In this document: positions 1-64,000 of the stretch, in pieces | How the letters are laid out: each line of letters starts with the position of its first letter | Numbering within the stretch: the first letter of the stretch is position 1 | NCBI GenBank assembly: GCA_020853395.1 | Contig: JADYYY010000010.1 | Location: forward strand, 186,001 to 250,000 | DNA length: 64,000 nucleotides | Direction of reading: 5' to 3' | From: Acidobacteriota bacterium | Lineage (GTDB): Bacteria > Acidobacteriota > Vicinamibacteria > Vicinamibacterales > SCN-69-37 | Position numbers and translations under genes: made by a program | The notes under the pieces: model-generated | The model's input: the letters and a program-made list of their open reading frames with translations, nothing else | What the model was told of the DNA's origin: nothing | Databases searched by the model: none

Positions 1-1126
1 TCCCCGGCGCGGGCGCGCACACACCGAGCACGGCCGACTGCCGCTCGCTCAGTACCGGCTGAACGTGCACGGCGCCCGTTGCCGAAAGATCCGTAATCGT
101 GAACGTCGCTTCCGACAGGGCTCCCGGCGCCAGCGACTCGTCGAGGTAATCCATGATCAACTGCTGTTTCTCATCGAGGATCTGACGAACCGACTTCCGA
201 TCCGCCTCCTTGATGACGACGACCTTGAGGCCAAGGCCAAGGTCGACGGCGTAGCCGATATTGACGGCGCCGTACTGGTAGCAGGTGCCAGCGCTGTAGT
301 AGGCATTGAGCCCCGGGTACCTCGACAGCAGCCGGGCACTTTCGAAGATCAGCGTGGCCGCGAACACTCCCGGAGCGCCGTCTTCCTCTGCGCTGAAGAG
401 ACGACCGTCGGTCGGCACCGGCACGGTCACCGAACTGGGAATCGTGTGCGAGTACGCGGCACGGATCTGATCGCCTTCGACGCGCTTGGCCCGGGGCAGG
501 GGGACGGGAGTCACGCCGGCATGACCTCCGGCGCCGTTCGAGAGCGCCCCACCCGGTGAAGGCTCGATCACCTGCGCGGCCGGCCGCCGATCATCGTGCG
601 CGGCAGCGTGCAGAAGCACGTCGCGCTCCCGAACGAGGAGCCGCCCTTCGAAGGCCCGAACGTCCACCGACAGCCGCTGCGCCACATCGGCTGCCCGCTC
701 GCTGAACCGCGGTGCTCGACCGGGCGTTGCGCCGATCCGCAACGCCGGCTCGTCCCGGCCGCGCTCGCACGCCCTGCCGTCGTCGGCCGCCATCGACGCC
801 GGTTCCGATGCTGTCGACGTACGAGCGGGCGGCTCGCTGCACACACGGTCGGGTCGCGACAGCGCCGCGGCTTGCGTCGACTCCGCATCAGGCCCGATGT
901 GGCACAGCACCGCATCCACCGGGACGTCGTCGCCCTGCGCGGCGACACGCCAAACGACGCCGGACGCGGGCGCCGGCACATCGAAGGACGTCTTGGTCGT
1001 CTCGAGCACGACGAGCGGCGCACCGGCTTCGATGAAGTCGCCATCGTTGACGAGCCACTCGACGACGGCAACCGACGAGTCGTTCACTGATTCCACGGGA
1101 GGCCGCACCGGGACGATGTCAGACAT
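1..1126 (-). CDS. E2-like 2-oxoacid dehydrogenase acyltransferase with lipoyl domain (3' end outside window)
   Basis: Reading is open from an ATG at 1126, preceded by GGAGGT, to the window edge (375 codons), so the C-terminus is missing. Residues 1-77 form a biotinyl/lipoyl domain with the lipoyl-lysine motif ETTKT (K45). Next come an Ala/Arg-rich linker, a degenerate subunit-binding-like stretch ending GRLLVRERDV, and an E2 catalytic-type fold with FTITDLSATG. It is a paralogue of the gene at 2530-3864, with the same domain order. The HxxxD active-site motif would lie beyond the edge, so catalytic competence cannot be judged. It lies 45 bp downstream of the Wzt gene. In known complexes E2 carries acyl groups on lipoate; a role in acylating glycan is inference. 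Confidence 0.85.
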   Translation of the reverse strand, partial: MSDIVPVRPPVESVNDSSVAVVEWLVNDGDFIEAGAPLVVLETTKTSFDVPAPASGVVWRVAAQGDDVPVDAVLCHIGPDAESTQAAALSRPDRVCSEPPARTSTASEPASMAADDGRACERGRDEPALRIGATPGRAPRFSERAADVAQRLSVDVRAFEGRLLVRERDVLLHAAAHDDRRPAAQVIEPSPGGALSNGAGGHAGVTPVPLPRAKRVEGDQIRAAYSHTIPSSVTVPVPTDGRLFSAEEDGAPGVFAATLIFESARLLSRYPGLNAYYSAGTCYQYGAVNIGYAVDLGLGLKVVVIKEADRKSVRQILDEKQQLIMDYLDESLAPGALSEATFTITDLSATGAVHVQPVLSERQSAVLGVCAPAPG

Positions 1127-1171
1127 GACCACCTCCGGCTGTCGTTCTTCTGTGAGGCCGGGTGGGACGTC

Positions 1172-2503
<1,332 letters not shown>

Positions 2504-2529
2504 GAGGTGACGAACGGAGTACGCGGCGT

Positions 2530-3864
2530 TCAGGCGCACCAGTCCCGAAGGCAGATCGTGCACACGAGCTGCTCTCCGCGGCCGACGCCGACGAGCGTGC
2601 GCACCAGCATGTGGCGGGCGCCCTCGAGCTCGCTCATCGGCCGCAGGCACAAGGCGCACTCGGGCTCGACGGTGCCGGCGGTATCGACCGCCGGGCGGGC
2701 CTGCTCGTGCGCGACCAGCCGATCCCGAAGCTCCTCGAGGAATGCGGCCGCAGCGCGGCCGGACACGATTCGGGCGTCGAACGCGAGCACCAGATGGAAG
2801 AACCCGCTTCCGGGCCATGCCGGCGTCATGGCCGACACCGCGAGCGCCGCGCTCTGTGCGCGGCCGACGACGGGCTGCGCGTCGACGACGCCGGCCGTCG
2901 ACAGGTCGGCGATCGTGAACGTCGGCGCGGCCGCATCCGACGGCCCTTCGCCGCGCAGATACGCCCGCACGGCCTTCACGTACTCGTCGCCGATCGTCTC
3001 GAGATCTTTGCGGTCGGCGCCGCGGATCACCGACACCGGCGGCGAGGCCGCGAAATCCATGAGGTAGCCGATGTCGATGGACGCGTGCCGGTGCACACCG
3101 GCTTGCCAGGACGCGTTGAGATCGGGATACCGCACGAGCAGCCGCGCGCACTCGAACACCAGCACGGCACCGAGCGACGTGCTGGCCGATCGGTCGTCCG
3201 CGATCAAAAGCCGGCCGTCGCTCGGCACCGCGACGGTCACGCTGCCGGTCGTCGCGGTTGCCGGCGCCTCGTGGACTCCGAGTCCGCTGCCCAGCTCCGT
3301 CCGAGGCGCAGCGGATGTCCGCGACTCGTCCAACACCGTCGACGATCCGGCCACGCGTTCGCGGACATCACGCTCACGGACGAGCAGTCGGCCCGCAAAG
3401 GCCGCTGGGGCCACCGCCAGGGCCTCTGCGAGTGCTCGTGCGGCCGCGCTCAGGCGTGGGGCCCGCGGCGATCCGTCCGGCTCGCCCGCCCCGATCGACA
3501 CGGCGGCCGACACGGCCCGTTCGCGAACGCCATCGGAAGCGGCGCGCTCAGAGCTCGGCACCACGGGCGGCACGACGCCCACGGGCGCGGGCTCGGCCGC
3601 AGCACGCACCGCGGCGTCGAGGCTGGGCCCGATGTGACACAGCACGGCGCCCACCGGCAACTCCGCGCCGGCTGGCGCCACACGACAGACGACCCCTGCG
3701 ACCGGGGCGGGCACGTCCACCACCGTCTTCGTCGTCTCCAGCAGCACGAGGGGTCGCTCGGCCTCCACGCGCTCGCCGTCATCGACCAGCCACTCGAGCA
3801 CCGTCACGCTCGCGTCGTTCACGGTCTCGAACGGCAACCGCACGGCCACCGTGTCATGCACCAC
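2530..3864 (-). CDS. E2-like lipoyl protein with inactivated acyltransferase site and C-terminal zinc-ribbon-like tail
   Basis: The protein has 444 residues. A lipoyl domain (1-77) has the motif ETTKT with K46, followed by a linker and a degenerate subunit-binding segment (GRLLVRERDV). Then comes a shortened E2 catalytic fold (about 205-385, FTIADLSTAG). The active-site motif that normally reads DHRxxDG is FDARIVSG at 362-369, so the catalytic His is Ala364 and the Asp is Ser368. The tail carries C403-x2-C406 and C435-x2-C438 plus C443, a likely metal-binding ribbon not usual in E2. The gene overlaps the E1 gene by 11 bp. I infer a lipoyl carrier or scaffold rather than a working acyltransferase. 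Confidence 0.88.
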   Translation of the reverse strand: MVHDTVAVRLPFETVNDASVTVLEWLVDDGERVEAERPLVLLETTKTVVDVPAPVAGVVCRVAPAGAELPVGAVLCHIGPSLDAAVRAAAEPAPVGVVPPVVPSSERAASDGVRERAVSAAVSIGAGEPDGSPRAPRLSAAARALAEALAVAPAAFAGRLLVRERDVRERVAGSSTVLDESRTSAAPRTELGSGLGVHEAPATATTGSVTVAVPSDGRLLIADDRSASTSLGAVLVFECARLLVRYPDLNASWQAGVHRHASIDIGYLMDFAASPPVSVIRGADRKDLETIGDEYVKAVRAYLRGEGPSDAAAPTFTIADLSTAGVVDAQPVVGRAQSAALAVSAMTPAWPGSGFFHLVLAFDARIVSGRAAAAFLEELRDRLVAHEQARPAVDTAGTVEPECALCLRPMSELEGARHMLVRTLVGVGRGEQLVCTICLRDWCA

Positions 3865-5851
3865 GGACGATCTCCACGATGGCGGAATGGATCGAGGCCG
3901 GTCCGGCCAACAGTGCGGCCTCGAGCGGGCCGCAACTCGGCAAAGGATGCGGCGGCGCGCTGAGGCGCTTCAGGTGCCGGATCGCCCCGGGCCGCGCCTC
4001 GACGATCTGCGCGACGACCTCGGCGCCGAACGCCGAGAACCCCATGCCCTCTTCGACGATCAGCAGCCGCCCGCTCGCCCGCACCGACTCGACGACGGGC
4101 CGGCAGTCGAACGGATACAACTGCACGGGACAGATCACCTCCGCCACGATCTCTTCCTGATCGAACACGGTTTCGATGGCCTGTTCGACCTCGACGAGCA
4201 TGCCGCCATAACAGAGGACCGTCACGTCCGGCGGCAGGTCGCTCCGGATCCGTGTCACCGGAAACCGCTCGGCGGTGTGCTCGACGACGAAACCGTCGGG
4301 ATCATGCTCTGCCAGCCGCTGCGCATACAGCAGCTTGTTCTCGATGACGAGCGCGAATCGATCGAGCGTGTCGAACAGCTCGTCGTAGACGCGCCCGGGG
4401 TCGTACCGATGGTGAATCGCCAGCACCTGCGTCTGCGGCAGCCCGAGGAAGTGCTTCTCGAGGGACTGGCTGTGCGTCGGTCCGTATCCGCGCTTGCCGC
4501 CCATTGGCGTCCGCACGATGAGCGGCACCTGCACCTGGCCGTTGTACATGTACGGGAACTTCGACGCGTGGTTGATGATCTGGTCGGCCGCGAGCGTCAG
4601 GAAGTCGCCGAACATGATCTCGCAGACCGGACGCAGGCCGTTCATGGCCAACCCGATCCCCAGGCCGACGATCGCCGCCTCGCTGATCGGCGTGTTCAGC
4701 ACGCGCGCGGGATGGCGATCGCTGAGACCGCGCGTCACCTTGAACGCCCCGCCGTACGGCGATCGAATGTCTTCGCCGAGCAGCACGATGCGCGCGTCGC
4801 GTGCCATGTTGCGATCGAAGCTCGCGCGGAGCGTTTCGACGACGCGCGCACGCTCGCGGGGGCGACTCGCGGACACCCAGACGGGATCCGCGATCCGCTC
4901 CGGCACGTCGCCGCCGCCGGCCGTCGAGAACGGGGCCTGACGCGCGGTCGCCACCGCCCGATCGAGCCGGTCGCGGATGTCCGCATCGAGCGCCTGCGCC
5001 TGCGCATGCTGCGAGAGAAAGAGGGCCACCGGATCCTTGGCCCAGTACGCCTCGACCTCCGCGCGATCGCGGTCGTCGTCCCCCTTCGAGTGCGCCATGA
5101 GACGGTAGGTGTCGATCTTGACGAACGCCGGCCCGCGTCCGCTGCGCACGTGGTCCAGCGAGGCACCGACGACGTCGGCCAGCTCCTCGGGCTGCCACGT
5201 CGAGCCCGCTCGCGCGTGCAGGCCGAACGCCATCGCACGTTCGAGCACGCCGCCGGCGAGCGTCTCGGCCTGCGGCGTGCTCTGCGCGTACAGGTTGTTC
5301 TCGAGGACGATGCACAGCGGCAGGCGCCACTTCGACGCGATGTTCATCGTCTCGTAGACGACGCCTTCGCCGAGCGTGCCGTCGCCGATGAACACCACCA
5401 CGACGTGCGCAAGGCCGCGCTGCTGGTGCGCCAGCGCAAGGCCGGCCGCAATGGGGACGATGCCCCCTTGCACCCCGTTGCTGAAGAACCCATCGCGGCA
5501 GATGTGCTGGCTGCCGCCGCGCCCGCCGCACACGCCCGTCACGCGTCCCATGATCTCGGCGAGCAGCCCCTCGACGTCGCCCGTCCGCGCGAGGTAGTGC
5601 CCATGGCACCGGTGATTGCTGAACACCTGGTCGCCGGGGGCGAGATGCCGGGCGACGGCCAGGCCCGAGAGCTCCTGGCCGATGCAGGTGTGCACGGTGC
5701 CGAACAACTGCCCTTCGGAGAACAGTTGAAGCAAACGCTCTTCGAACCGGCGAATGAGCAGGGCCTCCGCGTACATCACCCCGCCCGCCGCCGCGGACAG
5801 CTCCTGCGAGGCCTCCACGTGGCGCGGGGTCAACTCTGGAATGCGCGACAT
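3854..5851 (-). CDS. Fused alpha-beta thiamine-diphosphate dehydrogenase E1 component
   Basis: The protein has 665 residues. The start at 5851 (MSRIPEL) is chosen because GAGGAG lies just upstream. Residues about 20-330 are an E1-alpha domain with the ThDP motif GDGTLGEG (156-163) and the paired NN at 185-186. Residues about 355-660 are E1-beta (LLGEDIRSPYGG onward). Such enzymes decarboxylate a 2-oxoacid and reductively acylate lipoyl-E2. It is followed by an E2-like gene with an 11-bp overlap, then wzt and a second E2-like gene. No E3 lipoamide dehydrogenase is in the window. The substrate is unknown. A housekeeping pyruvate dehydrogenase is less likely, given the placement inside a polysaccharide operon. 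Confidence 0.9.
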   Translation of the reverse strand: MSRIPELTPRHVEASQELSAAAGGVMYAEALLIRRFEERLLQLFSEGQLFGTVHTCIGQELSGLAVARHLAPGDQVFSNHRCHGHYLARTGDVEGLLAEIMGRVTGVCGGRGGSQHICRDGFFSNGVQGGIVPIAAGLALAHQQRGLAHVVVVFIGDGTLGEGVVYETMNIASKWRLPLCIVLENNLYAQSTPQAETLAGGVLERAMAFGLHARAGSTWQPEELADVVGASLDHVRSGRGPAFVKIDTYRLMAHSKGDDDRDRAEVEAYWAKDPVALFLSQHAQAQALDADIRDRLDRAVATARQAPFSTAGGGDVPERIADPVWVSASRPRERARVVETLRASFDRNMARDARIVLLGEDIRSPYGGAFKVTRGLSDRHPARVLNTPISEAAIVGLGIGLAMNGLRPVCEIMFGDFLTLAADQIINHASKFPYMYNGQVQVPLIVRTPMGGKRGYGPTHSQSLEKHFLGLPQTQVLAIHHRYDPGRVYDELFDTLDRFALVIENKLLYAQRLAEHDPDGFVVEHTAERFPVTRIRSDLPPDVTVLCYGGMLVEVEQAIETVFDQEEIVAEVICPVQLYPFDCRPVVESVRASGRLLIVEEGMGFSAFGAEVVAQIVEARPGAIRHLKRLSAPPHPLPSCGPLEAALLAGPASIHSAIVEIVRGA

Positions 5852-5882
5852 CGGCTCCTCTCTCGCTCTCGACGCGTAGGCG

Positions 5883-7559
5883 TCAGTTGACACGGACCGA
5901 GGTGGTCGATTGCGGTACGAACACCCGCCGCACGACCTCCGCATGGGCGTACGCCCGCCTGACGAAGACGTGGAGCGTGTCGGTCGTTCCGGTCGGCACG
6001 CTGCCGACATGCTCGTAGTCCTCGCCGAAGCCCGGCGTCCGTGCGACGATCAGGGTCACGCCGCCGCCGCTGCGCGAACGGCCGGGATCAGCCAGAATCC
6101 TCGGCCCGTACGAGTCGACGTCGAGCACCCATTGCTCGCCAGCGATCTCGAACGGCTCGCCCGCGAGCCGTCGATCGGGAGAGGGCCGCTGGAGATTCAT
6201 ATCCGGCAGCACCAGCAGATCCGGCTGTCGGCGGGCCACGTACTCGGCCGTCACTCCCTCACGCGCGATCACTCGGTCGTTCAACCCGATGAGATCGAGG
6301 ACCGGCAGCCGAGAGAAATACGCGAGCGCTCCCACGTCCGCCGTCGCCACGAGCGGCGGCGGCTGGAGCCGCGAGAGCGGTTCGAGCCGGCGTCCCAGCG
6401 CGACGAGATCGTGCTGCGCCGCGAAGTACGGCACCCAGCCGGGATAGATCGTTTCGCGCAGGCGGGCATTGCTGAGCGCCGTCGTCGCGAGCACGGCGGC
6501 GACGAACGCTCCGCTCGCGATGGTTCCGCCGAGGCGCGACGACCGCGCCGGCTGCATCAGCACGGCGATGCGGGCGGCTCCCACGAGGAGGATCGGCAGG
6601 GTCACGATCAGAAAACGGTAGCCCTGCCCCATGATGGGATCGATTCGCGTGAAGACGAGGCAGAACACGGCGGCCGGCACCAGCAAGAGCATCGCAATGG
6701 CATCACGCGCCACCCGCCACGGTCCGATGATCAGCGTTCCGAGCGCAATGAAGAGGATTAACGGCCACACGAGCCCGAGGTACGTCCTGACATACTGAGC
6801 CCCCGGGAACCCATCGGCCACGACCTTGACGTGCATCGTGTTCGGCACGACGTCGCCGAAATAGGCCCATCGCGCCGCGGTGATCGCGGCGAGCAGCGCG
6901 CCGGCGACCAGCGCGCCGGCGACCAGCGCGCGTCGAGGCGGTCGGGTCCAGACGGCCATGACCAGCCAGAGCGGCCCGAGCAGCGCCACGGCATCCGGCC
7001 GCACGGCAATCGTCACGACCGACCCCACCGCCAGCACCAACGCCCGTCGGGTCGTCAGCGGCCGGAGGACCACCGCGACCACGGCGAGCAGGACCGCGAC
7101 GAAGACCATCGTCTCCAGTCCGTGAAAGACATGGAAGGCGAAGAGACCGTTGACGGCCAGCGCGCCCGCGATCACCAGGCTGCCGAACAGCACCTGCGGG
7201 CGATCCTCGCCGGCCTCGCTGGCTGCCGACCGAACCAGCACGGGCATCACCCACACCAGGAGCAGCACCCACGCGACCTGCGAACTCGCAGGCAACGTCA
7301 CGTCCGGCGCGAGCCCGGCGAGCCGACGCATCGCGGCACCCAGCGCCACCGAGGCCGCACTCGTGAACCCCTCCACTGGCGCCTCGCCTGCATTCCACCG
7401 AAGGCCGGCGCCGCTGCCCCAATGCTCGGCGTACCGATACGTGATGTACGTGTCGTCGAACACGAACGTGCCGAAGAGCCGCGCCCAGCCGACGTAGGCG
7501 CCGACGCTGACGAGCGCGAGCAGGGCCGTGAGCCCGATGCGCTTTGGCGCCATGGTCAT
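5883..7559 (-). CDS. Polytopic membrane glycosyltransferase (GT-C type, AftB/GT39-like)
   Basis: The protein has 558 residues. The ATG at 7559 overlaps the stop of the Wzm-like gene (ATGA). The N-terminus has one membrane segment followed by the motif FDDTYITYRYAEHW and GEAPVEGFTS. That pattern is typical of GT-C enzymes that use polyprenyl-phosphate sugars on the periplasmic face, where the paired Asp is catalytic. About ten hydrophobic segments follow, then a soluble C-terminal domain of about 170 residues. It probably adds a side sugar or other decoration to the exported glycan; donor and acceptor cannot be read from sequence. A 15-bp tandem repeat near 6894-6924 encodes a small Ala/Val/Gly repeat in a membrane segment. 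Confidence 0.8.
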   Translation of the reverse strand: MTMAPKRIGLTALLALVSVGAYVGWARLFGTFVFDDTYITYRYAEHWGSGAGLRWNAGEAPVEGFTSAASVALGAAMRRLAGLAPDVTLPASSQVAWVLLLVWVMPVLVRSAASEAGEDRPQVLFGSLVIAGALAVNGLFAFHVFHGLETMVFVAVLLAVVAVVLRPLTTRRALVLAVGSVVTIAVRPDAVALLGPLWLVMAVWTRPPRRALVAGALVAGALLAAITAARWAYFGDVVPNTMHVKVVADGFPGAQYVRTYLGLVWPLILFIALGTLIIGPWRVARDAIAMLLLVPAAVFCLVFTRIDPIMGQGYRFLIVTLPILLVGAARIAVLMQPARSSRLGGTIASGAFVAAVLATTALSNARLRETIYPGWVPYFAAQHDLVALGRRLEPLSRLQPPPLVATADVGALAYFSRLPVLDLIGLNDRVIAREGVTAEYVARRQPDLLVLPDMNLQRPSPDRRLAGEPFEIAGEQWVLDVDSYGPRILADPGRSRSGGGVTLIVARTPGFGEDYEHVGSVPTGTTDTLHVFVRRAYAHAEVVRRVFVPQSTTSVRVN

Positions 7560-8404
7560 ACGCGATCGGCGAACGAGCTCTCCATGCGCTTGAAGTAGTA
7601 GGCCCCACCGACGAGAACCACCGCGGCGACGGCCGCTGAGACGGCGACCATCGGACCTGGCGTCCCGCTCTGACCGAGCAGCGCCCACCTGAAGCCCTCG
7701 ACGACGCCGCTCATCGGGTTGACGCCGTACCACGTGCGCCACGGGTCGGGAATCTCACGGCTGGAGTACGCGATCGGCGTCGCCAGCATCCAGAACTGCA
7801 CGATGAACGGCACGACGTACTTCACGTCGCGGTACTCCACGTTCAGCGCCGACAGCCACAGGCCGACGCCGAGCGCCGTCGCCAGCGCCAGCAGCAGGAA
7901 CGCCGGGAGCCAGATGACGTTGACCGTCGGATAGACGCCGTAATAGGCCATGAGCAGGAGCAGCACCGCAAAGGCGATCACGAAATCGACCACACCGGAC
8001 AGCACCGTGGCGATCGGGATGGCCAGACGCGGGAAGTACACCTTTCGCAGAAGGTTGGCGCTGCCAGCCAGGCTGTCGGCCGACTGCGTCAGCCCGTTCG
8101 CGAAGAACGTCCAGGGCACGAGCGCGGCGTAGGCGAACAACGGATAGGGCAAGCCGTTCGACGGGATCTTCGCGAGCCAGCCGAAGAACAGCGTGAAGAC
8201 GACCATCGTGAAGAGCGGCTGGATGATCGCCCACCCGGCGCCGAGCGCCGTCTGCTTGTAGCGGACTTTCACGTCGCGCCAGATGAGGAAATACAGCAGC
8301 TCGTGGTAGTCCCACAGATCGCGAAGGTGGAGGCGGACCCAGCCGCGCGGCGGCGCGAGCCGGACGTGAGCAATCGGACGAGCGTGCATCTGATCGACGG
8401 ACAT
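7556..8404 (-). CDS. wzm: ABC-2 type polysaccharide export permease, Wzm-like
   Basis: The protein has 282 residues, the usual size for Wzm/KpsM permeases. An amphipathic N-terminal stretch (RDLWDYHELLYFLIWRDVKV) precedes about six membrane segments. The signature AYAALVPWTFFANG and the closing NPMSGVVEGFRWALLG match this family. It should pair with the ATPase at 1172-2503 to move a lipid-linked glycan across the inner membrane. The stop overlaps the next gene's start, and the gene begins 6 bp after the 4,6-dehydratase gene. The four genes between permease and ATPase (membrane glycosyltransferase, E1, E2-like) break up the normally adjacent wzm-wzt pair. Confidence 0.93.
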   Translation of the reverse strand: MSVDQMHARPIAHVRLAPPRGWVRLHLRDLWDYHELLYFLIWRDVKVRYKQTALGAGWAIIQPLFTMVVFTLFFGWLAKIPSNGLPYPLFAYAALVPWTFFANGLTQSADSLAGSANLLRKVYFPRLAIPIATVLSGVVDFVIAFAVLLLLMAYYGVYPTVNVIWLPAFLLLALATALGVGLWLSALNVEYRDVKYVVPFIVQFWMLATPIAYSSREIPDPWRTWYGVNPMSGVVEGFRWALLGQSGTPGPMVAVSAAVAAVVLVGGAYYFKRMESSFADRV

Positions 8405-8410
8405 CGAGGT

Positions 8411-10420
8411 CTACCTTGCCGTGTCGGGCAGGTCATCGGCGTCCTGCCACGCACCCGAACGGCCGCCGACGGCCGCCGCCACCATCCGGCGCCGCGACGC
8501 GATGTGCGCCTCGGCCTCGGCGTTGCGCCGCAACAGCGCCGGATCCGGCGTGAACGACGGCACGACCCGGCTCAGCGCGGCGACGACCGCGCTCGCCTCG
8601 CCGAGCTTGGCGAGGCGAATCAACTGATCGAGCTCAACGCTCAAGTGGTCGGCGCCCCTCGGACGGCTCGCCACGCGCAGCACCTTCTCCACCGGCGACG
8701 GCGTCAGCTCCTCTTCGTCGGCGTGCAGGCGCTCCGACAGCTTCTCACCGGGCCGCAGGCCGACGAACTCGATCTTGATGTCGTCGGGCCCGAACCCGGA
8801 CAACCGGATGAGGTTGTCGGCCAGCGTCACGAGCTTGATCTGCTCGCCCATGTCGAGCACGTAGATGTGATCGCCTTCGCCGAGCGCGGCGGCGTGCAGC
8901 ACGAGCTGGACGGCCTCCGAGATCAGCATGAAGTAGCGCTCGATCTCCGGGTGCGTGACGGTCACGGGGCCGCCCGCGTGAATCTGCTTGAGGAACCTGG
9001 GCACGACGCTGCCGTTGCTGCCGAGCACGTTGCCGAAGCGCACGGTCGTGAACCGCGTGCCGCCGAACGGCGCCAGCGCCTGCACGGTCAGCTCCGCGAC
9101 GCGCTTCGTCGCGCCCATCACGCTCGTCGGCTCGACGGCCTTGTCGGTGGAGATCAGCACGAACCGTTCGATGCCGTGCCGCTGGGCGGCGGCGGCCACC
9201 ATGCGCGTCCCCATGACGTTGTTCTTCACGGCCTCGCAGCAGTTGAACTCCATCAGCGGCACGTGCTTGTGCGCGGCCGCGTGCAGGATGATCCGGGGCT
9301 GCCAGCGTGACAGCACGGCGTCGAGCCGGGCCTCGTCCGTCACGTCGCCGATGACCAGCTCGGTGCGCACATCGGGGAACGTGTCCTCGAGGTCGTGCGC
9401 GATCGTGTACAGGCTGTTCTCGTAACGCTCGAAGAGAATCAAGCGGCTGGGCCGGAACGCGGCGATCTGACGGCACAGCTCGGAGCCGATCGATCCGCCG
9501 GCGCCCGTCACCATAATCGACCGTCCTTCGATCAGCTCGCGGACCGGCCGATCGTCGAGCCCCACCGGCGGCCGCGCCAGCAGGTCTTCGATCGACAACT
9601 GCCGGATCTGGCTCACCGCGATCTTCCCGTCGATGAGATGGCGCAGCGGCGGGACCGTCGTGATCGGGACGCGGAACGGGCGAAGGACCCGCACAAGTTC
9701 CTGCGCCAGCGCCGTCTCGCGCTGCGCGACCGCCATGAGCACTTCGTCGGGCCGCGTCCGGGCGATCGCGCGCGGCAGATCCGCCAACGTCCCGAGCACC
9801 GGCACCCCGTGGATCCGAAGCCCGCGCTTGGTGCGGTCGTTGTCGAGGAAGCCGACGGGACGGTAGTCGCGGTAGTTCGACATGTCCCGCACGATCATCT
9901 CGCCCATGTCGCCCGCGCCCACGATCAGCACGCGCTTCCCGTTGCCGCTGCGGACGATGTCCCGGTAGATCCGCGGCACCAGGCGCAGCCCTCCGAGCAC
10001 GAACACGAGTAGCAGCGCGTCGATGATGAACACGGATCGCGGGTAGTCCACGTACCCGAAGTACCGGTGCACGAGCGCGTACGCCGCCACCGATCCGCCG
10101 GCGACGCCGGCCATCAGGTTCCGCAGATCCCACATGCTGGAGTAGCGCCAGAGCCCTTCGTACAGCCGGAACGGCACGAAGAGGACGGCGCGGATCGCGA
10201 GCACCCAGGGCAGCATCGACCACCAGAGCCACAGCTCCCTGGCGGGGATGACGCCATCGAACCTGAGCCAGAACGCCGCGTAGCTCGTCGCGACCGGTGC
10301 CGCCAGGTGCACGGCGACGACGAGCGGCCGGCGATACCGGAGCAGACCGGCCCGCGTCCATCGAGCGAGCGTCAAGACGACGGCACGCAGTGCGTCGGAG
10401 GAGGATTGAAAGCGAGTCAT
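8411..10420 (-). CDS. Membrane-bound nucleotide-sugar 4,6-dehydratase (CapD/WbpM/PglF family)
   Basis: The protein has 669 residues, full length for the large WbpM/PglF type. Four N-terminal membrane segments (about 25-160) precede a first Rossmann-like domain (VLIVGAGDMGE). The catalytic SDR domain has VTGAGGSIGSE and ISTDKAVEPT. The position normally held by Tyr in YxxxK reads MGATK, the Met substitution known in WbpM-type dehydratases. It would convert UDP-GlcNAc to UDP-4-keto-6-deoxy-GlcNAc. With the DegT aminotransferase and the PglC-like transferase downstream this suggests a bacillosamine- or QuiNAc4N-like first sugar. That pathway assignment is inference. Confidence 0.93.
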   Translation of the reverse strand: MTRFQSSSDALRAVVLTLARWTRAGLLRYRRPLVVAVHLAAPVATSYAAFWLRFDGVIPARELWLWWSMLPWVLAIRAVLFVPFRLYEGLWRYSSMWDLRNLMAGVAGGSVAAYALVHRYFGYVDYPRSVFIIDALLLVFVLGGLRLVPRIYRDIVRSGNGKRVLIVGAGDMGEMIVRDMSNYRDYRPVGFLDNDRTKRGLRIHGVPVLGTLADLPRAIARTRPDEVLMAVAQRETALAQELVRVLRPFRVPITTVPPLRHLIDGKIAVSQIRQLSIEDLLARPPVGLDDRPVRELIEGRSIMVTGAGGSIGSELCRQIAAFRPSRLILFERYENSLYTIAHDLEDTFPDVRTELVIGDVTDEARLDAVLSRWQPRIILHAAAHKHVPLMEFNCCEAVKNNVMGTRMVAAAAQRHGIERFVLISTDKAVEPTSVMGATKRVAELTVQALAPFGGTRFTTVRFGNVLGSNGSVVPRFLKQIHAGGPVTVTHPEIERYFMLISEAVQLVLHAAALGEGDHIYVLDMGEQIKLVTLADNLIRLSGFGPDDIKIEFVGLRPGEKLSERLHADEEELTPSPVEKVLRVASRPRGADHLSVELDQLIRLAKLGEASAVVAALSRVVPSFTPDPALLRRNAEAEAHIASRRRMVAAAVGGRSGAWQDADDLPDTAR

Positions 10421-10459
10421 GGTTGAACCACTGCAGGCGCGGCAGTCGCCGCGGCGCGG

Positions 10460-11593
10460 CTACAGATTCAGAGGGCCGTCCCCGTCGCCCCGCGTCAAGT
10501 GGCAGTCCTGCACCTGGGTGCCCGGCATCCCGAGCTCACGACGGAGCGCCGGCGAGACGGCGAACAGGTAGTTGGACGTGTGCTCGGAGAAGCCCGCGCG
10601 TCCAAGCGCCGTCGTCCAGATGCCGGACGCCTGGTTGCTGACGATCAGATCCACACCGCGCCCCGCCAGCATCTTCGTCGCCGCCGCGATCATCGGATCC
10701 GCATCGTCCGGGTCGCCGAAGCAGTCCACGATCGTGCCGACGCGGAGGTTGCCGAAGTACGAATGGCCGCGCATCCCGGTGTCGAGGGCGATGACCCAGC
10801 CGGTCAGGCGCGGACCGCGGCGGTACGCCCAACGCAGAAACCGTGATCCCGCGGGATACAACTGCGCGATCGTGTCCGCATCCCGGCGGGCCGCGAACCG
10901 ATAGACGCCGCGGTGACGCTCCCAGAGGGCCGTGCACTGCGGATCGCCGTCGCCGAGCTCGTGAAGCGGCCCGAGCTCACCGCCTGCGCGCTCGCCGCCC
11001 GCTCGTTCGGCGACGGCACGAACGGCAGCGCGCGCTCGACGGGCCGCGACGACTGACGCCGCGGCGGCAAGGCCCGAGAACGCCGCCACGTCGAGCGCGA
11101 GCCGCCGCCACGGCGTCCGGCGGACGGCGTCGAGCCCGCGCGCCACGCGAAACGGGCGGACGAGCTTGAAGAGAAACGGCACCGGCGCGATCTCCCACCC
11201 CAGCGCCAGCACCAGCTTCGCGATCGTCTGGTCGCGGCCGCCGATCCCCAATCCGAAGAGCAGCGGCTGGCGCCGTGAGGCATGCGCGAGCAGTTGTGCC
11301 CCGACCATGCTGTACTGCCGGCTGATCAGCCCTTCGGACAACGGCAACTGCAGGAATCCCGCCGTGCGCTCGCGTCCGTTGATCCAGAACGTTTGCTCCT
11401 GCACCAGGTAGCCGCCGCGCACGTGCGCCTCGCGGTCCACAGCGACGAAGGCGTGCTTGCGGACCGGCGCGGGCTCCTCCGGCGGCAGCGCATCAGGGAA
11501 GCGGTAGGTGATCCCGCTCTCGGACAGGCGCCGGTTGAACGCGTTCAAGGCACCCGCGTGATCGGAACTGTAGGGGGCGATCGCGATTCCCAT
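10460..11593 (-). CDS. Probable GNAT-like acyltransferase, function unknown
   Basis: The protein has 377 residues. The N-terminal part (MGIAIAPYSSDHAGALNAFN) looks like a GNAT start, with HVRGGYLVQEQTFWINGRE reading as a GNAT beta-hairpin. The C-terminal part (GRGVDLIVSNQASGIWTTALGRAGF) resembles a second GNAT-type half. An Ala/Arg/Gly-rich linker lies near 165-210. It starts 1 bp after the VOC gene stop and precedes the 4,6-dehydratase by 39 bp. One reading is N-acetylation of the 4-amino sugar made by the dehydratase and DegT enzymes. Another is transfer of the acyl group carried on the neighbouring acyl carrier protein. Neither can be proven from sequence. Confidence 0.55.
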   Translation of the reverse strand: MGIAIAPYSSDHAGALNAFNRRLSESGITYRFPDALPPEEPAPVRKHAFVAVDREAHVRGGYLVQEQTFWINGRERTAGFLQLPLSEGLISRQYSMVGAQLLAHASRRQPLLFGLGIGGRDQTIAKLVLALGWEIAPVPFLFKLVRPFRVARGLDAVRRTPWRRLALDVAAFSGLAAAASVVAARRARAAVRAVAERAGGERAGGELGPLHELGDGDPQCTALWERHRGVYRFAARRDADTIAQLYPAGSRFLRWAYRRGPRLTGWVIALDTGMRGHSYFGNLRVGTIVDCFGDPDDADPMIAAATKMLAGRGVDLIVSNQASGIWTTALGRAGFSEHTSNYLFAVSPALRRELGMPGTQVQDCHLTRGDGDGPLNL

Positions 11594-11594
11594 C

Positions 11595-11999
11595 TCAGAC
11601 GTGAGACGCGCCTTCGACGAGCTCGATCAACCCGGCCGCTCGGCTGAAGAGCCACGCGATGCGTCGTCCATCGAACGCCGGCGCGGGGACGGGCCGGGCG
11701 AGCTGTACCAGACCGGCACGACGCGCTTGTGAGAGCGCACGGTCCAGATCCGGCACGCGGAAGCAGAGGTGCACGAGCACTTGCCCCTTCGTGAGGCTGT
11801 TGTCGATGGGCGACGCGCTGCCGAGCGGCTCGATCAGCTCGATGCGCACGCCGCCCCAATCGACGAACGCGACGCTGACGCGCTGCACCGGGTCCTCGAT
11901 GACCGCCGTGTTCTCGTCTGCGAGATCCCGAATCGAGCGCACGGCCATCCCGACGTGATCGAAGACCGCGGCGCTGTCCAGCCAGGCGGGATGCGTCAC
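11595..11999 (-). CDS. VOC-superfamily (glyoxalase/methylmalonyl-CoA epimerase-like) protein
   Basis: The protein has 134 residues, a single two-repeat VOC fold. All four likely metal ligands are present: H15 (FDHVGMAV), E54 (RIELIEP), H77 (LVHLCF) and E126 (LIELVEG). The H-E-H-E spacing resembles methylmalonyl-CoA epimerase. It overlaps the FkbH-like gene by 4 bp and sits in the ACP-FkbH-VOC-GNAT gene block. It may therefore epimerise or isomerise a small thioester-bound acyl unit. That role is inferred from position; VOC proteins also do unrelated chemistry. Confidence 0.8.
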   Translation of the reverse strand: MTHPAWLDSAAVFDHVGMAVRSIRDLADENTAVIEDPVQRVSVAFVDWGGVRIELIEPLGSASPIDNSLTKGQVLVHLCFRVPDLDRALSQARRAGLVQLARPVPAPAFDGRRIAWLFSRAAGLIELVEGASHV

Positions 12000-13675
12000 G
12001 AGGCCACCTCGATTGCCTCATGGATCTCCACGTGGTCCGGCTTGGGGTACGGCGTCGCCAGATCCCACACGAACCGGTGCTCCGCCACGTGCGACAGACC
12101 CGAGCGTTCGAGAAACCTGAGACACGGGCGGTTCTTGGCGGTCGGCACGAACGTCGCGCCGAGCGTCGTCGCGCCCCGCTGTCGCGCGGCGTCGGCGACG
12201 ATGTGCAGCATCACGTCCTCGATGTGGCGGCCGAACACCCGGCAGCTCAGGACGAAATCGACGATCTCGGCGCGGGGACCATCGATCTCGACGCTGGCCA
12301 GCCCGGTCAGCCCCGCATCACCGAACCGGTCCATGGCGCGGAACGTCCAGAACGCGCGCGCCGGATCTGCCGCCCACGTTTCGAGCGCGGCCGCGTCGAG
12401 CCGCCGCGTGCTGAGGTTCATCTGGTTGGTCTTGTTGAGCAACTGCGCGGCGCGCGGCAGCGTCCTCGGGCTGAGCCGCTCGACATGGACCGACAGGTCC
12501 AGCCTGGCGAGCCAGTCCTCGACCGAACCGGCGGCATCGCGCTCCCGCTCGCGGTCCCGCTCCGCAACGTACGCGCGCGTCCGTTCGCGATCCTCGTCGG
12601 TCACCGCGACCGAGTTGAAGCAGGTCAACCCGAGCAACGCGTCGACGTAGAGGAGCGGGCTGGCCGGCCACTCGGGCACGAGCACGTCCGGCAGGGCCTC
12701 CCGCACGCGTCCACGCTCGGCCGGGTTGTCGTCGATGAAGACCATCGCGTCGAGCCCGACGTTGAGCTGTCGGGCGAGCACGGCCACGTTCGCGGCCTTG
12801 TCGTCCCAGTTGATGCGCCAGCCGGCAAGGTCGCGCTGCCGGAGGATCATCTCCGGATGCCGATCGATGGCCTCGAGCGCGGTGGCCTCCTCGTTCTTGC
12901 TCACGACCGCCAGCATCACACCCCGCGCGGCGAACGCCAACAGCGCGCGCTGGAAGTCGCAGTAGGCCTCGCCGACGGCATCGTGCCCGCCGAGCCGCAA
13001 TCCCGCCCATCCCACGTCGCCGACGATGCCGCCCCACAGCGTGTCGTCGAGATCCAGGACGATGACCTTTCGCACCTGTCCAACCGACGCCTGGAGCGCG
13101 CCCTTCACGTCCAGAACCGCGCGACGGAAGACGTCCGTACCGAACGGAATCTTCGCCGCGTACCAGAGCTTGGCTTCGTCGGGCCGGCGCTCCGCCGGCA
13201 TCCAGCGGCTCGAGTCGAGCAACACGACGCCAGGCAGGGCCGCGACGAGCTCGGACAGCCGCAGGTTCATGTGCAGGAGCGCGTGCGCGGCGCCTCCTCG
13301 CGGCGACAGCGCCAGCGCGCCGAAGGCGCGGCCGAGCGGCGGCAGCGACCAGCTCATGACGATGAGGCGGCCACTTCGATCGCGAAGCCGTTTCAGTTCT
13401 CCGCCGAACGCGTCGACATCATGGAGGATGTCCGTCAGGCGGCCGTCGCCACGGGTCAGCAGCGCATCGTACGCCGGGCTCACGCGTTCGGGCCGGGTCC
13501 ACACGACCGCCACGTCTGCGTGCGCCTCGTCCTGCGCCTCCGTCCACGCCGCCGCGCTGGGGCCGGCGCTGCGCGCATCGATCACCGGCGACCCAGCGTC
13601 GCGCGTCAGCAGCGATGCGAGATTCGCGGCATTGAAGTCGGCCAGCACGACGAGCGGCGTCCGTTCACGCGACAT
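11996..13675 (-). CDS. FkbH-like HAD-IIIC domain protein with C-terminal GNAT domain
   Basis: The protein has 559 residues. After an N-terminal region (1-200) a HAD domain shows motif I VLDLDDTLWGG (D208, D210), SKNEE as motif II and FIDDNPAER as motif IV. The C-terminal 150 residues are GNAT-like (MNLSTRR, LSCRVFGRHIED, FVPTAKNRP), as in full-length FkbH proteins. Characterised FkbH/OzmB/Tmn16-type enzymes take 1,3-bisphosphoglycerate, remove phosphate and load D-glycerate onto an acyl carrier protein. The partner carrier protein is encoded immediately upstream with an 11-bp overlap. A glyceryl-ACP product feeding glycan decoration is a strong but untested inference. Confidence 0.88.
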   Translation of the reverse strand: MSRERTPLVVLADFNAANLASLLTRDAGSPVIDARSAGPSAAAWTEAQDEAHADVAVVWTRPERVSPAYDALLTRGDGRLTDILHDVDAFGGELKRLRDRSGRLIVMSWSLPPLGRAFGALALSPRGGAAHALLHMNLRLSELVAALPGVVLLDSSRWMPAERRPDEAKLWYAAKIPFGTDVFRRAVLDVKGALQASVGQVRKVIVLDLDDTLWGGIVGDVGWAGLRLGGHDAVGEAYCDFQRALLAFAARGVMLAVVSKNEEATALEAIDRHPEMILRQRDLAGWRINWDDKAANVAVLARQLNVGLDAMVFIDDNPAERGRVREALPDVLVPEWPASPLLYVDALLGLTCFNSVAVTDEDRERTRAYVAERDRERERDAAGSVEDWLARLDLSVHVERLSPRTLPRAAQLLNKTNQMNLSTRRLDAAALETWAADPARAFWTFRAMDRFGDAGLTGLASVEIDGPRAEIVDFVLSCRVFGRHIEDVMLHIVADAARQRGATTLGATFVPTAKNRPCLRFLERSGLSHVAEHRFVWDLATPYPKPDHVEIHEAIEVAS

Positions 13676-13979
13676 CCCGGTCCCCGGCGCCGAGGCGCAA
13701 CAGATGCTCGACGAGCGACGCGACCGTCCGAAAGGCGCCGGCGCCCGGGTCGAAGCGTTCGTCGGCGAGCAGGCTCACCGGCGAGCGCAGCACCGCTTCG
13801 ACGCGCGGCTCGAGCGCCACGATCAAGTTCACGACCCCCAGCGAGTCGAGCCGGCCAGCCTCCCCGACGAGCTCCGTTTCGAGCGTCTTCGGCAACTGAT
13901 CGGTGGCGGGTCTGAGCGCGTTGACCTCGTCGATCGCGTCGAAGACCGCCGTCGTCAGCGCCTCACGAATCTCTGACAT
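13665..13979 (-). CDS. Acyl carrier protein (phosphopantetheine-binding)
   Basis: The protein has 104 residues from the ATG at 13979, chosen because GTGAGG lies nine bases upstream. A GTG at 13994, overlapping the deacetylase stop as GTGA, is the alternative and adds five residues. The carrier motif is RLDSLGVVNLIVALE with S46 as the phosphopantetheine attachment site. Flanking helices match the carrier fold. It overlaps the FkbH-like gene by 11 bp, so the two are almost certainly co-translated. It likely carries glycerate or a derived acyl group rather than fatty acids, but the loading enzyme has not been tested. Confidence 0.85.
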   Translation of the reverse strand: MSEIREALTTAVFDAIDEVNALRPATDQLPKTLETELVGEAGRLDSLGVVNLIVALEPRVEAVLRSPVSLLADERFDPGAGAFRTVASLVEHLLRLGAGDRDVA

Positions 13980-13990
13980 CCCGTTCATCC

Positions 13991-14878
13991 TCACCGTCTC
14001 GCCCGGCGCAGGTGGTCGGTCACGCGAAAGGGCGCGAGCGAGCCCGACACCTTCGCCCGAACGACCGCGGGCGTGTCCGTTGTGTAGACCTCGACGCGCG
14101 GCAGTTCCAACGGCCGGCTGGCCGCCGTGGCGAGCCCGAGGTCGGTCGTCATGGACGTGACGAAGCCCGCGTCCGCGACGGCGGCCACATACGCAGGGGT
14201 GACATGCCCGAGGCGCGAGCTCCCGTACGGATACGCGTACGACGCGATGCGCTCACGCCCGAGGCGGGCGGTCAGCACGTCCCGGCACTGCCCCGCCTCG
14301 TCAGCCATTTCCGTCGCCGTCAGCTCCAGACCGCTGCGGTGCCGGTGCGAGTGCCCGCCGACCTCGACCAGACCAGACCGCAAGCAGCGTTCGATCGACG
14401 GCCAGTCGATGGCGCGCCAGGCCGAGGCCGGCGCATCGGCCGCGTGCCGCCCTCCCCACCGGTCGAACGGCATCGGCGCCGGCTGGCCGATGTAGGCGGT
14501 CACGACGAAGAGCGTGGCCTTCGCACCGTAGCGCTCCAGGATCGGCAGCGCTTCGTCATGGAAGTTCTGGAAACCATCGTCGAACGTCAGGCACGCGAGC
14601 GGGCGACGGCGCGCCTCATGCCCGGCCAAGAGCGCGGGCAGCTCGTGAGCCCACACGAGGTCCGCGTGCTCGACGAGCGCGGCGATCTGTTTGTCCAACA
14701 TTTCGGGATGCACGTTCCAGTCGTCGAGGCGCGGCTCGCTCACGCGCGCACGCGAGACGCGGTGATAGACCAGGATGCACACGGACGGATCGGGACGCGG
14801 CCCCGTCGTGCCGCGCAGCAGCACGCTCGCGATTCCCGCGGTTCGCTTGACCGCACGCTTGGCGACCAGCACGGACAT
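13991..14878 (-). CDS. Polysaccharide deacetylase family protein (NodB domain)
   Basis: The protein has 295 residues. The start at 14878 (MSVLVAKRAV) avoids a long shadow extension upstream. NodB motif 1 is TFDDGF (98-103) with the catalytic-base Asp pair. Motif 2 is HSHRH (176-180), supplying metal ligands. The N-terminus is basic and hydrophobic but not a clear cleavable signal. Family members remove N- or O-acetyl groups from GlcNAc-containing polymers. It follows the DegT gene by 11 bp and precedes the acyl carrier protein gene, so it may act on a lipid-linked intermediate or the secreted polymer. Confidence 0.88.
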   Translation of the reverse strand: MSVLVAKRAVKRTAGIASVLLRGTTGPRPDPSVCILVYHRVSRARVSEPRLDDWNVHPEMLDKQIAALVEHADLVWAHELPALLAGHEARRRPLACLTFDDGFQNFHDEALPILERYGAKATLFVVTAYIGQPAPMPFDRWGGRHAADAPASAWRAIDWPSIERCLRSGLVEVGGHSHRHRSGLELTATEMADEAGQCRDVLTARLGRERIASYAYPYGSSRLGHVTPAYVAAVADAGFVTSMTTDLGLATAASRPLELPRVEVYTTDTPAVVRAKVSGSLAPFRVTDHLRRARR

Positions 14879-14889
14879 GTCAGCTCGAT

Positions 14890-16077
14890 CTAGATCGTGC
14901 CTGCGGCGGCCGGGACGACGGTTCGCACGCCACCGGCCGCGCGCCGAACGGCGTCGATGACGTCCTGGACGTCTCCGTCGGTCATCGCGGGATAGATCGG
15001 CAGCGACATGATGCGCTCGTAGATGGCCATGGCCGTGGGGAACGCCTCCGCGACGTAGCCGAACCGGTCGCGGTAGTACGGGTGCAGGTGCAGGGGGATG
15101 AAGTGCACCGACGTCCCGATGTTCGCGTGCCGGAGCGCGTCGATGACGCCATTGCGCCCGCCCGGCACCGCCGCCGGATCGATCTCGATCACGTACAGGT
15201 GCCAGGCGTGCTCGCGATCGGCACGCAGGCGCGGAACGGCCACGCCGGGCAGGTCGGCAAACGCCGCATCGTACTGCTGCGCGATCGCCCGCCGGCGCGC
15301 GAGGAACTCCTGCTGCCGCCCGAGCTGCGCGAGGCCGAGCGCCGCGGCCACGTCCGTCATGTTGTACTTGAAGCCCGCCTCGAGGACTTCGTAGTACCAC
15401 GACCCTTCCGCGGTGTAGCGCTTCCAGGCGTCCTTGCTGATGCCGTGGAGCGACATCATCCGCATGCGGGCCGCCAGCGCCGCATCCTGGGTCGTCACCA
15501 TGCCGCCTTCGCCCGTGGTGAGCGTCTTCGTCGCGTAGAACGAGAAGCACGTGACGTCGCCGAGCCGCCCGACCGGCGTGCCCCGGTACGACGCCGGCAT
15601 CGCGTGCGCCGCGTCCTCGATCACGCGCAGGCCGTGCCGGCGCGCCAGCTCCAGGATCTCGGTCATGTCGCACGCCTGCCCGGCGTAGTGCACCGGCAGG
15701 ATCGCGCGGGTGCGCGGCGTGATGGCGCGGGCCACCGCGTCAGGGTCGAGGTTGTAGGTGTCGCGCTGCACGTCCACGAGCACGGGCTTGGCGCCAAGGT
15801 AGATCGCCACCTCGGCCGTCGCCGTGAAGGTCAGCGTCGGCACGATGACCTCGTCGCCGGCCCGTACGCCGGCCGCTTCGAGACCGAGGTGCATCGCGGC
15901 CGTGCACGAGTTGACCGCGACCGCGTGCTCGGCGCCCACGGCCGTGGCGAATTGCGCCTCGAACTCGCGCACACGCGGGCCCGTCGTCAACCACCCGGAC
16001 TTCATGGTCTCGACGACCGCCGCGATCTCGCCGTCGTCGATCGAAGGCAGGTGGTACGGAAGAAACGTTGATCGCAT
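14890..16077 (-). CDS. DegT/DnrJ/EryC1/StrS family PLP-dependent sugar aminotransferase
   Basis: The protein has 395 residues, standard for the family. The PLP lysine is K184 in FYATKTLTTGEGG, and the EDAAHAM motif (154-160) supplies the residue that stacks on the cofactor ring. The N-terminus IDDGEIAAVVETMKSGWLTTG is typical of this group. These enzymes transaminate 3- or 4-keto nucleotide sugars. The 4,6-dehydratase at 8411-10420 would supply UDP-4-keto-6-deoxy-GlcNAc, making a PglE-like 4-aminotransferase reaction the simplest reading. It starts 16 bp after the PglC-like gene. Confidence 0.92.
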   Translation of the reverse strand: MRSTFLPYHLPSIDDGEIAAVVETMKSGWLTTGPRVREFEAQFATAVGAEHAVAVNSCTAAMHLGLEAAGVRAGDEVIVPTLTFTATAEVAIYLGAKPVLVDVQRDTYNLDPDAVARAITPRTRAILPVHYAGQACDMTEILELARRHGLRVIEDAAHAMPASYRGTPVGRLGDVTCFSFYATKTLTTGEGGMVTTQDAALAARMRMMSLHGISKDAWKRYTAEGSWYYEVLEAGFKYNMTDVAAALGLAQLGRQQEFLARRRAIAQQYDAAFADLPGVAVPRLRADREHAWHLYVIEIDPAAVPGGRNGVIDALRHANIGTSVHFIPLHLHPYYRDRFGYVAEAFPTAMAIYERIMSLPIYPAMTDGDVQDVIDAVRRAAGGVRTVVPAAAGTI

Positions 16078-16093
16078 ATCCCTCTCGATCCGG

Positions 16094-16744
16094 CTACTGC
16101 CGGGACGCCTCCAGCGGCACGCGGAAGTTCGGATCCGCTCGGCGGTTGCGGCCGGCGATGAGCAGGAGCACGTCGGCCATGAGTGTCAGGTCGGTCATGA
16201 ACGTCCGGGTACGTTCGTACTGCAGATCCACGGCGATCTTCAGCGGCATGACGAACCGCGCGTAGGCGTCGTCGGGGTTCGGATGCCCGGCCAGGGCGCG
16301 CGCCTCGTCCGCGTAGACGAGCTGCGACAGGCTGGCCAGCCCTGGCGTGGCGTCGAGGATCGCGCGCTCGGCGTCGCTGTAGCGGGCGACGAATCGAGGG
16401 ACCTCGGGCCGCGGCCCGATGATGCCCATGTCGCCGCGCAGGACGTTCCAGAGCTGCGGCACCTCGTCGATCTTCAACGTGCGGAGCACACGGCCGACCG
16501 GCGTGATCCGCGCGTCGTTGATCGACGTGACCTGAGCGCCGCTGGCCGGACGCATGGTGCGCAGCTTGTACAGCTCGAACGGGCGTCCGCCTCGGCCGAT
16601 CCGCACCTGGCGGAACACGACGCTCCCGGGCTGGCTCAGCCGGATCGCCAGCGCGCCGAGCGCGAGCGGCACGCTCCCGACGACGAGCCCGCCGAGGGCG
16701 AACGCGCAATCGCAGGCGCGCCGCAGGCGCGCGCCGCGACGCAT
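16094..16744 (-). CDS. Phosphoglycosyl transferase, PglC/WcaJ-type initiating enzyme
   Basis: The protein has 216 residues from ATG 16744. A GTG at 16780 overlapping the previous stop (GTGA) would add 12 residues. A single N-terminal membrane (re-entrant) helix is followed by VVFRQVRIGRGGRPFELYKLRTM and KIDEVPQLWNVLRGDMGIIGPRPE. That includes the catalytic DE dyad (IDEVPQL). The short form resembles PglC more than the five-helix WcaJ/WbaP. It would transfer sugar-1-phosphate to undecaprenyl phosphate and start repeat-unit assembly. The neighbouring amino-sugar genes suggest a di-N-acetylbacillosamine-like donor. Confidence 0.9.
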   Translation of the reverse strand: MRRGARLRRACDCAFALGGLVVGSVPLALGALAIRLSQPGSVVFRQVRIGRGGRPFELYKLRTMRPASGAQVTSINDARITPVGRVLRTLKIDEVPQLWNVLRGDMGIIGPRPEVPRFVARYSDAERAILDATPGLASLSQLVYADEARALAGHPNPDDAYARFVMPLKIAVDLQYERTRTFMTDLTLMADVLLLIAGRNRRADPNFRVPLEASRQ

Positions 16745-16776
16745 CGGCACACCGGCGGCCGTCTCGTGTCCGCGGC

Positions 16777-17823
16777 TCACCGGCTCGACCGCACCGCGAA
16801 GTCGGGCTGCCGGCCGGCCCCTTCGTTCGAAGCGCTTCCCCATCGATTCCGGAACGCGGCCAGGCCGACCAGAAATCCCCAGCCGTACGACAGGTGCAGG
16901 ATCGCGAAGGCCGCCGACAGCGCCGACAGCGCGCGCCAGCGCGCCAGGCGCCGCGCCGACAGCGCCGTCGCGGCGAGGTTCGCCCCGACGTAGGCGACGA
17001 TCGTCGCCGTGAGCGGAATCCGCGTCCACGGCGTCAGCGCGCTGCCGGCCAACAGCGAGACCACGAAGGCGAACGGCACGAACTGCCGCCAGCGCATCTG
17101 GCGGGGGTGTTTCTGCAGCACGCGCACCTTCCAGTAGCCGTACTGGAAGTACTGCCGCCACAGCGAGCGCAGTGAGCTGCGGCTGAAGTACCGCGAGCGG
17201 ACGTCAGCGGCGAGCAGCAGCCGGCCGCCCATCTTCCGCAGCCGGTAGTTGTACTCGTCGTCCTGGTTGCGCACGAGCTCCATGTCGAACGGCCCCACCT
17301 TCTGCAGGACCTCGCGCGTGTACGCCGGGAACGCCACCGTATCGACGATCATCGTCCGGTCCGAGACCGTCCGGAACGCCGAGTTGCCGACGCCGAACGG
17401 CGAGCTCATCGCGACGGCGATGGCGGCTGCGGCGTCGGTCTGCCCGACCGTCTCGAGCGGGCCGCCCACGCCGTCGGCCTCGCCGCGCACGAGGTGCTCG
17501 ACACAGCGGCGGACGTAGTCGGGCGCGACCTCACAGTGGCCGTCGACGCGGATGATGATGTCTCCCGTCGCTTCGGCGATCGCCAGGTTCAGGCCCGTCG
17601 CCACGATGCGCTTCGGATTGGGGATCACGCGCACCCGGCGGCCGGCGCCCGTCAGGCGCGAGACGATCTCGAGCGTGCCGTCGGTCGACGTGCCGTCGGC
17701 CACGAGCACCTCGATCCGATCGGCGGGATAGTCCTGCGCCAGGACCGCGCCGAGGCTGCGGGCGATGAAGTCGGCCTCGTTGCGAATCGGCATCACGATC
17801 GAGACGGAGGGAAGCGGCAGCAT
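16777..17823 (-). CDS. Family 2 glycosyltransferase, ExoA-like
   Basis: The protein has 348 residues. The GT-A domain (7-230) contains SIVMPIRNEADFI, the metal-binding stretch IIIRVDGHCEV and the acceptor-side motif NQDDEYNYRLRKMG. That arrangement is as in succinoglycan transferase ExoA. Three hydrophobic segments at the C-terminus (about 250-330) anchor it to the inner membrane. It probably adds the second or a later sugar to the undecaprenyl-linked unit started by the neighbouring phosphoglycosyl transferase. Linkage and donor cannot be deduced. It begins 7 bp after the methyltransferase gene. Confidence 0.9.
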   Translation of the reverse strand: MLPLPSVSIVMPIRNEADFIARSLGAVLAQDYPADRIEVLVADGTSTDGTLEIVSRLTGAGRRVRVIPNPKRIVATGLNLAIAEATGDIIIRVDGHCEVAPDYVRRCVEHLVRGEADGVGGPLETVGQTDAAAAIAVAMSSPFGVGNSAFRTVSDRTMIVDTVAFPAYTREVLQKVGPFDMELVRNQDDEYNYRLRKMGGRLLLAADVRSRYFSRSSLRSLWRQYFQYGYWKVRVLQKHPRQMRWRQFVPFAFVVSLLAGSALTPWTRIPLTATIVAYVGANLAATALSARRLARWRALSALSAAFAILHLSYGWGFLVGLAAFRNRWGSASNEGAGRQPDFAVRSSR

Positions 17824-17830
17824 GCGTCCG

Positions 17831-18529
17831 TTACGCCTTTCGAATGATGCCCAGGTAGTGCGTGCGCAGCAACGGGACGGCGCGGAGCATCTCGTGGAGC
17901 GCGCGCGACCGCGGCGCGACGAGACGCGCCAGCGGCGCGGCCAGCGTCACGCGCCGGAGATCGATCGTGCAGCCGGGAAACACGCTCGCGATCTCGCGGC
18001 GCGACACGCCCCGCACGTCGGGATTCCTCGGGTTGTTCACGAAGTAGTCGTACCAGAGCACGACGCCTCCACCTGCCGCCGCGTCCAACATGGCCGCCGC
18101 GAGGGCCCGGCGCAGCTCGGGCGCCAGCACCGAGGTCATGACCATCGACTGCAGCACGATGTCGAACCGGCCGGCCCACGGCCGGTCGGCCGCGTTGCCG
18201 GCGATGAGCGTCACGCCGGGCGGGCACAACTGCCGCGCCTGCACGATGCGATCGGGCAGCAGATCGACGCCGGTCAGGCGTTCGGGCGCCGCGCCCCATT
18301 TCACGAAGTCGCGCAGCCAGGTACCCATGCCGCAGCCGACGTCGAGCACGCGCGCGTCGGCCAGCGACACGATGCCGTGCCGCCGGAACAGGTCCATGAG
18401 CACCCGTTCCCGCTCCTGCACCGCGAGCAGGTGCGCGGCGTTGAACCACGAGTAGCGCGACTCGCCCGTGCGCCGGGCGTACGCCTCGCGGATCCGCTCG
18501 GTCTCGGCGTCGACGACCACGGTGCTCAT
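17831..18529 (-). CDS. Class I SAM-dependent methyltransferase
   Basis: The protein has 232 residues from ATG 18529 (MSTVVVD). SAM-binding motif I is VLDVGCGMGTWL (about 60-71), followed by TGVDLLPDRI as motif II. The N-terminal ETERIREAYARR and a final RAVPLLRTHYLGIIRK segment recur in methyltransferases of polysaccharide loci. It lies between the GT2 gene (7 bp) and the CapK-like gene (14 bp). A sugar O-methyltransferase acting on a glycan intermediate is likely. The acceptor is unknown. Confidence 0.85.
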   Translation of the reverse strand: MSTVVVDAETERIREAYARRTGESRYSWFNAAHLLAVQERERVLMDLFRRHGIVSLADARVLDVGCGMGTWLRDFVKWGAAPERLTGVDLLPDRIVQARQLCPPGVTLIAGNAADRPWAGRFDIVLQSMVMTSVLAPELRRALAAAMLDAAAGGGVVLWYDYFVNNPRNPDVRGVSRREIASVFPGCTIDLRRVTLAAPLARLVAPRSRALHEMLRAVPLLRTHYLGIIRKA

Positions 18530-18543
18530 ACCGTCGGCAATCC

Positions 18544-19947
18544 TCAGCTCGCCGCGGGCTGCCGGTTGGTGCGCGATAGATGGCTCACCACCGCCCGGAA
18601 CTTGCCGTGCGCGGTGCGCGGCACCTGGTCCACACGCTCGCACACGACGTCCACCGATCCCAGGTAGTCGCGAAGCCGGTGGCGCAGCTCTTCCTCCAGC
18701 CCGAGGCCCGCCGCGCGCGCCGGCACGTACTTCACGCGGAACCGCGTGAAGGTCTCCTGCACGATCTGCGCTTCGGCGACCGCCAAGCCATGCTTGAACA
18801 CCGGGTCGAGCCGGCCGACGCGCCGGCCGTCCTGCATCACGACCAGGTCGTCACAGCGCCCTTCGAGCGCGTCGACGCCGGGCAGATGGCGCCGGCATCG
18901 GCACTCGTGGCTCGAGAGCCGCACGGCGTCACCGGTTCGGTACCGAATCAACGGCATGTCCGCGTTCAGCAGGCTCGTGCTGATCATGTCGCCCACGGCG
19001 CCCGGCGGCACGGTCCGATCGCCGTCCAGCGCCTCGACGAGGCCGACTTCCGGCCAGAGGTGAAGGCGCCCATGCTCGCACTCGCTCGCCCCAGCCACGA
19101 TCTCCGCGAGGCCGTAGGTCTCGCGCACGGGGCAGCGGAACGCGGCCTCGATCGTGTGCCGCTGGTGATCCAGCAGCGGCTCGGCGTTCGTGATCGCGAC
19201 GGCGAGCCGGACGTCCTTCCGGCCGAGCCGCAGCGCCGTGTCCGCGAGCGCGTGCAGCGACGAGCTGTACCCGAACACGTACGTCACGTCGTAGCGGCGC
19301 AGCGCGTCGAGGTACGCGGGCACCAGGTCCGGCGCCAGATGATAGGACGACATGTAGAGCTGCCGCAGCGCCGAGTTCCAGATCCAGAACGGCGGCGTGC
19401 GCCGGCTCGCCGGCGTCACGACGCGGCCGCCGATGATCGCCCATCGGTCCTTGCGGGAGATGCCGTACCAGCGGCGCGACCGCGCCTCGTTGAGCGCATA
19501 CCATTCACGCACGGTCTTGCGGCTCCACCACAGCTTCAGGGGCTTGCCGGTCGTGCCGCTCGTGTGCTCCGGGTACATCCGCCGGATGTCCACATCGTCG
19601 GCGAGGAACGCTTTCGGGTTCTCGCGCACGCTCTCCTTCTCGAGGATCGGCCAGTGCTCGAGGTACTCCCACGACCGCGTGTCGCCGGCCTGACGGCGCC
19701 GCGACCAGTGCTCGCGATAGAACGGCACCTGCGTGGCCGCGCGGTGCAGCACGAACGCCAAGCGCTCCTGCTGGTACTGGCGCCACTGTTCAGGCGTCCA
19801 ATGGTCGCGCTCCAGCGTCGCGGCCACCAGCGCCTCGGTCTCCTTGCCGTAGCGCCAGCGGCGAAGATAAACGCCCATGGCGGTGGCGGCGGCCCACTGC
19901 GCAGGAGTCGGCAACCGATGGTAGACGTGCAGCAGCTTATCGCTCAT
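18544..19947 (-). CDS. Adenylate-forming enzyme, CapK/phenylacetate-CoA ligase-like
   Basis: The protein has 467 residues. The start at 19947 (MSDKLLHVYHRL) is supported by AGGAG eight bases upstream. The nucleotide-binding loop is HTSGTTGKPLKLWWS. Further adenylation motifs are ETYGLAE and the Y-R-TGD stretch LIRYRTGDAVRL. The closing HGKFRAVV holds the lysine of the A10 motif. Such CapK proteins recur in capsule clusters, and their substrates are mostly unproven. Activation of a carboxylic acid for attachment to the glycan or to the acyl carrier protein of this operon would fit. A true phenylacetate-CoA ligase is unlikely here. Confidence 0.85.
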   Translation of the reverse strand: MSDKLLHVYHRLPTPAQWAAATAMGVYLRRWRYGKETEALVAATLERDHWTPEQWRQYQQERLAFVLHRAATQVPFYREHWSRRRQAGDTRSWEYLEHWPILEKESVRENPKAFLADDVDIRRMYPEHTSGTTGKPLKLWWSRKTVREWYALNEARSRRWYGISRKDRWAIIGGRVVTPASRRTPPFWIWNSALRQLYMSSYHLAPDLVPAYLDALRRYDVTYVFGYSSSLHALADTALRLGRKDVRLAVAITNAEPLLDHQRHTIEAAFRCPVRETYGLAEIVAGASECEHGRLHLWPEVGLVEALDGDRTVPPGAVGDMISTSLLNADMPLIRYRTGDAVRLSSHECRCRRHLPGVDALEGRCDDLVVMQDGRRVGRLDPVFKHGLAVAEAQIVQETFTRFRVKYVPARAAGLGLEEELRHRLRDYLGSVDVVCERVDQVPRTAHGKFRAVVSHLSRTNRQPAAS

Positions 19948-19957
19948 GGCTTGCTCC

Positions 19958-21229
19958 TCACTTCGACGTGCAGGGACGCGCCTCGGCAGCGGACAGGGCG
20001 GCACCCGCGGGGCCGCCGCGGCGGCTCTGTGCGAGCCGGCGCGCGAGCGCCGGACCGTTCTGGCGCTGATCGAACAGCATCTCGGCGCGGCGCCGCGCCG
20101 TGACGGCAAGGCGCTGCCGGCGCGGCTCATCGTTCAACAGGGCCACGATGGCCCGGCCCAACGCGACCGGATCGGCGGGCGGCGTCAACACACCGGCGTC
20201 TCCGTCGCCGAGCAATTCGGGAATACCGGCGATGCTCGAGGCGATCACCGGCGTGCCGACCGCCATGGCCTCCTTGATGACCGTCGGCACGGCATCGCCG
20301 AGGCCGTTCGACGGGTGCACCAGCACCGTCGCCTGGCGCATCTCCTTCACGACCTCGTCCGGGCTGAGCCAGCCGCGGAAGTGCACGCGATCGCGAAGGC
20401 CCAGCGAGACAGCCAACGCCTCGAGACGCGGCCGCTCGGGGCCATCGCCGGCGAAGACGACCTCAACCGGCCGTTCGGGTGCCACCAACGCCGCGGCTGC
20501 GAGGAGATCGTCGAATCCCTTTGCCGGATGAAGGCCGCCGGCAGCCAGCAGCCGGTGAGGCGCACGCCCGCCGGGATCGAACGAGAGCTGCTCGAGATCC
20601 AGCGCGAGGTGATGGAGGTAGAGCTTCGGCGCCCACGCGGCGACCCGATCGGGATACGTCGCCGCGAGGAACTTGCGATTGAAGTCGCACACGACAATGA
20701 CGTTGTCCGCGTAGTCGAGCTTCTGCCGCAGATACACGCGGGCGCGATACAGGTCGGTGCCGGCGTGCAGGCAGATCGAGAACGGCATCGTGCCGCCGAT
20801 GGCGCGGTGAAACAGATACGCGCACGTGCCCGCGTAGTTGCCCCAATAGGCGAGCACATGGTCGAAGCGGCCACGGTGATCGCGCGCCCACGCGAGCGCT
20901 TTTGGCAGCACGTACATCGTCTTCAGCGCTTCCTCGGCTCCATGCCGCACGCCCGCGCCGGTGAGGGCGAGCATCGTGCCGACGTGGCGCAGCGCGCCGG
21001 GCGAGGCGGCGTGCGCCAGGCTCCGCTTCAGCGACGCGTGATGCACGCGGTCGCGCGGCAGGACCGACGGCGACAGGTCGGCCGGCACGTGCGCCCAATA
21101 CGCCGGATCGAGCGGCAGGATCGCGAAGATCTCGACGTCCCATCCAGCGTCGATCAAGCCGCGCATGTCGCGCGCGAAGAACGTGTTGATCAGCCCGGGG
21201 AAGTGGCTGGTGAATACCGCAAGGCGCAT
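19958..21229 (-). CDS. Family 4 glycosyltransferase
   Basis: The protein has 423 residues from ATG 21229 (MRLAVFTSHFPG). A GT-B fold is evident. The N-terminal acceptor half ends near 190. The C-terminal donor half contains RLLAAGGLHPAKGFDDLL, FAGDGPERPRLE, FRGWLSPDEVV and a final E-x7-E type motif (PTVIKEAMAVGTPVIAS). It is a retaining transferase by family. It starts 4 bp after the next GT4 stop and ends 10 bp before the CapK-like gene. The sugar donor cannot be assigned. Confidence 0.9.
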   Translation of the reverse strand: MRLAVFTSHFPGLINTFFARDMRGLIDAGWDVEIFAILPLDPAYWAHVPADLSPSVLPRDRVHHASLKRSLAHAASPGALRHVGTMLALTGAGVRHGAEEALKTMYVLPKALAWARDHRGRFDHVLAYWGNYAGTCAYLFHRAIGGTMPFSICLHAGTDLYRARVYLRQKLDYADNVIVVCDFNRKFLAATYPDRVAAWAPKLYLHHLALDLEQLSFDPGGRAPHRLLAAGGLHPAKGFDDLLAAAALVAPERPVEVVFAGDGPERPRLEALAVSLGLRDRVHFRGWLSPDEVVKEMRQATVLVHPSNGLGDAVPTVIKEAMAVGTPVIASSIAGIPELLGDGDAGVLTPPADPVALGRAIVALLNDEPRRQRLAVTARRRAEMLFDQRQNGPALARRLAQSRRGGPAGAALSAAEARPCTSK

Positions 21230-21233
21230 GGCG

Positions 21234-22418
21234 TTACGCGATCCGGCGCGCGGCGTCGGCTGACGACTCCAGGGCTCTCCCGCCGTGGTCGAGCCCCCGT
21301 GCGTGCTCGTACACACGGAACAGACGATCCGCGAGGCCGCGGTCCTGGTACTCGGCCTCGACGCGCCGGCGGCCGGCTTCACCGAACTGCCGCCGCAGGC
21401 CGGGATCCCGCACGAGCCGGCGGATCGCATCGACGAGCGCGTCGATGTCGTCGGGACCGACGACAATCCCCGTCTCGCCTGCAACCACGACGGCGGCCGC
21501 ATCGCCGGCCGGCGTCGTCACCACCGGCAGCCCGGCGGCCATTCCTTCGAGAAGCACGTTCGGAAACCCCTCGTGCGACGAGGTGGAGACGAGCACGTCC
21601 ACTTGTCGGAGGATCGCCGGCACGTCGCTGCGCCGCCCGACGAACCGCACCGCCTCGGCGAGGCCGAGCGACACGGCCTGCTCTTCGAGCGCCGGCCGCT
21701 CCGGACCATCCCCGACGATGACGCCGCGCACCTCGGGTACGACGGCGCGCACGCGCGCGAGCGCCGCGAGAAACCGATCGACGCGCTTGGCCCAAACGAG
21801 CCGCCCGACCAGCGCCACGACCGGGCCCACTCCGGCATCGCGCAACTGGAGCGTCGTGGTGGCCGCGTCCTGCGCAGCGAGGTCGATGACGTTCGGCACG
21901 ATCACGACCTCGTCGTGGCCTCGCCCCGACGCGCGGGCGAATGCCGCGCCGGCGGCCGAGTTGGCGACGAGCACCGTGGGCGTGCGCAGCAGCCACGGGC
22001 CCCATCCCGGGTTCTCCCGCAGCTCGAAGGCACCGTCGTTCCGGATGGCGCCGATCGAGACGGCGCGGCAGAGCTTGGCCGCGATACCGGCGTAGAGATT
22101 CACGAAGAAGTGGCCTGCCTGCACGACGTCCGGCCGGAACGCGCGCAACGATCGCGCGAGCGTCCACAGCCGCGCCGGCGGAGCGCTTCGCTGGCCGATC
22201 CAGATCGGGTCAAGGCCGGCGGCCCGGAATGCGGCTTCGTAGTGATCGCCTCGCGTCAGCGAGTAGCACCGCACCACCGCGCCGGCCGCCACGAGCGCGC
22301 GCCCCATGTACAGCAACTGCTTCTCGGCGCCGCCCTGCGACAGCCCGCCGGCGACGAGCGCGATGCGCCAATCGGCCGGACGACGCGGGACGGTCGCGGT
22401 CTTCGACGATGACGTCAT
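21234..22418 (-). CDS. Family 4 glycosyltransferase
   Basis: The protein has 394 residues. The ATG at 22418 overlaps the stop of the O-antigen ligase-like gene (ATGA). The N-terminal glycine loop is VAGGLSQGGAEKQLLYMG. Donor-site motifs are GRLVWAKRVDRFL, VGDGPERPALEEQAV and the EGFPNVLLEGMAAGLPVV acidic motif. It is a GT-B retaining enzyme, probably cytoplasmic and membrane-associated, building the lipid-linked repeat. It resembles the other GT4 genes of the operon (19958, 23848 and 28590) without being a recent duplicate. Confidence 0.9.
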   Translation of the reverse strand: MTSSSKTATVPRRPADWRIALVAGGLSQGGAEKQLLYMGRALVAAGAVVRCYSLTRGDHYEAAFRAAGLDPIWIGQRSAPPARLWTLARSLRAFRPDVVQAGHFFVNLYAGIAAKLCRAVSIGAIRNDGAFELRENPGWGPWLLRTPTVLVANSAAGAAFARASGRGHDEVVIVPNVIDLAAQDAATTTLQLRDAGVGPVVALVGRLVWAKRVDRFLAALARVRAVVPEVRGVIVGDGPERPALEEQAVSLGLAEAVRFVGRRSDVPAILRQVDVLVSTSSHEGFPNVLLEGMAAGLPVVTTPAGDAAAVVVAGETGIVVGPDDIDALVDAIRRLVRDPGLRRQFGEAGRRRVEAEYQDRGLADRLFRVYEHARGLDHGGRALESSADAARRIA

Positions 22419-23851
22419 CCGGTGACCGAGCTCGTGACACGCCGCGAGTGCCGCGTGACCAGGCGGCGCTGAACGATGCCGAAGCGCCTCGCTTCTGCGC
22501 CGAGCGCGCGCGCCATCTCCGCGCTCGACAGACGTGCGGTGCCGGCGGCGGCGAGCAGCCAGATCGTCTTGCCCTGGAACTCCGTCGTCGTCAGCGAGAC
22601 CGCGAGACCCGCGGTGACGAGCAGCCCGAGCGACACGCTCCCGGGGCTCCGGCGCGTGAGGCCGCGCAGCGCAAACGATCCGACGTAGCCGACGAGGAGA
22701 ATCATCCCCGGCCAGCCGTTCTCCGCGAGGATCTTGATCCACCCCGCGTGCGCCGGGAACTCTTCGCCGCGCTTGAAGGTCGAGAGCCCGGGCAGGAAGC
22801 CGACCTGCGCCCACGTCGCCGCGAAGCCGCCGGTGCCCACGCCGAGCGGGTGCTCGCTGAACATGTGCAAGCCGGCAATCACGAGGTCCGACCGTCCGCT
22901 CGTCCGGCCGGACGCCGTCTGTTCCTCGTCGAGCAGCTTGCTGAACCGGCGCAGCGTGTAGTCACCGAGCGTGGCGAACGCGATGAGGGCGATGCAGGTG
23001 ATGCCGACGGCGGCGCCGGCCACGACGGCGCGATCCGTCTGACGCCGCATCGAGAACAGCACGAAGAGCAAACCGGTCGCGGCGATGAGCGCGCCGCCGC
23101 GGCTGCCGCTGAGGAACGCCCACACGACGTTCGTCGTGACGAGCAGGCCGAGGATCAGTTGTCCGTAACGCCGGTCCGCCGCGTGGTGGAAGCCGAGGCA
23201 CGCGCCGAACACCGCGGCCTCGGGAAACAACGCGTACGCGTTGTGATTCATGAACGGCAGGCCGTCCTGCAGCGAGAAGTACATGAGCCCGCCGAGCGCG
23301 CCGGCCGTGCCGCAGACGAGGCCGACCGTGTACCAGATGTCGGGGTCGTCGCCGGCCTGCGCGAAGTACACGACCAGGCCGAACATCGCGATGATGCCGA
23401 GCAGGTGCTGAACGCCACCCGCGACGTCCGGGCTGAACACGAGATCGGCCGCGAGCAGCACGATGAGGAGCTTCAGCAGGCGCGAGTGCACGTCCGAGAG
23501 CCGCCAGACGAAGGCGCCGGCGAGCACGCTGATGCCGATCAGCATGAAGTTCAGGGTGTTCCAGCGAAGCACCGCGTTCGACAGGAAATGCCGCGTGAGC
23601 GGATCGAGCGTGCAGACGAGCGCCGCGCCGGCGACGCCGAATGCGGGCCGCCGAAACCCGGCGAGCAGCACCAAAAACCCGACGGCCGTGAGGAACGTGA
23701 GCGCGTTGAGAAAGCCGATGACCGGTGCGGACAGCCATCCGGCGGCCACGACGATCAGCAGCAAACGCCCCCACTCGCTCGCCGCGGACCTGCCGCCGAG
23801 AACCCGCGGGGCCGGTTGAGCCGGCGCAGGTTGTCCAACGATGCGCCTCAC
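22415..23851 (-). CDS. O-antigen ligase/polymerase family membrane protein (Wzy/WaaL-like)
   Basis: The protein has 478 residues from a GTG at 23851 that overlaps the previous stop (GTGA). About ten to twelve membrane segments are visible. The large periplasmic loop contains SGRTSGRSDLVIAGLHMFSEHPLGVGTGGF and HAGWIKILAENGWPG. The H-x-x-x-L-x-x-x-x-E-x-G pattern is typical of the O-antigen ligase domain. It may polymerise repeat units (Wzy) or ligate a glycan (WaaL); sequence does not separate these. The neighbouring Wzc- and Wza-like genes favour a polymerase role. Confidence 0.88.
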   Translation of the reverse strand: MRRIVGQPAPAQPAPRVLGGRSAASEWGRLLLIVVAAGWLSAPVIGFLNALTFLTAVGFLVLLAGFRRPAFGVAGAALVCTLDPLTRHFLSNAVLRWNTLNFMLIGISVLAGAFVWRLSDVHSRLLKLLIVLLAADLVFSPDVAGGVQHLLGIIAMFGLVVYFAQAGDDPDIWYTVGLVCGTAGALGGLMYFSLQDGLPFMNHNAYALFPEAAVFGACLGFHHAADRRYGQLILGLLVTTNVVWAFLSGSRGGALIAATGLLFVLFSMRRQTDRAVVAGAAVGITCIALIAFATLGDYTLRRFSKLLDEEQTASGRTSGRSDLVIAGLHMFSEHPLGVGTGGFAATWAQVGFLPGLSTFKRGEEFPAHAGWIKILAENGWPGMILLVGYVGSFALRGLTRRSPGSVSLGLLVTAGLAVSLTTTEFQGKTIWLLAAAGTARLSSAEMARALGAEARRFGIVQRRLVTRHSRRVTSSVTG

Positions 23852-25014
23852 AGCCGAAGCCGTCCTTCCGTGAGCTGGCCGCCCCACTGCGCGGCGCAGA
23901 AGCGGCCGATGTCGCTGGCCCAGCGCTCGAGCGTGTAGGACTCGACGAAGGTCCGGCAACGCCGACGCAGGTCCGGCCAAGCCGCCGCGTGGTCCAGCGC
24001 CGCCACGATGCCGTTGGCCAGCGCCCGATCGTCACCCGGGGGCACGAGCCAGCCACGCTCCCCGGCGCGTCCCATGACCATCGGCGCCACGCCGACGTTG
24101 GTCGACAACACCGGCACGCCGTGCGCCATGGCGTCGAGCCACGCCTTGCTGAGCGACTCGGTCAGGGCCGGGTGCACGCAGAGGTCCGCATCCTGCAGTG
24201 CCGCAGACAGCTCGGGGCGGTTGAGGTATCCCTTGAAGCTGATTCGATCGTCCAGCCCGAGCGCCCGGCATTCCTGCTCGAGCGCCGATCGAGCCGGCCC
24301 GTCGCCGAGGATCTCCAGCCGCGCGTCGCCGGCCGGCGTCCCCTTCAGCCGCGCGATGGCGCGCAGGAGCACGTGCACGCCTTTCTCGGACGAGAGACGG
24401 CCGATGGCGACGAGCTTCGGCGGCCGTCCGAGCCCTCGATCGACGTCCGGACGAATCGCGTCGAGCTCGGCCTGCGTGAGCGCGGTGGAGAACACCCACC
24501 CCATCCCGGGCGCAGGCGGTTCCGCGCCTGAGCCCACGGCCAGCATCACGTTGCGGCCGCCGGCGAACCGCCGCATGACGGCCTTCACGAACCGTTGCGG
24601 CCGGGTCGTCTGCGCCGTGTCGGCCCAGGAGCTGCCGTATCGCGCGATCAGCCGCTTGCGAGACGCCAACGCGATCAGCAAGCCGAGCGCCGAGACGTCG
24701 CCAGGCAGCGGCACGTGCACGACGTCCGCGGCCCGCACGTGCGGCACGATCTGCCTCACGTAGCGAGGCAGGCGCCCGAGCATCGACACCTTGCGCCTGG
24801 CGTCGGCCCCGACGGGCGAGTCGAGCCCCACGATGCGCGCACGCGAAGGCAGCGGGAGGCCGCCCGCACGCGGCGCCGTCCGGACGACGACGAGCGTCGC
24901 ATCATCGAACATCGCGGTGATGGCTGCCATCTGCAACGGGAACCCGCCGTCGGTCACCCACGTCCCGTCCGGCCGCTGCCAGCACGGTTTGAACGACACC
25001 ACGCAGACGTGCAC
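23848..25014 (-). CDS. Family 4 glycosyltransferase
   Basis: The protein has 388 residues from a GTG at 25014, 1 bp after the deacetylase stop. The N-terminus (MHVCVVSFKPCWQRPDGTW) is typical for an acceptor domain. The donor domain carries LVAIGRLSSEKGVHVLL, ILGDGPARSALEQECRALGL, FKGYLNRPELSAALQDADL and the acidic motif ESLSKAWLDAMAHGVPVL. It is a cytoplasmic retaining glycosyltransferase. The stop overlaps the O-antigen ligase-like gene start, so tight co-translation is likely. Confidence 0.9.
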   Translation of the reverse strand: MHVCVVSFKPCWQRPDGTWVTDGGFPLQMAAITAMFDDATLVVVRTAPRAGGLPLPSRARIVGLDSPVGADARRKVSMLGRLPRYVRQIVPHVRAADVVHVPLPGDVSALGLLIALASRKRLIARYGSSWADTAQTTRPQRFVKAVMRRFAGGRNVMLAVGSGAEPPAPGMGWVFSTALTQAELDAIRPDVDRGLGRPPKLVAIGRLSSEKGVHVLLRAIARLKGTPAGDARLEILGDGPARSALEQECRALGLDDRISFKGYLNRPELSAALQDADLCVHPALTESLSKAWLDAMAHGVPVLSTNVGVAPMVMGRAGERGWLVPPGDDRALANGIVAALDHAAAWPDLRRRCRTFVESYTLERWASDIGRFCAAQWGGQLTEGRLRL

Positions 25015-25015
25015 G

Positions 25016-25888
25016 TCACGCCACCACGATCTGCCGATCGGGCACGCCCTCGCGGGCGGCGATGATCTCGCGCGGCAACACGACGTCCAGCCGGCCGGCG
25101 CGCCGGTGCGCGCGCACGCGCTCCAGGAACGGCACGAGATGGCGCTCGTCCTGCGAGTTGCCCGCGTGCAACGAGTGCGGATGGCCGTACGCGACGATCA
25201 GCCCGCCCTCGGCCGCGCACGCATCGACCATGTCGAGAGCCGCCGCGTCGAAACCGCCAGGGGTGTTGAGCCGCACGCACGTGACGCCGCCGATCCGCTC
25301 GACGGTCGCGGGCCGATCGAGGCGGCGGCCGCGCCACCATTCCGCCGCCCGCTGCCACCACGGCCGATACGCGACCCGGCAGAACCGGTAGCCGCTCTCC
25401 ACGAGCGCGCCGCAGAGCGTGCTCAGATCGATCCGGCCTGCACCCGCCTCGCGCCGCTCCGCCAGGCTGATCGACCCAGCGCGCCAGTAGTCGAACGGCT
25501 GGTTGAACGGTGGCACGAAGGCGCGCACCTCCGCGCCGATGCAATCCTCGAGCGCCGCCCGGCTCGCGCGCAGGGTCTCGAGGAGCTGATCGCGTGACAA
25601 GCCCGGCAGCCACTCGTGTCGATGCGAGTGGCTCGCAATCTCGTGGCCCGCCGCGTGTACCCGCCGCACCTGCTCCGGGGCGTGATACGGCGACGGCCCG
25701 GCGAGTGCCACCGATCCGACGACGGCGAAGCACGCCGGCACGCCAGCGTCGGCGTGGAGCTCCAGAAGCCGATCGGTGCACGAGGCCTCGAGCGATCCCC
25801 ACGACTTCGGCCCGCCGGGCAGGCGCGATCGATCGGCGCCCCATTGAGCGTCGTAGTCCCAGAACATCAGCAGTTGCGCGCGCGCCAT
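25016..25888 (-). CDS. Polysaccharide deacetylase-like protein with altered motif 1
   Basis: The protein has 290 residues. NodB motif 2 is clear at SHSHRH (H87, H91). Motif 1 reads FWDYDAQWG (9-17) in place of TFDDG, as in divergent deacetylases that handle other amide or ester substrates. PPFNQPFDYWR resembles motif 3, and YGHPHSLHAG near 235 resembles the closing motif. It lies 1 bp from genes on both sides. It is not closely related to the deacetylase at 13991-14878, so two different deacylation steps may exist in this pathway. Confidence 0.78.
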   Translation of the reverse strand: MARAQLLMFWDYDAQWGADRSRLPGGPKSWGSLEASCTDRLLELHADAGVPACFAVVGSVALAGPSPYHAPEQVRRVHAAGHEIASHSHRHEWLPGLSRDQLLETLRASRAALEDCIGAEVRAFVPPFNQPFDYWRAGSISLAERREAGAGRIDLSTLCGALVESGYRFCRVAYRPWWQRAAEWWRGRRLDRPATVERIGGVTCVRLNTPGGFDAAALDMVDACAAEGGLIVAYGHPHSLHAGNSQDERHLVPFLERVRAHRRAGRLDVVLPREIIAAREGVPDRQIVVA

Positions 25889-25889
25889 G

Positions 25890-26924
25890 TCAGACTCGGG
25901 CCTGTCGTCGCGCCAGGATGGCGGCCCCGCCGCGCACGCGGCCGGCGATTCGGCGCAGCCCGTCGGCCGCGCGGCCGGGCCGCATCGCGTCGCGCGCGAG
26001 CAACAGCGTGTCGAGCGTCCACGCGTACGCGAAGGCGAGGCGGTCGCGCCAGGCCAGGTTGCGGTACGTCCGACGCCAGATCAGATGGCGGTTCTCGATC
26101 TCCATCCGGCCCAGCCGAAACGCGTCGGGACGCCCCGCCGGCTCGTGCAGGTGGTCGCACGCGGCGGCCCCGACGAGCGCCACGGCGCCGCGCGCACGCA
26201 GCCGGAGCGAGAACTCCAGGTCTTCTCCCTGACCGTAGCCGGCGAGCACTTCTTCGAATCGCACGACCCGTGCGGCCGCTGTCTTCAGCATCATGGCGCA
26301 GCCCGGCAGCCAGTCCCCTTCCACGACCGCCGTCGTCGGCGCATGGAATCGCCAGGGAATCGATAGCCCGGTGCGCGTGTAGGTGCCGGGTTGAAGGTTC
26401 GGGACGATGCCGAGGGCCCGGCGAAGCCGCCACAGCGCCGTCGGCTGCATCCAGGATTCGGCGAAGCAACCGGCGCCGGCGAGCGCCGGCCGTTCGCGGT
26501 GTGCACGCTCGAGCTCGGCGAGGCACTCCGCCCCAAGCACGACGTCATCGTCGAAGAACGCGACGAGGTCTCGCGTGACGCGATCGAGACCGAAGTTGCG
26601 CTGCCGCGTCAGACCGCGGAGCGGCGGCTCGACCCGCCAGTACCGCACCACGGTGGGTGCCGGCCACGCGCGGACGATCGTCTCGGTCGCCTCGTCCGGG
26701 CTGGCATCGACGATGAGCGTCTCGTCCGGCAGACGAGCCTGGCGTCCAAGGCTCTGCAGAAAGCGCTGAACGCTCGCCGCGCGCCGATACGTGCAGAGCA
26801 CGACCGAGACGCCCGGCGCGTCTCGCTCGGCGCTCGCGAGCTCACCCGCCCCGCGTGTCCAGTCCGCCACCACACCCGGAACGGCCGCGGTGGAGTGCGG
26901 CACGAAGGCGGCCACCGCGGTCAT
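25890..26924 (-). CDS. Family 2 glycosyltransferase
   Basis: The protein has 344 residues from ATG 26924, which overlaps the methyltransferase stop (ATGA). The GT-A domain shows SVVLCTYRRAASVQRFLQSL, the acidic metal motif AFFDDDVVL (DDD) and EDLEFSLRLRARG near the catalytic base. A C-terminal stretch of about 60 residues is basic and amphipathic, suggesting membrane contact. It is probably an inverting transferase adding one sugar to the lipid-linked unit. Longer upstream reading in the same frame is a shadow of the methyltransferase gene. Confidence 0.9.
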   Translation of the reverse strand: MTAVAAFVPHSTAAVPGVVADWTRGAGELASAERDAPGVSVVLCTYRRAASVQRFLQSLGRQARLPDETLIVDASPDEATETIVRAWPAPTVVRYWRVEPPLRGLTRQRNFGLDRVTRDLVAFFDDDVVLGAECLAELERAHRERPALAGAGCFAESWMQPTALWRLRRALGIVPNLQPGTYTRTGLSIPWRFHAPTTAVVEGDWLPGCAMMLKTAAARVVRFEEVLAGYGQGEDLEFSLRLRARGAVALVGAAACDHLHEPAGRPDAFRLGRMEIENRHLIWRRTYRNLAWRDRLAFAYAWTLDTLLLARDAMRPGRAADGLRRIAGRVRGGAAILARRQARV

Positions 26925-27841
26925 GCGTGCAGGCTCTCCGGTACCTCGACGTGCGCCGGCCCTTCGATCGCCGCGTCCATCTCCCTCGGCTCTGCGACCG
27001 CGTACAACATCGGCCCTGCCCCGGTGATCCGGCTGTAGAGGTTGCCGGTCTCCTGATGCGCGCGCCAGATCGCACCCTTGAGGTCCCCCGACATCAGCCT
27101 GGCGGTCCAGGTGCGCCACGGATAGAAGTCCTCCTGGAACGATCCGACCGTCGTGACCTCGAATCCGGCCGCGTGCAGCAGCCGCGTGAGCGACGCCGCC
27201 GTGAACAGGAAGATGTGGGCGTGTGGCGCGAGCTCAGGGGTCCAGCGGTGGCCGAGCCACCGGAAGATGCCGGACTCCATGTTCGGCGTGATGACCACGA
27301 GGCGACCAGACGTGCGCACGTACGGCCGGATGTCGGCCACGACGGCCCGTGGATCTGGCAGGTGCTCGATGACGTTGTCCATCACGCACAGATCCGCGAC
27401 GCCCCTGGCGAGGTCCGTCTGGCCGATCGGACGGTCGTAGAACCGCACACGTGGGTACCGGCGCCGCGCCCTGGCGACGCGCGTCCTCGACACGTCGATG
27501 CCGACCACGTCGTCCCAGCCCGAACTGGTCAGCTCGTGACAGAGCACGCCGTCGCCACAGCCGAAGTCGATGGCGAGGCTGCCGACGCGTTCGAGATCGG
27601 GAACCTGCCGTGTGACGCGCCAGAAGCGGGAACGCCGTTCATGACCGTTGGCGGGACCGGAGTCCGGCCGCACCGCGTAGTACGCGGTGTAGAAGTCGCT
27701 GCCCTGTTCTTCGCCGGCAATCGGCGGCGGATCGATGCGAAACACGCCGCACGCCTCGCACCGGAGCAGCGAGAACCGCGGCGTGCGGATCCGCGTGCTG
27801 CCGAGCCGGCCGCCGCACCAGCACCGATCGCCGGCGCTCAC
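26921..27841 (-). CDS. SAM-dependent methyltransferase with N-terminal zinc-ribbon-like motif
   Basis: The protein has 306 residues from a GTG at 27841 that overlaps the preceding stop (GTGA). The N-terminus has C7-x-C9 and C28-x2-C31 (RCWCGG, LRCEACG), a probable metal-binding ribbon. Motif I is AIDFGCGDGVL and motif II GIDVSRTR. VMDNVIEHLPDPRAV is typical of Methyltransf_11/23-like enzymes. The zinc-ribbon plus methyltransferase layout occurs in sugar and O-antigen methyltransferases. The acceptor is unknown. It forms a tandem pair with the unrelated methyltransferase encoded just upstream. Confidence 0.87.
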   Translation of the reverse strand: MSAGDRCWCGGRLGSTRIRTPRFSLLRCEACGVFRIDPPPIAGEEQGSDFYTAYYAVRPDSGPANGHERRSRFWRVTRQVPDLERVGSLAIDFGCGDGVLCHELTSSGWDDVVGIDVSRTRVARARRRYPRVRFYDRPIGQTDLARGVADLCVMDNVIEHLPDPRAVVADIRPYVRTSGRLVVITPNMESGIFRWLGHRWTPELAPHAHIFLFTAASLTRLLHAAGFEVTTVGSFQEDFYPWRTWTARLMSGDLKGAIWRAHQETGNLYSRITGAGPMLYAVAEPREMDAAIEGPAHVEVPESLHA

Positions 27842-28593
27842 GCGCAGTCCTCCGCGCGCGCCACCAGCACCCAGAGCAGGCTCCGGCGTGGCCGCGTGTT
27901 GACCGCCGCGTCGAGCACGCCGAGGCCGCGCGCCATCGCGCTCGCCGCCTGTCCGGCCGGCGATACCCATGCCGCCCGCGTCCAGTCCAACTGCTTCGCC
28001 AACGTGCCGACGCGACCGACGTGCGGCTCGATGACGTCGGGCACGAGCGACCCGGCCCGGCACAGCGCGACGAGATCCTCGCGCCGGAACACCTGATGCC
28101 AGCGCGGGCGCGCCAGGCCGCTCACGAACGGCGCCTCCGCGGCGCAGCGCGGCACGAGCGCCACCAGCCGTCCACCCGGTGCGAGCCACCGGCGCATGTT
28201 CACGAACAGCGGCTCGGTGCCCGCGAGCGTCGCTCCGTAATGGGCGGAGCAGATGGACAGCACCACGTCGAATCGATCCTTCGGCGCGAACTCGTCGAAC
28301 GCGCACGCCTCGAACGAGACGTTCGGCCGGCCGCGCATCGCGAGCCGCTCGCGGGCCCGTGCGAGGGCGCTCTCGTCACGATCGATGCCGACGACCGTCC
28401 ATGCCGGCCGGCGCGTCGCGATCTCCTCCGCCCAAACGCCGTCGCCGCAGCCCGCGTCGAGCAGACGCAAGCGACCTGGGCCGAGCGCGGCCAGGTGCGG
28501 CCACACGGCACGCCACTTCTGATAGAAGTGCAGGTCGGCGAACCGACGGCCGCGGACGTACCACTCACGCACCGGCAGCGCCATGGTCTTCAC
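27838..28593 (-). CDS. SAM-dependent methyltransferase
   Basis: The protein has 251 residues from a GTG at 28593 (GTGA overlap with the GT4 stop); an ATG three codons later at 28584 is the alternative. Motif I is LLDAGCGDGVWAEEI, motif II VVGIDRDESALA and motif IV FDVVLSICSAHYG. An N-terminal FYQKWRAVWPHL precedes the core. It is a standard class I fold, probably cytoplasmic. It belongs to a group of four methyltransferases in the operon, so the glycan is likely heavily methylated. Confidence 0.85.
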   Translation of the reverse strand: MKTMALPVREWYVRGRRFADLHFYQKWRAVWPHLAALGPGRLRLLDAGCGDGVWAEEIATRRPAWTVVGIDRDESALARARERLAMRGRPNVSFEACAFDEFAPKDRFDVVLSICSAHYGATLAGTEPLFVNMRRWLAPGGRLVALVPRCAAEAPFVSGLARPRWHQVFRREDLVALCRAGSLVPDVIEPHVGRVGTLAKQLDWTRAAWVSPAGQAASAMARGLGVLDAAVNTRPRRSLLWVLVARAEDCA

Positions 28594-29789
28594 CCGCGCG
28601 GCGACGCCCCGCCCGCCGCGGTGCGCACGACGGTCCGCCGGCCGACCGACGCAGCGGCGTGCCGATCGATGCACGCCCGGTAGAAGTCGATATTTCGATC
28701 GAGCAGCCGATCCACGGTGAATTGCCCCTCGATCGTGGCCCGGCCGCGGTCGCCGTACGCCCGTGCGTCGGCCTCGCAGGTCAGCAGCCGAGTGATCGCC
28801 TCGGCGATCTCCGAGGGCCGGCCGGGGTTGACGGTCAACCCATCCACGCCGTGCGTGATCAACTCAGGGCCGCTCCCGAGCGCGCTGCCGATCGTGGGAC
28901 ATCCGGTGGCCATGGCTTCGAGCGGCGCAATCGCAAACGCTTCGGCGAACGACGGAAAGACGGCCGCCCGTGCGCGTCCGAGCGCGGCGGCGACTTCTTC
29001 TCTCGTGACGTGTCCGTGGAACGTGACGCTCGCCGCCGCCGCGCCGAGGCGCGCTTCGAGCACCCGCCGCATCGATTCGCCGGCCGTCGTCTCGCCATCT
29101 TTTCCGAAGACGTGGAGCCGAGCCTCGGGCACGCCCGCGAGGACGGCAGGCCACGCGGTCATCAAGGGCTCCACGCCCTTCTTCGGCGTCAACGTTCCCG
29201 AGAAGACCACCGTGTGCGGATCGCGCTCGCTCCACGCCGCAGCACCGGCCGGCGCGACCGGATTCGGCAGGATGGCATCGGCCGGACGCCCGAGATCGAA
29301 CAGCGCGCGCGTGCGCTCCGCGGTGTAGCGGCTGACGGAACAGACGCCGTCGGTGCGCCGCAGCGAACGCCCTTCGAAATGCCAGGCCGACCGCCGCGGC
29401 GTCCGGCCCATCTCGACCGCGAAGTACGACGAGGATCCGTTCAGCCTCGCGACGACCGGCACCGGCAGCGCGGGCCAATACGCGGCCCAGCCCTGGTAGT
29501 CCGGCACCTCGACGAGATCCACGACGCCGTCGCGCGCGAGCGCCGCGACGTGCCGATAGAGCGCCCACCTCGCCCGCGGTCCCGACAGCGCGCCGTTCGG
29601 CTCCGCGAGCCGCGAGACCAGCACGCCGTGATCGTCTTCATCGACCCGCTCGGATCGTCCGGCGTAGATGCCGACGACGCGCACGTGATGGCCGGCGGCC
29701 GCGAGCGCGCGACCGAGCGTCTGTACCATCGAGCCAATGCCGCCGTGCCGGCCGGGCGGGTACTCCCCGCAGACGAAGCAGATGCGCAT
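28590..29789 (-). CDS. Family 4 glycosyltransferase
   Basis: The protein has 399 residues. The N-terminus MRICFVCGEYPPGRHGGIGSM has the glycine loop of GT4 acceptor domains. The donor half has VVFSGTLTPKKGVEPLM, HVFGKDGETTAGESM, FHGHVTREEVAAAL and the acidic motif EAFAIAPLEAMATGCPTI. It is a retaining GT-B enzyme. The C-terminal 30 residues are basic. It begins 8 bp after the GT-B-like gene and overlaps the methyltransferase start. Confidence 0.9.
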   Translation of the reverse strand: MRICFVCGEYPPGRHGGIGSMVQTLGRALAAAGHHVRVVGIYAGRSERVDEDDHGVLVSRLAEPNGALSGPRARWALYRHVAALARDGVVDLVEVPDYQGWAAYWPALPVPVVARLNGSSSYFAVEMGRTPRRSAWHFEGRSLRRTDGVCSVSRYTAERTRALFDLGRPADAILPNPVAPAGAAAWSERDPHTVVFSGTLTPKKGVEPLMTAWPAVLAGVPEARLHVFGKDGETTAGESMRRVLEARLGAAAASVTFHGHVTREEVAAALGRARAAVFPSFAEAFAIAPLEAMATGCPTIGSALGSGPELITHGVDGLTVNPGRPSEIAEAITRLLTCEADARAYGDRGRATIEGQFTVDRLLDRNIDFYRACIDRHAAASVGRRTVVRTAAGGASPRG

Positions 29790-29797
29790 CGACTCGA

Positions 29798-31279
29798 TCA
29801 GGACGCCGCGGCGGCCGCCATCGCCGGGACGTTCGACGCCCGCGCGGCCGTCGTACCTGCTCCCGCAATCTCGATCAGCGTGTCGACCACACGGCGGCTC
29901 GACTGGCCCGGCGGCACGCTCAATTGCAGGTCCAGCAGGCGCTTCCGGTTCTCCGCATGTAGCCCGGGATTCGCCAGGTACGTGTTCACGTGCGCGGTCA
30001 GCTCGTCCTTGGAGCGCGCGAACAGCGCAGCTTGGAGCTCGATGACGGGCCGGTAGTGCTCGAACTGGTAGTAGTAGTCCCAGAGCCGGTACGGGAACGG
30101 CGGAGGGCTCGCGACGTCGAACGCGATGTTGACCACCGGTCGATGGTGAATCGCGAAGTCGAGCGTCATCGTCGACGCGACGCTCACGTTGAGATCCGAA
30201 TGATGCGCGAGGTTGGCGAGCAGCACCGGATCCTGCGGCTGCGGCAGCACGTGGCTCCAGTCGCCCTCGGTGACCGGCGTCCAGGCCGGCTGCGCGTAGA
30301 GGACCTCGGGATAGCGTTCCCGAACGCGTGCGAATCGCCGGCCGTCGACGGTCGGCGTCGGACGGAGCGCGACCTGGGGCCGGCCGTGGATGCGGCCGTC
30401 CCGGATCGACTGCAGCAGGATCTCGAGATGGTCGGCGTCTTCCGGCGTGCAGGAGGGATCGCCGGCCGAGAAGCAGATCAGCGGCCGCGCCGGATCGGCG
30501 CCGATGCGCGCGAAGAACTCGGCCTTCGAGAGCAGCGGGGCATGCGCGTGCGGGTCGAACTGCGGCGAGCCCACGATGTGGATCCGTTCCGCCGGCACCT
30601 CGGGGTAGAACGTGCGCAGCTCACGCTTCATGAGCTCGCTCCACACGAAGTAGTGATCGAACGGCGCGGCGATGCGGCCCTTGCTCGTCAGATTGTCCCA
30701 ACTGAAGATGCACGTGGCGGTCGGGATGCCGAGCGACTGCGCCGCGAGCACCGCGGGCAGCACGCCGGTCGGCCGCTGGTTGGAGGAGAGCAGCACGTCT
30801 GGCCGCGTGCGCTGCAGCACCTCGCGATAGCGCGCGGTCTCCGGCAGACGGGCCGCGACGGCCGCGAACTTCCGATCGAGCCAGCGCACGGCGCCCACGC
30901 CCGCCACCAGGCGGCCCAGCACGCGGGAGGCTTCGGCCGCGACCCGCCTGGCACCGCGGCCGCCGACCGGAATCGCCCGGACGCACCGCATTCCCCAGGT
31001 CTGGATCGAGAACATGTGAGCGTAGCTCACCGTGTTGCGCAACAAGTAGAGCGCGGCCGTGTCGCGATACGCCTCGTAGGGCAGCCACTCGGTCTCGTCC
31101 CCGGCGTCGTACAGATGCCGGAACGCATCCGGCACCCGATCGAAGACCACGAGCGACAGCCGATCACCGCTCTCCTGCCGGAACGGGCCCAGCAGGAAGT
31201 TGCGGATGCCGACGCCATCCGGCAGCAGGAGAGCAACACGCACACGTGGAACGACAGCCGTCGTGACAGGACGATGCAT
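29798..31279 (-). CDS. GT-B-fold surface carbohydrate glycosyltransferase-like protein
   Basis: The protein has 493 residues. An N-terminal Rossmann-like half contains PDVLLSSNQRPTGVLPAVLAAQ and TCIFSWDNLTSKGR. The C-terminal half has IHIVGSPQFDPHA, RPLICFSAGDPSCTPED and SVASTMTLDFAIHHRPVVNI. This layout resembles UDP-glycosyltransferase or CDP-glycerol glycerophosphotransferase-like proteins found in O-antigen clusters. I cannot place it in a numbered GT family by eye. It lies 13 bp after the methyltransferase gene. Glycosyl or glycerol-phosphate transfer are both possible. Confidence 0.7.
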   Translation of the reverse strand: MHRPVTTAVVPRVRVALLLPDGVGIRNFLLGPFRQESGDRLSLVVFDRVPDAFRHLYDAGDETEWLPYEAYRDTAALYLLRNTVSYAHMFSIQTWGMRCVRAIPVGGRGARRVAAEASRVLGRLVAGVGAVRWLDRKFAAVAARLPETARYREVLQRTRPDVLLSSNQRPTGVLPAVLAAQSLGIPTATCIFSWDNLTSKGRIAAPFDHYFVWSELMKRELRTFYPEVPAERIHIVGSPQFDPHAHAPLLSKAEFFARIGADPARPLICFSAGDPSCTPEDADHLEILLQSIRDGRIHGRPQVALRPTPTVDGRRFARVRERYPEVLYAQPAWTPVTEGDWSHVLPQPQDPVLLANLAHHSDLNVSVASTMTLDFAIHHRPVVNIAFDVASPPPFPYRLWDYYYQFEHYRPVIELQAALFARSKDELTAHVNTYLANPGLHAENRKRLLDLQLSVPPGQSSRRVVDTLIEIAGAGTTAARASNVPAMAAAAAS

Positions 31280-31292
31280 AAGCGTGGGTGGT

Positions 31293-32138
31293 CTACTTGA
31301 TCGCCGCGATGCGACCGAGCGCTTTGCGAAGCGGCGTGCGAGTCAGGATGCGCTGGCGCAGCGCCCCGGGCGCATGGCCCACCAGCCGTTCGACGGCGCA
31401 CACGGGCCGGGCGCTCATGAGGGCCGTATGGCCGGGCCGCTGCACCGGCACCATGACGCGCCGGAACCCGACCTGTCGCAAGAGTCGCGACAGCTCGACG
31501 CTCGTGTATTCCTTCAGGTGGAACCCCGTGGCCTGCGCGTCGAAGTACTTCGACACATCGTGCGGTCCCGACAGGCGGTTCGGCGTGAACAGCACGTAGA
31601 TGCCGCCGGGCCGGAGCGCCCGGTAGATTTCCCTGAGCTGCTCCAGCGCATCGTCGGGATGGAGGTGCTCCATCAATTGGTCGCTGAACGCCAGGTGCAC
31701 GGAGCCCGGCGGCACGGGGATGTCGCACCCTTTCGAGATGATCAGTTGGCAGTTGTCCGGGAAGACCGCGGTGCTCGTGATCTCGGCCGAGACGTCGACG
31801 GCGAACACCTGACGGACGTGCGCCGCCATGGCGATCGACAACTGGCAATCGCCCGCCCCGATTTCGAGGAACGTCCCGTCGGGCCGGGCCAGCGGCCGCA
31901 GGAAGCCGAGCTGGCTCGCGACGACCCGCCGGCGCGCGTCCGCATCGAGCGTCAAGAGCGGGTGTTCCGGCACCTGGCGGAACAGCTCGTCGTAGAGCTC
32001 GCGGTACAGGTTCAGGCGTTCGGCGCGGGTCGACACGCGCAACCGCTCCGCCAGGCTGCGCTCCACGTCGTAGTGATGGCGCACCTCGTCATAGCGGCCG
32101 GCGGGCACCGGCCGGCGCGTGCGATGAGCGTTAGCCAC
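31293..32138 (-). CDS. SAM-dependent methyltransferase
   Basis: The protein has 281 residues from a GTG at 32138, overlapping the Wzc-like stop by 8 bp. Motif I is FLEIGAGDCQLSI and motif II VFAVDVSAEI. SDQLMEHLHPDDALEQLREIYRAL corresponds to the Methyltransf_11-type middle. A 75-residue helical N-terminal extension (DVERSLAERLR onward) precedes the core. Its place directly after the polymerisation/export genes is compatible with chain-end methylation or chain termination, as in some ABC-exported glycans. That link to the Wzt C-terminal domain is speculative. Confidence 0.85.
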   Translation of the reverse strand: MANAHRTRRPVPAGRYDEVRHHYDVERSLAERLRVSTRAERLNLYRELYDELFRQVPEHPLLTLDADARRRVVASQLGFLRPLARPDGTFLEIGAGDCQLSIAMAAHVRQVFAVDVSAEITSTAVFPDNCQLIISKGCDIPVPPGSVHLAFSDQLMEHLHPDDALEQLREIYRALRPGGIYVLFTPNRLSGPHDVSKYFDAQATGFHLKEYTSVELSRLLRQVGFRRVMVPVQRPGHTALMSARPVCAVERLVGHAPGALRQRILTRTPLRKALGRIAAIK

Positions 32139-34494
32139 GCTGCACCTTCTCGACCGGCGGCACGTCGACGTCGACCGCGGACTCGTCGTGATCGAAGACG
32201 TCGACCTCGTCGGCCTGCGCCGCCGGCATGTAGTACTTCTCGTACGCTCGCTTGTAGTACGGCGAGTAGTAGTACGCGTCGCGCCGGAGATGGACCCGGT
32301 TCAGCACCGCCCCGAGAAACGTCGCGTCCGCCGTCTCGAGCTGCTCGAGCGCGTTGAGCGCCGCCGCGCGCGTGGTCGTCTGCGCCCCGACCACGAAGAG
32401 GACGGCCGCCGCGCGGTTGGCGACGATGCTCGCATCCGTAACGGCGGCGACGGGCGGCGAATCGAGGATCACCCAGTCGAACCGCTTCAGCAGCGACCCG
32501 AGCATGCGCTCGAACCGCGGCGAGCTGAGCAGCTCGGCAGGATTGCCGACCGAGGCGCCGGACGGCATGACGTGCAGCCCTTGCACGGGGCTCTTGCGCA
32601 GCACCTCCCACCCCTTGGCCTTGCCGATGAGCAGGTCCGAGAGACCCGGCTCCTTCTCCATCCCGAACATCTCGTGGACCTGCGGCCGCCGCATGTCCAC
32701 GTCGACGAACGCGACCGTCCGGCCGGTCATCGCCAGCCCGATCGCGAGGTTCGCGGCGACGAGCGTCTTGCCTTCCCCCGGCCCGGTGCTCGTCACGACG
32801 ATCGACCGCGCCCGGTTCTCCGCCGTGAAGACGACGTTGGTGCGGACGCTTCGAAACGCCTCGGAGAAGAGCGGCGTGTAGGTCTCGCGATCGTGCAGGA
32901 GCGGCCGCGTGCCGTCCTTCTCGGTCACCGCCGGGATCATCCCGAGGAACGGCAGCGAGAGGTACGCCTTGATCTCGTCCGGTGTCTTGATGCGATCGTC
33001 GACGTACTCGAAGACGAAGGCGAACGCGACGCCGAGGAGCAGGCCGAAGAAGACGGAATACAGCAGGGTCCGGTTGCGCTTGGGCCAGACCGGCGACTGC
33101 GGCACCTGCGCCGGATCGATGACGCGCACGTCGCTGGCCTTCAGCTCGCCCGAGATCCCCTTCTCACGCGTCCGCGCGAGCAGGCTGTCGAAGATCTGCC
33201 GGTTGGTCGTCACCTCGCGCTCGAGCGCGCTGTAGGTGATGCCGGTCCGGTTCATGTCCATCACTTCGGTCTTCTGTGCCTCGAGCGCCTGCGTGAGGCT
33301 GTGCTCCAGCGTGCGGGCGGCGTCGACCTCGACGCCCATCGCTTCGACCTGCTTGGCCAGCTCCTGGCGGAACTTCGCCTCGGCCGCCGCGATCGACGTC
33401 CGCAGCTCGACGATGACCGGATTCCGATCGCCGAGCTCCTGCGATCGCTTGCTCAGGTCGCCCTGCAGCCGCGAGATGTCGGCCTTCAGTTGCTGGAGGT
33501 ACGAGTTCGAGAGGATGGCCGGCAGCGTGTCGAGCGACGCCTCCTGCTTCTGGATCGCGAGCACCTGGTTGTAGACCGCCTCGCGGGCGATGCGATCGCC
33601 CTTGGCCTTCGTGACCATCGCGTTCAGATCCGACAGCTTCTGCGCCACGATGTTCTGCCGGTCCTCGAGCGAGACGGCGTCGTTGTTCTCGCGGTACTTC
33701 TGCAGCGCCTGCTCGCTCGTGTTGATGCGCTCGCGCTGCGCCGACAACTGCTCGGTCAGCCAGTCGGTCGTCTCCTTCGACGCGCTGATCCGGATCTCGA
33801 GGTTCTGATCGATGTAGGCCTTCGCGAGGGCGTTCGCGGCGCCGGCCGCGAACTTCGGATCTCCGGCGCGCACTTTGACGTCGACCAGGCGGCTCGTCTT
33901 CACCGGCGAAATCGTCAGGCGCGCGAGCAGCGCATCGATCGCCCGCGTCTGGGCCGGCGTCTCCTGGGTGCCCGCCGACGGCGGCGGCGCGGCAGCCGCG
34001 GGCGCGGCCTCGTTCTTCTCTCCACGCAGCCGCTGCACCAGGCGCGTGGCGGCGCGAAACACGCCGGAGAAGATGCTGGTCTGTTCGAGCGTCCCCTGAG
34101 CCAGCTCCGGATGGGTCCACGCGTTCATCGCCGCCAGCGTCCGCGATGCCAGCGAGCGGCTCTGCAGAATCGTGTACTGGGTGTTGTAGAAGTCCGTCGT
34201 TTCCCGATCCTGCGTGACCCCGGACTGCAGCGAGAAATTCTCCGTGTCGTGTTCGATCAGGAGCTGAACGGTGGCTTCGTAGATGGGCGTCGCGGTCTGG
34301 AGGTGCACGACGGCCAGCGTCACGATCACGGCCAGCGTCGCGACCGCCGCCCAGCGGCGCTTGACGAGGATCCGCACGTAGTCGAGCAGGTGCCGATCGA
34401 GCGTCGGCGGCCCGGATCGCCCCTCGGCCGACGTTGCGGCCCCGCGCGACTCGGCGAGCGATATCGGCGCCGACGAACGGGAGACGACGCGCAT
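32131..34494 (-). CDS. wzc: Polysaccharide copolymerase/bacterial tyrosine kinase, Wzc-like
   Basis: The protein has 787 residues. A Wzz domain starts near 28 with a membrane helix at about 50-68. Long coiled coils (about 190-420) precede a second helix (LLYSVFFGLLLGVAFAFVF). The cytoplasmic kinase has Walker A TGPGEGKTLVAANLA, Walker A' FVDVDMRRP and Walker B DWVILDSPP. The C-terminus has a tyrosine cluster (DAYYYSPYYKRAYEKYY) for autophosphorylation. It controls chain length and export with Wza. The gene overlaps the Wza-like stop (ATGA) and the methyltransferase start. Confidence 0.95.
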   Translation of the reverse strand: MRVVSRSSAPISLAESRGAATSAEGRSGPPTLDRHLLDYVRILVKRRWAAVATLAVIVTLAVVHLQTATPIYEATVQLLIEHDTENFSLQSGVTQDRETTDFYNTQYTILQSRSLASRTLAAMNAWTHPELAQGTLEQTSIFSGVFRAATRLVQRLRGEKNEAAPAAAAPPPSAGTQETPAQTRAIDALLARLTISPVKTSRLVDVKVRAGDPKFAAGAANALAKAYIDQNLEIRISASKETTDWLTEQLSAQRERINTSEQALQKYRENNDAVSLEDRQNIVAQKLSDLNAMVTKAKGDRIAREAVYNQVLAIQKQEASLDTLPAILSNSYLQQLKADISRLQGDLSKRSQELGDRNPVIVELRTSIAAAEAKFRQELAKQVEAMGVEVDAARTLEHSLTQALEAQKTEVMDMNRTGITYSALEREVTTNRQIFDSLLARTREKGISGELKASDVRVIDPAQVPQSPVWPKRNRTLLYSVFFGLLLGVAFAFVFEYVDDRIKTPDEIKAYLSLPFLGMIPAVTEKDGTRPLLHDRETYTPLFSEAFRSVRTNVVFTAENRARSIVVTSTGPGEGKTLVAANLAIGLAMTGRTVAFVDVDMRRPQVHEMFGMEKEPGLSDLLIGKAKGWEVLRKSPVQGLHVMPSGASVGNPAELLSSPRFERMLGSLLKRFDWVILDSPPVAAVTDASIVANRAAAVLFVVGAQTTTRAAALNALEQLETADATFLGAVLNRVHLRRDAYYYSPYYKRAYEKYYMPAAQADEVDVFDHDESAVDVDVPPVEKVQRG

Positions 34495-35414
34495 CAGAAG
34501 AACTTCTCCGGCACCATGATCGTGTCGTTGGCCTGTACGGTGTCGTTCAGCGTGACCTTGAGCTCGAGCTGTTTGCCGTTCATCGTCCGGACGATCTTGA
34601 CGCGGCTGGTCGCGCCGCGATCGGTCGCGCCGCCGGCCATCGAGAGGTACTGCAGGACGGTCACGGTTCGGGAATAGCGATAGGGACCGGGGTTCTTCAC
34701 CTGGCCGAGGATGAAGACCTGCTCGGCGCGGGTGACGAAGATCGTGTCGCCGGCCTGGATTTGCACGTTCTCGGCCAGATTACCCGTCGAGAGCGCGTCG
34801 AGGCTCACGCGCCGCACGTCGGCGGCCCCCGCTTGATCGGGACGCACCGGACCACCGGCGGCACCCGCACGCGGTCTCACGATGAGCACTTCGTCGCCCG
34901 CATCGGGCTTCGTCGATCCGGCACGCGCCAGCGCCTGGATCAGGGTCTCCTGGCCGCTGAGGTAGAAGCTGCCCGGCTGGTTCACCTCGCCGAGCACGAA
35001 GAACTGCTGGCTGCGATACGTCTCGACCGCGATGCTGACCTGCGGATTCCGCAGGTAGTCCGGCGAGAGCAGGCCGGTGAGCGTCATCTCGAGATCCCGC
35101 ACGCTCAAGCCGCCGGCCTTGACGCGTCCGACCAAGGGAAACGCGAACACGCCGTCGGCTCCGACCGTGTAGCGGCCGGTGAGATCGGGCTGACCGAAGA
35201 CGGTGATGAGCAGCACGTCGTTCGGCCCAACCTGGTACGCCCGCTCGCTCGCCGACGCCGCCGGCACCTGGGATGGTGCCGGCGCCGATCCTGGTGCGGG
35301 CGCCTGCGCGATCGCCGCATCGACGGAGACGGCCGTTGCCGCGATCAGCCACGCCGCACACCACATCCGCCGCAGCGAGAGACGTCGAGAGTGAAACGGC
35401 ATCTCAGAATTCAT
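34494..35414 (-). CDS. wza: Polysaccharide export protein, Wza-like with SLBB domain
   Basis: The protein has 306 residues. An ATG at 35414 overlaps the barrel gene; the ATG at 35402 (MPFHSRRLS) is equally possible. A signal peptide (LRRMWCAAWLIAATAVSVDAAIA) lacks a lipobox Cys, unlike classical Wza. The poly-export domain covers about 60-140 (YQVGPNDVLLITVFGQPDLTG). Two SLBB-like segments follow (FFVLGEVNQPGSFYL and VFILGQVKNPGPYRY). It should form or contact the outer-membrane channel together with the beta-barrel encoded just upstream and the Wzc-like kinase downstream. Confidence 0.93.
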   Translation of the reverse strand: MNSEMPFHSRRLSLRRMWCAAWLIAATAVSVDAAIAQAPAPGSAPAPSQVPAASASERAYQVGPNDVLLITVFGQPDLTGRYTVGADGVFAFPLVGRVKAGGLSVRDLEMTLTGLLSPDYLRNPQVSIAVETYRSQQFFVLGEVNQPGSFYLSGQETLIQALARAGSTKPDAGDEVLIVRPRAGAAGGPVRPDQAGAADVRRVSLDALSTGNLAENVQIQAGDTIFVTRAEQVFILGQVKNPGPYRYSRTVTVLQYLSMAGGATDRGATSRVKIVRTMNGKQLELKVTLNDTVQANDTIMVPEKFF

Positions 35415-36624
35415 AGCTTACCGAGTTCCCGATCTGCCAGGAGGTGTAACTGTGCCCCGGCTCGGCGGATTCGCGGCGAACGCCGCGCGCGTCGACGCCG
35501 ATCCGCATGCCGCGCGCGAGGTGATAGCCCACGCCGACGCCGCCGCCGGAGAAGCGTTCCGGCCGCGTGCTCGCCACCGGTGTCGTTGCGAGCGTCCGGT
35601 ACGTCATGCGCTGACGGCTGAGCGACGCCACGACGTCCCAACGACTGCCAATCCGCTCGGTGACGCCGACCGTCACGCCGGATTGCACGAAATACGGACG
35701 CGCGAGGTCGTACGAGTACGTCAGATCCCGAGCGAACGCCACGCTGAGCCTGGTCCGCGTCCGAATCACGCTGGCCAACCCGAGGTTGGCCACGAGGCCG
35801 CGAAACGCGGGCACGCCGGCTTGCGAGGGCGTCAACGATCGGAAGCCCACGTAGGCGGCGCCGGAGATGAGCGCGGTCCGCGCGAACTCCACGCCGGGCG
35901 CGAGCCGAAAGCCGTGCGCGTTCCGCTGCGGCGTGCGCGCGAACTCGTCGCGCAGCCATTCGCCGAGAACGACCACGGTCGTCAGCGGCGTCCGCGCGTA
36001 GCGGAGGCTGAGCGATACCGCATCGCCGCGCCGATTCAGCGCCGACGCCAGGCTCGTCCCCTCCACGCGCGCGGCCTCGTCGAACCCGACCGCGGCGCTC
36101 AGCAGATCCACTCGGAGCGTCGTCTTCGAGGCGACGCGGAGATCGGCGCCGACGACGACGTCTCGCTGCGATCGATGCACGCGCTCGTTGATCTCGAGAC
36201 CGGGCCGCTCGCGTGCCTCGGTCGCCACGGCGCTTGCCCTGAGCAACACCCGATTGAACGGCCACTGGAATGCCACCGTCTGGCTGAAATTGCGCGTTCG
36301 CTGGTTGGCGTACCGGTGGTAGTAGCCGAAGCTCGGAACGGACGTCGCGGTGAGCTGCCCGCGCGAGAGCCGCATGCGAAGGTCGATGGCTGGCGTCAGC
36401 ACGAAGGACGTGTCCTGCTTGGGATCGACCGGCTCGTTGAACACGTTGCTGTCGAGACCGAGGTTCGACAGCGTGATCCGCGGAATCACCTGCACGGCCC
36501 CGAGCCGTAGCGCTCTCGGCGCGCCGTCGTCCTGCCCTGCCGCCGGTGCCGCCGCGCCGGTGAGCAGGGCGATCAGCACGCCGCCCGCCATGACCGCACG
36601 CCCGGCCCGCGGCGGGCGCGACAT
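35404..36624 (-). CDS. Outer-membrane beta-barrel protein of the exopolysaccharide locus
   Basis: The protein has 406 residues from ATG 36624 (MSRPPRAGRAVMAGG). A signal peptide ends near AAPAAGQ. The rest alternates hydrophobic and polar residues in strands of about ten, with many Arg/Thr/Tyr. It ends in Tyr-Glu-Phe (NSVSYEF), the terminal Phe typical of BAM substrates. RITLSNLGLDSNVFNEP near the start resembles putative beta-barrel porin-2/EpsL-type proteins of exopolysaccharide clusters. It lies 1 bp after the UDP-glucose dehydrogenase gene and overlaps the Wza-like gene. A role as accessory outer-membrane export pore is inferred. Confidence 0.85.
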   Translation of the reverse strand: MSRPPRAGRAVMAGGVLIALLTGAAAPAAGQDDGAPRALRLGAVQVIPRITLSNLGLDSNVFNEPVDPKQDTSFVLTPAIDLRMRLSRGQLTATSVPSFGYYHRYANQRTRNFSQTVAFQWPFNRVLLRASAVATEARERPGLEINERVHRSQRDVVVGADLRVASKTTLRVDLLSAAVGFDEAARVEGTSLASALNRRGDAVSLSLRYARTPLTTVVVLGEWLRDEFARTPQRNAHGFRLAPGVEFARTALISGAAYVGFRSLTPSQAGVPAFRGLVANLGLASVIRTRTRLSVAFARDLTYSYDLARPYFVQSGVTVGVTERIGSRWDVVASLSRQRMTYRTLATTPVASTRPERFSGGGVGVGYHLARGMRIGVDARGVRRESAEPGHSYTSWQIGNSVSYEF

Positions 36625-36625
36625 C

Positions 36626-38008
36626 CTAGGCGTGCGCCGCGGCGGCGGCGACGACCGGCGGCCGGCCATAGTCGAGCCCGATGCCTTCGTAGCGGGCGAA
36701 CTCATGACGCTGGAAGACGCGGCGCCCGTCGACGACGACCGGCTGCGGCTCGCGCGCATTGACGAGGCCGGGCAGGCTCGCCAGCTCCGGCCAGGACGTC
36801 ATGACGACCGCCGCGGCGGCTGTCGCCACGGCCTGCTCGACGCTCGCGGCCAGCTCGATGCGTTCGCCGAAGATGGCGTGGGCCGTCTCGACCGCCGCCG
36901 GATCGTAGCCGGTCACGCGCGCGCCTCTATCGAGGAGCGCCGCGATCAGCGGAATCGCGGGCGACTCCCGCATGTCGTCGGTGCCGGGCTTGAACGCGAG
37001 CCCCAGCACGGCGATCTCGACGCCCGCGAGCGTCTCGAAGTGCTTGTCCAAGAGCGCGAGCACCCGCAGCGGCTGCTGCCGATTGACGGCGAGCACCGAC
37101 TCGAGCAGCGACATCGACACGCCGGCGTCGTGCCCGTGAGCCACCAGAGCCTTGACGTCCTTGGGAAAGCAACTGCCTCCGAAGCCGCAGCCCGCCGCCA
37201 GGTACCGCAGCACCTCGGGGCCGGCGGGTGCCCCGAGCGGGGTCAACCGGCGATCGAGGTGCACGCCGCGCATCACGTCAACGGCATCGACGTTGCCGAT
37301 CGCGCCGCACAGGTTCCCGATCTCGTTGCTGAACGAGATGAGCGTTGCGAGCAGGGCGTTCGCGGCGTACTTGATCATCTCGGCCGTTCGCGTGCTCGTG
37401 CGCAGCACCGGACAGGGATCGAACGGTGCGTACAACGCTGCGACCGCGGATCCGGTGCGCTCGTCGGCCGCGCCGATGACGAGCCGATCCGGATGGAGGA
37501 AGTCGCCGAGCGCCTCGCCCTGACGCAGGAACTCCGGGTTCATCGCCACGCCGAAGTCGACGCCGGCCCGTTTCCGGGACGCCCGCTCCAGGACCGGCAT
37601 CACGACGTCGTCCGTCGTGCCAGGCACGACGGTGCTCTTGACGACCACGACGTGAAAGGACGGCTTGCTGGCGAGCGCGGCGCCGATCTCCTTGGCCGCC
37701 GCGGCCACTTGACGCAGGTCGATGTGCTCGCCGTCGAACGGTGTGCCGACGGCGATGAACGTGATGTCGGTCTCGGCGACGGCACGCGCGAGATCAGTGG
37801 TCGCCCTGAGGCGGTCGCCCGCGGCGGCGAGCAAGGCTTCGAGCCCCGGCTCGTAGAAGGGCGCGCGTCCCTCCCGGATGGCATCGACTTTCCGAAGGTC
37901 ACGGTCGACGCAGGTCACGACGTGCCCTCGCGAGGCGAAGCACGCCCCGGTGACGAGGCCCACGTACCCCGTACCGACGATGGAGACCCGCGCGGCGCTA
38001 CTTCGCAT
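36626..38008 (-). CDS. ugd: UDP-glucose 6-dehydrogenase
   Basis: The protein has 460 residues from ATG 38008; an ATG three codons upstream (38017) is the alternative. The NAD loop is GTGYVGLVTG (12-21). NPEFLRQGEAL and the catalytic thiol C280 in GCGFGGSCFPKD are intact, as is the C-terminal AFKPGTDDMRESPA motif. It oxidises UDP-glucose to UDP-glucuronate in the cytosol. The next enzyme in the operon (37998-39095) looks like UDP-glucuronate decarboxylase, so UDP-xylose or a related sugar is a likely product. It overlaps that gene by 11 bp. Confidence 0.95.
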   Translation of the reverse strand: MRSSAARVSIVGTGYVGLVTGACFASRGHVVTCVDRDLRKVDAIREGRAPFYEPGLEALLAAAGDRLRATTDLARAVAETDITFIAVGTPFDGEHIDLRQVAAAAKEIGAALASKPSFHVVVVKSTVVPGTTDDVVMPVLERASRKRAGVDFGVAMNPEFLRQGEALGDFLHPDRLVIGAADERTGSAVAALYAPFDPCPVLRTSTRTAEMIKYAANALLATLISFSNEIGNLCGAIGNVDAVDVMRGVHLDRRLTPLGAPAGPEVLRYLAAGCGFGGSCFPKDVKALVAHGHDAGVSMSLLESVLAVNRQQPLRVLALLDKHFETLAGVEIAVLGLAFKPGTDDMRESPAIPLIAALLDRGARVTGYDPAAVETAHAIFGERIELAASVEQAVATAAAAVVMTSWPELASLPGLVNAREPQPVVVDGRRVFQRHEFARYEGIGLDYGRPPVVAAAAAHA

Positions 38009-39095
38009 GAGCGGCATACCAGAGCAGCGACCGGCGAACGCCCTCGGCCAGCGTCACGCGCGGTTCGTAGCCGAGCTCGGCCCGCGCTTTGGCGATCGAT
38101 GGACAGCGACGGGTCGGGTTGTCCACGAGATACTGCGGATCGCCGCTCACCTCGAACGCGAGGCGTCCCGCATAGCCAAACAGCTCCCGTGCCTGAGCGA
38201 TGACGAGCTCGGCCAGCTCGCGCATCGTGATTTCAGGCTGCTCGGTGCCGATGTTGTACGCCTCGCCTGCACGGCCGCGCACGAGCACCTTGTAGTAGCC
38301 GATGACGGCGTCCGCGACGTAGCAGAACGTCCGCGTCGCCGTGCCGTCCGAGTAGAGCACCACGTCGCGTCCCTGCAACACGCACGACGCGAGATCGGGC
38401 AATACCCGCCGGTCGGCGATGTCCAGGCCGGGACCGTAGTTGTTGAACGGGCGCGCGGTCGTGATCGGCAGACCGTGCTGGCGGGCGAAGTTCCAGCACA
38501 GCGTCTCGCCGAAGCGCTTGGACTCGTCGTAGCACGCCCGCGGACCGGTGCAGGACACCAAGCCTCGGAAGGTCTCGTCGGTCGGAATCCGATCCGCCGG
38601 CGGATCGCCGTAGATCTCGCTGCTGGAGTAGAAGAGAAAGCCGCGGACGCGCCGGTCGGCCGGACGCGCCGCGGCATGGTCGAGCAACCGGCGCAGCCCG
38701 TGGATGTTCGCGTCCATCGTCTCGATCGGGTGCTGTCGGTAGAAGGTCGGCGATGCGATGGATGCCGCGTGCACGATGAAGTCGGCGGCGGCGGCGCCCG
38801 CCGGCAGCTCGCGCGTGATGTCGTGCTGGACGACCTCGAGCGACGGATCCTGCGCCGCAGCCTGCAGCCAGGCGGGGACGCCTCGGATGTAGTTGTCGTA
38901 CACGGTCACGCGGATGCGACGTCCCGTCGTCACGTCGCGATTGCGATGGAGCACCGCCTGGACGAGATAGTGTCCGAGAAACCCGGCGCCGCCAGTGATC
39001 AGGAGGTGACTCCCGCTCATGGCGTCGAGCTCCTGCGACGCGCCGTCGCAGATGTAGGCAAGGTCGGTCTCGACGACGTCGAGCGTGGCGATCAC
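37998..39095 (-). CDS. NAD-dependent epimerase/dehydratase, UDP-glucuronate decarboxylase-like
   Basis: The protein has 365 residues from a GTG at 39095 that overlaps the previous stop (GTGA). An ATG at 39020, with CAGGAG nine bases upstream, gives a protein 25 residues shorter. I prefer the GTG because the extension (VETDLAYICDGASQELDAM) looks like the N-terminal extension I recall from related decarboxylase-like SDR proteins. The NAD loop is ITGGAGFLGHYL, the catalytic motif YDESK and the downstream motif NNYGPGLDIADRRVLPD. UXS enzymes make UDP-xylose from UDP-glucuronate, supplied by the Ugd of this operon. A 4-epimerase is the alternative. Confidence 0.85.
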   Translation of the reverse strand: MIATLDVVETDLAYICDGASQELDAMSGSHLLITGGAGFLGHYLVQAVLHRNRDVTTGRRIRVTVYDNYIRGVPAWLQAAAQDPSLEVVQHDITRELPAGAAAADFIVHAASIASPTFYRQHPIETMDANIHGLRRLLDHAAARPADRRVRGFLFYSSSEIYGDPPADRIPTDETFRGLVSCTGPRACYDESKRFGETLCWNFARQHGLPITTARPFNNYGPGLDIADRRVLPDLASCVLQGRDVVLYSDGTATRTFCYVADAVIGYYKVLVRGRAGEAYNIGTEQPEITMRELAELVIAQARELFGYAGRLAFEVSGDPQYLVDNPTRRCPSIAKARAELGYEPRVTLAEGVRRSLLWYAAHAK

Positions 39096-40132
39096 GATGA
39101 GCGACTCCCCTGTTGCGCCCGCTGCGGCGGGAACGTGAACGGCGGCGCCGGGCCGCTGGTCTGCATCCAGCTCCGCAGCGCGCGGCGCAGTCCATCCTCC
39201 AGCTCGACGCGCGGCATCCAGCCGGTCAGCCGCCGGACCCGTGCGTTGTCCACGACGAGATCCGGACTGGCGGGCGCCGGCGCGGCGGACTCGGTCACCG
39301 TCACCCGCCCGAGCCCCGCCTCGGCCGCGACGCCGGCCAATGTCCTCGCCATCGTGCCGACCGAGGTGCCGACGCCGCTCGACACGTTGAGGATGCGCGA
39401 GGCGGTGCCGTCGCCGTCGGTGCAGGCGAGCGCAATCAACGCGGCGGCGGCATCGTCTTCGTACAGAAAGTCCTGCATCGCGCCCAGGTGGCGCAGCACG
39501 ATCGCGTGGGCCGTCGTCGCCTGCGACAGCGCACGACCGACGAGCGTCGTGGCGTCGAACGATGTGCCGTACACCCAGGAGAGACGGGCGATGTCGCAGC
39601 GTACGCCGAGCCGAGACGCGGCCGCCTGCAGCGCCACTTCGGCCGCGAGCTTGCTCGCGGCGTAGACCGTCAGCGGCGCCGCCGGATGATCCTCGGTCAC
39701 CGGCAGGAACTGCGGGTGGCCGTACACGAGCGCGGTCGAGACGTAGATCAGACGGGAGACCCCGCAGCGATGACACGCGTCCAGCACCTGGACGGCCCCC
39801 TGGGTATTGACTTCATAGGCGCGGACGATCTGCCGGCTGAGACATTCGGCCGGGCTGAGGCCTGCCAGGTGGAAGACGACCGAGCAGCCTCGAAAGGCCG
39901 CATCCACGGCGGACGGGTCGAGGATGTTGCCGACGAAGTGCCGGACCGACGGCCCGCACAGCGCCGGCTCGAGCACGTCGGGCGACTGGCGCCCGAGCGT
40001 CGTGACCCGCTCGACACCCGCATCGAGGAGCGCGGCGACGAGCGGTCGACCGAGCGCGCCTCGTCCTCCCGTGATGGCGACGCGCTTGCCTTCGAGGCGT
40101 GCGCGCGGCGATCCGGCCAACCCGGTGGGCAT
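39092..40132 (-). CDS. NAD-dependent epimerase/dehydratase (extended SDR), first gene of the operon
   Basis: The protein has 346 residues from ATG 40132; a GTG at 40198 would add 22 unpromising residues. No good ribosome-binding sequence is visible for either. The NAD loop GGRGALGRPL deviates from GxxGxxG by position but is usable. VVFHLAGLSPAEC, VSTALVYG and the catalytic YAASK are present. The C-terminus (TGWMPRVELEDGLRRAL) is typical. It is probably a nucleotide-sugar 4-epimerase or reductase; the substrate cannot be assigned. It heads the 40-kb minus-strand run. Confidence 0.85.
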   Translation of the reverse strand: MPTGLAGSPRARLEGKRVAITGGRGALGRPLVAALLDAGVERVTTLGRQSPDVLEPALCGPSVRHFVGNILDPSAVDAAFRGCSVVFHLAGLSPAECLSRQIVRAYEVNTQGAVQVLDACHRCGVSRLIYVSTALVYGHPQFLPVTEDHPAAPLTVYAASKLAAEVALQAAASRLGVRCDIARLSWVYGTSFDATTLVGRALSQATTAHAIVLRHLGAMQDFLYEDDAAAALIALACTDGDGTASRILNVSSGVGTSVGTMARTLAGVAAEAGLGRVTVTESAAPAPASPDLVVDNARVRRLTGWMPRVELEDGLRRALRSWMQTSGPAPPFTFPPQRAQQGSRSS

Positions 40133-40673
40133 GGCCAACGACGACGGCGCCCCGGCGGATGCGGTCGACTGCTGGTGATGTGAGATGTCTTGCGGCACGA
40201 TGCGAGGAAGCAACTCGAGTGCGTGTGGGTGCGTAGCTTCGCCCCGTAAGCACGGGTCGCCAAGTTCGCGGCGATCGTGCCCAAGCGTGACGTCGACTCC
40301 GTCTGTCTGCGGCTGCCAGGAGCACAGCCGCCTGAGGGGACCAGACGGGATGGTCGTTTCAGCAAGGATCAAGCCAGTGATGCCTCTCGGCGAATCGCGA
40401 AACGCCTGGTGAAACGCCATCTCGCAATCGAGATCGGAGGCGCTGCTCACCGCTGACGCGTTCGGTCAGGTCGTTCTAAGTCAGCTCTCGGGATTCCTTT
40501 TGTTTGCTTCTCCCGGCAGGGTTCGCTGAGCTCGCGAACCAGCGGTGCCATTCGGCTTTCCGAAATCGCCGGCGACGGCCGCCAATACACGGTCCACCGG
40601 CTGATACTAGCCCGCTGCCCGCGCTGGGCTGGTCCAGGCGACTTGGATGATCTCTTGCAGCTCCGCAAGGCGC
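40133..40673. promoter_or_regulatory. Divergent intergenic leader between the polysaccharide operon and the nusG-like gene
   Basis: About 540 bp without a convincing gene. It must hold the promoter of the 40-kb minus-strand operon and that of the plus-strand antiterminator gene, but no clear -35/-10 pair can be read. A perfect 5-bp hairpin CCCGT-AAGC-ACGGG lies at 40243-40256, next to the 14-base motif cgtagcttcgcccc (40232-40245). That motif recurs after the nusG-like gene (41276-41289). Base composition is visibly more AT-rich around 40490-40520 (ccttttgtttgcttc). A structured RNA leader is possible but not recognised. Confidence 0.4.
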
Positions 40674-41258
40674 ATGAGTCGAGCTTCTCTGCACGAGACA
40701 GAAGTCGCCACGGGCAGCGACTCCTTCCGCCAGCCGGATATTGTCGATCGCGAGTCCAGTGGGCTCGGATCTCTGGTCTGGCACGCCGTGCTGACGCGCT
40801 ACCGCCACGAGCGGAAAGTGTGCGACCAGTTGACGGGCAAACAGATCGAGGTGTTCTTCCCGACGACGTTCCGGTGGAGCGTGCACGGCCGGCACCGCAA
40901 GCGCGTCGAGTGGCCGCTCTTTCCTGGCTACTGCTTCGTCCGGATTCCCAGCCATCTGCTGATCCCGGTGCTCTCGTGCGCGGGCGTTGCGCACATTGTG
41001 TCGTTCGCCGGAAAACCCGCACCAATTCCCGATTACGAGATTGAGGCCATCCAACGGCTGATCACGACGTCGCTGGCATACGACGCGCTGCCATTCGTCA
41101 AGGAAGGCGCTCCGGTCCGCGTCATCCGCGGACCGCTCGCGGGCACGAGAGGACGGCTCGTCCGCAAGGGGCTCAACTACCGGCTCCTGCTGGCCATCGA
41201 GCTGCTCGGCCGGGTTCTCAGCGTCGAAGTGGATGCATCGGACGTCGAGCCGGCGTGA
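40674..41258 (+). CDS. NusG/RfaH-like specialised transcription antiterminator
   Basis: The protein has 194 residues from ATG 40674, preceded by AAGG; an ATG at 40647 would add nine residues. The NGN domain starts at WHAVLTRYRHE (36-46) and includes VFFPTTFRWSVHGRHRKRVEWPLFPGYCFV. The C-terminal KOW domain is VKEGAPVRVIRGPLAGTRGRL. Length and position match UpxY/LoaP/RfaH-type paralogues that ride with RNA polymerase through long exopolysaccharide operons. It is divergent from the operon it presumably serves. The N-terminal 35 residues are unusual and poorly defined. Confidence 0.9.
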   Translation: MSRASLHETEVATGSDSFRQPDIVDRESSGLGSLVWHAVLTRYRHERKVCDQLTGKQIEVFFPTTFRWSVHGRHRKRVEWPLFPGYCFVRIPSHLLIPVLSCAGVAHIVSFAGKPAPIPDYEIEAIQRLITTSLAYDALPFVKEGAPVRVIRGPLAGTRGRLVRKGLNYRLLLAIELLGRVLSVEVDASDVEPA

Positions 41259-41520
41259 CGTCGTACGTCCCCGAACGTAGCTTCGCCCCTTGGACGTGGG
41301 GAGTATTGCCCGCGTAACGCCTGTTTGGATTGTCGCTGCCGGGTGTGAACGTCACGTGCCCGAGTGGCAGCATGCTCCTGGAGAGCAAGTCTCGCGCCTC
41401 GCTGGAATCGAGACCAACAGACCAGTTCGGGCCGGCGTCGTTCTCTGACGCATGCTCGACGTTCTCAAAGTACGTCGTCCTCTACCCACAGCCTTCGGCT
41501 GTGGGTCTGGCCTGGCCGCG
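41259..41520. other. Intergenic region between nusG-like and SET genes
   Basis: No credible gene. It holds the second copy of cgtagcttcgcccc (41276-41289), followed by a CCCC/GGGG stem, and a strong hairpin at 41484-41506 (annotated separately). Short open frames on both strands here have no recognisable protein features and overlap the hairpin. Confidence 0.5.
41484..41506. terminator. Perfect 10-bp stem-loop, probable bidirectional terminator
   Basis: ACCCACAGCC and GGCTGTGGGT form a perfect 10-bp stem around a TTC loop. It lies 15 bp beyond the stop of the minus-strand SET gene and downstream of the plus-strand nusG-like gene, between convergent transcription units. No T-tract follows on either strand, so the termination mechanism is uncertain. 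Confidence 0.6.
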
Positions 41521-41931
41521 TCAGAGCCGCGTTCGACATCCGGGCCGGCATCGGCACGGGATGATCGCGTCGCCGTCCGTCCGGTAGTCGTACGAGAGCT
41601 CTTCACCCGCGGCGATGTTCCGCGACGCGCGGATCCAGATGACGTCGCCCACGACCTGCGAGTAGCAGTTCGGCCGGCACGAGTGGTTGATGAACCGCGC
41701 GAGATTCCCGCCGACCGACGCATCGCGCACCCAGCGCGCATCGACCGTGAAGCACCAGACCTCGCCGCGCGCGAGCTGCCGGCGCTCGCGGCGAAGGCTC
41801 TCGCGATGCGAGATCTTCTCGCCGGCGTAATCGATGATCCGGGTGTTCTTCGAAATGGCGACGTTCGTGTAGACGCCCCAACCGGCGATTCTCGATCGCC
41901 GCCGCACGAGCGCGCCAGGCGGTACAGGCAT
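41521..41931 (-). CDS. Small SET-domain protein (protein-lysine methyltransferase-like)
   Basis: The protein has 136 residues and is almost entirely a SET domain. The start is RSRIAGWGVYTNVAI, the pseudoknot motif FINHSCRPNC and the catalytic-site motif GEELSYDYRTD. A post-SET-like cysteine cluster follows (PCRCRPGC: C-x-C-x3-C). The C-terminus ends at RTRL. Eukaryotic relatives methylate histone lysines. Bacterial stand-alone SET proteins are scattered and their targets are mostly unknown; ribosomal or DNA-binding proteins are candidates. It is divergent from the esterase gene, with an AT-rich spot (tataac, 41961-41966) between them. Confidence 0.9.
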   Translation of the reverse strand: MPVPPGALVRRRSRIAGWGVYTNVAISKNTRIIDYAGEKISHRESLRRERRQLARGEVWCFTVDARWVRDASVGGNLARFINHSCRPNCYSQVVGDVIWIRASRNIAAGEELSYDYRTDGDAIIPCRCRPGCRTRL

Positions 41932-42019
41932 GAGGGATTCTAGCGGATGCCGTGGTCGTGTATAACTCCACCGGCACGGAGCGCACCGGGATCGGCCCGC
42001 TGACGCCTAGCGTGCGCTG

Positions 42020-42700
42020 GTGCTCGCGGTGCGTCCCGTCCGTCACGTGATCTATCTGCACGGCTTCGCGTCGTCTCCCGCGTCATCGAAGGCGCGCCGA
42101 TTCGCGCAGGAGCTCGCAGCGCTCGGCGTCGAGTGCACGTGTCCGGACTTGAACCAGCCATCCTTCGAGACGCTGACCGTCACCCGCATGCTCGACGTCA
42201 CGGCGCGCGCAATCACGTCGGTTGGCGACGGGCCGATCGCGCTCGTCGGGTCGAGCCTGGGTGGCTTCCTCGCCGTGCACGCGGCGGATCGCGACCGAAC
42301 CGGCAGCGTCGATCGGCTGGTCCTGCTGGCGCCGGCGTTCGACTTCGGCGGAAACCGGCTGAGACAGCTTGGCGATCGGGGCATCGACGCATGGCGGCGG
42401 ACTGGCCGCCTCGAGGTCTTCCACTACGGCGACAACGCCATCCGATCGGTGGGCTTCGCCCTGTGCGAGGATGCGGCCCAGTACGACGCCTTCGCCTTGC
42501 CGGCCGGGCCGGCCGCGCTCGTGTTCCAGGGACGCCAGGACGATACCGTGCCGGCCGAGAGCGTGGTCCGCTGGGCGTCGACTCGACCGAACGTCGACCT
42601 GCGCCTCGTGAACGACGGCCATCAGTTGGCGACGTCGATGGACGAGATCTGGCTGGCGTCGAAGGCGTTCCTGGGACTGGACGCGACGCAACTGCCCTGA
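42020..42700 (+). CDS. YqiA/UPF0227-like alpha/beta hydrolase (esterase)
   Basis: The protein has 226 residues from a GTG at 42020; another GTG at 42029 is possible. The oxyanion/N-terminal motif is IYLHGFASSPASSKA. The nucleophile elbow is VGSSLGGF, the acid loop FQGRQDDTVP and the catalytic His NDGHQL. Length and motifs match the YqiA esterase family of small cytoplasmic acyl esterases. Substrate unknown. It converges on dnaE2 with a 49-bp gap in which no strong terminator is seen. Confidence 0.88.
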   Translation: MLAVRPVRHVIYLHGFASSPASSKARRFAQELAALGVECTCPDLNQPSFETLTVTRMLDVTARAITSVGDGPIALVGSSLGGFLAVHAADRDRTGSVDRLVLLAPAFDFGGNRLRQLGDRGIDAWRRTGRLEVFHYGDNAIRSVGFALCEDAAQYDAFALPAGPAALVFQGRQDDTVPAESVVRWASTRPNVDLRLVNDGHQLATSMDEIWLASKAFLGLDATQLP

Positions 42701-42749
42701 GGGAAGTTGCCGTGGCCCCTGACGCGCGCCGGCGGCGACGCGGCGGCAC

Positions 42750-45700
42750 TCAGTGGAAATCGTGCGACTGCACGGCCGGCCCGCCGTGCTCGAGAGGGTC
42801 GACACGGGCAGCCTTGATCGACACGGCGCCGTCCTGATTCTGCAGCACGCCGTCGACGAGCAGGTACGGGCTGTCCACGATGACGCGTTTGAAGGCGGCG
42901 AACACGTCGGGCGTGACGATCGCGTTGGCGATACCGGTTTCGTCCTCGAGCGAGAGGAACACGAACCCCTTCGCCGTGCCGGGCCGTTGACGCGTGATCA
43001 CGGCGCCGGCCACGCGTACGCGTCGCCCTCCGCGCTGCCGATGGAGATCGATCGCGCGCGCCACACCTCGTGCGGTGAGCCAGGGCCGCACGAGCGCCAT
43101 CGGATGCGGCCCGATCGTCAGCCCCGTCCGCGCGTAGTCGGCCTGCACCCGCTCGCGCATCGACATCCGCGGCAGCGGCGACGTCCGCGCCGCGGCCTGC
43201 TCGTCGTGATCGGCGAGCAGCGGGCCGGCCGGCCGGCCCGCCCGCTCGGCCTGCCAGAGCGCGCTGCGCCGATCGCCGCCGAGCGCCGCGAGCGCGCCAC
43301 ACTCGGCCAGCGCGCGCACCTCGTCCTGCCGCAGCCTGGCCCACGCGACCAGGTCGTCGATGGAGAGGAACCTGTCGTGTCCCCTGCGCCCAGCGGCCAG
43401 CTCGATTCGCTTCCCCGTGCTCTCCCGCACTCCCTTCACGTACCGCAGTCCCAACCGGATCGTGCCGTCCTCCGCGATCGTGCAATGCCACGCGGAGCGT
43501 TGGACGTCGATCGGCGCGAAGCGCACCCCGCGCCGCTGCGCGTCCTTGACGAGCGTCGCCGGGTGATAGAACCCCATCGGCTGGCTGTTGAGCAGCGCCT
43601 TGTAGAACGCCGACGGAAAGTGCGCCTTGAGATACGCGCTGGCGTAGACGATCAGCGCGAAACTGGCGGCGTGCGACTCGGGGAATCCGTACAGCGCGAA
43701 CGACGTGATCGATCGCACGATGTCGTCGGCGGCCGCCCCGGTGATGCCCTGCCGGGCCATGCCTTCGCGCAACCGCCCCTCGATCTGCTGCATGCGCTTG
43801 ACCGATCGCTTGAACCCCATCGCGCGCCTCAGCTCCTCGGCCTCTCCGCCCGAGAAGCCGGCGATCACCATCGCCATGCGCAACAACTGCTCCTGGAACA
43901 GCGGCACGCCGAGCGTGCGCGCGAGCACCGGCTCGAGCAGCGGATGCGGGTACGTCACCGGCTCGTCGCCGCGGCGGCGCGCCAGATACGGATGCACCAT
44001 GTGTCCGACGATCGGCCCCGGCCGGATGATCGCCACCTCGACGACGAGATCGTAGAAGCAGGCGGGCTTCAGCCGAGGGAGCGTGGCCATCTGCGCGCGC
44101 GACTCGACCTGGAACACGCCGACGGTATCGGCCGCCTGCAGCATCCGGTAGACGGCCGGATCGTCAGGCGGCAGATGGGCGAGGTCGACGTTCCGCGCAC
44201 AGGCTGAATCCACGGGGCCAGCGTGCCAGGAGGCCGAGCCTGCAGACGCCGTCCCCTGGCCTTCTCGACTTCTGGCCTCCTCGTCCCCCGGCTGTCGCGC
44301 GTTGATCGTCTCGAGCATCTCTTCGAGCGCCGCCATCATGCCGAGACCGAGCAGATCGACCTTGACGATGCCGAGATCGGCGCAGTCGTCCTTGTCCCAC
44401 TGCACCACGACGCGGCCGGGCATCGACGCGTTCTCGAGCGGGACGACCTCGTCGAGCCGCCCCTGGCAGATCACCATGCCGCCGGAGTGCTGGCCGAGGT
44501 GACGCGGCAGATCCTGCAGGCTGGGCCACAGTCGCACGAACTGACGGTATCGTTCATCGCCCGGATCGAGGCCGGCGTCGCGAAGATGGCGCCCCAGCGT
44601 CTCCTCGGGATCGACGAACTCGAACTGCCCCATCAGCGTCGCGATGCGATCCAGCTCGTCGGGCGGAAGCTCCAGCACCTTGCCGAGCTCGCGCGTGGCG
44701 CTGCGGCCGCGGTACGTGATCACGTTGGCCGTCATGGCGGCACCGAGGGCGCCGTATCGCTGGTAGACGTACTGGATGACGCGCTCGCGCCGATCGCCGC
44801 TCGGCAGATCGAGATCGATGTCCGGCCACTCGCCGCGCTCGGCCGACAGGAAGCGCTCGAAGAGCAGGCCCATGCCCACCGGGTCGACGGCCGTAATCCC
44901 GAGCGCGTAGCAGACGGCGCTGTTGGCGGCCGACCCGCGTCCCTGCACCAGAATCCCGTGCTGCCGGCAGAAATGGACGATGTCCCAGACGATGAGGAAG
45001 TAGCCGGCGAGACCGAGCTGCTCGATGAGATCCAGTTCGCGCGCGATCTGCGCGCGCGCCGCCTCGTGATACGGCCGGTACCGATCGCGGGCGCCGGCCG
45101 TGGTGAGGTGACGCAGGTACGACGCTTCCGTCTCGCCGGCCGGCACCGGGTACTCGGGAAAGCGATAGCCAAGGTTCGCGAGCGTGAACTCGAGCTGCTC
45201 GGCGAGCGCCTCGGTGCCGGCGAGCGCCTGCGGCAGATCGCCGAAGAGCTTCGCCATCGCGGCGGGCGCCTTCAGATGCCGCTCGGCGTTCGGCGCCAGC
45301 CGCCGCCCCGCCCGCGCGAGCGTCGTCTTGTGCCGGATGCAGGTGAGGACGTCGTAGAGCGGCCGATCCGCTGGCCTGGCGAATCGAACGCCGTTCGAGG
45401 CCATGACCGGCACGCGATATGCCGCGCCGAGATCGAGGAGGGCCTGGATCTCCGAGGCCTCGCCGCGGCCGCGATGACGCTGCAGCTCGATCCACACGCG
45501 ATCGCGGCCGAAGCATCCGACCAACTGATCGATCGGGCCGCCGAGACCATGACGATCGGCGCGCAGCACGTCGCGCCCGACGAGCGCCACGAGGCCCGCC
45601 GCCTGGCCGTCGAAATCGGCGAGCGTGAACCGCGCCTCGCCTTTTGGCGCGCGCAGCTTCACCCGCGTGATCACGCGGCACAGATGGCGATAGCCCTCCG

Positions 45701-45965
45701 CTGACGCGACGAGCACCGGCAGCGTCCAGGTGGACGCCAGGGGTGCGCCGGGCCGCCCCATCGTCAGCTCCGCGCCGACGATCGCCCGAAGCCCTGCCGC
45801 CTTCGCCGCGCGATAGAACTGCGGCGCGCCGTAGACGCCGTCGCGATCGACGAGCGCGATCGCGCCGTAGCCCAGCTCGGCCGCGCGCTCGATGAGCGTG
45901 CCCGGCAGCGAAGCCCCGTCGAGAAAGGAAAAAGACGACGCGCAGTGCAATTCGACGTACGACAC
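42750..45965 (-). CDS. dnaE2: Error-prone DNA polymerase III alpha subunit DnaE2 (ImuC)
   Basis: The protein has 1071 residues from a GTG at 45965 (SYVELHCASSFSFLDGAS). It has an N-terminal PHP domain. The polymerase acidic residues are in WPDIDLDLPSG and VKVDLLGLG, and the C-terminal OB fold (VRVAGAVITRQRPGTAKGF) is complete. Compared with the usual family pattern about 30 extra residues lie before LAHLPPDDPAVYRML (DNA about 44180-44300). They contain an 8-bp inverted repeat. It is the catalytic subunit of the SOS mutasome with ImuA and ImuB, encoded just upstream with a 19-bp gap. It carries out mutagenic translesion synthesis. Confidence 0.96.
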   Translation of the reverse strand: MSYVELHCASSFSFLDGASLPGTLIERAAELGYGAIALVDRDGVYGAPQFYRAAKAAGLRAIVGAELTMGRPGAPLASTWTLPVLVASAEGYRHLCRVITRVKLRAPKGEARFTLADFDGQAAGLVALVGRDVLRADRHGLGGPIDQLVGCFGRDRVWIELQRHRGRGEASEIQALLDLGAAYRVPVMASNGVRFARPADRPLYDVLTCIRHKTTLARAGRRLAPNAERHLKAPAAMAKLFGDLPQALAGTEALAEQLEFTLANLGYRFPEYPVPAGETEASYLRHLTTAGARDRYRPYHEAARAQIARELDLIEQLGLAGYFLIVWDIVHFCRQHGILVQGRGSAANSAVCYALGITAVDPVGMGLLFERFLSAERGEWPDIDLDLPSGDRRERVIQYVYQRYGALGAAMTANVITYRGRSATRELGKVLELPPDELDRIATLMGQFEFVDPEETLGRHLRDAGLDPGDERYRQFVRLWPSLQDLPRHLGQHSGGMVICQGRLDEVVPLENASMPGRVVVQWDKDDCADLGIVKVDLLGLGMMAALEEMLETINARQPGDEEARSREGQGTASAGSASWHAGPVDSACARNVDLAHLPPDDPAVYRMLQAADTVGVFQVESRAQMATLPRLKPACFYDLVVEVAIIRPGPIVGHMVHPYLARRRGDEPVTYPHPLLEPVLARTLGVPLFQEQLLRMAMVIAGFSGGEAEELRRAMGFKRSVKRMQQIEGRLREGMARQGITGAAADDIVRSITSFALYGFPESHAASFALIVYASAYLKAHFPSAFYKALLNSQPMGFYHPATLVKDAQRRGVRFAPIDVQRSAWHCTIAEDGTIRLGLRYVKGVRESTGKRIELAAGRRGHDRFLSIDDLVAWARLRQDEVRALAECGALAALGGDRRSALWQAERAGRPAGPLLADHDEQAAARTSPLPRMSMRERVQADYARTGLTIGPHPMALVRPWLTARGVARAIDLHRQRGGRRVRVAGAVITRQRPGTAKGFVFLSLEDETGIANAIVTPDVFAAFKRVIVDSPYLLVDGVLQNQDGAVSIKAARVDPLEHGGPAVQSHDFH

Positions 45966-45984
45966 GAAAAGTGGCCGATCCGTC

Positions 45985-47328
45985 CTAGTCCAGGACACCC
46001 TCAATCACCCAGTGCTTCGTGCGGCGGTCGCGCGCCAGCCGGTAGATCGTGCCGTCGGCGAGCGCGACGTCCCACTCGTCGCGATCCCAGCCGGCGTCGT
46101 CCTTCCACCACTCGCCGGATGTGCGCCATGGACCGGCACGACGCACGACGTCGCCGCCCTGCAGCGTCCTGACCGACGTGTGCACGCGCACCGGCACGCC
46201 ACGGTCCTCCACGACCTTCGCGGCGATCGGCAGACGGAAGCGGCGGAGCACGGGCGTCAGCTCGTGCCTCGGCCCCGGCGTCGTCCGACGATCCCTGTCG
46301 TCCCGTGTCGCATCGATCCGAAACGGCGCCATGGCCACCCGCCGCGCATCGAAGCTGTCGAGCACGATCGGTGCGCCCACGCGCGACTCGCCGACGAGCG
46401 CGATGAGCCGGGCGAGCAGCGTCGTGAGATCCTCCGCCGACGGCAGCGACGGCGTGAACAGCGTGCCCAGCACGATGCGGCCCGGCATCACCTCGACGTG
46501 CAGGTCGACGGCATCGATGCCGGCGCTCGGCGGATGCGATTCGAGATCCAGCAGGACGAGCGTGCGCAGCACCCGCGCGTCGGCGATGGGCGCCGGCAGG
46601 CAGAGCACCCGTTCGTGCGTCTCCCGCGTGACGAGGCGCAGCCGCGTCCGCAGCACGATGGCGCCCCGATCCGCGCGGACGAGAGATGCCGCCACCTCGT
46701 CGGCGAGCCGCGCGACGACGAACGCCAGCGGTTCGAGCTCGTCGATCGGCCACTCGAGCGTCGTGCCGGCGACGAACGGCGGCACCTCGTCGATCGGCAC
46801 GAACTGGAACGCGTCCTCGCCGGACGCCACCTGGTGCAGCGTCACGCCCACGGCCCCCATGCGCGCGTGCACGTCGCGCCGCGGCAACGCGGCGACTCCG
46901 CCCAACGTCATGAGCCCCCACTGCTCGAACAGGGCCAGCCGCTCGTCGTACAACGTCCGGATCGCCGGGTCGCGCGCGACGGCAGGATCCAGGTCGACGA
47001 GGGGTGCCAGCGTGGAGAGCGGCAGCGGCGCGAGCGTGCGGAGCACGGCGTCTGGCGCGACCACCGTCGCGCCCGCATGCGCTTCTGCCACGAGCCACGC
47101 TGCCGTTACGGTCGGTGCCACGCCGATGCTGACAGTGAGAGCGTGTGACGATGCGAGCGCGCGGACCTCGTGCGCGATGACGGCGGGTGGCCCGATCGTC
47201 CGCGCGCAGCCCGAGACGTCGGCGATCACGGCGGCCGCATGGCGCGCCACGCGCGGCGAGCAGGCTCTCGCCAGCGCCAACGCCGAGTCCGGCGCCCCGG
47301 AGACGAGGCAGAGAAACAGCGGCGCCAC
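45985..47328 (-). CDS. imuB: ImuB-like Y-family polymerase homologue, short form
   Basis: The protein has 447 residues from a GTG at 47328. The family pattern starts at ALARACSPRVARHAAAVIADVSG, continues through SIGVAPTVTAAWLVAEAHAG and the finger/little-finger-like regions, and ends with WRTSGEWWKDDAGWDRDEWDVALADG. That last stretch is characteristic of ImuB. The first 60-70 residues found in most ImuB proteins seem absent. No catalytic acidic triad is visible, as expected for this non-catalytic adaptor. It links DnaE2 to the sliding clamp. It starts 6 bp after imuA. Confidence 0.9.
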   Translation of the reverse strand: MAPLFLCLVSGAPDSALALARACSPRVARHAAAVIADVSGCARTIGPPAVIAHEVRALASSHALTVSIGVAPTVTAAWLVAEAHAGATVVAPDAVLRTLAPLPLSTLAPLVDLDPAVARDPAIRTLYDERLALFEQWGLMTLGGVAALPRRDVHARMGAVGVTLHQVASGEDAFQFVPIDEVPPFVAGTTLEWPIDELEPLAFVVARLADEVAASLVRADRGAIVLRTRLRLVTRETHERVLCLPAPIADARVLRTLVLLDLESHPPSAGIDAVDLHVEVMPGRIVLGTLFTPSLPSAEDLTTLLARLIALVGESRVGAPIVLDSFDARRVAMAPFRIDATRDDRDRRTTPGPRHELTPVLRRFRLPIAAKVVEDRGVPVRVHTSVRTLQGGDVVRRAGPWRTSGEWWKDDAGWDRDEWDVALADGTIYRLARDRRTKHWVIEGVLD

Positions 47329-47334
47329 GTCCGA

Positions 47335-48069
47335 TCACTCGTCGCGGCTGCCCGCCGGCCAGCCTCTCGTCCACGGCTGGCGCTCGTGCCCGTCGACATG
47401 AGGCCGCGGTGTCATCCCGTTGAACTGCGCGCTTTGCGCGCTCTCCCCTCCCCAATGCGGCGTCGCCGCGACCCGCACGGTCGCGCCGTGCGCGCTGCGC
47501 CCCACCGGCGCTTCGGCGACGATCAGCCCGGCAGTCGGCCGGCCGGCATTGGCGTGCGCGAGCCGAAGCCAGGTCGCGTGCGGCAACGCGCGCACGTAGC
47601 GAAGAGGGATGTCGGCCAGATCCAGCGCCGCGACCGCGAAGCCACCGGCCCGGATCACCAGATCGAAGGCACGGACGGCCTCGAGGACCGCCGCCTCGAC
47701 GAGCGACGGTCGCGAGGCGTCCACGCCGATTGCCGGCCCCCGAACCCAGAGCACGCGCGACACGTCGACGCCCGCTTGCGCGGCCGAGGGAGCGTCGAAC
47801 CGATCCACGGCGTCGATGAGCGCCACGATCGCGCCGCGCCTCGTCGCCGCCCTGAGCGTGGCGACGAGCGCCGTGGTCCGACCGCTCGAGCGGGCACCGA
47901 TGAGCTCGGAGATTTGCCCCTGCCGCCACCCTCCGCCCAGCCAGTCGTCGAGCGCCGGCACGCCACTCGACACGACCGCCGGCGGAAGCGCCGCGAGCGA
48001 CGGCATCGTCGCAGCCAGCCGTTTGATCTGAAGGAGCGATTCGAGATGCTGCAAGGCGGCGGATTTCAT
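47335..48069 (-). CDS. imuA: ImuA-like RecA-related SOS mutasome protein
   Basis: The protein has 244 residues. A RecA-like core shows the pattern SGVPALDDWLGGGWRQGQISELIGARSSGRTTALVA. The P-loop lysine is replaced (GRTT in place of GKT), so ATP hydrolysis is doubtful. VGRSAHGATVRVAATPHWGGE closes the fold. ImuA in other bacteria tunes RecA and recruits ImuB/DnaE2. It begins the minus-strand imuA-imuB-dnaE2 cassette. A GTTC-N7-TTTC element lies 6-20 bp upstream of its start (see findings). Confidence 0.87.
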   Translation of the reverse strand: MKSAALQHLESLLQIKRLAATMPSLAALPPAVVSSGVPALDDWLGGGWRQGQISELIGARSSGRTTALVATLRAATRRGAIVALIDAVDRFDAPSAAQAGVDVSRVLWVRGPAIGVDASRPSLVEAAVLEAVRAFDLVIRAGGFAVAALDLADIPLRYVRALPHATWLRLAHANAGRPTAGLIVAEAPVGRSAHGATVRVAATPHWGGESAQSAQFNGMTPRPHVDGHERQPWTRGWPAGSRDE

Positions 48070-48104
48070 GGAAGGTTCGCCTAATTTTCGCTCAGCAGTA
48101 TACC

Positions 48105-48190
48105 GCCCCCTTTCCCCTTTTCCCTTTCCCCTCTTTTGCCTTTACCTTTGCCCTTTCCCTTTGCCCTCTGCCCTTTGCCCTCTGCCCTTT
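48105..48190 (+). repeat. Pyrimidine-rich minisatellite (CCCTTTGCCCTCTG-type)
   Basis: About 85 bp of the plus strand are made of CCCTTT, CCCTCT and GCC units with almost no A and only isolated G. The second half is a run of GCCCTTT/GCCCTCT heptamers. It fills most of the divergent gap between imuA and the MFS gene and ends 14 bp before the MFS start. Such tracts can form H-DNA and change length by slippage. Confidence 0.8.
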
Positions 48191-48203
48191 GTAGACTTTC
48201 CCC

Positions 48204-49487
48204 GTGTCATCGCCGGCCGCCGATGCTGCCTCCGCCTCCGACGACCCCCGCCCCTGGCTGGAACGGGTGGCAGGGGCGCTGACCCATCGCAACTACCGGC
48301 TGCTCTGGTTCGCGGCGCTCGGCTCGACCATCGGCACCTGGATGCAGAAGTTCGCCCAGAGCCTGCTGATTTACGACCTGACCCAGTCGAAGTTCTACCT
48401 CGGGCTCGACGACTTCCTCAGCCAGTTGCCGATCCTGCTCTTCATGCTGATCGGGGGCGTCGTCGCCGATCGGCACGACCGCCGGAAGCTCTTGACCGGC
48501 TCGCAGTACGTGCAGGCCTGCTCCGCCTTCGCGCTGGCCATCCTCGTCTGGACGGGCTACGTGCACGTCGCGCTGATCTTCCTGCTCTCGTTCATTGCCG
48601 GATGCGGCCAGGCGTTCGGCGGGCCGGCCTATCAGTCCCTGATTCCGGCGCTCGTGCCTCGCCGCGATCTGCCGAACGCCATCGCGCTGAACTCCACGCA
48701 GTTCAACCTGTCGCGCGTGCTCGGCCCCAGCACCGGCGCCGTGATTCTCGCGACGATCGGCACGGCCTGGTGCTTCGCCGTCAACGGCCTGTCGTTCTTC
48801 TTCGTCGTCCTGGCGCTCGCCGCGCTGCACCTGCCCGCGCACACGCCGCCCGAGACGCGCCGCGCAATCTCGGCCGAGCTGAAGAGCGGCCTGCAGTACG
48901 TGCGCGAGACGCCGCTCGTCCGGACGCTCACCGTGCTCGTCGCGATCAGCACGTTTCTCGCGATGCCGATTCTCACGATGCTGCCGGCGTTCGCCGCGGA
49001 GGTGCTGACGACGGCCGGCACGCCGGAATCACGGCTGTCGATGCTGATGGCCGCCCAGGGGCTCGGCGCGATCGTCGGCGCGATCATCGTCGGCACCATC
49101 GGCACGACGCCGCACATGGGCCGGCTGCTGCTCGGCGTCCAGATCGGCCTGGGCCTGCTGATCTGCTCGTTCGCGCTCTCCTCGTCGCTTCCGCTCAGCC
49201 TCGGGCTGCTGTTCCTCGGGGGAATCTTCTTCATGGCGCTGTTCTCGATCAGCTTCTCGATCGTGCAGCTCGCAGTGCCCGACACGCTGCGTGGGCGGGT
49301 GGTGAGCATCTACATGGTCGCGCTGCGAGGCGGCGGTCCGATCGGGGGGCTGGCAGCCGGCGCGCTCGCGGATCGGCTGTCCACTTCGACCGTGATGGCG
49401 ACGAACGGCATCCTCCTGGCGGTGCTCGCGACGGGCCTGCTGCTCTACCGGCGCGGGGCCGTGCTCGAAGCGATGGGGCGATCCTGA
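48204..49487 (+). CDS. Major facilitator superfamily exporter (MFS_3/EntS-like)
   Basis: The protein has 427 residues from a GTG at 48204. Twelve membrane segments can be traced. The loop 2-3 motif is [14 protein letters not shown] and its counterpart between helices 8 and 9 is weaker. [33 protein letters not shown] is typical of the MFS_3 group that includes EntS siderophore exporters and macrolide efflux proteins. The substrate is unknown. Its stop overlaps the response-regulator start (TGATG), so the three genes 48204-51957 look like one operon. Confidence 0.9.
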
Positions 49488-50191
49488 TGCCCCGCGTCCT
49501 CGTCGTCGAAGACGACCCCGACATCGCGACCGTGATCCGTCACCATCTCGAGCGCGCCGGACACTCGGTCCAGCACGTCGCGTCGGGGCGGGACGCGTTG
49601 AGCGCGGCGCACGACGCCCGGCCGGATCTGGTGGTGCTGGATCTGATGCTGCCGGGCATGGACGGCACGCTCGTCTGCCAGGCGCTCCGCCAGGATGCCG
49701 CCACGGCTGGGCTGCCGATCATCATGCTGACGGCGCGCGGGGAAGAGGCCGATCGCGTCCGCGGGCTCGAGCTGGGCGCCGACGACTACGTCGTCAAGCC
49801 GTTCAGCCCGAAGGAGCTCGTCGCTCGCGTGGCGGCGCTGCTGCGCCGAGCGGATCGTGCGGACCGGCCGGCGGCACCGGCGGCCCGGCGATGGCTCGCT
49901 CACGGCCCGCTCGCGATCGATCTCGACGGCCATCAGGTGCTCGCCGACGGCCAGCCGGTCCGGCTGACGGCCAAGGAGTTCCTGCTGCTGCGGTACCTAC
50001 TCGAGCATCGCGGCCGGGTGCTGTCGCGCGATCTGCTGCTGTCGGACGTGTGGGGCTATCAGTACACCGGCGGCACGCGGACCGTGGACGTGCACGTGCG
50101 GCGCCTGCGCGAGAAGATCCCGTGGCTGGCCGGCGCGCTCGTGACCGTGAAGCAGTTCGGCTACAAGCTCGAGGAGCCGGCGGCGCCGTGA
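49487..50191 (+). CDS. OmpR/PhoB-family response regulator
   Basis: The protein has 234 residues. The receiver domain has the acidic pocket VVEDDPD, the phospho-acceptor Asp in [12 protein letters not shown] and the conserved Lys in [11 protein letters not shown] winged-helix DNA-binding domain (about 140-230) includes [32 protein letters not shown] and [13 protein letters not shown]. It is PhoB-like in overall pattern. It is translationally coupled to the MFS gene upstream and the kinase gene downstream. Target genes are unknown; the Pit phosphate transporter genes lie 5 kb away. Confidence 0.95.
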
Positions 50192-51957
50192 CGTTCCGCA
50201 CGCGCACGTTCCTCAGCGCCCTGATCTCGACGGCGCTGGCGCTCGGCCTGTCGATGCTGCTCGTCGAACGCGCCGTGCCGCAGTTCATGAAGGAGGACGT
50301 GGATCGCGGGCTGCTCAACCAGGCGCAGCTCGCGGCATCGCTGCTCGGCCGGGCTGCCCTCGACGATCCCGACCGGGAGGCGGATGCCATCGGCGCGCTG
50401 CTCGGCGAGCGCGTGACGTTCATCGCGGCCGATGGCGCGGTCGTCGGCGACTCGGAGGTGGCGCGCGATGCGCTCGCGACGCTCGAGAATCACGCGTCGC
50501 GCGAGGAGATCGTCGCCGCGGGGCGGGCGGGCGAGGGCCTGGCGTCGCGCACGAGCCACACGACGGGCGTCGAGACGCGCTATGCGGCGGTGGCGGTACA
50601 CGGCGGGCCGGTCGCGTTCGTGCGGATCGCCCTGCCGCTCACCGCGATCGACGCGCGCGTGGCCGCCGTCCGGCGGCTGGGGGTGCTCGGATTCGGCGCC
50701 GGGCTCGCAGCGGCGGTGGTGCTCACCGGGCTCGCGTCGGTGCTCCTGCACCGGCGGCTGCGGGCCGTCGCGGAGGCCGCCGCGCGCTACAAGGCGGGCG
50801 ACTTCAGCCGCCCCGCCCGCGATCACGCCCGCGACGAGATCGGCATCGTCGCCAACGCGCTCGATACCACCGCGCGCGAGCTGGGCGCGCGGCTGACGGA
50901 GATCGAACGCGAGCGCGCGCACATGGCCGCGCTACTGGCCGGCATGGTCGAAGGGGTGATCCTCTTCAACGGCGCCGGACGGCTGGTGCTGACCAACCCG
51001 GCCGTGCGTTCGATGTTGCGGCTGCCGGATGCCGCCGAGGGCCGGCCGTACCTCGAGGTCGTCCGCCAGCCGGAGATCGCGCGAGCGGTCGCCGCAGTGC
51101 TCGACGGCGGCGACGCGGCGCCCGTCGAGGTGCAGCTCGACGGCGTGGACGCGCGACGGGTGTTCGTGGCGCACGTCGTGCCCGTGGCCCGCGAGCGGGG
51201 CGGCGGCGCCGTGCTCGTGCTGCACGACATCACGAGGCTGCGCCAGGCCGACCAGGTGCGGCGCGACTTCGTCGCCAACGTGTCGCACGAGCTTCGCACG
51301 CCGCTCACGGCGATCCGCGGCGCCGCCGAAGCGCTGATCGACGACGGCCGGATCGCGCCGGAGTCGCAGGCGTTCGTCGAGATGATCACCCGCCAGACGC
51401 AGCGGATGGAGCGGCTCGTGCGGGATCTGCTCCGGCTCGCGCGTCTCGACGCCGGCCAGGAAACCATCACCCGCGAGGCGTGCCGTCTCGACGGGCTCAT
51501 CGCCGGCGTCGCGCGCGATCTGCACGCATCGGTGTCGAGCCGGGAGCAGCAGGTCCGCATCGATGTCGCGGCGGATGCCACGGTCGTGACGGCCGACGCC
51601 GCCAAGCTGGGCGACGTGCTCCGCAATCTGATCGAGAACGCCTCGAATTACGGCCCACCGGGCAGCGTCATCGACGTCCGCGCCACGCGGGATGCCGGCG
51701 CGACGGTCATCAGCGTCGCGGATCGCGGCCCGGGCATTCCGGAGGCCGATCTCTCGAGGGTGTTCGAGCGGTTCTATCGGGTCGATCGATCGCGCACACG
51801 AGACCCCGGCGGCACGGGCCTCGGCCTGTCGATCGTGCGCCATCTCGTCGGGTTGCACGGTGGTACAGTGACCGCGGCGAACCGCGACGGCGGCGGCGCC
51901 GTGTTCACGGTGACACTGGAGAGCACGGGTACGACAGGTACGACGGGTCCAAGGTAG
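50188..51957 (+). CDS. PhoR-like sensor histidine kinase
   Basis: The protein has 589 residues from a GTG at 50188 overlapping the regulator stop (GTGA). Two membrane helices (about 8-28 and 165-185) bracket a periplasmic sensor. A HAMP segment, a PAS domain ([18 protein letters not shown]) and HisKA follow, with the phospho-acceptor His in [13 protein letters not shown]. The ATPase has [21 protein letters not shown] and [10 protein letters not shown]. The last ten residues ([10 protein letters not shown]) are encoded by the repeat element that begins at 51926, so the original C-terminus was probably altered by it. Confidence 0.95.
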
Positions 51958-52278
51958 GAGCTTCGCGGGTCATCGTTCAGATACGACGGGGACGACAGGT
52001 ACGACCGGTACGACGGGTCCAAGGAACGAGCTTCGCTGGCCATCGTTCAGGTACGACGGGGACGACAGGTACGACCGGTACGACAGGTCCAAAGAACGAG
52101 CTTCGCGGGTCATCGTTCGGGTACGACGGGTGCGACAGGTACGACAGTCCGACGCCGGGGCTATCGCCAATCATCGTCCTTGAGATTCGCTGAGCATGGA
52201 GAATAAGGAAAAGATGACAAGCATCACAGTTCCTTGGACCTGTCGTACCCATCGTACCCGTCGTACCTGTCGTACCCG
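51926..52278. mobile_element. 353-bp inverted-repeat element between phoR-like and rmlA genes (candidate non-autonomous element)
   Basis: Bases 51926-51948 and 52256-52278 are perfect reverse complements over 23 positions. Between them lie three 70-bp direct repeats and the short leader frame. The left arm is inside the last codons of the kinase gene, and the right arm ends one base before the rmlA ATG. No transposase or clear target duplication is visible. It could be a miniature inverted-repeat element or a grown minisatellite with a hairpin-forming function. Confidence 0.5.
51941..52140 (+). repeat. Three 70-bp direct repeats
   Basis: Units start at 51941, 52011 and 52081, each beginning CGAC(G/A)GGTCCAA and containing AGCTTCGC, TCATCGTTC or CCATCGTTC, then TACGACGGG. 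The last ten bases of unit 3 diverge. In units 2 and 3 GAACGA and TCGTTC form a 6-bp stem around 13 bases. Each unit also carries nonamers of the type GGTACGACR, which recur in inverse orientation ahead of rmlA. Confidence 0.9.
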
Positions 52279-52282
52279 ATGA
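52214..52282 (+). CDS. Putative 22-residue Arg/Thr/Cys-rich leader peptide ahead of rmlA
   Basis: An ATG at 52214 follows a good ribosome-binding sequence (AAGGAAAAG). The frame reads 22 codons and stops at TGA 52280-52282, which overlaps the rmlA ATG as ATGA. The peptide ends with repeats of Arg-Thr pairs ([13 protein letters not shown]) because the nonamer GTCGTACCC is read in one frame. The rmlA start itself has no ribosome-binding sequence. Translation of this leader could therefore couple rmlA expression. Existence of the peptide is not proven. Confidence 0.4.
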
Positions 52283-53166
52283 AAGGCATTGTCCTCGCGG
52301 GCGGGAGCGGGACGCGGCTGTATCCGGTGACGCGCGGCGTCTGCAAGCAGCTCATCCCCATCTACAACAAGCCGATGATCTACTACCCGCTGGCGACGCT
52401 GATGCTCGCCGGCATGCGGGACGTGCTGTTCATCACGACGCCCGACGACGCGTCGGCGTTCAGGCGGTTGCTGGGCGACGGCTCGCAACTGGGGATGCGG
52501 TTCTGCTACACGGTGCAGCCGGCGCCCGAAGGCCTGGCGCAGGCGTTCGTGCTCGGGCGCGAGTTCGTCGGCGACGATCGCGTCGCGCTGGCGCTCGGCG
52601 ACAACCTGTTCTTCGGCGAGGGGTTCACGGAGCTGGTTCGCGCGGCCGCCCGCCGCGAGGAGGGCGCGACCGTGTTCGGCTACCCGGTCCGCGACCCGCA
52701 GCGCTACGGGGTCGTGGCGTTCGACGAGCACGGCCAGCCGATCAGCATCGAAGAGAAGCCGGCGGCGCCGCGGTCGTCCTACGCCGTCACCGGCCTGTAC
52801 TTCTACGACAACGCCGTGCTCGACATCGCGGCCGGCCTGCGGCCCTCCGCGCGCGGCGAGCTGGAGATCACCGACGTGAACCGCCACTATCTCGACCGCG
52901 GCCAACTGCACGTCGAGCGGCTGGGACGCGGCGTGGCCTGGCTCGACACCGGCACGCACGAGTCACTGCTCCAGGCCTCGCACTTCGTCGAGACCATCGA
53001 GGAGCGGCAGTCGCTGATGATCTGCTGCGTCGAGGAAATCGCGTACCGGCTCGGCTACATCGCGCAGGATCAACTGCTGGCGCTGGCCGAGCCGATGCGG
53101 ACCAACGGCTACGGCCAGTACCTCATTCGTCTCGCGGAGAGCGAGGCCCCCGGCACACTCCTGTGA
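52279..53166 (+). CDS. rmlA: Glucose-1-phosphate thymidylyltransferase
   Basis: The protein has 295 residues, full length. The nucleotide-binding motif is [36 protein letters not shown] and [23 protein letters not shown] are all typical of RmlA. It makes dTDP-glucose from dTTP and glucose-1-phosphate, the first step to dTDP-rhamnose and other dTDP sugars. Start at ATG 52279 with no upstream purine-rich site, overlapping the leader frame's stop. It overlaps rmlC by 4 bp. No rmlB or rmlD lies in the window, so later steps are encoded elsewhere or the product is not rhamnose. Confidence 0.96.
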
Positions 53167-53732
53167 ACGTGACGCCAACGGCGCTTCCCGAGGTGCTGCT
53201 CATCGAGCCGGCCGTGCACCGCGATGCGCGGGGCTTCTTCCTCGAAACCTATCAGGCCGCGCGGTACCGCGCCGCGGGGATCGACGTGACCTTCGTCCAG
53301 GCGAACCAGTCGCGCTCGGTGCGGAACACGCTGCGCGGGTTGCACTGGCAGGACGGCGCTCATCCTCAGGCCAAGCTCATCCGCGTCGTCGTCGGCGCCG
53401 TCTTCGACGTGGCGGTCGATATCCGCCCGCACTCGCCCACGTTCGGCCAGTGGGTCGGCGTCCACGTGAGCGCGGACAACTTCCTGCAGCTCTACATCCC
53501 GGTCGGATTCGCGCACGGCTTCTGCGTGCTGTCGGACGCGGCGGAGCTGGAGTACCAGTGCTCGGATGTGTACGACCCGGCGTCGGAGCGCGGCCTGCTC
53601 TGGAACGATCCCGATCTCGGCATCGCGTGGCCGGTTCGCAATCCGATCATCTCGGAGCGCGACCGGCGGCATCCGACGCTGAAGGACTTGCGCGGCCGCG
53701 CCGCCGGAGAGACCGGCCTACTTCGGCAGTGA
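53163..53732 (+). CDS. rmlC: dTDP-4-dehydrorhamnose 3,5-epimerase family protein
   Basis: The protein has 189 residues from a GTG at 53163 overlapping the rmlA stop. The cupin-like core has [21 protein letters not shown] (catalytic His), [41 protein letters not shown] (catalytic region) and [13 protein letters not shown]. All are standard for RmlC. It epimerises C3 and C5 of dTDP-4-keto-6-deoxyglucose. Its 3' end overlaps the convergent TPR gene by 15 bp, so no terminator space exists between them. Confidence 0.95.
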
Positions 53733-55982
53733 CGCCAGGGTCTTGCGCGCCTCGTCGGCGCCGTCGAACGGCGCCTTGGCGGCGAGCGACGCCTCCAGCG
53801 CCTTTCGTGCCTTGTCCGGCTCGCCCGACGCCGTGTACGCCATGCCGACGTGGTACTGATTGACGGGATTCGGATCGGCCGCCACGCTGCGCTCCAGTTG
53901 GGTGATGGCTTCCCGGTACTGGCCCTGCTTGTAGAGGATCCACCCGAGCGTGTCCGCGATGTTGGGCTCCTCGGGCAGGCGGCGGCTCGCCAGCCGCGAC
54001 AGCTCGGCGGCCTCGCTGACGTTGCGGTTCCCGCTCACGTAGATCCAGGCGAGGTTGTTCGCCGCGATGGGCGCTTCGGGATCGAGCGCCAGCACGCGGC
54101 GGTACTGCGCTTCGGCGTCGGCCGTGCGCTGCTGAGCATCGAGGATCATCGCGAGCATCGTGTGCGCGGGGACCGATGACGGATTGCGCGTGGTGATTTC
54201 CCGGAAGTTGCGCTCCGCCGCATCGAGCCGGCGCTCCTGGATGTAGATCAAGCCGAGCAGGTTGTAGGCAGCCAGGCGGGTGGGATCGATCTCGATCGCC
54301 TTGCGGAGCAGCTCCTCCGCCTTGCCGGCATTGCGCACCGCCAGATACGCGCGCGCCGCCAGCACGTAGAGGGCCCCGTTCGGTGGCAGGCTCTTGATGG
54401 CGGTGTCGACGCGGGTGGTGGCGTCGGCCGTGCGCGCCGTGGCGAGATCCACGAGGATGAGGCCGCCGAGCGCATCGAGATCGTCGGGGGCGACGGCCGC
54501 CGCTTTGGCGAACGACGCGCGCGCCGCCGCGAACTGCCGCTCGGCGAACTGCTGCGTGCCGAGCAGCGTCAACACGGGCGGCGCGTTCGGAAACGCTTTC
54601 TGGAGCGCTGCCAGCTCCGTGCGGGCTTCCGCGAGCCGCCGCTGCCCGATCAGCACGCGCACGAGCTCGACGCGCGCGCCGGCGGCGCCGGGCGCGAGCT
54701 TGAGCGCGTCACGCGCGAACGACGCGGCTCGATCCAGCTCGCCACGGGATCGGTGCAGGCGCGCCAGCGCGACGAGCGCCCCCACCGGCCGCCGATCGCG
54801 CTTGAGCGCTTCGTTGAACGACTTGATGGCCTCCTCGGGGCGATCGAGCGCGGCCTGAATCGTGCCGATGAGCGCGTACGCGCCAGCGGCCGCCGGCCCT
54901 TCGGCGTCGTGCGCGACGATGGCCTGGCCCAGGGCGAGGCTCTCGTCGCGTTTGCCCTGAATGAGCAGCAGCCGGGCGAGAAAGAGCTGCACGGGCTGGT
55001 CGGTTGGCTCTTTGGCGAGCACGTCGCGCAGCTTCTGCTCGGCTGCCGCGCGCTGCCCGTCGTCGAGGTCCATCGCCGCGAGCCGGACCGTCGCGTCCCG
55101 GAAGCCGGCCGGATCGGCGGTCAGGGTCCGGAGAATCGTCCGGGCGTCCTCACGCCGCCCGGCGATGACGTAGTAGTCCGCCAAGCCCACCTGCGCGGCG
55201 GGAGTCTTCGCGGCCGCGGCGATCGCCTTGAAGTACGGCTCGGCCTCGGGCACGCGGTTCGATCCGACGTAGAACGTGCCGAGCGCCCGGTTGGCCGCCA
55301 CGTTCGCCGGATCGAGGGCGAGCGCGTCCTTGAACGCGCGCTCGGCGTCGGCCGTCCTGGCCGTCGCCCAGTAGAAGCCGGCGAGTGCCAGGCGTGCCTC
55401 GAGCGATTTGGGGGCGACGTCGACGGCTTTCCGGAACGCAGCCTCGGCCTCGGTCGCACGCCCCTGGGCGATCTGAATCGCCGCCATGTTGCGGTAGGCG
55501 CGGTCGTCGGCCGGGCTCAGCACGAGCGCTTCCTGGTACTCGCGCAGCGCGCCGTCGAAGTCGCGGAGCATGCCGAGCGCGTTGCCGAGCAGGATCTGGG
55601 CGTCCACGTCTTTCGGGTCGAGCGCCAGCGCCTTCTCGGCGCGCGTCTTCGCGTCTTCGAACTGGCCGGCCGCGAGGAGCAGGATCCCGGCCTGCCGCTG
55701 GGCCGTGCGGTTGTCGGGCAGCAAGTCCGCCGCGCGCACGTACTCGCCGAGCGCTTTCGACGGCTGCTGGAGCTTCATGTAGACGTCGGCCAGCTTCAGC
55801 CGGACTTCGCCCCGGTTGGGATCGCCCTGCAGGGCCGCCCGGTACTCGATCTCCGCTTCGCTGAACCGCGACTGCGAGACGTACTCGTCGGCGCGCTTCA
55901 CGTGTTCGTCCACCGACGGACCGCAGGAGGCGGCCGCCAGCATCAGCGCCAGGAAGAAACAGGCAAATCTGGAATGGCTCAT
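53718..55982 (-). CDS. TPR-repeat lipoprotein, PrsT-like (PEP-CTERM/exopolysaccharide type)
   Basis: The protein has 754 residues. A signal peptide ends in the lipobox LAAASC (Cys20), so it is probably a lipoprotein. Nearly the whole mature part is tetratricopeptide repeats, about twenty copies of the A-x-x-L-x-x-A-x-x-x-x-P type (for example ALALDPKDVDAQILLGNAL). Its layout resembles the PrsT TPR lipoproteins found beside exopolysaccharide/PEP-CTERM loci. It is a paralogue of the protein at 61613-63892. It likely scaffolds export or assembly; partners unknown. Confidence 0.9.
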   Translation of the reverse strand: MSHSRFACFFLALMLAAASCGPSVDEHVKRADEYVSQSRFSEAEIEYRAALQGDPNRGEVRLKLADVYMKLQQPSKALGEYVRAADLLPDNRTAQRQAGILLLAAGQFEDAKTRAEKALALDPKDVDAQILLGNALGMLRDFDGALREYQEALVLSPADDRAYRNMAAIQIAQGRATEAEAAFRKAVDVAPKSLEARLALAGFYWATARTADAERAFKDALALDPANVAANRALGTFYVGSNRVPEAEPYFKAIAAAAKTPAAQVGLADYYVIAGRREDARTILRTLTADPAGFRDATVRLAAMDLDDGQRAAAEQKLRDVLAKEPTDQPVQLFLARLLLIQGKRDESLALGQAIVAHDAEGPAAAGAYALIGTIQAALDRPEEAIKSFNEALKRDRRPVGALVALARLHRSRGELDRAASFARDALKLAPGAAGARVELVRVLIGQRRLAEARTELAALQKAFPNAPPVLTLLGTQQFAERQFAAARASFAKAAAVAPDDLDALGGLILVDLATARTADATTRVDTAIKSLPPNGALYVLAARAYLAVRNAGKAEELLRKAIEIDPTRLAAYNLLGLIYIQERRLDAAERNFREITTRNPSSVPAHTMLAMILDAQQRTADAEAQYRRVLALDPEAPIAANNLAWIYVSGNRNVSEAAELSRLASRRLPEEPNIADTLGWILYKQGQYREAITQLERSVAADPNPVNQYHVGMAYTASGEPDKARKALEASLAAKAPFDGADEARKTLASLPK

Positions 55983-56042
55983 GGCGTCCTCGGCTGTCCC
56001 GGACCGCTCAGTATATCGGCGCGGAGGGCGCAGGGACGAGCC

Positions 56043-57041
56043 TCAGGCGACGATGAGCCGCACCACCTGGTAGGTCAGCGCGCCGATCGTGGCCGAGGCC
56101 GGAATCGTCAGAACCCAGGCCCAGACGATCTGTTGCGCCACGCCCCAGCGTACGGCGCTCAGCCGCTTGGTCGCGCCGACGCCGATGATGGCGCCGGTGA
56201 TGGTGTGGGTCGTGCTGATGCCGACGCCGAGGGCCGTCGCCGTGTAGATCGCGACCGCCGCGCCGGTCTCGGCGGCGAACCCGCCCACCGGCTGCAGCTT
56301 CGTGATCCGCGATCCCATCGTGCGGATGATCCGCCACCCGCCGCTCAGCGTGCCGAGGCTGATCGCGGTGTAGGAGACGACCTCGACCCAGACGGGCACG
56401 TGGAACGTCGTGATGTACCCGCCGGTGAACAGCGCGCCCGAGATGATGCCCATCGTCTTCTGCGCGTCGTTCGCGCCGTGCATCAGGCTGTAGGCCGCCG
56501 CGGAGAGCAGTTGCAGGCGCCGGAACCAGCCGTCCACGCGGCTCGGCGGCGTGTCGTGGAACAGCCACATGATGGCGAGCATCAGCACCAGCCCGACCGT
56601 CATCCCGATGAGCGGCGCGAGCACGATGAAGATGAGGACTTTCGTCCAGCCGGACGCGATGATCGCGCCGAACCCGGCCTTGGCGACCGCCGCGCCGGCA
56701 TAGCCGCCGAACAGCGCATGCGACGAGCTCGTCGGCAGGCCGAAGTACCACGTGATCAGGTTCCAGATGATCGCGCCGATCAAGCCCGCGAGAATCACCG
56801 AGTAGGTGACGACCGACAACTGGACCATGCCGGTGCCGACCGTCGTCGCCACCGCCGTGCCCACGACCGCGGCAGCGGCGAAGTTGAAGAAGGCGGCCCA
56901 CAACACCGCGAGCCCGGGCGAGAGGACGCGTGTCGAGACCACCGTCGCGATCGAGTTGGCGGCGTCGTGGAACCCGTTGATGTAGTCGAAGACCAGCGCG
57001 ACCAGGATGATCAGGCCGATGGTCGTGAACGCGACAGACAC
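56043..57041 (-). CDS. pit: Low-affinity inorganic phosphate transporter, Pit family
   Basis: The protein has 332 residues from a GTG at 57041. About nine to ten membrane helices are present. The two family signatures are GFHDAANSIATVVSTRVLSP (near 23) and LMHGANDAQKTMGIIS (near 187), containing the duplicated GxxDxAN / GANDxQK motifs. SSSHALFGGYAG and STTHTITGAIIGVGA are the paired helix-loop motifs. It is an H+ or Na+ coupled phosphate carrier. The partner DUF47 gene ends 4 bp upstream, a usual arrangement. Confidence 0.95.
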   Translation of the reverse strand: MSVAFTTIGLIILVALVFDYINGFHDAANSIATVVSTRVLSPGLAVLWAAFFNFAAAAVVGTAVATTVGTGMVQLSVVTYSVILAGLIGAIIWNLITWYFGLPTSSSHALFGGYAGAAVAKAGFGAIIASGWTKVLIFIVLAPLIGMTVGLVLMLAIMWLFHDTPPSRVDGWFRRLQLLSAAAYSLMHGANDAQKTMGIISGALFTGGYITTFHVPVWVEVVSYTAISLGTLSGGWRIIRTMGSRITKLQPVGGFAAETGAAVAIYTATALGVGISTTHTITGAIIGVGATKRLSAVRWGVAQQIVWAWVLTIPASATIGALTYQVVRLIVA

Positions 57042-57045
57042 GCGG

Positions 57046-57684
57046 CTAACCGTGCTTGACCACGACGCCTTCGATCACGTTGGCGACGTCTTCACAGGTG
57101 TCGGTGATGACCTCGAGCGCGTCGTACAGCTCTTTCCATTTGATGATCAGGATGGGATCGGTCTCGCTGTCGAACAGGCCCCGGACGGCTTCCCAGTAGA
57201 TGCGGTCGGCCTCGTTCTCGAGACGGTTGATCTCGACCGAGTGCGGGTGCACCGGCTTCTTGGTCGCCAGCGCCTGCAGCGCCCCGGCGAGGTGCACGCC
57301 GGACGCCGACACCGTGTGCGCCAGGTCGCGCGCGCCGCGCCGCACCGTCTTGATGCGGTAGAGCTCCACGAGCGACGCCGCATGGTCGATGGCGTCCATC
57401 ACCGTGTCGAGCGTCGTGGCCAGGCCGTAGAGATCCTCGCGGTCGAACGGCGTCACGAACGTGCGGTGCAGCCGCTGGATCGCGTCGTGCGTCATGGTGT
57501 CGCACCGGTGCTCGGCATCGCGGATCCGCGACACGATCGTGATGTCGGGCGGGTCGGCCGCCAGCAGCCGCTCGAGCAGCTCGGCAGCCGCCCGAATCTC
57601 GCCCGCCATCTGGTTGTACAGATCGAAGAACTGCTCGTCGCGCGGAAACAATCGCAGCCGCATGCGGGAGGCATTGTAAGTCAT
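57046..57684 (-). CDS. DUF47/PhoU-like Pit accessory protein
   Basis: The protein has 212 residues from ATG 57684; ATG 57663 (MRLRLFPRDEQFF) is an alternative start. The all-helical DUF47 pattern is clear: FFDLYNQMAGEIRAAAELL, the conserved RIRDAEHRCDTMTHDAI (E-x2-CD-x3-H metal site) and a second half with EINRLENEADRIYWEAV. In other bacteria the DUF47 partner regulates the adjacent Pit transporter. A TGTAA-N4-TTACA palindrome covers its first start codon (57675-57688), a possible operator. Confidence 0.93.
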   Translation of the reverse strand: MTYNASRMRLRLFPRDEQFFDLYNQMAGEIRAAAELLERLLAADPPDITIVSRIRDAEHRCDTMTHDAIQRLHRTFVTPFDREDLYGLATTLDTVMDAIDHAASLVELYRIKTVRRGARDLAHTVSASGVHLAGALQALATKKPVHPHSVEINRLENEADRIYWEAVRGLFDSETDPILIIKWKELYDALEVITDTCEDVANVIEGVVVKHG

Positions 57685-57873
57685 TACAGAATCGCGCTCT
57701 CGCGGCCCGCAAGTCTGCTGATTCGCGGACTTCCGATCGGACGGCGCGCCGGAACGATGTAAGAAGGTCGCGGCGCAAGCACCAAATCTGTGGGATTTCA
57801 GCAGGGTCGCCCTCGCCGTATGGGGAATCTGCCGAACGACGATCTGGCGGGCCAATTGCAGGTTCGCGCAAAC

Positions 57874-58236
57874 ATGGCAAGCAAGGAATGGGAAGACGCC
57901 GCATTGTCCCCGTACGGCCCGACGTCGCGGCCGGCGCTCCCGGCCTGGCGGCCGGACGTCCGAGCCTGGGCCAGCGGTTTCGGCAGCGCGACGCCGGCCG
58001 ACGAGCTGTTTCACGAGCTCGACGGCGCCGAAGTCACGGTGATGGGCGCCGGCTCGTGGCGCCTGCAGGTGTTCAGCGTCCTCGACGACGGCCAGTGGCG
58101 CTGGATCCAACTCGGGTTGTCCGGCCTCGACGATGTCCTCGCGACGCTGCAGGTGCCGATCGGAGCCAGCGCAGCCTACGTGAACCTCGCCCTCAACGTC
58201 TGGTTCCAGGACCAACGCGTCCGGGAGCTGGCGTGA
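57874..58236 (+). CDS. Hypothetical protein
   Basis: The protein has about 120 residues from ATG 57874 (MASKEWEDA); ATG 57820 or GTG 57790 would lengthen it. No known domain is recognised. The body (VTVMGAGSWRLQVFSVLDDGQWRWIQLGLSG...) has regular strand-like patterning and strong third-position GC bias, supporting real coding. No signal peptide or membrane helix is seen. It is divergent from the phosphate genes and ends 189 bp before the GT4 frame. Function unknown. Confidence 0.6.
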   Translation: MASKEWEDAALSPYGPTSRPALPAWRPDVRAWASGFGSATPADELFHELDGAEVTVMGAGSWRLQVFSVLDDGQWRWIQLGLSGLDDVLATLQVPIGASAAYVNLALNVWFQDQRVRELA

Positions 58237-58424
58237 ACGGAACGCCGCTCGAGCCCTCATGGGTCACGGGCGGCGCAGTCGAACCTGCTGCCGCCGTCGA
58301 AGCGGATCCATGTCGAGCCGACTGGCTTCCGGCTCGGATCGGCCTGCAATCGCGTGCTGCCTCGACTGTCAGACGCTCGACCCGTGATACATAGGGACGC
58401 CAAGAGGCTCCCGTTCCCCGTCTC

Positions 58425-59531
58425 CTGCACGTCCTTCTCAGCCTTCACCCTGGCGGCACCGAGCAGCTCGTCCTCGAGCTGGTCCAGCGGCTCCATGCGG
58501 ACATGCCCGCCGCCGTCTGCTGCCTCGACGAGCCCGGCGCCTGGGCCCAACGGCTCGTCGACCGGGGGATCGTCGTCACGGCGCTCGGCCGCGCGCCGGG
58601 GTTTCACCCGTTGCTGGGCCGGAAGGTCGCGGCTGCCGCGAGGATGCACGGCGCGACCGTCGTGCACGCGCACCAGTACTCGCCGTTCGTGTACAGCGCG
58701 CTCGCTCGTCCCTGGCAGCCCGCTCTCGCCGTCGTCTTCACCGAACACGGGCGCCTGTCGGATGCCCCGCCTTCGACCAAGCGCCGGCTGGCCAATCAGG
58801 CGATCGGTGGGCTCGCCGATCGCGTCTACGCCGTGTCGGAAGACGTCAAGCGGCATCTCGTGGCCGAAGGCTTTCGCGCCGATCGCGTGGGCGTCATCTA
58901 CAACGGCGTCGAGGTGGGCGCGCCGGCGGCCGCGGACGTGCGCCACGACGTGCGGGCGTCGCTCGGCGTGTCGCACGATACGCTGATCATCGGCACGATC
59001 GCGCGCCTCGATCCGGTCAAGGATCTCGCGACGCTGCTTCACGCGTCGGCCGCTGTCGCCCGCGCGCGCCCGCTCCGCCTCGTCATCGTCGGCGACGGTC
59101 CCGAGCGTTCGGCGCTCGAACGGCTCGCGGCCGAGCTGGACGTCGCGCGATGGACGGTGTTCCTCGGCAAGCGTGACGATGCGCGGCGATGGCTGGAGGG
59201 GTGTGATATCTACGTCAACTCCTCGGTGAGCGAAGGCGTGTCGCTGACGATTCTCGAGGCGATGGCGGCGGCGCTGCCGATCGTCGCGACGCGCGTGGGC
59301 GGCACACCCGAGATCATCGACGAGACGTGCGGCCGTCTCGTGCCGGCCCGCGATCCGCACGCGCTCGGCGCCGCCCTCCTGGAACTGGCGGGCGACGCGG
59401 CACACCGCGCATCGATCGGCCGCGCCGCGCGCGACCGGGTCGCGCGCCGCTTCACCATCGAGCGCATGGTGGACGAGTACCGCGCCGTGTACGAAACGGT
59501 GGGGAGCGCGTCGGCAAGTGGGAGATCGTGA
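58425..59531 (+). CDS. Family 4 glycosyltransferase lacking an ordinary start codon
   Basis: The best homologous N-terminus is HVLLSLHPGGTEQLVLELVQRL, typical of GT4 acceptor domains. It is encoded from about 58428, but between the in-frame TAG (58392) and that point there is no ATG, GTG or TTG. The only plausible initiator is CTG at 58425. The first ATG (58503) would remove 26 conserved-looking residues. The donor half has IIGTIARLDPVKDLATLL, IVGDGPERSALERLA, FLGKRDDARRWLEGCD and EGVSLTILEAMAAALPIVATRVGG. A start by CTG, an upstream frameshift or recent damage are the options. Confidence 0.75.
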   Translation: MHVLLSLHPGGTEQLVLELVQRLHADMPAAVCCLDEPGAWAQRLVDRGIVVTALGRAPGFHPLLGRKVAAAARMHGATVVHAHQYSPFVYSALARPWQPALAVVFTEHGRLSDAPPSTKRRLANQAIGGLADRVYAVSEDVKRHLVAEGFRADRVGVIYNGVEVGAPAAADVRHDVRASLGVSHDTLIIGTIARLDPVKDLATLLHASAAVARARPLRLVIVGDGPERSALERLAAELDVARWTVFLGKRDDARRWLEGCDIYVNSSVSEGVSLTILEAMAAALPIVATRVGGTPEIIDETCGRLVPARDPHALGAALLELAGDAAHRASIGRAARDRVARRFTIERMVDEYRAVYETVGSASASGRS

Positions 59532-59580
59532 GCCGTGAGTCTGCGTGGTGAGTTCTGAGTCGTGAACATGCGTGCTGAGC
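59532..59580 (+). repeat. Short GTGAG/TGAGT-type imperfect repeats between GT4 and asnB
   Basis: The 62-bp gap holds imperfect repeats of gtgag and tctgag words (gtgagccgtgag, gtgagttctgag, gtcgtgaac). Units are about 12 bp with many substitutions. No ribosome-binding site of normal type precedes asnB other than the weak GGCGCC stretch. Confidence 0.55.
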
Positions 59581-59593
59581 CCGGCGCCTGACG

Positions 59594-61537
59594 ATGTGCG
59601 GCATCTCCGGACTGTATTCGGTTGACGGCGCGCCGTTGTCGCCCGAGCTGCGGGCGGCGCTGCGCACGATGAACGGGGCGATGGCGCACCGCGGACCCGA
59701 TGGCGACGGGTTCCATGACGCGCCGGCAGCGGCGCTGGGACACCGGCGGCTGGCGATCATCGACCGCGCGGGCGGCCATCAGCCGATGGCCAACGAAGAC
59801 GACTCCATCTGGGTCGTCTTCAACGGCGAAATCTACAACCACAAGGCGCTGCGCGCGCGGCTCGAGGGCCTCGGACACCGCTATCGCTCGTCGAGCGACA
59901 CCGAGACCATCGTGCACGCCTACGAGCAGTTCGGTCCGTCGTGCGTGGATCACCTCGATGGCATGTTCGCGTTCGCCATCTACGACGGACGCCGCCACGA
60001 GCTGTTCGCCGCGCGCGACCGGCTCGGCAAGAAGCCGCTCTTCTACTTCGTCGACGACGGCACGTTCCACTTCGCGAGCGAGCTGCCGGCGCTGACCGCG
60101 TCGCCGCGCTGGCGCGGCGCCCTCGATCTCGCGGCGCTCGAGGGCTATCTCTCGCTCGGGTACTTCATCGCGCCGCGGACGATCTATCGGAACGTCTTCA
60201 AGCTCGAGCCCGGCCACTGGCTCCGTCTGGCCAACGGCCGTCTCGAGACGCGGCAGTACTGGGACGTGCGCGAGTTCGACACCGATCACCGGCCCGACGT
60301 CGAGCTGCTGCGCGAGATCGATTCGACCCTGCGGGCCGCCGTCCACGATCGGCTCGAGAGCGAGGTGCCGCTCGGCGCCTTTCTCAGCGGCGGCATCGAC
60401 TCGGGGCTGGTCGTGTCCTACATGGCGGAGGCGCTCGGCGACCGATTGGTCACCGCGACGGTGGGCTTCGGCGACCGCGCGCACAACGAGCTCGAGGCGG
60501 CGTCGCTGACGGCCGCGCACGTCCGCAGCCGGCACTACGCCGACGAGGTCGAGCCGACGCTCGACGACGTCCTCGGTCCGGTGACGAGAGGTCTCGGCGA
60601 GCCGCTCGCCGACTCCTCGGCGATACCCACGTGGTACGTCTCGCGGTCCGCGCGGCGGCACGTCACCGTCGCGCTGAGCGGCGACGGCGGCGACGAGACG
60701 TTCGCGGGGTACGACTTCCGTTACGTGCCGCTGGCCATGGAAGCGGCCGCGCGTCGCTGGCTCCCGGCCGCCATGCTGCCGGCCGCGGGCTGGCTCGGAC
60801 GCCGGTGGCCGCGCGGCCCACGCGTGCCGCGAGCGCTGCGCGCCGGCACGCTGCTCGAGAACCTCACGCGCGATCCGGCGGCGGCCTATTACGCCGACCT
60901 CGCGTTCCTGAAACCCGATCGCACGCGCGCGTTGCTCGGAGGCGCGCCCGATCCCGATCCGCGCGCGAGCCCGGTCTTCGACGCCGTCACCGAACCGTTC
61001 CGGCGCTGCCCCTCCGCCGATCTGCTGCAGCGTGCCGAGTACGCGGACCTGAAGGTGTACATGCCGAACGATCCGCTGGTGAAGGTGGACCGGATGAGCA
61101 TGGCGCACAGTCTCGAAGTCCGTTCTCCCCTGCTCGACCGCCGCGTCGTCGAGCTGGCGTTCCGGATTCCGGCCTCGCGCAAGCAGGTCGGCCGCGAGGG
61201 CAAGGCTCTCCTGCGCGCGATCGCGCGTGACCGGCTGCCGGGCGGAATCTGGCGGCTGCCGAAGCGCGGGTTCACCGTCCCGATCGGCGCGTGGATCCGC
61301 GGTCCTCACGCCGAGCTGTTTCGGAGCGAGGTGCTGTCGCCGAACGCACGCGTCGCCGCGCACGTCGACACGCGCGCGCTGGCGGCCCTCTTCGACGACC
61401 ACGTGGCCGGCAAAGCCGACGAGAGCTACGCGCTCTGGGCCGTGTGGGTGCTCGAGCGCTGGCTCGACGACACGGCACGGCAGTCCCGGACAGACGCCCC
61501 TCGACGAGCGGAGGTGAACAGGCCGCGACCGGCCTAG
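59594..61537 (+). CDS. asnB: Asparagine synthase (glutamine-hydrolysing), AsnB-type amidotransferase
   Basis: The protein has 647 residues. The class II glutaminase domain starts MCGISGLYS with Cys2 as nucleophile, followed by MAHRGPDGDGF and FNGEIYNH. The synthetase domain has the PPi loop FLSGGIDSGLVVSYM and LSGDGGDETFAGYDFRY. PNDPLVKVDRMSMAHSLEVRSPLLD completes it. Such AsnB copies are common in exopolysaccharide loci, where they may amidate uronic acids or sugars instead of aspartate. It follows the GT4 gene by 62 bp. Confidence 0.93.
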   Translation: MCGISGLYSVDGAPLSPELRAALRTMNGAMAHRGPDGDGFHDAPAAALGHRRLAIIDRAGGHQPMANEDDSIWVVFNGEIYNHKALRARLEGLGHRYRSSSDTETIVHAYEQFGPSCVDHLDGMFAFAIYDGRRHELFAARDRLGKKPLFYFVDDGTFHFASELPALTASPRWRGALDLAALEGYLSLGYFIAPRTIYRNVFKLEPGHWLRLANGRLETRQYWDVREFDTDHRPDVELLREIDSTLRAAVHDRLESEVPLGAFLSGGIDSGLVVSYMAEALGDRLVTATVGFGDRAHNELEAASLTAAHVRSRHYADEVEPTLDDVLGPVTRGLGEPLADSSAIPTWYVSRSARRHVTVALSGDGGDETFAGYDFRYVPLAMEAAARRWLPAAMLPAAGWLGRRWPRGPRVPRALRAGTLLENLTRDPAAAYYADLAFLKPDRTRALLGGAPDPDPRASPVFDAVTEPFRRCPSADLLQRAEYADLKVYMPNDPLVKVDRMSMAHSLEVRSPLLDRRVVELAFRIPASRKQVGREGKALLRAIARDRLPGGIWRLPKRGFTVPIGAWIRGPHAELFRSEVLSPNARVAAHVDTRALAALFDDHVAGKADESYALWAVWVLERWLDDTARQSRTDAPRRAEVNRPRPA

Positions 61538-61583
61538 TCAGGGCGCGCGTCAGCCGCAGGCGCGTGAGGAACGCGGCGGCGGG

Positions 61584-61603
61584 CGGAGGCGTCCCGGCCT
61601 CCG
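61584..61603. terminator. Stem-loop between convergent asnB and TPR lipoprotein genes
   Basis: CGGAGGC and GCCTCCG form a 7-bp stem around GTCCCG. It lies between the stop of asnB (61537) and the stop of the TPR gene (61613). No T-run follows, so function as terminator is only probable. Confidence 0.45.
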
Positions 61604-61612
61604 CGAATCGGA

Positions 61613-63892
61613 TCAGTACAGAAGCTTCGCCAACGCACGCTGGGCATCGACCGCGTTCGAGAACTTCGGATCGAGCTTGAGCGCCTGTTGGAGCGAGATG
61701 CGGGCGCGCGCGTCCTCGCCCGTCTGCGCGTACGCCAGGCCGAGGTGATAGTGATACAGCGCGACGTCGGGCGCCTGGTTCACGGCGTCCTGCAGCGTCC
61801 GCACGGCCTGCGCGATCAGCCCTTTCCGAAGGTAGGCCCAGCCGAGCGTGTCGATCACCTCGGCCTGCCGCGGCAGCTCCCCGCGGGCGATCTGGGCCAG
61901 CTCGACGGCCGCCTCGAGATTGCGGCCCTGCTCGGCGTACATCCAGGCCAGGTTGTTGGCGGCGGCCGCGGCGCGGCCGTTGATCTTGAGCGCGCGCTGG
62001 TACCACTGCTCGGCCTGCGCGGGATCGCGTTGCGCTTCGCAGATGATCCCGACCATCGTGGGCGGCGCCACGTTGGTCGGCTGCTGCTCGGTGAGGTGCA
62101 CGAATTCCTGGCGGGCCTTGTCCAACCGTCCCTGCGCCAGGAACAGCGTCGCGAGCGATTGGTACGCGGTGATGTTCGAGGCGTCGAGCTCGAGCACCTT
62201 GCGCAGCAGCCGCTCGGCGGCCGAGGGATCCACCATCGCGTGGGTGTTCCCCGCGATGAGCAGCAGCTCGATCGAGTCGGGTGCCTTGCGCAGCTCGTCG
62301 TCTGCGCGTTGCCGGGCGAGCGCCGGCCGGGCCGCTTTGAGGTCGAGCTTGATGAGCTCGATGAGCGGCCGGGTGTAGTCGGGCGCGAGCTGCCGCGCGT
62401 GCTCGAAGTAGCGATACGCCGCGGCCGTGTCGCCGCGGCTGAGCGCCGCGAGGCCTGCCTCGTACTTCACCTCGGGCGATTTGGGATATCGAGTCAGCAG
62501 CAGGGCGACCTCGCGCGCCGCCTCTTCGTGGAGCGCCGACGAGTTCGCCATGACCCGAACGCGCATCAGCTTCGCCTCGACCAGGTCCGGGCTCACGCGG
62601 ACGGCCTGATCCGCGTACTGCAGCGCCGTGTCGACGAGATTCTGGTCGAGATGGAGCTGCGCCAACTCGATCAGCGCCTCCGCCGACCGCGGGTTCAGCT
62701 TGACCGCCTCGAGGTACGCGTTCTTCGCATCCTCGCGCTGGCCCATGGCGCGGGCGGCCGCGGCGTGCGCGAACTGGGCGGCTTCGGACTTCGGATCCGC
62801 CTTCACGGCGGCTTCCGCCGTCTGGAGCGCTTCCACGCGGCGGCGGTTGCCGAGCAGCACGTGCGTCTTCAGCGCGAGCGCGTTCGCGTTCGTCGGCTGC
62901 TTCGCCAGCACCTCGTCGAGCAGGCGCATGGCCTGCGCCGGCCGGCGATCGATCGTCGCCAGCAGCGCCATCTTGACCGTCGCGTCCGCGTAGCTCTCCG
63001 GCCGCGCCCGCAGACCCTGCAGGATCCGGAGCGCAACCGGTCGGCGGCCGGTCGCCATGTAGTAGTCGACGAGCGCGAAGATATCCTCGCGCCGCCGGCT
63101 CTTCTCGGCGACTCGCGCGAGGTACGGCTCGGCCTCTCGCAGCCGGCCCGTCGTCAGATAGAACTCCGAGACGGCGCGGTTGGCCTCCAGATTGGCAGGG
63201 TCGAGCGCGAGCGCGTCTTTGTAGGTGCGCTCGGCGTCGGCGAGCCGGTTCTCGAGCGCGTAGTAGTCGCCGAGCGCCACGTGGGCGGTCACGGACTTCG
63301 GCTCGGCTGCGATCGCGGCCTTCAGCGTCGACTCCGCCTCTTTGCGCTGCCCCTGCTTGTACTGGAACGCCCCCAGGTTGATGTAGGTGCCGGCTCGTTT
63401 CGGATCGAGAGCGATGGCACGCCGGTTCGCCGCGAGCGCTTCGTCGAGGCTGCCGAGCCCCGCCATCGCCGCGCCGAGCATCATCAGCGCCTGGCTGTGA
63501 TCGGGCTGCTTGCTCAGCACGGCCCGAAGCCGGATGCGCGCATCGTCATAGCGTCGCGCGAGCAGGAGCAGGTCGGCCGCCTTGAGCTGCGCGTCGAGCA
63601 ACTCGGGATTGAGGTCGGCCGCGCGCACGTAGGCCCCGAGCGCGCCGACGACGTCGCTTTGCGCGGCGAGGGCCTCGCCAAGCTTGAAGTGCGCCTCGGA
63701 CATCGTCGGCACGCGCTGAATCGCGTTGCGATACTCGATGACGGCCTCGGCGAACTTCCGTTCGGCGAAGAACCGATCGCCATTGGTCAGATAGGCTTTG
63801 GCGGCCGACTCCGGGCTGCGGCATCCGGCGAGGACGACGAGCGCGATCAGCACCACGGCGAGCTGGCGCGGGAGGGACGAGCGTCTCGACAT
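61613..63892 (-). CDS. TPR-repeat lipoprotein, PrsT-like
   Basis: The protein has 759 residues from ATG 63892 (MSRRSSLPRQLAVVL); a TTG further upstream is less likely. The signal peptide ends in lipobox LVVLAGC. About twenty TPR units follow, with repeats such as ALALDPANLEANRAVSEFYL. It shares length, layout and several phrases (AERTYKDALALDPAN, NNLAWMYAEQGRN) with the paralogue at 53718-55982. It is probably a periplasmic-facing scaffold in polysaccharide assembly. It converges on asnB. Confidence 0.9.
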   Translation of the reverse strand: MSRRSSLPRQLAVVLIALVVLAGCRSPESAAKAYLTNGDRFFAERKFAEAVIEYRNAIQRVPTMSEAHFKLGEALAAQSDVVGALGAYVRAADLNPELLDAQLKAADLLLLARRYDDARIRLRAVLSKQPDHSQALMMLGAAMAGLGSLDEALAANRRAIALDPKRAGTYINLGAFQYKQGQRKEAESTLKAAIAAEPKSVTAHVALGDYYALENRLADAERTYKDALALDPANLEANRAVSEFYLTTGRLREAEPYLARVAEKSRRREDIFALVDYYMATGRRPVALRILQGLRARPESYADATVKMALLATIDRRPAQAMRLLDEVLAKQPTNANALALKTHVLLGNRRRVEALQTAEAAVKADPKSEAAQFAHAAAARAMGQREDAKNAYLEAVKLNPRSAEALIELAQLHLDQNLVDTALQYADQAVRVSPDLVEAKLMRVRVMANSSALHEEAAREVALLLTRYPKSPEVKYEAGLAALSRGDTAAAYRYFEHARQLAPDYTRPLIELIKLDLKAARPALARQRADDELRKAPDSIELLLIAGNTHAMVDPSAAERLLRKVLELDASNITAYQSLATLFLAQGRLDKARQEFVHLTEQQPTNVAPPTMVGIICEAQRDPAQAEQWYQRALKINGRAAAAANNLAWMYAEQGRNLEAAVELAQIARGELPRQAEVIDTLGWAYLRKGLIAQAVRTLQDAVNQAPDVALYHYHLGLAYAQTGEDARARISLQQALKLDPKFSNAVDAQRALAKLLY

Positions 63893-64000
63893 CACCAGGC
63901 AATTTAGCAAGAATCACTCCGCGGCAGGCCTGACCGCTCAGGAAGACCTCGGCCGATTGGCCGCCAACGCGACATCCGGCGCCGGACGGCTCCAGAGGGC
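63893..64000. other. Window edge, upstream region of the TPR lipoprotein gene
   Basis: About 108 bp contain the start region and presumed promoter of the TPR gene. No gene is recognised. The AT-rich spot aatttagcaagaatc (63901-63915) is the only candidate promoter-like sequence. Confidence 0.3.

Follow-up and report, generated by a model that had tools for sequence, protein, structure and literature searches.

The window analysed here, a stretch of 64,000 nucleotides, carries near its left edge a gene whose product resembles the E2 acyltransferase of a 2-oxoacid dehydrogenase and has lost its active-site residues, and we ask what such a protein would do. The initial annotation proposed that an enzyme had been converted to a carrier or scaffold, with a cysteine-containing tail providing a new, metal-dependent interaction. 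The features considered are listed in Table 1.

Table 1. Features of the window and of the sequence adjoining it; coordinates are those of the window unless prefixed
Feature	Coordinates	Strand	Remarks
Intact E2 paralogue (part within window, residues 1-377)	1..1132	-	His/Asp motif and tail outside; C10:185717-187132
Wzt copy 1, ABC exporter ATPase	1172..2503	-	Second copy, 84% identical, lies outside the window
Dead E2 copy, 444 aa	2530..3864	-	Lipoyl domain, degenerate peripheral-subunit-binding-like segment, catalytic-fold domain, four-Cys tail
Four-Cys tail, C403-x2-C406...C435-x2-C438	2551..2658	-	Cys in 8/8 aligned members, plus ninth member
Catalytic-fold domain, residues 205-390, active site lost	2695..3252	-	PF00198; diverged faster than in the twin
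FDARIVSG, residues 362-369 (His to Ala364, Asp to Ser368)	2758..2781	-	From alignment
Ala319 at Ser558-equivalent position	2908..2910	-	Ser/Thr in the other seven aligned members
Peripheral-subunit-binding-like segment, residues 134-170	3355..3465	-	Short, degenerate; putative assignment
Lipoyl domain, residues 1-80; Lys46 at 3727-3729	3625..3864	-	PF00364; Lys in 8/8 aligned members
Fused E1 alpha-beta (ThDP)	3854..6010	-	PF00676, PF02779, PF02780; overlaps dead E2 start
Wzm, ABC-2 type exporter permease (probable)	7556..8404	-	Read from sequence; no NCBIfam match at E 1e-25
PseB/CapD-like UDP-sugar 4,6-dehydratase	8411..10420	-	Polysaccharide locus
FkbH-domain protein	11996-13675	-	TIGR01686, 1.4e-85
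Small carrier protein (probable)	13665-13994	-	Weak DltC match, 2.4e-4
PseC-like sugar aminotransferase	14890..16077	-	TIGR03588, 1.5e-125, just below cut-off
ACP domain fused to AcpS-type phosphopantetheinyl transferase (ACP-PPTase)	L006:17037-17720 = C10:185037-185720		Left of the window

The active site of the dead E2

Both domains expected of a 2-oxoacid dehydrogenase E2 are recognised in the protein: a lipoyl domain with Lys46 in the sequence LLETTKT (Pfam Biotin_lipoyl, 4.5e-10; 39.7 bits, cut-off 22.1) and a catalytic-fold domain (2-oxoacid_dh, 6.1e-18; 65.5 bits, cut-off 23). Neither side chain expected of an active enzyme is present, with A364 in place of the catalytic His and A319 in place of the Ser or Thr equivalent to Ser558 (A. 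vinelandii E2p numbering). The replacement of DHRxxDG by FDARIVSG, with its His to Ala and Asp to Ser changes, had been recognised in the initial annotation and is confirmed in the translation and the alignment, as are the intact Lys46 and the pairs C403/C406 and C435/C438. The motif had also been called invariant, which within the family holds for the His (absent only in the dead copy) and not for the Asp, whose position is taken by Asn in the aligned A. vinelandii E2p chain and, in several His-bearing family members, by Ser or Glu. The third loss, A319, had not been reported. It was placed by alignment to the A. vinelandii E2p chain 1dpd, which itself carries Ala at 558 and which we take to be the S558A mutant; among the eight aligned family members, this oxyanion Ser/Thr has become Ala in the dead copy only. 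Judged from these residues, the loss of catalysis is real, and retention of the lipoyl arm is supported. Fold prediction from the dead and intact copies gave a mean pLDDT of 33 and was not used for fold searches.

Other residues might conceivably have taken over and now catalyse a different acyl transfer. An open frame under selection (see below) and further changes in the active-site region, e.g. L275P and G342A, would suit such an enzyme, but the His, Asp and Ser/Thr positions are all lost and no recognisable catalytic group is left; we regard this reading as highly improbable.

An intact twin, and the order of the genes

A PF00198 search of the genome recovered an intact tandem paralogue just downstream of the dead E2, at the window's left edge, which was absent from the initial annotation. 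This twin has 471 residues, is 50% identical to the dead E2, and retains the His and Asp (motif FDHQVADG), a Thr at the Ser558-equivalent position, and the same four-Cys tail. The peripheral-subunit-binding-like segment is 57% identical between the two copies; Pfam E3_binding was matched by one member only (E 0.00019) of the eight family members scanned.

Read along the minus strand, the genes run E1, dead E2, Wzt, intact E2, ACP-PPTase, Wzt. The slot immediately after E1, which in relatives holds the sole E2, is here taken by the dead E2, and the intact E2 is paired with the ACP-PPTase. The two Wzt copies (window 1172-2503 and L006:15700-17028) are less alike in their C-terminal parts (78%) than in their ATPase parts (89%); the C-terminal part is probably glycan-recognising, and the copies may recognise different chain ends.

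The C-terminal part of the ACP-PPTase matches PF01648. Searched one sequence at a time, the first ~75 residues match no Pfam family significantly (best 0.0023); with a profile of six members all of the best PDB matches are acyl carrier proteins (best 1.8e-4), and an invariant Ser stands at the place expected in an ACP. This Ser does not align cleanly in the divergent protein of genome G649, and comparing profiles directly, against three local carrier proteins, gave a weaker result (probability 41%, E 2.7e-4). The ACP-PPTases of G238, G785, G637 and G1059 end in a hydrophobic, membrane-anchor-like C-terminus that the window genome's copy does not have.

Distribution of the cassette

Using first the E2 and then the ACP-PPTase fusion as query, we identified the cassette in seven further genomes (G129, G238, G785, G637, G883, G649 and G1059), all in the window genome's phylum. 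Searches at order, class and phylum level, of several hundred genomes each, returned no further full-length ACP-PPTase fusions; within this phylum the cassette is rare. In six of these genomes fused E1, tailed E2 and ACP-PPTase follow one another, and the E1s are 44-61% identical to that of the window. The seventh is G129, where the tailed E2 lies directly between FkbH and ACP-PPTase (L063:7177-10999); no E1 is present on the contig, and the E1s elsewhere in that genome are only ordinary ones. This arrangement hints that in G129 glyceryl-ACP made by FkbH might stand in for the E1 route.

A scan of named genomes gave only short lipoyl-domain relatives, and plasmid records gave ordinary E2s only and no ACP-PPTase. 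A match in Cupriavidus sp. KK10 that seemed to span the tail has none and was rejected as a tailed relative; its locus on plasmid p1 (L085:7949-13224; E1 alpha, E1 beta, E2, small ACP, AMP-ligase) is a separate, tail-less E1-E2-ACP set. Three Acidimicrobiia contigs (L059:9926-12977, L060:9887-13304, L061:8997-12045) have, near a fused E1, a free-standing lipoyl-domain protein.

The four-Cys tail is older than the loss of catalysis

Both CxxC pairs occur in every family E2, eight of them aligned and a ninth read separately, and the His occurs in all except the dead copy. Among 56 E2-like proteins compared, the tail is found in 8/8 family members and 0/48 others; this comparison, the alignment and the tree cover the same eight members. 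That tail and lipoyl Lys are invariant in the eight, with the tail absent from the 48, argues against chance. The eight family members constitute one clade (support 100/100), in which the dead copy is sister to the intact one (99/97). Since the tail is present in 9/9 members and the His in 8/9, the tail is ancestral to the catalytic clade and not a novelty of the dead copy. The Ala/Ser change and the four Cys, which the initial annotation thought might be conserved together, are thus unlinked: the Cys are invariant across the homologues (8/8, and readable in the ninth), and the His-bearing twin and the E2s of seven other genomes share the tail. What survives of the proposed conversion is that catalysis was lost and the arm kept; the novelty of the tail does not.

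Two conserved C-x2-C pairs are the pattern of a zinc ribbon or treble clef, and on this basis the tail is probably a zinc tail, with metal binding plausible. Family searches with the tail alone gave weak, scattered zinc-finger matches, among them the ClpX C4 zinc finger at E 0.2-0.6, an identity that we do not claim. The same two CxxC pairs in every member might instead constitute a redox element, a dithiol/disulfide reoxidising the dihydrolipoyl groups in place of an E3, and no E3 was noticed beside the cassettes within the stretches read. The C-x2-C...C-x2-C spacing nevertheless agrees well with structural zinc binding, a housekeeping E3 could do the same work, and no confident family match, redox or zinc, was obtained for the tail, all of which makes a redox role very unlikely.

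Selection on the dead copy

The dead copy has a branch length of 1.16, against 0.31 for the twin, and is flagged as a long row in the tree. Its divergence is concentrated in the catalytic domain, which is 28-38% identical to the outgroups (twin, 32-48%), whereas the lipoyl domain and tail of the two copies are equally conserved relative to the outgroups. Sole departures from otherwise constant columns number eight in the dead copy and one in the twin. In every domain pN falls short of pS, the smallest values being those of the tail (0.18) and the lipoyl domain (0.23); with synonymous change near saturation, these ratios are rough.

A redundant copy heading towards a pseudogene, with no function of its own, would account for the long branch and the eight departures, and no second genome is known to carry the dead copy. 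Its frame, however, is fully open with a GC3 of 0.86, similar to that of E1, its lipoyl domain and tail equal those of the twin in conservation, and pN is well below pS throughout, and we consider simple decay unlikely. We read the pattern as catalytic chemistry freed from constraint, with arm and tail kept under selection.

The polysaccharide locus

Downstream, the locus continues with a hexapeptide acyltransferase and with NeuB-, NeuC- and PseF-like genes, and the gene content suggests that this is probably a Wzm/Wzt-exported nonulosonic-acid polysaccharide locus. Genes for hexapeptide acyltransferases are found close to the cassette in G129, G238, G883 and G649 as well, and acylation of the exported glycan would fit the genes present. 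Between the PseB-like and FkbH genes is a 377-aa protein (10460-11593) without a Pfam match, which by eye is perhaps a GNAT-type acyltransferase. FkbH and the small carrier protein (11996-13994) could form a separate glyceryl-ACP route; FkbH was rejected as a fixed partner of the cassette, being present in 2/8 loci only (the window and G129).

The cassettes of G785 and G637 have no polysaccharide-locus genes in view and no exporter nearby, and a general link to Wzt was rejected for that reason. These two cassettes also bear on the proposal with which we began, namely that the dead E2 became a stand-alone carrier or scaffold through a new metal-dependent interaction of its tail, perhaps with the Wzt exporter. 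Loss of catalysis with retention of the lipoyl arm and the Cys is as that proposal would have it, and the next gene is indeed Wzt, but in G785 and G637 no exporter for the tail to contact is in view, and its presence in all family members, including every one that keeps the His, largely refutes its novelty; the proposal is decidedly unlikely.

A proposed role in acyl loading

The composition of the cassette, a fused E1, a tailed E2 and an ACP fused to an AcpS-type PPTase, suggests acyl transfer from lipoyl arm to ACP, and the cassette probably loads small acyl groups onto the ACP. E1 would acylate the lipoyl arm, either by decarboxylating a 2-oxo acid or with a two-carbon unit drawn from a ketose phosphate; the intact E2 would hand this group on to an ACP primed by the PPTase fused to it, and a transferase would move it from the ACP to the exported glycan. 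The dead E2, incapable of transfer, would join the complex and contribute an extra lipoyl arm near E1 and contacts through its Cys tail, while the twin beside it performed the chemistry.

The dead E2 itself is most likely an auxiliary subunit, similar to E3BP (protein X), or an extra lipoyl carrier. This is suggested by the joint loss of three active-site positions with the lipoyl Lys and four Cys kept, by a twin that keeps His, Asp and Thr, by lower conservation confined to the dead copy's catalytic domain, and by the placement of the dead E2 directly after E1 and of the intact E2 with the ACP-PPTase. On balance we favour the fuller statement that it would be a diverged tandem duplicate within an acyl-loading set, serving as an E3BP-like subunit that gives an extra arm. 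A wider reading is possible, which we hold only tentatively: a new class of acyl-loading complex, composed of a ThDP E1, a zinc-tailed lipoyl E2 and a self-priming ACP-PPTase, whose E2 has in this one genome split into an E1-facing dead carrier and an ACP-facing transferase to make acyl-ACP for a surface polysaccharide, with E3BP as the parallel.

Comparison with known systems

Ordinary E2s of PDH, BCKDH and OGDH share with this family the lipoyl domain and catalytic fold, and the intact family members keep the His and the Ser/Thr. The tailed E2s differ in forming their own clade, in the tail, and in being encoded with an ACP-PPTase. In gene content the cassette resembles systems proposed to transfer acyl groups from lipoyl domains to ACPs, such as QncN/QncL/QncM and SclQ1-4; NapB/NapD is another system of this kind. 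For QncN/QncL/QncM this transfer is a published parallel, and for SclQ1-4, whose scl cluster also contains a PPTase gene (SclP), it is a proposal (PMC6335953). As in Qnc and Scl, where ThDP E1 parts, a lipoyl domain with an E2 acyltransferase domain, and an ACP are encoded together, the window cassette encodes an E1, a lipoyl-bearing E2 and an ACP together, with a PPTase as in scl. It differs in that E1 alpha and beta are fused, the E2 is separate and has the four-Cys tail, and ACP and PPTase are one protein; furthermore, Qnc and Scl serve peptide-type natural products, whereas the window set lies in a polysaccharide locus and has a dead second E2. A limited literature search found no published description of an E1, tailed E2 and ACP-PPTase cassette, weak evidence of novelty, and the cassette is apparently undescribed so far.

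If our reading is right, lipoyl-to-ACP acyl loading extends from peptide-type natural products to polysaccharide gene clusters, by way of an ACP fused to the enzyme that activates it, and a dead E2 has arisen independently in a bacterium beside its living twin. Possible reasons for retaining an inactive E2, such as E1 docking, core geometry or additional lipoyl arms, would then become testable.

The nearest precedent for the dead E2 itself is E3BP of the eukaryotic pyruvate dehydrogenase complex, an inactive E2 with working carrier domains (PMC7494870). At the sequence level the dead E2 corresponds to it as an inactive E2 homologue with an intact lipoyl domain beside an active E2; it is unlike E3BP in being bacterial, in deriving from its own tandem duplication, in having a four-Cys tail shared with its twin, and in belonging to an ACP-linked set. 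The system is best filed, from its gene and residue content, as a putative E1-E2-ACP acyl-loading set with a tailed E2 and a self-priming ACP, joined here by a dead second E2.

Follow-up and report, generated by a model that had tools for sequence, protein, structure and literature searches.

An ops-like sequence element before exopolysaccharide genes in an order of Acidobacteriota, probably a boarding site of a UpxY-family antiterminator

We propose that a short sequence on the minus strand of the window (the whole stretch of 64,000 nucleotides analysed here) is an ops-like pause-and-recruit signal in the leader of an exopolysaccharide (EPS) operon, and that it is probably the boarding site of the UpxY-family antiterminator encoded next to it. 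This sequence, termed copy 1, matches the core of an element that is conserved in the host order, lies before EPS genes and on their strand, and co-occurs with UpxY genes. A preliminary description of the same DNA had noticed a 14-base motif on both sides of a NusG-like gene and had suggested that it might recruit the antiterminator. That core idea is well supported by the sequence comparisons given here, although the functional strand is the minus strand and its evident target is the divergent EPS operon rather than the gene of the antiterminator itself.

The gene between the two copies of the motif (Table 1) encodes, over its whole reading frame, a protein of 203 residues, conserved from near residue 44, that matches Pfam NusG (3.3e-15) and NCBIfam antiterm_UpxY (106.2 bits, above the cut-off of 100) and falls below the cut-off of the RfaH equivalog TIGR01955 (64.0 vs 144.5 bits). 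By these family matches it is a UpxY-family antiterminator, with a predicted activity, and the motif does bracket a gene of the NusG type as first described. It adjoins the EPS operon, from which it is immediately divergent. The open reading frame (ORF) of the first epimerase in that operon could start at 40450. Its homologs in 59 relatives (at most 28 candidates scored per genome) are two partial ones, 32-33% identical, which align only from residues 120 and 121 of the long ORF, and the part of the ORF upstream of about 40132 is therefore probably non-coding. The first EPS gene then probably starts at the ATG at 40132, which would place copy 1 in an untranslated leader, about 100 nt upstream. 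An orthologous EPS locus was not obtained among the 59 relatives, where these two partial first-gene homologs were all that was found. Promoters and T-run terminators were not recognised at the locus; the perfect hairpin between the convergent upxY and SET genes, which has no T run, is a possible two-way terminator. The SET gene is an observation in its own right, a SET-domain protein encoded in a bacterium.

Table 1. Features of the locus around the two copies, in window positions
Feature	Position	Strand	Basis
Copy 1, element core GGGGCGAAGCTACG in EPS operon leader	40232..40245	-	Core matrices rank 2; exact 14-mer
Copy 2, same core, 17 bases past upxY stop codon, antisense to upxY	41276..41289	-	Core matrices rank 1
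GCGAAGC, proposed non-template-strand mini-hairpin	40236..40242 (copy 1), 41280-41286 (copy 2)	-	ops-like C:G and G:A pairs
RNA hairpin immediately upstream of copy 1, EPS leader	40247..40283	-	RNA fold, z -3.39
upxY-like antiterminator gene, NGN + KOW	40647..41258	+	Pfam NusG, NCBIfam antiterm_UpxY
NAD-dependent epimerase, likely first EPS gene	39092..40132	-	Pfam Epimerase from residue 124 of long ORF
EPS operon beyond first epimerase	32131..39017	-	Pfam
Second epimerase, EPS operon	start near 39017 (inferred)	-	Pfam
UDP-glucose dehydrogenase, EPS operon	36626-38017	-	Pfam
BBP2_2 porin, EPS operon	35404-36759	-	Pfam
Wza/Poly_export, EPS operon	34494-35414	-	Pfam; separate Poly_export search
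Wzc-like, EPS operon	32131-34494	-	Pfam
Perfect 10-bp hairpin, 3-base loop, between convergent upxY and SET genes	41484..41506	.	Inverted repeat, no T run
SET-domain protein gene, minus-strand upstream of copy 2	41521..41931	-	Pfam SET 1.2e-22

In the window letters, and hence on the plus strand, both copies are the exact 14-mer CGTAGCTTCGCCCC, as the preliminary description had it; the minus-strand reading, which has the direction of the EPS operon, is GGGGCGAAGCTACG. The repeated 14-mer by itself is weak evidence and unremarkable in this window, which holds 22 direct repeats of at least 14 nt within 1.3 kb, vs means of 3.7 and 4.9 in Markov sequences. Elsewhere in the window (51931-52140), direct repeats 13-33 bases long and almost identical to one another form a cluster in which a spacing of 70 bases is frequent. 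The genome itself (4,281,051 bases, 21 contigs) has no copies of the 14-mer beyond these two with up to one mismatch allowed, so the proposed search for further copies returned only the pair already known. One of the 59 relatives carries the exact 14-mer, as a single copy within a long open frame and with no sign of a NusG-like gene; across the relatives the plus-strand 14-mer gave no signal above chance, and it is absent from their UpxY loci. The concern that the motif might be missing near the nusG-like genes of relatives is thus borne out for the full 14-mer; the conserved core, read on the other strand, does occur there. It is by matching an element derived from other genomes that the 14-mer rises above chance. 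A dispersed repeat was considered and rejected, the copy-2 region having no full-length second copy in the genome; in the same check an exact 24-mer was not found in the wider contig collection.

The hairpins reported beside the two copies exist on paper (CCCGT/ACGGG at 40243-40256 and CCCC/GGGG at 41286-41301), but as plus-strand single-stranded DNA they fold no better than shuffled sequences (z -0.70 and 0.22). As RNA, copy 1 with its neighbours gives z -3.39 on the minus strand, equalled by 0 of 200 shuffles, and z -2.62 on the plus strand, equalled by 3 of 200, and for the surroundings of copy 2 there is no gain over shuffled sequence (z -0.32 minus, -0.83 plus). The Rfam scan that had been recommended yielded nothing, with 0 matches above the gathering score in the window over all families; on three relatives' loci (L036, L039, and L040) nothing relevant was found, the one sub-threshold match lying elsewhere in L036. 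An exact E. coli ops was not found in the window, and the single match with one mismatch, inside upxY (40795, minus strand), is by our estimate within chance expectation. The GTAGC of the motif, which had been taken as the likeness to ops, is simply the GCTAC end of the element read on the opposite strand; what resembles ops is GGCGAAGC. Because the motif is nearly palindromic, the plus strand shows GTAGC too. This, together with the bracketing of upxY and the good folding of the plus-strand RNA of copy 1, would suit the autoregulation raised in the preliminary description, by a plus-strand element that lies in the leader and at the 3' end of upxY and acts on that same gene. We consider such control very improbable indeed, since at the 101 oriented sites described below wza lies only downstream, on the strand of the element, and the plus-strand reading carries no pause consensus.

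The element emerged when the window was compared with the non-coding flanks of UpxY genes at three loci; a single block was shared, the reverse complement of the motif, GGGCGAAGCT. In the genome's own second UpxY locus on contig C3, and in G003 and G004, this block lies just 3' of upxY, before the next gene of the EPS locus and on the EPS strand. Scanning the loci at hand with GGGCGAAGC gave a longer common sequence, CTGTRASYSASRGGGCGAAGCT, near EPS genes in further genomes. This 22-nt pattern, with up to two mismatches, matches 101 sites in 70 of the 162 genomes of the host order, and the reversed pattern, as a control, gave 5 matches over all 162. All 101 sites were re-found in the surrounding DNA (mostly 6 kb per side where contigs allowed), and the 99 with full flanks give the consensus CTGTRASYSASRGGGCGRAGCTNYRYC, beyond which conservation is slight. 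Column counts within the searched 22 nt are partly set by the pattern; the preference for NYRYC in columns 22-26 is independent because these columns are absent from it. The 98 tolerated mismatches are uneven, with 33 on the first base, 2 on the loop-closing G of the proposed hairpin and none on its GC, A and G, even though each of the 101 sites was allowed two. Covariation is strongest between neighbouring columns (10-11 and 7-8) and next between 10 and 17, and no covarying columns of the element form base pairs. A universal upstream RNA hairpin was rejected as part of the element: its enrichment is weak (-20 to +20, mean z -0.73 vs -0.03 to -0.05 far upstream; z below -1.5 at 20% of 98 sites vs 8-13% far upstream), and a hairpin occurs at a minority of the relatives' sites. 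Over-represented k-mers around upxY genes, also tried, were swamped by the coding sequence of conserved neighbours.

As to the position of the sites, a wza gene lies downstream on the same strand within the retrieved stretch at 61 of the 101 sites and in any other position at none; Wza is present at 60 of the 86 sites having at least 4 kb downstream, and of the 40 sites without Wza in reach, 14 have less than 4 kb. Wzc-like matches are mixed (downstream on the same strand at 26 sites, upstream at 6, on the other strand at 1). In a separate search of 40 genomes, Poly_export was found within 6 kb downstream of 19 of 27 sites, always on the same strand, and 37 of the 56 Poly_export matches in these genomes have no site. 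The genome under study has three Poly_export genes, and the element is absent from the 19.9 kb surrounding the third of these loci (L078, G000:C10:321592). Most sites (75 of 101) fall outside called ORFs. By our own reading of the list, 18 of the 26 inside ORFs are within 361 nt of a same-strand ORF start and probably reflect over-long ORF calls; 8 are antisense inside called ORFs, some of them surely by chance. Domain scans of 48 of the 81 listed genes after Wza-less sites found EF-hand-like repeats in 4 and glycosyltransferase domains in 3, in addition to the sigma-54 activators discussed below. As a separate observation, a small protein with weak EF-hand-like matches is encoded right after the element at five loci (L184, L189, L204, L211, and L218), and by eye the gene following the genome's own C3 site resembles these small-protein genes.

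Both window copies have the core RGGGCGRAGCTNYRYC and deviate in its last bases (CA and TT). When about 128,000 window positions are scored with the 16-nt core matrix, copy 2 ranks first and copy 1 second, at 17.9 and 16.2 bits with the next site at 10.5. The order holds with a matrix made without the own family (18.1 and 16.6, next 10.6), from Wza-linked sites only (17.2 and 15.1, next 10.2), and from exact sites only (19.3 and 17.5, next 10.9); over five core matrices, copy 2 scores 17.2-19.3, copy 1 15.1-17.5, and the best other site 10.2-10.9 bits. The upstream half of the element, CTGTRASYSAS, is missing from both copies, which score -1.4 and -5.9 bits with the full 27-nt matrix, vs 43.9 at the genome's own C3 site; by eye, copy 1 resembles the upstream half only with one base deleted. 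In simulated sequence, scores of at least 16.2 bits occur at 20 of 28.7 million positions, so that about 6 chance sites are expected genome-wide and the core score is telling only together with position; a core scan of the genome with one mismatch gave 28 matches vs 47 for the reversed core. These 6 expected sites, the missing upstream half and the abundance of repeats in the window would all fit a 14-base repeat that resembles the core by accident. We hold this to be distinctly improbable, since at 7e-7 per position one site in the divergent region of about 1,030 positions corresponds to an estimated p near 7e-4, two sites lie on the EPS strand around a UpxY gene, and the 14-mer had been chosen in the preliminary description without knowledge of the element.

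In two of five checked loci where the UpxY gene is more divergent, a core is close to upxY: in G056 a 19.0-bit core follows the upxY frame by 99 bases and stands where a Wza-encoding frame begins, and in G034 one of 17.5 bits lies where the upxY frame begins, so that the choice of start codon decides whether it precedes the gene or falls within it. In G015 the best core is about 7 kb from upxY, and in G016 and G028 none is near it. From these two cases we guess, and no more than guess, that a core and its UpxY drift together. More speculatively, the host order may possess a two-part ops-like code, made up of an upstream block and a hairpin core whose GRA loop has three bases, and divergent UpxY paralogs may have altered that code.

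The conserved part of the element has the form of a pause signal. With the pyrimidine of NYR set at -1, the consensus reads G-11 G-10, six bases, T-3, N-2, Y-1, R+1, and columns 22-26 (NYRYC) fit the reported pause consensus G-10 Y-1 G+1 (PMC9291695), which ops has also been described as matching (PMC5995543). Among the 99 aligned sites, 94 have Y at -1 and 78 have R at +1. Both window copies have G at -11 and -10, T at -3, C at -1 and G at +1, and in sequence both thus carry G-10, Y-1 and G+1 in the non-template strand. In the register that we infer, the RNA of copy 1 paused here is predicted to end 3' at 40233, with 40232 as the next base.

A second likeness to ops lies in the exposed strand. 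The stem of the ops hairpin has the pairs C3:G8 and G4:A7 (PMC6391919). From the same start the element has C, G, R, A, G. Both pairs could therefore form in it as well, around a loop of one base where ops has two; the five columns hold these bases at 99, 97, 99 (as R), 99, and 99 of the 99 sites. ViennaRNA with DNA parameters shows no predicted fold for the isolated 14-mer, and the pairing bases are nearly invariant. The sequence GCGAAGC is an unusually stable DNA mini-hairpin. The signal would share with the E. coli ops/RfaH system the leader of polysaccharide operons, a 12-nt pause signal with a GGCG start and a pyrimidine-purine end (two K-12 copies compared), and the C:G and G:A hairpin pairs (PMC5995543, PMC6391919). 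The placement of copy 1 would also be that of ops, in sense orientation on the minus strand and about 100 nt ahead of the first gene of a long polysaccharide-type operon. In contrast, where ops has GGCGGTAGCGTG the element has GGCGRAGCTNYR, with one base fewer in the loop and without the T6 that flips out; the ops sequence itself is not found in the window, which has GGCGAAGCTACG and has in common with ops GGCG and the pyrimidine-G end. In RfaH, T6 sits in a pocket of H20, R23, Q24 and R73, with G5 packed beside it (PMC5995543). The protein here is of the UpxY family instead, and the base-contacting residues of RfaH are mostly not kept in UpxY: the window protein has Q, G, K and A aligned with the four, R73 among those replaced, and thus differs at all four T6-pocket residues, as expected if the loop differs. 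At the R23 position, the six aligned relatives have R in L036, L040, L007, and L020 and Q in L039 and L017.

Of the other known systems, JUMPStart (39 bp, including ops) occupies the same place and likewise has an extra conserved block directly upstream of its ops part, and some element sites look alike (CTGTAAGTCAGGGGGCG vs CTGTAAAGCCAGGGGCG in K-12 rfb). Whole elements align with JUMPStart at a mean of 19.4 for rfb vs 13.4 for shuffles (sd 3.1) and 15.9 for wza vs 12.7 (sd 2.6). This likeness comes mostly from the ops part; the upstream halves are little above shuffles (rfb 11.1 vs 8.8, sd 2.1; wza 8.3 vs 8.7), and descent from JUMPStart was rejected because they are too dissimilar. The upstream block as it stands in E. 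coli is not found, and the window copies are without even the order's own upstream half. LoaP of Bacillus velezensis is also a NusG paralog that acts on long operons through a leader element, but it binds an RNA hairpin of the UNCG type (PMC12691694), whereas the conserved part of the present element is a linear sequence with a pause consensus and its upstream RNA hairpin is weakly enriched. In Bacteroides, UpxY reportedly recognises the paused polymerase via non-template DNA and upstream duplex DNA (Saba et al. 2024, Nat Commun 15:10862). On this description, the Bacteroides capsule-operon sites would share with ours a UpxY-family protein and a two-part layout; they are said to belong to another phylum, and differ in that here one sequence is common to many species and upxY is divergent from the operon.

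The link between the element and UpxY proteins rests on co-occurrence and adjacency. A UpxY hit (1e-40) is found in 63 of 70 genomes with the element vs 57 of the 92 that lack it (Fisher p 5e-5, with no kinship correction); conversely, the element is missing at this stringency in 57 of the 120 UpxY genomes, and the hit is missing in 7 of the 70 element genomes. Those 7 genomes are among the points that would suit another reader, the element being an EPS leader or pause signal read by housekeeping NusG, a sigma-54 regulator or an RNA-binding protein, and the adjacency of upxY a coincidence. UpxY is moreover at only 12 of the 101 sites, sigma-54 activator domains occur in 6 of the 48 scanned genes after Wza-less sites, and in 5 of 9 annotated loci (L037, L038, L043, L046, and L047) upxY is away from EPS genes, between a SurA-like ORF and a dus-like gene, in what we take to be a housekeeping-like row mfd - surA - upxY - dus. 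In these five loci UpxY would need to act in trans, as does RfaH. We nevertheless regard a reader other than UpxY as unlikely, since UpxY both co-occurs with the element and lies upstream on the same strand at 11 sites (at the twelfth it is downstream), position and pause register copy the RfaH/ops arrangement, and RfaH too is encoded away from its targets (PMC7593976). Conserved upxY genes are also present without any Poly_export hit in at least G001, G026, and G035, and the conserved upxY may have other targets. A search of the genome for the NusG-domain family returned two genes, the window upxY and its paralog on contig C3; the search missed 4 of 14 control genomes, so absence of a housekeeping nusG is not implied, and that it went unseen is probably a limit of the search. 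The window protein has no close homologs in the contig collection by a search that detects close relatives only, and none above about 55% identity in the 162 genomes of the order (best about 55%).

We favour recruitment of UpxY by the element, in the following hypothetical sequence of events. RNA polymerase from the EPS promoter would pause at copy 1, on the minus strand in the untranslated EPS leader, because of the pause consensus there (GG, six bases, T, any base, pyrimidine, purine). In the exposed non-template strand, GCGAAGC would form a small hairpin; in complete elements the duplex behind the bubble would contain the upstream half. UpxY made from the divergent gene would recognise the paused complex, board the polymerase and carry it through the long EPS operon.

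Copy 2 shares the strand of copy 1 and lies 1,044 bp upstream; it could belong to an upstream leader as a second boarding site, could be an antisense control site, or could be a relic of the event that placed upxY. Regarding the last, the two copies may be scars of a upxY insertion, by target duplication or by recombination between short direct repeats: direct repeats flank a segment of 1,030 bp, and the gene that they flank is without a close relative in the 162 genomes of the order. We think this improbable, since the repeated sequence is itself a conserved core, neither a transposase among the ORFs nor an inverted repeat at the segment edges was seen, and a duplicated core could still work. 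A more speculative arrangement, quite unlikely in our estimation, has upxY nested head-on in the leader of the operon that it activates, between two boarding sites, so that EPS making silences upxY. EPS transcription, or read-through from the SET side, would start right of copy 2, where UpxY would board; the polymerase would cross upxY antisense and re-engage at copy 1. If true, this would give the antiterminator gene a built-in negative feedback or a two-state switch. A double site also occurs elsewhere (L179, G040:C89): ahead of a single EPS operon it has two same-strand elements at a distance of 632 nt, and only one weak ORF separates them.

With the motif probably a boarding site of the antiterminator, an open question on this protein family would become testable. 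In 2020 the recruitment of operon-borne NusG paralogs (UpxY and TaA) was called unknown (PMC7593976), and the work on LoaP has since given one answer (PMC12691694). A second answer is said to have come since 2020. The work on UpxY in Bacteroides is reportedly its source. The element adds a conserved, sequence-defined candidate recruitment site in many species of another lineage, and a natural test of the logic of ops in which the pause and the hairpin pairs are the same and the loop and the protein are different. It also offers a DNA signature for recognising where EPS operons begin in genomes that have been little studied. Among titles and abstract openings in a collection of largely freely accessible papers, none points to an ops-like element or to a target site of UpxY in this phylum. 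In a phylum-wide search with a slightly different pattern, 67 of 396 genomes match (92 sites by our count vs about 49 reversed-pattern matches), and outside the host order there are 62 sites, eight of them mismatch-free; the element therefore probably extends further. Exact matches to the pattern outside the order and within the phylum were observed in G186, G196, G274, G340, G352, G482, G493, and G169.
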